DNA of 15,992 bases from Spirochaetales bacterium. Its GTDB lineage: Bacteria; Spirochaetota; Spirochaetia; SZUA-6; DRHE01. Shown one piece after another: positions 1 through 15,992 of the stretch; within the stretch, counting starts at the first letter, position 1, and every line of letters begins with the position of its first letter. The position numbers were made by a program, and so were the translations under genes. The notes under the pieces were generated by a model, which saw only the letters and a list, made by a program, of their open reading frames with translations, was not told the DNA's origin and searched no databases. Location: NCBI GenBank assembly GCA_023136785.1, contig JAGLQP010000007.1, forward strand, positions 1 through 15,992, written 5' to 3'.

Positions 1-1108
1 TATAGCGGCGAAAGACCTTGGTGAAGTAGCTCTGGTCGTTGAACCCGCAGTCCAGAGCGATATGATTGATGTTCAGGTTGGTGTCATCCATCAGTGTACA
101 GGCCTTTTCGACCCGGAAGTGATTCAACAGATCTGTGAATGTACGTCCCGTTCTGAGGTGAAAAACCTTAGAGAAATACCCGTAGGACATGTTGCAGGCC
201 CTGGCTACTTCATCCCTCGTAATCGGCTGATCGAGATTGTTCTTCATGTGTTCGATAGCCAGGGCGATGGAGTCCGGGGGTGTAGGTGCTACCTGATCCA
301 GGCTGGTGGAGATGAAGTCCTCCAACCAGCGGGTCAGCCAATGGCTCAGCTCCACATCGTCGTTGATTTCGTGAAACTCTTTGAGATAAGAGCTGTTCAC
401 ACCAAGCAGATCCCGCGGGTTGGCTCCTCTGTCCACGGCGGTGCGATACATGAGCACGACCATTTCCAGAACCAGAGTCTTTAATATGTCCAGATTCTCA
501 GTTTCCAGGCTGTACACTCGGATCAGGATCCTGTTGATGATCGAACGGGCCTGTTCTTTGTCTCCTTTGCGGATAGCCGAGAGCAGACCGAACTCCTCCT
601 GGAGATAGATTTCGCGGGAGTCTCGGAAGAGATTCTGCTTAACGGAATGAATCGCCTCAGCCTTGTAAGCATTTGCTCTTCCCTGTTCCCGGTTCAACTG
701 CATCAGGCTGGAATTACAGGCGTTGAACTGGCAGGCCAGGTCGAGTAGGGTCCAGGCTGCCTGACTGATCATAGATCCCCACTCCTCGCCGGCTCGTCCG
801 GGATGTACGGCGGAAAAAATGCCCGCTACGATATGGTCATTCAGGCAAATCGGAACACACCAGACGTAGAGTCCCTGGTTGTCCAGGCTGATATTCGGTT
901 CGCCCCAGCGCAGGGCTTCCCGGACCATTTGGGACAGGTCCAGGTTTCTCTCCTGAGCCCGATACCACGGGTAGTAGATGCAGCGGTTGATTTCAACCCT
1001 GTTTCCGCTGACCAAAGCGACACCGAAGTGAGTGGCGAGCATATATCGTTCGACGATCTCTTCGAATTCGCTCGGCGTCAACACGCGTTTCCAGTTCTTT
1101 GCCGGCAT
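1..1108 (-). CDS. PocR-type AraC family transcriptional regulator (3' end outside window)
   Basis: The minus strand reads as one open frame of 369 codons from an ATG at 1108 to the window edge. The last 74 residues (about 296-369) form a typical AraC double helix-turn-helix: ITRDEVARACNMSYGYFSKVF, then a linker, then HIALDCGFNDQSYFTKVFRRY. Residues about 15-150 resemble the PocR sensory domain, with GVALVSGN, a Cys-containing stretch and the strand WCVPICLNDHIVAGIFS. Residues about 165-285 (LLSAIRKGDKEQARSIIN, LVLEMVVLMYRTAVDRGA) match the helical segment seen between sensor and HTH in PocR-type regulators. An in-frame TGA lies 8 codons upstream of the ATG, so the start is fixed to this ATG or a later one; no strong Shine-Dalgarno precedes it. 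Only the last 10-20 residues are probably missing. It is divergent from the corrinoid protein gene, and PocR-type regulators commonly control corrinoid or cobalamin-dependent pathways, so that gene is its likely target (inference). Confidence 0.88.
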   Translation of the reverse strand, partial: MPAKNWKRVLTPSEFEEIVERYMLATHFGVALVSGNRVEINRCIYYPWYRAQERNLDLSQMVREALRWGEPNISLDNQGLYVWCVPICLNDHIVAGIFSAVHPGRAGEEWGSMISQAAWTLLDLACQFNACNSSLMQLNREQGRANAYKAEAIHSVKQNLFRDSREIYLQEEFGLLSAIRKGDKEQARSIINRILIRVYSLETENLDILKTLVLEMVVLMYRTAVDRGANPRDLLGVNSSYLKEFHEINDDVELSHWLTRWLEDFISTSLDQVAPTPPDSIALAIEHMKNNLDQPITRDEVARACNMSYGYFSKVFHLRTGRTFTDLLNHFRVEKACTLMDDTNLNINHIALDCGFNDQSYFTKVFRRY

Positions 1109-1246
1109 TTCGATTCGAGGATAGCAGAATCAGCACAATTAGTGAACATCAAAATACCTAAAAAAAGTGCCATATTACTAAACATGAGAGCATTTCTAAG
1201 GTATACTTGGTTTCATTATTTACATGTTTACTTGAGGAGGCAAAAC
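1109..1246. promoter_or_regulatory. Divergent control region with 8-bp inverted repeat
   Basis: This AT-rich 138-bp gap separates the divergent regulator and corrinoid genes. A perfect inverted repeat, TAAACATG at 1179-1186 and CATGTTTA at 1223-1230, has half-sites 44 bp apart centre to centre. Between them TATACT (1202-1207) is a good -10 box for the rightward gene, but no convincing -35 hexamer lies 16-18 bp upstream, as expected for an activator-dependent promoter. The second arm ends 3 bp before the Shine-Dalgarno GAGGAGG (1234-1240). The arms could bind the AraC-type regulator or, less likely, pair in RNA. The boxes are seen; the function is inferred. Confidence 0.45.
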
Positions 1247-1873
1247 GTGGCTGCACTGAATGCAATTTCCGAGGCTCTGCAGAAGGGCAAGGCGGATGAG
1301 GTAAAGAACCTGGTAACTCAAGCTTTAGAGGAAAAGGTGGAGGTCAAAAAAGTGCTCGAAGAGGGCCTTATTGCCGCGATGGATATCATCGGCGGCCGTT
1401 TCAAAAGAAACGAGATCTATATCCCCGAGGTATTGATTGCAGCCCGGGCCATGCACGCCGGGATGTCAATCCTCGAACCGATGCTCGCCGAGAGCGGCAT
1501 CAAGATGATCGGTAAGATAGCGATTGGTACGGTCAAGGGCGACCTTCACGATATAGGAAAGAACCTCGTGGCCATGATGTACAAAGGTGCCGGTTTCAAC
1601 GTCCAGGATCTGGGCGTGGATAGCCCGGCGGAGAAATTTGTTCAGGCCTCTGATGACGGAGCCGACATCGTGGGTCTTTCCGCCCTGCTGACCACTACCA
1701 TGGTGCAGATGAAGGGCGTGATCGAAAGCCTGAAAGAGAAGGGCTCGAAAGCCAAGATTATCATTGGCGGTGCGCCGGTTACCCAGAACTACTGCGATGA
1801 GGTTGGCGCTGACGGCTACGCCGCCGACGCTGCAACGGCCGTAGAGATCGGCAAGTCACTGATCAAAGGATAA
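1247..1873 (+). CDS. Corrinoid (B12-binding) protein of a methyltransferase system, MtaC/MtbC/MttC-like
   Basis: This 208-residue cytoplasmic protein carries a cobalamin cofactor that shuttles methyl groups between a substrate-specific methyltransferase and an acceptor enzyme. Residues 1-85 form the helical cap domain (B12-binding 2 type, with EGLIAAMDIIGGRFKRNEIYIPEVL). The Rossmann-like B12 domain follows, with the base-off signature GDLHDIGKN whose His101 is the lower axial cobalt ligand, then GLSALLTTT and IIIGGAPV, the other two cofactor-contact motifs. Length is usual for the family. The frame is open far upstream to 803, but that stretch is antisense to the regulator; the GTG at 1247 is chosen because GAGGAGG lies 6 bases before it. 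No methyltransferase or reductive activase gene is adjacent, so substrate (methanol, methylamines, methoxy-aromatics, betaines) cannot be told. Confidence 0.93.
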   Translation: MAALNAISEALQKGKADEVKNLVTQALEEKVEVKKVLEEGLIAAMDIIGGRFKRNEIYIPEVLIAARAMHAGMSILEPMLAESGIKMIGKIAIGTVKGDLHDIGKNLVAMMYKGAGFNVQDLGVDSPAEKFVQASDDGADIVGLSALLTTTMVQMKGVIESLKEKGSKAKIIIGGAPVTQNYCDEVGADGYAADAATAVEIGKSLIKG

Positions 1874-1925
1874 GTCGCTGCAACCAGGGCGTCGGGCGGG
1901 ATCCAGCGGAAGCAGCCAAGGACGG

Positions 1926-1944
1926 CCCGAAAGGATCTTTCGGG
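1926..1944. terminator. Hairpin between convergent genes
   Basis: CCCGAAAG (1926-1933) and CTTTCGGG (1937-1944) form a perfect 8-bp stem with a 3-base loop. It sits 1 base beyond the stop of the leftward metalloenzyme gene and 52 bases beyond the stop of the corrinoid gene. Neither strand has a following T-run, so it is not a classical intrinsic terminator, but placement between convergent genes suggests transcript end formation or 3' end protection in both directions. Confidence 0.45.
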
Positions 1945-1945
1945 G

Positions 1946-3028
1946 TTACACGCCGATATCGAAGCGCTGTTCAAAGGCCCAATCATCAAGATCGTAGTGA
2001 ACGAGGCGCTTGCGAAGATCGGTACGATCGATAAATGTGAAGTGACCCCTGTTCCAATACACCTGGCCGTCGAGCTCGACGGTGGCATCGAAGATCGACC
2101 AGGCGATCTCGCCGGGTGCGTAGTTGCCGCAGGTGTGGAAGTGCAGGTAACGGGGGTTTGCAAAAGCAACAGAACCCCAGCGGTCGATATCCGAAGTGGC
2201 CTTGAGCGGGTAGAAGGCCTTGGGATGAATCCCGGCATGCCAGGAGTGCACGACATCTGCTTCGATGTCGAATAGATTCCCTACACGCTGGTAGTGGCTG
2301 CGAACCTTCCCGACGAGATCTTTCGGTCCTTCGAAATCAACAATCCTTCCGGCCTCCACCACAGCCATCACCGGTTCGTCTAGTTTCAGGAAGCTGTTCT
2401 GGTATACCCGGTTGGCCGTCGACATCAGCCAATGAGAAACGGCTACCCGGCCCTGCATGGTTTCACAGCTGAGCGGACGAAAGATGGGAATGGGAAACAA
2501 GAGAAGAGTGAAGTCTTCCCCGTTCCCGGCGGTAGCGTCCTTGGTACTCTGCGTTCCCGAAACGTCCGTTCCCAGCGGGCAGGTAATACGCCAGGACGCA
2601 ACCGAATTCAGCTCGGATTCGAAGGTATTGAGGACTTCCTTCATCAAACCGTGGTGAAGGGTACAGTACTCGGAACCGAGCAGGCCGATATCAAGGGCGT
2701 AGCTCATCGTCTTGGTGGCGGTCCCAGCAAGCTTTGTAAACCGGACCTGGTCTCCGGCTCTTGCCTGAAAGATGACGTGATCCGCATCTTCCATGGCTCT
2801 GATTATGGACGAGGGAAGAGATTCGGGTCCGGAAATACAGGGGCAGGGCAGCAAGCTTGCCTGACATCCGAGCTCCGTGGCGATTTCGAGAATACATCGA
2901 GAGGCAAGAGCATCGTAGAAATCCTCGGCGGGGTCTTCGGCGGCGATGACGATTCTCTGGCCCGGTCGGATACCGACACAATTCAGGAGCAGATTGCGGG
3001 CTCCCTCCCTTGGATCGTAGCGCATCAC
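1946..3028 (-). CDS. M29 aminopeptidase / NicX-like metalloenzyme family protein
   Basis: This 360-residue protein has no signal peptide or membrane segment. The N-terminus (LLLNCVGIRPGQRIVIAAEDPA, then DALASRCILEIATELGC) matches the opening fold of thermophilic M29 leucyl aminopeptidases and of the related 2,5-dihydroxypyridine dioxygenase (NicX) group. The C-terminal part carries conserved-looking polar clusters that could hold a metal: SWHAGIHPKAFY, YLHFHTCGNYAPGEI and VYWNRGHF. Whether it is a peptidase, a ring-cleaving dioxygenase or something else cannot be settled from the sequence. It begins with GTG at 3028 or the adjacent ATG at 3025, only 3 bases after the stop of the FHA gene and without its own clear Shine-Dalgarno, so translation is probably coupled to that gene. 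Confidence 0.6.
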   Translation of the reverse strand: MMRYDPREGARNLLLNCVGIRPGQRIVIAAEDPAEDFYDALASRCILEIATELGCQASLLPCPCISGPESLPSSIIRAMEDADHVIFQARAGDQVRFTKLAGTATKTMSYALDIGLLGSEYCTLHHGLMKEVLNTFESELNSVASWRITCPLGTDVSGTQSTKDATAGNGEDFTLLLFPIPIFRPLSCETMQGRVAVSHWLMSTANRVYQNSFLKLDEPVMAVVEAGRIVDFEGPKDLVGKVRSHYQRVGNLFDIEADVVHSWHAGIHPKAFYPLKATSDIDRWGSVAFANPRYLHFHTCGNYAPGEIAWSIFDATVELDGQVYWNRGHFTFIDRTDLRKRLVHYDLDDWAFEQRFDIGV

Positions 3029-3031
3029 TAT

Positions 3032-3403
3032 TTATTTAAAATGGAAAACCGACAACTCTGTGCGTCCGATGAGGATCGTATCGGCGGCACTGAGGCGGAC
3101 GTAGCTCCCGGCGGGAATCCTCTTTCCGTTGACGAAGGTTCCGTTCGTGCTATGCAAATCTTGAATGTAAAAATCGTCCCGGATCTTTTGAATGACCGCG
3201 TGCTCTCGGGATGATAGGCTGTCCTCCACAGTGATTGAGTTCTTATGGTCCCGCCCGATCGTCAGACGCCGAGTGATCGGTACGTGATTGCCTTGGAACA
3301 CGATATAGGTTGTACCCGGCTTTCGCATACCGCTGAGCCGTTGTCCCACAGTACTGTCGTAAATTATTGTATCGTGGCGTTCTTCCTTGTCCTGTTTTCC
3401 CAT
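3032..3403 (-). CDS. Small FHA-domain protein
   Basis: This is a soluble 123-residue protein of essentially one forkhead-associated domain, a module that binds phosphothreonine peptides. Domain residues about 41-120 hold the expected elements: IGR (Arg51), LSSREH (Ser65, His68) and STNGTFVNG (Asn87, Asn92). The first 40 residues are a polar tail with DTIIYDSTVG, which offers threonines that a Ser/Thr kinase could modify. I prefer the ATG at 3403 because GGGGAGGAG precedes it closely; another ATG at 3439 in the same frame would add 12 residues but has no ribosome binding site. It is the first gene of a leftward pair with the M29/NicX-like gene and is divergent from the lipoprotein gene. No kinase or phosphatase lies in the window. 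Confidence 0.85.
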   Translation of the reverse strand: MGKQDKEERHDTIIYDSTVGQRLSGMRKPGTTYIVFQGNHVPITRRLTIGRDHKNSITVEDSLSSREHAVIQKIRDDFYIQDLHSTNGTFVNGKRIPAGSYVRLSAADTILIGRTELSVFHFK

Positions 3404-3526
3404 ACTCCTCCCCAGCTCAAAACCAGGGTTGCGACTCATGAGCTTATTCTAATCCAAGTGTAAACCTCTGAGGCGGTGCGGATCAATAGCTGGACGGACA
3501 GTGCTGTTTCCGCTACATTTCATTAT

Positions 3527-4054
3527 ATGAAACAGTTCTTTGCCATTGTACCCCTATGTGTCGCCCTTGTTTTAGCAGGATGCGCCAGCGGTTCCGGTGA
3601 TTACGAATATCAGGACATCGATGTCCTGATAGAGGAGGCTTCCTGGGAGACGGGGTCTGTTCTCTGGAACAGCTACAAAGATCTCGAAACCGGGCCGATG
3701 AGAAACCTGGCGGTGTACTATTTCCTCGAGAGCGGTGAAGTCAGTCCCCTCAGCGATACCCTTATAGAAGGACTCACCACCCAAATCGCCAACACCGTGA
3801 GCTATGAAGGTATGCAGGTTCGCGTGGTCAGCCGCACGAACCTGGATCAAATTCTCCAAGAGCTCGCCTTTCAAAGCTCGGACCTTGTGGACGCGGTGAC
3901 CCAGATTTCTGTCGGCAAGCAGCTGGGAGCGGAGATCGTTGTCACAGGAACCATTAGGCCCATCGATCGGGGAAAGAAGTTCAACGTCCAGTTGATCGAG
4001 GTGGAAACCGGGGTGGTGCTGGGCGGCTTCATCATGTACCTGATTCAGGAGTAG
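3527..4054 (+). CDS. CsgG/FlgO/LpoB-like outer-membrane lipoprotein
   Basis: This is a 175-residue exported lipoprotein. The first 19 residues are a lipoprotein signal peptide ending in lipobox LAGC, with Cys19 the lipidated residue. The mature part looks like the FlgO/CsgG/LpoB superfamily: a region that assembles on a short-lived set of names (LIEGLTTQIANTV), then VRVVSRTNLDQILQELAFQSSDL and VGKQLGAEIVVTGTI, ending in LIEVETGVVLGG. Members of this superfamily help outer-membrane secretion, flagellar assembly or activation of penicillin-binding proteins; which role applies here is not visible. The frame is open upstream to a GTG at 3476, but that start would bury the signal peptide, so ATG 3527 is preferred. 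No Shine-Dalgarno is seen before this ATG. Confidence 0.8.
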   Translation: MKQFFAIVPLCVALVLAGCASGSGDYEYQDIDVLIEEASWETGSVLWNSYKDLETGPMRNLAVYYFLESGEVSPLSDTLIEGLTTQIANTVSYEGMQVRVVSRTNLDQILQELAFQSSDLVDAVTQISVGKQLGAEIVVTGTIRPIDRGKKFNVQLIEVETGVVLGGFIMYLIQE

Positions 4055-4317
4055 ACTTTCAGAGAAGAAGTGCCTTTTGCTAGGGGATTAAGATCTGCAC
4101 ACCTGGTCAAAGATTATCCCTTTGCCCTCAGTTTTCTCTATAAATTCTAGCTTCGGCCGGCCTCGACGATCGCTTTGATCAAGCCGGGGTCTCTCCCGCC
4201 CATCATGCAGCCGTCGAACTTTTCTTTGGCCTCCTGCTGTGAGGGACAGTGGCGGATGGTTTGTCTATATAGCTGATAAACCGTAGTATTGAAGCATCGT
4301 TTGCCAAAGGGAGAACC
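4055..4317. other. 263-bp intergenic region without a clear gene
   Basis: Between the lipoprotein and deacetylase genes I see no complete gene. An imperfect inverted repeat (around AGGGGATTAA at 4081-4090 and TTATCCCT at 4117-4124) may lie in the transcript end of the lipoprotein gene but lacks a T-run. AAGGGAG (4307-4313) is the ribosome binding site of the next gene. The part from 4147 rightward is open in one minus-strand frame and is listed separately. Confidence 0.4.
4147..4317 (-). pseudogene. Possible remnant of a gene 3' end
   Basis: On the minus strand a frame is open from about 4420 down to a TAG at 4147-4149. The part outside the deacetylase gene reads like a plausible protein C-terminus: TIRHCPSQQEAKEKFDGCMM followed by GGRDPGLIKAIVEAGRS. 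No ATG, GTG or TTG start is present upstream in this frame before it enters the antisense of the deacetylase gene, so it cannot be a whole gene. It could be a truncated relic or simply a chance open frame. I do not recognise the family with certainty. Confidence 0.2.
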
Positions 4318-5349
4318 GTGGTCATCTACAGCAAGGGATATCGGGGTGGATTGGAGGAGTATGGTATCCTCATTCCGGTACGGGACAGCAAGTTCAGAAC
4401 AACCTTCGAGCAGTTGCTATCCCACCCGGTTCTGGGTCTTCGCCAGGCGGAGTGGCATCTCGGGCACTCGGGGCAGTCCATTACTCGGGAGGATCTCGAC
4501 CGCGTCCACACCGAGGGCTACGTGAACAGACTGTTTTCCCAAGGGCTCGAGGGGGAGATCATCCGCACCTTCGAGTTGCTGGACAGTAATGGTGAGTATC
4601 ATCGCTACGATCCTGCGCAGGCAACTCGCCGCCTGAACAAACTCCTCGAGCGTACCTTGTACAGCATCGCTGGGGATTATCAGTGCTGCAAAGTCGCTCT
4701 GGACAAGGGTTTCTGCTACTATTTCGGTGGCGGGGCGCATCACGCCCAACCCGATCACGGGAAGGGATTCTGTCTGCTCAACGACATTGTGATTGTGCTT
4801 CGCAAAGCCCAGGCGGAAAAGCTGATCCGCAACGCCTGGGTGATCGATGTAGATGCCCACAAGGGTGACGGCACCGCCGCGATAACCCAAAACGATGATA
4901 CCATCAGAACCCTGAGCATCCACATGGCCCGGGGTTGGCCTCTGGATGAAGCGGAGTTCGACAGCCAGGGCCGTCGGAATCCCTCGTTCATTCCGAGTGA
5001 TGTGGACATACCGATTGACTCGGGGCAGGAGGATTTGTACGTCCCTCGGCTACAGCAGGGTCTGCTCACATTGGCTGGGATGTCCTCTCCTGATCTCGCT
5101 TTGGTGGTCAGCGGCGCCGATCCGTATGAACACGACGAGCTTCCTTCCACCCGGCTGCTTCGTCTGTCTAAACGGCAGATGATGGAGCGGGACATCCTGA
5201 TCTACTCCTTCCTCAAATCCCGGGGTATTCCGGCGGCCTACCTGATGTCCGGCGGTTACGGCGAGAAAATCTGGGAGGTGTACTACCAGTTCGTGGAATG
5301 GGCCCTCCTGGACAGATTAGGTTACTCCTCCGCCGATCCCCTTACCTGA
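4318..5349 (+). CDS. Histone deacetylase family (AcuC-like) zinc amidohydrolase
   Basis: This 343-residue cytoplasmic enzyme belongs to the arginase/deacetylase superfamily; bacterial members remove acetyl or other acyl groups from lysine residues, polyamines or small amides. The active-site set is complete: GGGAHHA with the catalytic pair His141-His142, GFCLLND, VIDVDAHKGDG with zinc ligands Asp179 and His181, SGADPYEHDEL with the third ligand Asp268, and SGGYGE with Tyr314 in the position of the transition-state tyrosine. The usual HHGDG of the third motif is HKGDG here. GTG 4318 is chosen because AAGGGAG lies 4 bases before it. The gene stands alone on its strand, with 263 bp before and 112 bp after, so context does not reveal the substrate. 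Confidence 0.88.
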   Translation: MVIYSKGYRGGLEEYGILIPVRDSKFRTTFEQLLSHPVLGLRQAEWHLGHSGQSITREDLDRVHTEGYVNRLFSQGLEGEIIRTFELLDSNGEYHRYDPAQATRRLNKLLERTLYSIAGDYQCCKVALDKGFCYYFGGGAHHAQPDHGKGFCLLNDIVIVLRKAQAEKLIRNAWVIDVDAHKGDGTAAITQNDDTIRTLSIHMARGWPLDEAEFDSQGRRNPSFIPSDVDIPIDSGQEDLYVPRLQQGLLTLAGMSSPDLALVVSGADPYEHDELPSTRLLRLSKRQMMERDILIYSFLKSRGIPAAYLMSGGYGEKIWEVYYQFVEWALLDRLGYSSADPLT

Positions 5350-5392
5350 CTCTCGGCTTTCAAAATCGAAATAAAAAAACTCTACGTTTTAT

Positions 5393-5420
5393 GGAACCTC
5401 AGGCTTCTCTTTTTCGACTA
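5393..5420 (+). promoter_or_regulatory. ECF-sigma-type promoter of the envelope-stress operon
   Basis: GGAACC (5393-5398) and CGACTA (5415-5420) are separated by exactly 16 bp. This fits the classic ECF pattern of a GGAAC -35 box and a CG-containing -10 box. It lies 41 bp before the GTG of the Spy-like gene, and the second gene downstream encodes an ECF sigma factor, so positive autoregulation is the simplest reading. The boxes are seen; recognition by this sigma factor is inferred. Confidence 0.65.
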
Positions 5421-5461
5421 ATAGAATGAAAATACCCTTTGGGAAGTGAGGAGGTCTTACC

Positions 5462-5917
5462 GTGAGGAGACTGGCTGTCATCTGTTTGTTGGGATTGATC
5501 GCTGTTGGCTTTGCCTACAGTCAGGACTGGGATAACCCCCAGATCTTGAAACGTCTGGATTTGGGTGAAGAGGAAATGGCGAATATAAGAGAGGTCTTCG
5601 AGAAGACAGAAAAGGAGATTCGAGAAGCGCGATTGGAAATCGATATTCTTAAAGCACAGCTGCGGAAGCTGCTCTTCCAGCAGCAGGTCAACATGCATGA
5701 GGTCGAGCGGTTGCTGCGGGATAGCTTGGAGTGGGAGATGAAGGAACGAATGGCCCAGCTTCAGCGCCAGGTACGGCTGCGAACCCTGCTCGGTGACATG
5801 AAATATGCGCGATTGATGGAAACGGTTGAGACAAGGCGGCGAGTGCAGGAAGAAGAAAAGGAGAGCGCTTTGCGTGCGCGTGAGGAAAAGGAACAAGCCG
5901 GCCGTGCACGGCCGTAA
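5462..5917 (+). CDS. Spy/CpxP-like periplasmic helical protein
   Basis: This 151-residue exported protein starts with a signal peptide (RRLAVICLLGLIAVGFAYS, likely cut after Ser20). The mature part is almost wholly helical and charged, with NIREVFEKTEKEIREARLEI and DILKAQLRKLLFQQQVNMHE, resembling the periplasmic heavy-metal-resistor/Spy/CpxP group, which act as small chaperones or stress sensors. The exact LTxxQ motif of Spy is absent. The C-terminal tail is rich in Arg, Glu and Lys. GTG 5462 is supported by GAGGAGG 7 bases upstream. It is the first gene after the ECF promoter, and its 3' end overlaps the sigma gene by about 44 bp, so the two are translated together. A role in sensing or relaying misfolding to the sigma/anti-sigma pair is inferred from position. 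Confidence 0.7.
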   Translation: MRRLAVICLLGLIAVGFAYSQDWDNPQILKRLDLGEEEMANIREVFEKTEKEIREARLEIDILKAQLRKLLFQQQVNMHEVERLLRDSLEWEMKERMAQLQRQVRLRTLLGDMKYARLMETVETRRRVQEEEKESALRAREEKEQAGRARP

Positions 5918-6494
5918 AGCCGCGGCGGGTGCTCTGCCGAACGAAGAATCGGAGGACTTTATCCTGATTCGGCGCTTCTTGCGCACCGGGGACCCGAGGG
6001 AATTCCGGACTCTGGTGGAGAGGCACCTGCCCTCGATCAGGAGACTTCTCTACACCCTGTTCAACGGACAGCGGGAAGAGATGGAGGACGCGGAGCAGGA
6101 GATCGTTCTCAGTCTTTTTCAAAGATTGAAGGATTTCCAGTTTCGCTCCTCATTCCGTACCTACTTCTATCGGCTTGCTCGAAACCGGGGGATTGACTTT
6201 CTACGGAAGAAGCGCAGTCAGGATCGGACAGTGGCCAGACTGAGACTGGATCTGTGGAATCGGGAGCTCCCCGGTCCGGAGGAGCAGGTAGTGCACCGGG
6301 AGGAAACGGAGACCTTGCTCGCTGTTTTTCAAACTCTCCCTTCGAAGGACCGCCAGCTGATCCTGATGAAGGATGTAGATGGATTCACTCTGGATGAGAT
6401 GGCGGACATACTGGATGTGCCGATCGGCACCGTCAAGTCCCGCCTGCATCGGGCTCGGGAGAAACTCGCCAAACATATAAGAGGTAGAAGATGA
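5874..6494 (+). CDS. ECF RNA polymerase sigma factor (sigma-70 family)
   Basis: The protein of about 206 residues has the two ECF domains. Region 2 spans roughly residues 44-114, with EDAEQEIVLSLFQRLKDF and SSFRTYFYRLARNRGIDFL. Region 4 spans about 152-206, with LPSKDRQLILMKDVDGFTLD followed by EMADILDVPIGTVKSRLHRA, the promoter -35 reading helix. There is no ATG near the N-terminus; GTG 5874 has GGAG 10 bases upstream and is preferred, while GTG 5904 would also work and the frame is open back to a TTG at 5826. All choices overlap the end of the Spy-like gene. Its stop overlaps the anti-sigma start by 4 bases. It should recognise the GGAACC/CGACTA promoter upstream of the operon. Confidence 0.92.
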   Translation: MRVRKRNKPAVHGRKAAAGALPNEESEDFILIRRFLRTGDPREFRTLVERHLPSIRRLLYTLFNGQREEMEDAEQEIVLSLFQRLKDFQFRSSFRTYFYRLARNRGIDFLRKKRSQDRTVARLRLDLWNRELPGPEEQVVHREETETLLAVFQTLPSKDRQLILMKDVDGFTLDEMADILDVPIGTVKSRLHRAREKLAKHIRGRR

Positions 6495-7132
6495 AAGGGC
6501 GTAAAAGGATATCCTGTAAGGAATGCCGAGCGGGAATGCAGGATATATTTGATCGAGTCAATCTTGTCTCGGCAACGGATAGTGAAAGCATTCTGAAATT
6601 TATGCCCCGGGAGTTCGCGGAGCACCTGGAGCAGTGCAACGAATGCAGGGAATTTTTCGAAACACTTGCCGATTTCGCTCCCGCCCTACTCGAGCAGCTC
6701 GATCAGGCTGTCCACGATCGTCTCACTCCAGAGCTCGCAGTTATTCTGGACCGGCAGAGACAGCCGGCGGTCCCGCAGGAGCGAAATCGGGCCGGCCAGG
6801 TCATCCCCGCAGCCATTGGAAAAACTGTCCGCTGGTTGTTTGGTCCCGCCCGGAGACCGGTGGCTGCGCTGCGTTGGGCGTCCCTGTCCCTGGCGGGTTT
6901 GCTCCTCGTCTCGGGGATCGGATTTCGAGTATACACATCCTTCAGAACCAACCGGACGATCGAGCAGGAGGTCGATAGAATCATCGAGCAGATCTATCAG
7001 GAACCCCTGCTTGCTGGAATCGAAACCGCCCTGATTCGTACCCGGGCGGATATTTCCGACTACGTGGAGGATCTGAGCAAAGCCAATGACCGTTGGCTCG
7101 AAGAGATAACCCCCGAATCGCTCCTCGACTGA
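6491..7132 (+). CDS. Membrane anti-sigma factor with zinc-binding ZAS-type N-terminus
   Basis: This 213-residue protein begins inside the sigma gene (ATGA overlap). The N-terminal 60 residues hold a HX3CX2C zinc motif (His45, Cys49, Cys52, in EHLEQCNECREFF) preceded by CKEC (Cys9, Cys12), which can supply the fourth ligand: the anti-sigma fold that holds an ECF sigma inactive. One membrane helix lies at about 129-148 (WASLSLAGLLLVSGIGFRVY) with basic residues on the cytoplasmic side, leaving about 65 residues outside that look helical and charged and could receive the stress signal. Arrangement directly after the sigma gene is the standard partner pattern. Release of the sigma factor by redox change or regulated proteolysis cannot be told apart here. 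Confidence 0.85.
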   Translation: MKGRKRISCKECRAGMQDIFDRVNLVSATDSESILKFMPREFAEHLEQCNECREFFETLADFAPALLEQLDQAVHDRLTPELAVILDRQRQPAVPQERNRAGQVIPAAIGKTVRWLFGPARRPVAALRWASLSLAGLLLVSGIGFRVYTSFRTNRTIEQEVDRIIEQIYQEPLLAGIETALIRTRADISDYVEDLSKANDRWLEEITPESLLD

Positions 7133-7134
7133 AG

Positions 7135-7185
7135 CTGCTCCACTGTCCTTGATTTCCCCAATGATTCCCCGTACTCTTGGAGCAG
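7135..7185 (+). promoter_or_regulatory. Inverted repeat in the leader of the macroglobulin gene
   Basis: CTGCTCCA (7135-7142) and TGGAGCAG (7178-7185) are perfect 8-base arms separated by 35 bases in the 64-bp gap after the anti-sigma gene. The second arm directly abuts the ribosome binding site AGGAGGAGGGG, so RNA pairing could modulate translation of the large lipoprotein relative to the regulators upstream. There is no T-run, so it is unlikely to be a terminator. Confidence 0.3.
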
Positions 7186-7196
7186 GAGGAGGGGTC

Positions 7197-10100
7197 ATGA
7201 ACAGCCGACGTGCAGGATTTCCCGCCGCAGCAGGAGCAGTGTTGCTCGTCCTTACCGTACTGTCCGGTTGTCTCGGGGATATCGGCGGCTCTGGTAGAGG
7301 TCGTTCCGCCGCTCTCGATACGAAGGACCTCCTATTCCCCGAGCAGGCCGCCGCCGGTGCTGTTTCTGAAAGAGCCTTCCAGGTTTCGGAATACGCCCCG
7401 GCTGGGGTCGTGCCCTGGCAGAATATAGAGGGAGGTGTTTGGATCCTGTTCAGCGAGCCGGTCATCCCGGCCGGCAAATTGGGAAAACCCGCAACAGAAT
7501 CCGAGGTGGTGCAGATTCATCCAGAGGTCGAGGGGATCTATCGCTGGTACGGCTCTCGCCTTCTGAGCTTCGAGCCTACCTCCTCCCTGTTTCCAGCAAC
7601 CGAATATACGGTGGTCTTGAGCAAAGAGCTCACCTCTTTGAGGGGAGATTCCCTGGAAGGGATGAACGCCTTCCGGTTTCGCACCCCCCCGCTCCAACTG
7701 CTGTCCATGGACCCTTCCGGAACGGATGTGCCGCCGGAATCCTGCCGCGAGCTGCTGCTGCATTTCAACTTTCCTGTCGAGCTTGCCACCATCGGCCGCT
7801 ATATCAAGGTCGAGGCGGGGGATCGTCACTTTCCCTTTGCTGCAGTTTATGCCGAAGACCTTCGAGAATCGGGAGAGGTATCCGGGACTGATTACAGCCG
7901 AGGTATCCTGCTCAAGATGAAGGAAGAGCTTCCCTGGGACACGGATGTTGTGGTACGGGTGCTGGAGGGTGCCCGGCCGGGAGAGCAGAACTACGGTACC
8001 GACGTCGAGCAGCGGCTCAGCTTTCACACGCTGGAACCCTTCCGCCTGGAATACGGGGAGGTATACGATTGGCTGCCCAGCGTCGAAGCGGGCCTGATCT
8101 TCAACCATCCCGTAGCCGAACAGGATCTGGGTTCCTATCTCGACGTGCAACTGCCGGGCTACGAGCTTCAGGGAAATCTCGAGGTCTACGGCAGCTCCGT
8201 GTATCTTAAGAATCTTCCCGTCGATTTCGAGTCTACCTTTTCGCTCTCTATTGCCAAAGGACTTCGGGATATCTACGATCAGGGCTTTGCCTACGACGAG
8301 ACTGTCGAGTTGGAGGTGGGCCCCGCCGCCAGTTATGTCAATTTCCGAGCATCCGGGAACCGGATTCTCGAAGCGGGATTCCCGCCGCTTGCCGCCGTGG
8401 AGTTTCAAAACGTGATTAGTGGTTCCTTTGCCGCCGGCAAGCTTCTCGAACCTTTCGCCTCTCTGCCTTCCGGCCCCTTCAGCGACTACGCAGTTGATAC
8501 GATCCCCCGCAACACCCGTGTTTTTCGGTTGATCGATTTTGCCCCTTTCCTCAACGAACACGGGAGGGGCAGCGTGTATGCCCGCTGGAGGTTCCAGGTG
8601 CCTTCCTGGTGGTCCGACGAGCCCTATGAGATGGACGCGGATCTGAGGCTGCAGGTCTCCGACATCGGTTTAACCAGCCATATCGCCTATAACCGCATCA
8701 CCGTCCAGGCTGCTTCGCTGTCTACGGGAGATCCGCTACCGGGTGCGGAGATCATCCTCTGGGGCGTTGGGGGCAAGAGCAAATCCGGGCTGAGCACTAC
8801 CAGAGGCATCGTGTCTTTTCCCTTTCAGCCGCGAGAGTTGTCCCGCTTCACCGGCCGATCGGCGAAGAACCTCGAGATCGAGGTTCGCACGGAGAATGAT
8901 CGTCTGGTTTTTCAACCCTACGCCTCCCCCTCGTACAATTGGAACCTCGATGGACCTTTCGAGGCTGAAGAGGTCCAACCGATTACCTATCTCAGCTCCG
9001 ACCGTGGGATCTATCGCCCGGGTGAAACGGTTTCATTCTACGGAATCGATCGGGATTTGAAGTTGGGAGAGCTGAGAAGGCGCGTGGGTGCCTATACGGT
9101 GGAACTGCGCCAGGGATGGTACGGCGATGCGATCCATGCTTCGGTGTCCGGGAGGCTTACCTCCTCGGGCCGATTCTGGGGTACCGTGGAGTTGCCGGAA
9201 AATCTTGATCCGGATGTGTACTTCCTCGTTTACAAACGAAGAGACGGGACCCAGACCCGGGAGGTGCCGCTGCGGGTCGCCTTCTTTCGGAGGGTGAACT
9301 TCTCGGTTGACCTCACCATCCCCGAGGGGATCCACTACATGGGAGAGGATCTCGAGGCCCGGTTCTCCGCAGGGTACCTCGGTGGAGGCTCCCTTACCCA
9401 AGGTCGATGGAGCTACTGGTGGGCGCGGCGTCCCGTTTCATATCAGCCCCCCGATCCGGGGGGGATCTATCGGGGATTCCACTTCGGTGCTTTTCCCGAT
9501 TTCGGGTACTACGACTACTACGAGGACTACTACGAAGAGCTCTCATCGGATGAGGGGGTATTGAGTGGCGACGGAAGAGTTCCGGCCGTTCAAGAGCTTT
9601 CCGATGGTCAACCCGGCAGGGTATACGAGTATACGATTACCGCCACGGTGGAAGATATCGATAGACAGGCCATAACAGGTCAGGCCAGCGCTTCGGTCTT
9701 CACCTCATCCTTGCTCCTTGCCGCAAGACTGACGCAACGGATCGACGGGGAGGAGTCTCTCTACTTCGTGGGCGAACAGGAGCCCTTCTATGTTCAGACC
9801 TGCCTGGTTCAACCCGACGGTCGACCCTACGATCCTGCAGCTGCGGATGTCAATTCGCCTGAGATTCAGGGACGGCTGCTGCGGGAGAACTGGAAGATGG
9901 TGCGGGAGCGCAGTGTCGGAGCACGCATCGACACCCGCTGGGTCCGTGAAGAAATTGAGGAGCAACGTTTCGTTCTGGAGACGGATGGCAAGAAAGATTC
10001 CAGAGGTCGGATCCTAGTCGCCGGGCAGCTAAAGACTTCCCAAGTGGGAGCGTACATCATGGAGCTCAGGGCCGTCGATCGGCAAGGCAGGGAGGCCCTT

Positions 10101-12839
10101 ACCCGTTTTGATTTTTACTCAACCGGCAGCGCCAATGTGCTCTGGCAGCGCTATGACGAGAGGCGGATAGAACTGGTGGCGGATAAACCGGGCTATGCGC
10201 CAGGGGACAGAGCGCAGCTGCTGATAAAAAGCCCGCTCCAGAAAGGAAGTTATCTTCTGACGATCGAACGGGAGGGGATTCTCGAGGAGCGAATACTCGA
10301 TCTTCAGGGAAGCACCGACACCGTGGAGATACCCATTCGAGATGAGCACATCCCGATCGTGTATGTCACCATATCCAGCGCAACCGGCCGCAGCGCACCT
10401 CCGCCGGTCTCACCGGATGTGCCGGATCTGGGCAAACCACGAGGTTGTTTTGGCATGCTTGCCTTGGCCGTGGACGCATCCCGGCGAAGGATCGAGCTGG
10501 AGCTGTCCAGCTCTCAGGAGAGCTATCGCCCGGGCACAGAGGCGGAGATCACGGTTCGGGCGAGCCGGCAGGGGCAGCCCCTGGAGGGAGTGGAGATTGC
10601 CCTGATTGCGGCTGACCGGGGGGTGCTGGACCTGATCGACTATCACCTTCCCGATCCCCTGGCCCTGTTCTACGGGAGCTTCAACTACGGCCATGGTGTC
10701 GCCCACTTCGACAGCCGGGCGCTCCTCCTCGACCCGGTGCTGTGGAAGACCCGGGATCTTCCCGGAGGAGACAAAGAGGGGGAGGAGCTGGATGAGAGTA
10801 CGGTACCGATCCGGAAGGACTTCCGTGCCACCGCCGTATTCGAGCCGGGACTGGTCACCGGGGCGGATGGAACGGCGACGCTTCGCTTCCGTCTCCCGGA
10901 CCAGCTGACCACTTTTCGAACAACCGCCGTGGCTGTGAAGGACGATCTGTTCGGTCTCAGCGAAGATGAGATCCTGGTTCAGAACCCGATCAACGTGCGC
11001 ACGGCACTGCCGAGAAGCCTGCGGGTGGGGGACGAAGCGGAAGCCGGGGTGGTGGTTACCAATCTCGACACCGAGACCAGAACTGTCACCGTTACTCTTC
11101 AGAGCGATCTGCTGGCTATCAGGGGTCGCACCGAAAAGCGGATCAGCCTACAGCCGGGGAAATCGCGGGAGATCGCCTTCAAGCTGGCCGCGGTGGGGGC
11201 GGGACAAGCGACCTTGAGTTTTTCCGTCGACAGCGAAGTGCTGGAGGAGAGGCTGGAAGCCACGGTACCGGTTGCGAAAAGTGTTGTACAGGAGGCCTTT
11301 ACCATCGTGGGGCAGACTGAAGGCAGCGTCCAGGAGGGATTGGTCGTGCCGGAAGAATTCCTCGGTGATCCCGAGGACGGCCTGCATATCACGTTGAACT
11401 CGACCCTGGCCTCCTCGCTGATCGAAGCGATCCGCTTCCTCGAGGGCTATCCCCACGATTGTCTGGAACAGCGCACCAGCAAGCTCTTCGCCTACGTCCT
11501 CTACGACTGGATGCTGGGGCAGGGCGATCGGGTCGACGCGGAGCTCTCCTCTTTGCCTATGTACCAGACCTCCGATGGGGGCATGTCCTTCTGGCAGGAC
11601 CCGGGGTACCGCCGGTCGAATTACTACGTTTCGCTTCGCACCGCTGCCCTGCTTCACCTGACGAAACAACGGGGTTATGCCCTGCCGAGGAAACTCGATC
11701 TGGAAGCCCTGCTGGGCTACCTGAGCAGCGAGTATCAAAGCACCAGCGTCTATCTGCAGAGTTATGCTGTCTATGTTCTTGCGCTTCACGGCTGGAGAGT
11801 CCAGAGGGAGATCCAAGCTCTGCACACGAACAAGAAGAATCTCGGTGTGCTGGAACAGGCCTTCATCGGGCTTGCCTATCACACTCTCGGGGAGCATCAA
11901 AAGGCGGAAGCCGTCCTTGAGGCAATCCGTGCTAACTTAAGGGTCGGCACCCGATCGGTCACTCTGACCGGAACCGTCGGTTCCTGGATCTACTACGGCG
12001 GCGAGCTTCAGGCCAAGGCAGCCCTCCTGCTCCTCTACGGCAGGGTCGAACCCCGGTCCCAGATCGCCCAGGCCTTGGCGGACGATCTGCTCGCCTCAAC
12101 CCGGAAGGGGTACTGGCAAAATACGAGCAATACCGGCTGGATTCTCCAGGCCTTTGCTTCCTACATCGATACCGACCAGGAGAGGCAGACCGACTTTACC
12201 GCCCAGATTCAGCTCGGAGAAACATCTTTTCCTCTTATGGGGTTCTCCGGCGTTTCTAAACAACCCCAAACCTTGTTTATAGCTCCACAAGATCTGATCC
12301 GGGATCAGGAGTGGCTGCCGCTGGTGTTTTCCAAACAAGGCCGGGGCAGGCTGTACTACACGGCAACTCTTCGCTATGCACTGGACGCCGCCCTGGTTGA
12401 CCCCCGGGATGAGGGAATCGGGCTTTTCACCGAAGTTCTGGATTTGGAAGGAAAGCCCGTCAGCGGGCCGCTGCAACTCGGCGATGTCTACAGGATGCAC
12501 TGCGTGATCTACTCGAGCCGCGACCGGGACTTCGTGGCTCTGCGGCTGCCCCTGCCTTCAGGAGCGGAAACGATCGATGGCTCGCTGGCTACTTCCCAGA
12601 TCGTCCGGGGGCAGGAGGAGTACGAGGACCCCTGGAACTTTCGCCCGGTTCAGCGGATCTATGACGATGAAGTCCGGTTCTACTACGACACGTTTCACCG
12701 CGGGAAGAGGGAGGTCTCCTTCCTGTTCCGTGCCACCAAGCCCGGAACCTTTCCCACTCCGCCGGCGACAGCTGAACTGATGTACGAAGAGGAAGTCTTC
12801 GGCCGGACCGGAGGTCGGGAGTTCCGCATCCTTCCTTAG
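7197..12839 (+). CDS. Bacterial alpha-2-macroglobulin lipoprotein (YfhM-like) with CLEQ thioester
   Basis: This 1880-residue protein is a periplasm-facing protease trap. The start ATG 7197 follows AGGAGGAGGGG; an earlier in-frame start at 7149 would spoil the signal. Residues 1-25 are a lipoprotein signal ending in lipobox LSGC (Cys25), followed by Leu-Gly, so it is not a typical inner-membrane retention signal. The next ~1150 residues are repeated beta-rich macroglobulin domains, including the usual YRPGETV motif (Tyr606). A charged flexible stretch at about 1180-1207 (KTRDLPGGDKEGEELDESTV) just before DFRATAVFEPGLVTGADGTA sits where the bait region lies in this family. The thioester YPHDCLEQRTSKLF has Cys1422, Glu1424 and Gln1425 intact, so the trap should bind an attacking protease covalently. 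The helical thioester domain and C-terminal domain follow. At 1880 residues it is longer than the roughly 1650 of E. coli YfhM. The partner pbpC starts 13 bases after its stop. Confidence 0.95.
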   Translation: MNSRRAGFPAAAGAVLLVLTVLSGCLGDIGGSGRGRSAALDTKDLLFPEQAAAGAVSERAFQVSEYAPAGVVPWQNIEGGVWILFSEPVIPAGKLGKPATESEVVQIHPEVEGIYRWYGSRLLSFEPTSSLFPATEYTVVLSKELTSLRGDSLEGMNAFRFRTPPLQLLSMDPSGTDVPPESCRELLLHFNFPVELATIGRYIKVEAGDRHFPFAAVYAEDLRESGEVSGTDYSRGILLKMKEELPWDTDVVVRVLEGARPGEQNYGTDVEQRLSFHTLEPFRLEYGEVYDWLPSVEAGLIFNHPVAEQDLGSYLDVQLPGYELQGNLEVYGSSVYLKNLPVDFESTFSLSIAKGLRDIYDQGFAYDETVELEVGPAASYVNFRASGNRILEAGFPPLAAVEFQNVISGSFAAGKLLEPFASLPSGPFSDYAVDTIPRNTRVFRLIDFAPFLNEHGRGSVYARWRFQVPSWWSDEPYEMDADLRLQVSDIGLTSHIAYNRITVQAASLSTGDPLPGAEIILWGVGGKSKSGLSTTRGIVSFPFQPRELSRFTGRSAKNLEIEVRTENDRLVFQPYASPSYNWNLDGPFEAEEVQPITYLSSDRGIYRPGETVSFYGIDRDLKLGELRRRVGAYTVELRQGWYGDAIHASVSGRLTSSGRFWGTVELPENLDPDVYFLVYKRRDGTQTREVPLRVAFFRRVNFSVDLTIPEGIHYMGEDLEARFSAGYLGGGSLTQGRWSYWWARRPVSYQPPDPGGIYRGFHFGAFPDFGYYDYYEDYYEELSSDEGVLSGDGRVPAVQELSDGQPGRVYEYTITATVEDIDRQAITGQASASVFTSSLLLAARLTQRIDGEESLYFVGEQEPFYVQTCLVQPDGRPYDPAAADVNSPEIQGRLLRENWKMVRERSVGARIDTRWVREEIEEQRFVLETDGKKDSRGRILVAGQLKTSQVGAYIMELRAVDRQGREALTRFDFYSTGSANVLWQRYDERRIELVADKPGYAPGDRAQLLIKSPLQKGSYLLTIEREGILEERILDLQGSTDTVEIPIRDEHIPIVYVTISSATGRSAPPPVSPDVPDLGKPRGCFGMLALAVDASRRRIELELSSSQESYRPGTEAEITVRASRQGQPLEGVEIALIAADRGVLDLIDYHLPDPLALFYGSFNYGHGVAHFDSRALLLDPVLWKTRDLPGGDKEGEELDESTVPIRKDFRATAVFEPGLVTGADGTATLRFRLPDQLTTFRTTAVAVKDDLFGLSEDEILVQNPINVRTALPRSLRVGDEAEAGVVVTNLDTETRTVTVTLQSDLLAIRGRTEKRISLQPGKSREIAFKLAAVGAGQATLSFSVDSEVLEERLEATVPVAKSVVQEAFTIVGQTEGSVQEGLVVPEEFLGDPEDGLHITLNSTLASSLIEAIRFLEGYPHDCLEQRTSKLFAYVLYDWMLGQGDRVDAELSSLPMYQTSDGGMSFWQDPGYRRSNYYVSLRTAALLHLTKQRGYALPRKLDLEALLGYLSSEYQSTSVYLQSYAVYVLALHGWRVQREIQALHTNKKNLGVLEQAFIGLAYHTLGEHQKAEAVLEAIRANLRVGTRSVTLTGTVGSWIYYGGELQAKAALLLLYGRVEPRSQIAQALADDLLASTRKGYWQNTSNTGWILQAFASYIDTDQERQTDFTAQIQLGETSFPLMGFSGVSKQPQTLFIAPQDLIRDQEWLPLVFSKQGRGRLYYTATLRYALDAALVDPRDEGIGLFTEVLDLEGKPVSGPLQLGDVYRMHCVIYSSRDRDFVALRLPLPSGAETIDGSLATSQIVRGQEEYEDPWNFRPVQRIYDDEVRFYYDTFHRGKREVSFLFRATKPGTFPTPPATAELMYEEEVFGRTGGREFRILP
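12744..12771 (+). promoter_or_regulatory. Possible internal ECF-like promoter before pbpC
   Basis: GGAACC (12744-12749), a 16-bp gap and CGACAG (12766-12771) repeat the -35 box and spacing of the operon promoter at 5393-5420 and its first four -10 bases. It lies inside the end of the macroglobulin gene, 81 bp before the pbpC start. The coding context and incomplete -10 box mean chance is a real alternative. Confidence 0.25.
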
Positions 12840-12852
12840 GAGGATGGGATTT

Positions 12853-15123
12853 ATGAGATTCACCAGGCGGCTGATCCTCTTCCTTGCTGCCCCTGTGCTC
12901 ACCGCGGCTCTGATGTACCTTCCCGACCCCGGCTTGCAACAGTGTCGCTTTTCCATGCAGGGAGTGGTCATTGCCGACCGCACCGGGGAACCGCTGTACA
13001 GCATTCCGACTCGGGAGGGCGGGCATCAGCATCGCCTGAGCTGGGGACAGATCCCCGAGTCCGTACGAGAAACCTTTCTTCGCCTGGAAGACAGGCGTTT
13101 CTACAGCCACAGTGGGGTCGATTCTCTGGCGCTGGCTCGAGCCTTGATGGTCAATCTCGGGCAGGGGCGGATCGTCTCGGGAGCCTCGACGATCAGCATG
13201 CAGCTGGCTCGGCTGATCCATCCGCACCGGGGCGGCCTTTTGGGAAAGGCGGGGGAGATCCTTCGAGCCTTGTATTTGGAAGCGAGACTCTCCAAACAGC
13301 AGATCCTAACGCTGTACCTCAACAATCTACCCTTCGGCTACAACACCATCGGAGCAGGGGCGGCGGCCCGGACGTATTTTTCCCGGCCCTTGGGAAAACT
13401 GTCCCGCCCTCAAATACTGCTTCTTGCGATCATTCCCAAAGCACCGAGCCTGTACGATCCCTTCGGCTCTTCAGAAAGCCGCGCTGCCCTTGAGCGCAGG
13501 GCGGTTGCTTTGGCTTCCCTGGTATCGGTTTCCGACCTGGAGATCGCTCAGGCAATGCGCACCTTCCGCCGAGGGGCAGCGGAGATCCACGCCCCTCACT
13601 TTGTACGCTACCTGCTTGGGAGCCTCGAACCGTTGGACCGAAGGGGGCTGAGGCGCCTGGAGATTGCTCGGATCGTTACCACGCTGGATGCAGGGTTGTA
13701 CAGATCCCTCAGCGACAGCATTCGGGACAGACTGGCTGCGATCGGCCGTAGCAGCGCTTCTGAGGACCTCTCCACCACGAGGCGGATCCCGCTGCGCAAC
13801 GCTTCGGCCTTGGTTTTGGACAACCGTGGCGGGGAGGTGCTGGCCTGGGTCGGGTCTCAGGATTTCTTCGACAGGGAGAACGGTGGGCAGATCGACGGAG
13901 TGCGGCTGGAAAGCTCGAGCGGTTCCACCCTCAAACCCTTTCTCTACGCCGCGGCGTTGGAGAAGGGGTACACCGCCTCGACCTTGCTTCCCGATCTGGC
14001 CTTGACCTTCGGAGCCCAGGAGGGCTACCGTCCGGAAAACTTCGATCGACGCAGCCGCGGACTCGTTCGTTTGCGTACCGCCCTGGCCAGCTCGCTGAAT
14101 GTGCCGGCGGTGTACCTCTTATCCCAGATCGGGCTGGAGGCGTTCCTCAGCACCTGCAGAGACCTCGGTATCGAGCTTCCCGAGGACGCGGAGGCTCAAT
14201 ACGGACTCGGAGCGGCAATCGGGAACACGGAGGTGACCCTGTTCGAGCTTACCCGCGCCTTCAGCGTTTTCCCCAACCGGGGGGTCTTACGTCCGACTCG
14301 GGTGATTCTGGAAATACAGACAACGGATGACCGGCGTATTCAGGTTGGGGAGCCCTCCGAGGGAAAACGGGTATTTCGGGAACAGACCGCCTGGCTTGTC
14401 TCCAATATTCTGGCAGACCCGGCGGCCAGAGCAACGGGTTTCGGTACGACTTCCCGGTTCAATACCGCCTTCCCGGCCATCTTCAAATCAGGTACGGCCA
14501 GCGAATACACAAATCTCTGGTGTCTTGGCGCCCTTCCCGAATACACGGTGGGGGTTTGGGCGGGCAACTTCGACGGCCGTCCCGCCTTCGGTACCACGGG
14601 CAGCTCCCTTCCAGCCGCCGTGGTTGTGGGGGTCCTTGAGGATCTCAGCCGGGGAGGAGGGGAACAGCGGGACACACCGTCTTGGGGCGAGCCGTCCGGA
14701 CTCACCCGGGTTCGAATCTGCACCAAAACCGGGTACCGGGCTTCAACGAACTGTCCGGCAACGCGGGAGGAGTACTTCTTGGCGGGTTCGGTGCCGGAGG
14801 AGGCCTGTCCCGTCCATGGGCAAGGAAAGGACATGGAAGAACTGCTCTTGGAGGTTGTACTGGGGGAGTCGAAACAGCCCCGGGTTCTCTTCCCACGAAA
14901 CGGCGCGGTGTTCTACCGGGATATAGGTGCCGCGGCGGAGGTCCAGACGATCCCGGGGTGGATCGCCTCCGATCCCGAGGATCGGATCGTGGTCCGCTTG
15001 AACGGCCGGGTTCTTGCCGCGGATGACCCCTCTCGACCGTTGCTGCCCGTACATCCCGGCCGCTATCGCCTGGAGGTAGAGGGACGCTTCGGCGGCGATG
15101 CGGTTTCCTATTCCGTTCGTTGA
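12853..15123 (+). CDS. pbpC: Penicillin-binding protein 1C, bifunctional peptidoglycan glycosyltransferase/transpeptidase
   Basis: This 756-residue enzyme of the inner membrane polymerises lipid II and cross-links peptidoglycan in the periplasm. One N-terminal membrane helix lies at about 5-23. The glycosyltransferase family 51 domain shows LEDRRFYSHSGVD (Glu79 catalytic), GASTISMQLARLIHP and LSKQQILTLYLNNLPFG. The transpeptidase domain has SSGSTLKP (nucleophile Ser358, Lys361), SLN (Ser414-Asn416) and KSGTA (Lys545) in place of KTGT. A Cys-containing linker (CTKTGYRASTNCPATREEYF) and a beta-sandwich C-terminal domain at about 674-756, as in PBP1C (BiPBP_C), complete it. ATG 12853 is preferred because AGGAGG lies 9 bases before; the ATG at 12844 touches the AGGAGG. 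Placement right after the A2M gene is the known pairing in which PBP1C repairs wall damage next to the protease trap. Confidence 0.95.
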   Translation: MRFTRRLILFLAAPVLTAALMYLPDPGLQQCRFSMQGVVIADRTGEPLYSIPTREGGHQHRLSWGQIPESVRETFLRLEDRRFYSHSGVDSLALARALMVNLGQGRIVSGASTISMQLARLIHPHRGGLLGKAGEILRALYLEARLSKQQILTLYLNNLPFGYNTIGAGAAARTYFSRPLGKLSRPQILLLAIIPKAPSLYDPFGSSESRAALERRAVALASLVSVSDLEIAQAMRTFRRGAAEIHAPHFVRYLLGSLEPLDRRGLRRLEIARIVTTLDAGLYRSLSDSIRDRLAAIGRSSASEDLSTTRRIPLRNASALVLDNRGGEVLAWVGSQDFFDRENGGQIDGVRLESSSGSTLKPFLYAAALEKGYTASTLLPDLALTFGAQEGYRPENFDRRSRGLVRLRTALASSLNVPAVYLLSQIGLEAFLSTCRDLGIELPEDAEAQYGLGAAIGNTEVTLFELTRAFSVFPNRGVLRPTRVILEIQTTDDRRIQVGEPSEGKRVFREQTAWLVSNILADPAARATGFGTTSRFNTAFPAIFKSGTASEYTNLWCLGALPEYTVGVWAGNFDGRPAFGTTGSSLPAAVVVGVLEDLSRGGGEQRDTPSWGEPSGLTRVRICTKTGYRASTNCPATREEYFLAGSVPEEACPVHGQGKDMEELLLEVVLGESKQPRVLFPRNGAVFYRDIGAAAEVQTIPGWIASDPEDRIVVRLNGRVLAADDPSRPLLPVHPGRYRLEVEGRFGGDAVSYSVR

Positions 15124-15226
15124 GATGGATACTGGCCTCTATCCACAAAACCAGCTATACTAACATACGGAATTAATCGCATGATTGAAACGTCCAATTA
15201 ATAGTCTGGAAAAAGATAGAACCGCC
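15124..15226 (+). promoter_or_regulatory. Leader of the TetR gene with repeats and -10-like box
   Basis: This 103-bp AT-rich gap after pbpC holds TATACT (15156-15161), a good -10 box without a clear -35. AATTAAT occurs twice (15171-15177 and 15196-15202), and TTAATC-GCAT-GATTGA (15173-15188) is an imperfect inverted repeat. TetR proteins often repress their own gene through such sites near the start; the assignment is inferred. Confidence 0.35.
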
Positions 15227-15856
15227 ATGTCCAAAGAGGATGCGTCCGCTCAGGGGAAGATCATCGAAGCCACCATCGAATGTATAGAACGGGAAGGCAT
15301 CCAGGCCGTTACGATTCGAAAGATCGCCAAGTTGGCCGGCGTGAACAGTGCGGCCATCAACTACTACTTCCGCTCCAAGGAGAAACTGGTCGAAGAGGTA
15401 ATGCGGAGCACCGTCGAGAACGTTTTCGAGGACTGGCGGGAAATCATAAACGATGAGAACCGCAGCGTTCGCGAGCGCCTGTTCCTGTTGTTTACCGATT
15501 ACATGGAGGGGGCGATCATGTTCCCGGGAATCTCCAAGGCCCATATTTGGGAACCCCTGATCAACAACAACTACGACTCCCTGTTCGTAAAGATGTTGAA
15601 CGGTTTCTTCCAGGACCTGGTCAAGAAGCTCAAGTTAGAGCTGAAACGGCCCGCTAAAGAGCTGAAGCTGGTGGTGATTCACTTGTTCTCGGCCCTGACC
15701 ATGCCCGTCCTGATGCCGGACCTGTATCGGGAGTTCTACGATGGTAAGACATTTAAGGAAGCCAAGGTACGCCGTGCCCTGATCGAGCATGTTCTTAAGC
15801 TGTACTTTGATGAGGGGAGTGAACCCGGGCAAGCCCAGGATACCGAAGGTGAGTAA
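15227..15856 (+). CDS. TetR family transcriptional regulator
   Basis: This 209-residue DNA-binding protein has the TetR N-terminal helix-turn-helix at about 10-55: IIEATIECIEREGIQAVTIR, KIAKLAGVNSAAINYYFRSK, EKLVEEVM. The remaining helical part is the usual ligand-binding and dimerisation domain, with an aromatic-rich stretch (FPGISKAHIWEPLINNNYDS) that could line a pocket. ATG 15227 is preferred over a TTG at 15185; only a weak purine stretch precedes it. It lies on the same strand as pbpC but after 103 bp with its own likely promoter, so it is probably not part of that operon. The ligand and targets cannot be told; the DUF362 gene lies head-on and ends 5 bp away. Confidence 0.92.
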   Translation: MSKEDASAQGKIIEATIECIEREGIQAVTIRKIAKLAGVNSAAINYYFRSKEKLVEEVMRSTVENVFEDWREIINDENRSVRERLFLLFTDYMEGAIMFPGISKAHIWEPLINNNYDSLFVKMLNGFFQDLVKKLKLELKRPAKELKLVVIHLFSALTMPVLMPDLYREFYDGKTFKEAKVRRALIEHVLKLYFDEGSEPGQAQDTEGE

Positions 15857-15861
15857 CGGGA

Positions 15862-15992
15862 TCACGATACACCTCCTTTCCCACGCAGTACCTTGCCCAA
15901 GAAAGGCGTTTTCCGCTGAATTGCCCGATGCGGACACATCTCCTGGCAGCAGCAGCGGATGCAGCGCTCGCAGAGCTGTTCGTCGATCACAG
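15862..15992 (-). CDS. DUF362 family iron-sulfur protein, C-terminal end only
   Basis: Only the last 42 codons are in the window, ending at TGA 15862-15864. They read VIDEQLCERCIRCCCQEMCP then HRAIQRKTPFLGKVLRGKGG, with the closely spaced cysteines (CxxCxxCCCxxxCP) and an HRAI tail that match the 4Fe-4S end of DUF362 proteins, where CIRCYCCQELCP-like motifs are typical. Biochemical function of the family is not established; a ferredoxin-like electron transfer role is likely. Its stop is 5 bp from that of the TetR gene, with no space for a terminator. Confidence 0.75.
   Translation of the reverse strand, partial: VIDEQLCERCIRCCCQEMCPHRAIQRKTPFLGKVLRGKGGVS

Follow-up and report, generated by a model that had tools for sequence, protein, structure and literature searches.

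An ECF sigma factor cassette headed by a Spy-like gene and a neighbouring A2M-PBP1C operon in a Spirochaetales bacterium: probably two transcription units

The protein CnrX, which belongs to the Metal_resist family and whose metal ligands include His, is part of the three-gene CnrYXH system of Cupriavidus metallidurans, where this helical periplasmic protein is encoded together with the anti-sigma factor CnrY and the ECF sigma factor CnrH. In this system, the periplasmic helical sensor acts through the membrane anti-sigma factor (PMC4598750, PMC7689651), and Met123 is described as a conserved metal ligand of the sensor (PMC7689651). Bacterial alpha-2-macroglobulin (A2M) and the penicillin-binding protein PBP1C are taken to be a periplasmic protease trap and a wall-repair synthase, respectively (PMC4498604, PMC5764988). 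For the operon of this kind in E. coli (viz. yfhM-pbpC), a genomic SELEX study reports a peak of the RpoE holoenzyme inside yfhM, upstream of pbpC, which is of type D (intragenic) and was obtained in vitro (PMC5493296); this peak is an independent hint that an ECF polymerase may touch the locus. In a narrow look at the literature, no work was noticed on the control of bacterial A2M operons by ECF sigma factors.

The locus described here lies in a stretch of DNA of 15,992 nucleotides (the window), which is one entire contig of a Spirochaetales genome (2,863,504 bases, 745 contigs, completeness 82%), and it was compared within its bacterial family across seven genomes (G000-G006), of which G000 is that of the window. 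A preliminary description of this DNA held that five genes, for a Spy-like protein, an ECF sigma factor, a ZAS-type anti-sigma factor, an A2M and a PBP1C, form a single operon behind one ECF-type promoter. The five reading frames, all on the plus strand and in the order just given, are confirmed as real and correctly named, with small doubts about start codons. The assignments of the ECF sigma factor, the A2M and the bifunctional PBP to their families are supported by Pfam and NCBIfam models, and those of the Spy-like protein and the anti-sigma factor by matches below the cut-offs. The junctions are likewise as reported for the 4 bp overlap of the sigma and anti-sigma genes (stop at 6494, ATG at 6491), the 64 bp between the anti-sigma stop (7132) and the A2M ATG (7197), and the gap between the A2M stop (12839) and the pbpC ATG (12853, or 12844). 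The overlap of 44 bp between the Spy-like and sigma genes holds only if the latter starts at GTG 5874, with GTG 5880 or 5904 as alternatives; no ATG is found nearby. The features of the locus are listed in Table 1.

Table 1. Features of the locus, with positions in the window and the evidence for each
Feature	Position	Strand	Evidence
ECF-type promoter, GGAACC-N16-CGACTA	5393..5420	+	Comparison: conserved site upstream of the Spy-like gene
Spy/CnrX-like exported helical protein, 151 aa, GTG start	5462..5917	+	PF13801 below cut-off; signal-peptide-like N-terminus by eye
ECF sigma factor	5874..6494	+	Sigma70_r2, Sigma70_r4_2 and TIGR02937 above cut-off; start GTG 5874, 5880 or 5904
Anti-sigma factor	6491..7132	+	HxxxCxxC at 6623-6646; one likely membrane helix at 6866-6925 by eye
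Sigma70-like element, TTGATT-N17-TACTCT (candidate promoter)	7149..7177	+	Conservation directly before A2M
Type I bacterial alpha-2-macroglobulin lipoprotein	7197..12839	+	PF00207, PF07703 and PF17973 above cut-off
Bifunctional penicillin-binding protein, PBP1C type	12853..15123	+	Transgly and Transpeptidase above cut-off

The match of the Spy-like protein to the Metal_resist family (PF13801) of Pfam has an E value of 0.004, and 22 of the 39 Spy homologues that were scanned match this family at E<=0.01, the best of them at 1.8e-9. Searches of solved structures with two Spy profiles returned nothing significant, the top match in the PDB being Spy (3oeo) at E 0.12. Apart from the start, the six aligned Spy sequences from the family share no invariant His, Cys or Met, and due to the lack of an invariant counterpart to the Met ligand of CnrX in these six sequences, a role in metal sensing is not supported; the protein may sense or buffer periplasmic damage. 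A programmed frameshift between the Spy-like and sigma genes was also considered and rejected, as the frame relation of the two genes varies in the relatives (+1, -1 and 0). The sigma factor matches PF04542, PF08281 and TIGR02937 far above their cut-offs, so that regions 2 and 4 are both present, and its best solved relative is SigW. The sole family match of the anti-sigma factor is to the NCBIfam model "antisigma" (E 6e-6). Its HxxxCxxC motif, which reads HLEQCNEC in the window, is also found in the anti-sigma factors of G001, G002 and G003 and is missing in that of G006, the gene of G005 being partly masked. The anti-sigma factor is predicted to hold the sigma factor at the membrane.

A search of 394 genomes of the class for relatives of the Spy-like protein gave 50 matches in 48 genomes, of which 46 loci were retained after four matches (the fragment in G004, those in G224 and G234, and the second of G023) were set aside. 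When the stretch between 250 bp upstream and 40 bp downstream of the start of each Spy match was searched by a fixed rule (GGAAC-N16/17-CG[AT]C), an ECF site was found upstream of the Spy-like gene in 30 of the 46 loci, including 6/6 loci from the family, and was not found by this rule in the other 16; the opposite strand of these stretches, which served as the control, had it in 0/46. The ECF-type promoter of the window is thus strongly supported by sequence comparison. Outside the family, the sigma gene lies directly 3' of the Spy-like gene in 34 of the 40 loci (a 35th, L146, was recognised by eye), and due to this the order of Spy first and sigma second is seen to be a recurrent pair. Among these 40 loci, the frame that follows begins 4 bp ahead of the sigma stop in 15, and the anti-sigma profile built from the family finds a match in 14; the anti-sigma gene is recognisable by the family profile in fewer loci than the Spy-sigma pair. 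The claim that the sigma factor, anti-sigma factor and exported protein constitute a self-activated cassette is supported by the distributions of the ECF site and of the sigma gene next to Spy, and the sigma factor of the cassette probably reads the ECF site in front of it. A wider regulon, as judged by the pattern of this site, was rejected: exact matches to GGAACCN{15,17}CGACTA in the seven family genomes numbered 12 (4 of them being the cassette promoters), versus 15 for the reversed pattern, and exact copies away from the cassette do not exceed the background. One candidate regulon site, present in three genomes, looks by eye like coding sequence.

The second group of genes has the traits of type I (viz. 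CxEQ, a lipoprotein and an adjacent PBP). The A2M carries MG10, bait-region and A2M domains above the cut-offs, with its CLEQ thioester at 11460-11471 and an LSGC lipobox, and its solved relatives are YfhM and a putative inner-membrane lipoprotein A2M. The PBP shows the active-site motifs EDRRF, SxxK, SxN and KSG, and its best NCBIfam match is to PBP_1c (TIGR02073) at 472.9 bits, which misses the equivalog cut-off of 494.2 by 21 bits. A PBP gene on the same strand follows directly after A2M in 13 of the 20 A2M loci compared, in addition to the window, and 3 of the other 7 have no room for it; the pairing of A2M with pbpC, as given in the preliminary description, is in accordance with these results. 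A contig scan with the A2M query also confirmed one locus of 22% identity, which was left out of the comparisons.

Between the cassette and A2M, the sequence from CCTTGAT to TTCCCCGTACTCTTGG is common to G000, G001 and G002, where it lies between the preceding stop codon and the A2M ATG, and it is best read as TTGATT or TTGATC, a spacer of 17-18 nt and TACTCT. The identity of this block is 31/34 between G000 and G002 and 28/35 between G000 and G001, versus 50% and 48%, respectively, at the fourfold-degenerate sites of A2M, which gives binomial values of 4.5e-7 (G002) and 1.1e-4 (G001) that are optimistic, as the block was chosen after the alignment had been viewed. Its 16-mer core TTCCCCGTACTCTTGG (7165-7180) occurs exactly once in each of these three genomes, with no other exact copies among the 26 genomes of the order; copies with one mismatch are seen in G020 (2) and G011 (1), the reversed control giving 2. 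In G005 the counterpart is TTGCGC-N17-TACTGT, and inspection by eye shows no ribosome-binding site at a suitable distance from the A2M start of this genome, which is what a leaderless start would look like. In G001 and G002, where other genes intervene and their stops are about 25 bp upstream, the element stays beside A2M. The element is a weak match to the sigma70 consensus (7/12 by eye) and was not listed by a promoter scan with a 9-of-12 rule; its reading as a putative promoter is based on its conservation, spacing and position. Alternatively, it could be an operator or a leader element, and its weak hexamers as well as the conservation that runs into the would-be spacer (TTCCCCG) would suit such a role. 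However, by eye, TTG and TACT[C/G]T stand 17-18 nt apart in all four genomes with a full A2M, and the -10-like hexamer of G005 is placed 6 nt before the ATG, and we regard an operator or leader as quite unlikely. A strict ECF site is absent before A2M in all 17 loci, which were searched over an interval of -500 to +250 relative to the start of the A2M open frame (in G012 only 114 bp were available upstream), and a relaxed pattern is matched in 3 of the 17, with both of the matches in the window falling inside the anti-sigma gene. The preliminary description had set a separate promoter or terminator within 7133-7196 against its own proposal; as judged from the sequence, a conserved promoter-like element separate from the ECF-type one is present in this interval, which speaks against the view that all five genes stand behind one ECF-type promoter, and no terminator-like site was found between the cassette and A2M in the window.

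The full A2M is present in four genomes of the family (G000, G001, G002 and G005), which represent two genera, and the cassette lies just upstream of it in all four. A family in which the cassette is never next to A2M-pbpC, the other outcome that was set against the original proposal, is thus not what is observed. However, the contiguity of the five genes is not kept: cassette and A2M are contiguous in G000 and G005, whereas they are separated by a 160-aa reading frame in G002 and by a gene for a GSDH-family dehydrogenase in G001. G003 and G006 have the cassette and no A2M match, and G004 has fragments of the cassette near a contig end and a match of 45 residues to A2M (E 2e-9) that was not counted as an A2M. 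Outside the family, A2M is next to the Spy-like gene in none of the 40 loci, 29 of which extend for 3 kb or more beyond Spy (26 among the 34 with sigma directly downstream). Similarly, no match to sigma, Spy or anti-sigma was seen upstream of A2M in the 11 non-family loci whose upstream sequence reaches 4 kb or more, a search that used the single protein sequences of the window and could miss distant relatives; 6 of the 17 non-family A2M loci (L005, L036, L038, L045, L047 and L048, among them those of G008 and G018) had less than 4 kb. In three genomes of one genus from another family (G030, G055 and G090) the cassette and A2M share a strand, with the cassette 20-27 kb upstream, which may be due to chance or to an old linkage. 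Across the class, co-occurrence is weak, with A2M in 23 of the 48 Spy genomes versus 149 of 394 overall (one-sided p 0.085, uncorrected for kinship).

These distributions bear directly on whether the five genes constitute one stress operon, in which damage to the envelope would set the sigma factor free to raise the cassette and also, through read-through transcription, A2M and PbpC, with the element before A2M giving a basal supply only. The common strand, the gap of 64 bp without a terminator-like site, the adjoining of the units in 4/4 family genomes with a full A2M and the RpoE SELEX peak within E. coli yfhM (PMC5493296) are all in keeping with such an operon, as is the fact that the envelope is the working place of both units, from what is generally known of these families. 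However, A2M keeps a conserved element of its own, strict ECF sites are lacking before A2M in the 17 loci searched, G003 and G006 carry the cassette without A2M, the class-wide association is weak, and in one of the two genomes with an intervening gene that gene is itself preceded by TTGACT-N17-TATTTT (by eye). Based on these observations and on the 0/40 non-family Spy loci with a neighbouring A2M, the single operon of the preliminary description is not upheld and is considered unlikely. In the comparisons there is no sign that the linkage of cassette and A2M is required, and at the level of sequence they demonstrate the independence of the two units. Among the points that stand against two units is that a chance arrangement would not need to keep the neighbourhood in 4/4 genomes from two genera, or the contiguity in G000 and G005. 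It could be argued that unrelated units were joined once in an ancestor of the two genera and have been kept so by descent only, which would agree with the different intervening genes of G001 and G002 and with the observation that, besides that of the anti-sigma factor, none of the gene families downstream of the cassette is shared by more than two bacterial families in the stretches compared (up to 8 frames of 110 aa or more, within 9 kb). However, the adjacency survives a deep divergence (48% identity of Spy and 57% of A2M to G005), whereas upstream of the cassette there is hdac in the window and a different gene, for B12 binding, in G005, and such neutral descent appears somewhat unlikely; it is a form of the two-unit reading, with which its odds overlap.

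The reading that we favour, with a probability of about two in three, is that the locus comprises two neighbouring transcription units, viz. an autonomous, autoregulated envelope-stress module and an ordinary type I A2M-PBP1C operon with its own promoter. In the first unit, the ECF promoter at 5393 would drive the Spy-like protein, the sigma factor and the membrane ZAS-type anti-sigma factor; the Spy-like protein may act on the anti-sigma factor as a periplasmic sensor or chaperone, and the released sigma factor would raise its own cassette, the promoter being conserved in sequence and its reading by this sigma factor being presumed. In the second unit, A2M and PBP1C, i.e. the protease trap and the wall-repair synthase, would be read from the sigma70-like element at 7149-7177. 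Due to the neighbourhood kept in 4/4 genomes and the lack of a terminator-like site, read-through from the first unit may add to the expression of A2M-pbpC. Whether in this family the widespread Spy-ECF-ZAS module acts in cis in this manner, so that a stress-released sigma factor adds read-through to the basal promoter and, through Spy-like sensing, makes trap and synthase inducible by damage, is doubtful. Should the cassette feed A2M-pbpC, a bacterial A2M would have a stress input that can be tested directly. The comparison sets a five-gene operon that is tempting yet poorly supported apart from the ECF module that it does support, which recurs, activates itself and has a Spy-like gene at its head.

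Compared with the described systems, the first unit resembles CnrYXH in being an ECF system of three genes that includes a helical periplasmic protein and in the Metal_resist matches of its Spy homologues, and CnrH (4cxf) is among the solved relatives of the window's sigma factor. However, the genes of the window run in the order Spy-sigma-anti-sigma, and the conserved metal ligands of CnrYXH lack invariant counterparts in the six Spy-like sequences of the family. In addition, CnrX has been described as transmembrane (PMC7689651), and the Spy-like protein has the look of a soluble, exported one. The unit also resembles SigW-RsiW and RpoE-RseA, as its sigma factor is closest to SigW among solved chains and its anti-sigma factor, a likely membrane protein, carries the HisXXXCysXXCys motif that PMC4598750 gives for ZAS domains, but it differs from them in being headed by an exported Spy-like gene. 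The second unit shares with E. coli yfhM-pbpC a lipoprotein with a CxEQ thioester that is followed by PBP1C (PMC4498604, PMC5764988). It differs from that operon in that the thioester domain model PF07678 was unmatched in the genome search, and in that the A2M-PBP1C genes of the window's family are placed just behind an ECF cassette.

The ordinary start codon is often missing from the sigma gene at its junction with the gene for the Spy-like exported protein, in the window as well as in the compared loci. Of the 40 Spy/sigma junctions compared, 15 have an ATG near the sigma start, 18 have GTG or TTG there and no ATG, and in 7 all three of these codons are absent near this start. It is possible that the sigma protein starts at a near-cognate codon (e.g. 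CTG, ATA or ATC), and it may also be translated by re-initiation downstream of the Spy stop. A conserved frameshift between Spy and sigma is disfavoured, because the frame relation of the two genes varies among the loci.

Features of the cassette loci and their surroundings
Feature	Location	Remark
Junctions with unusual sigma start	window 5826-5920; L034, L035, L153, L154, L155, L157, L161	
LpoB/CsgG-like lipoprotein	window 3476-4054	upstream of cassette
Histone-deacetylase-like protein	window 4318-5349	upstream of cassette
TetR gene	window 15185-15856	after pbpC
G006 anti-sigma factor	L090:7028-7438	
G003 downstream frames	L089:11906-14835	~5 kb past cassette
Distant cassette/A2M arrangement	L171, L134, L166 with L041, L042	

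Within the family, the N-terminal HxxxCxxC part of the anti-sigma factor is kept in the genomes G000, G001, G002 and G003, and the protein of G006 is without it. The LpoB/CsgG-like and histone-deacetylase-like genes adjoin the cassette in G001 too; LpoB is described in Pfam as a peptidoglycan-synthase activator. Downstream of the cassette in G003, a TetR-like frame is found in the same stretch as two frames which, by eye, resemble a TolC-type channel and a membrane-fusion protein. All 3 genomes examined from a single genus in a different family carry the Spy cassette on the A2M strand, 20-27 kb upstream of the A2M gene.
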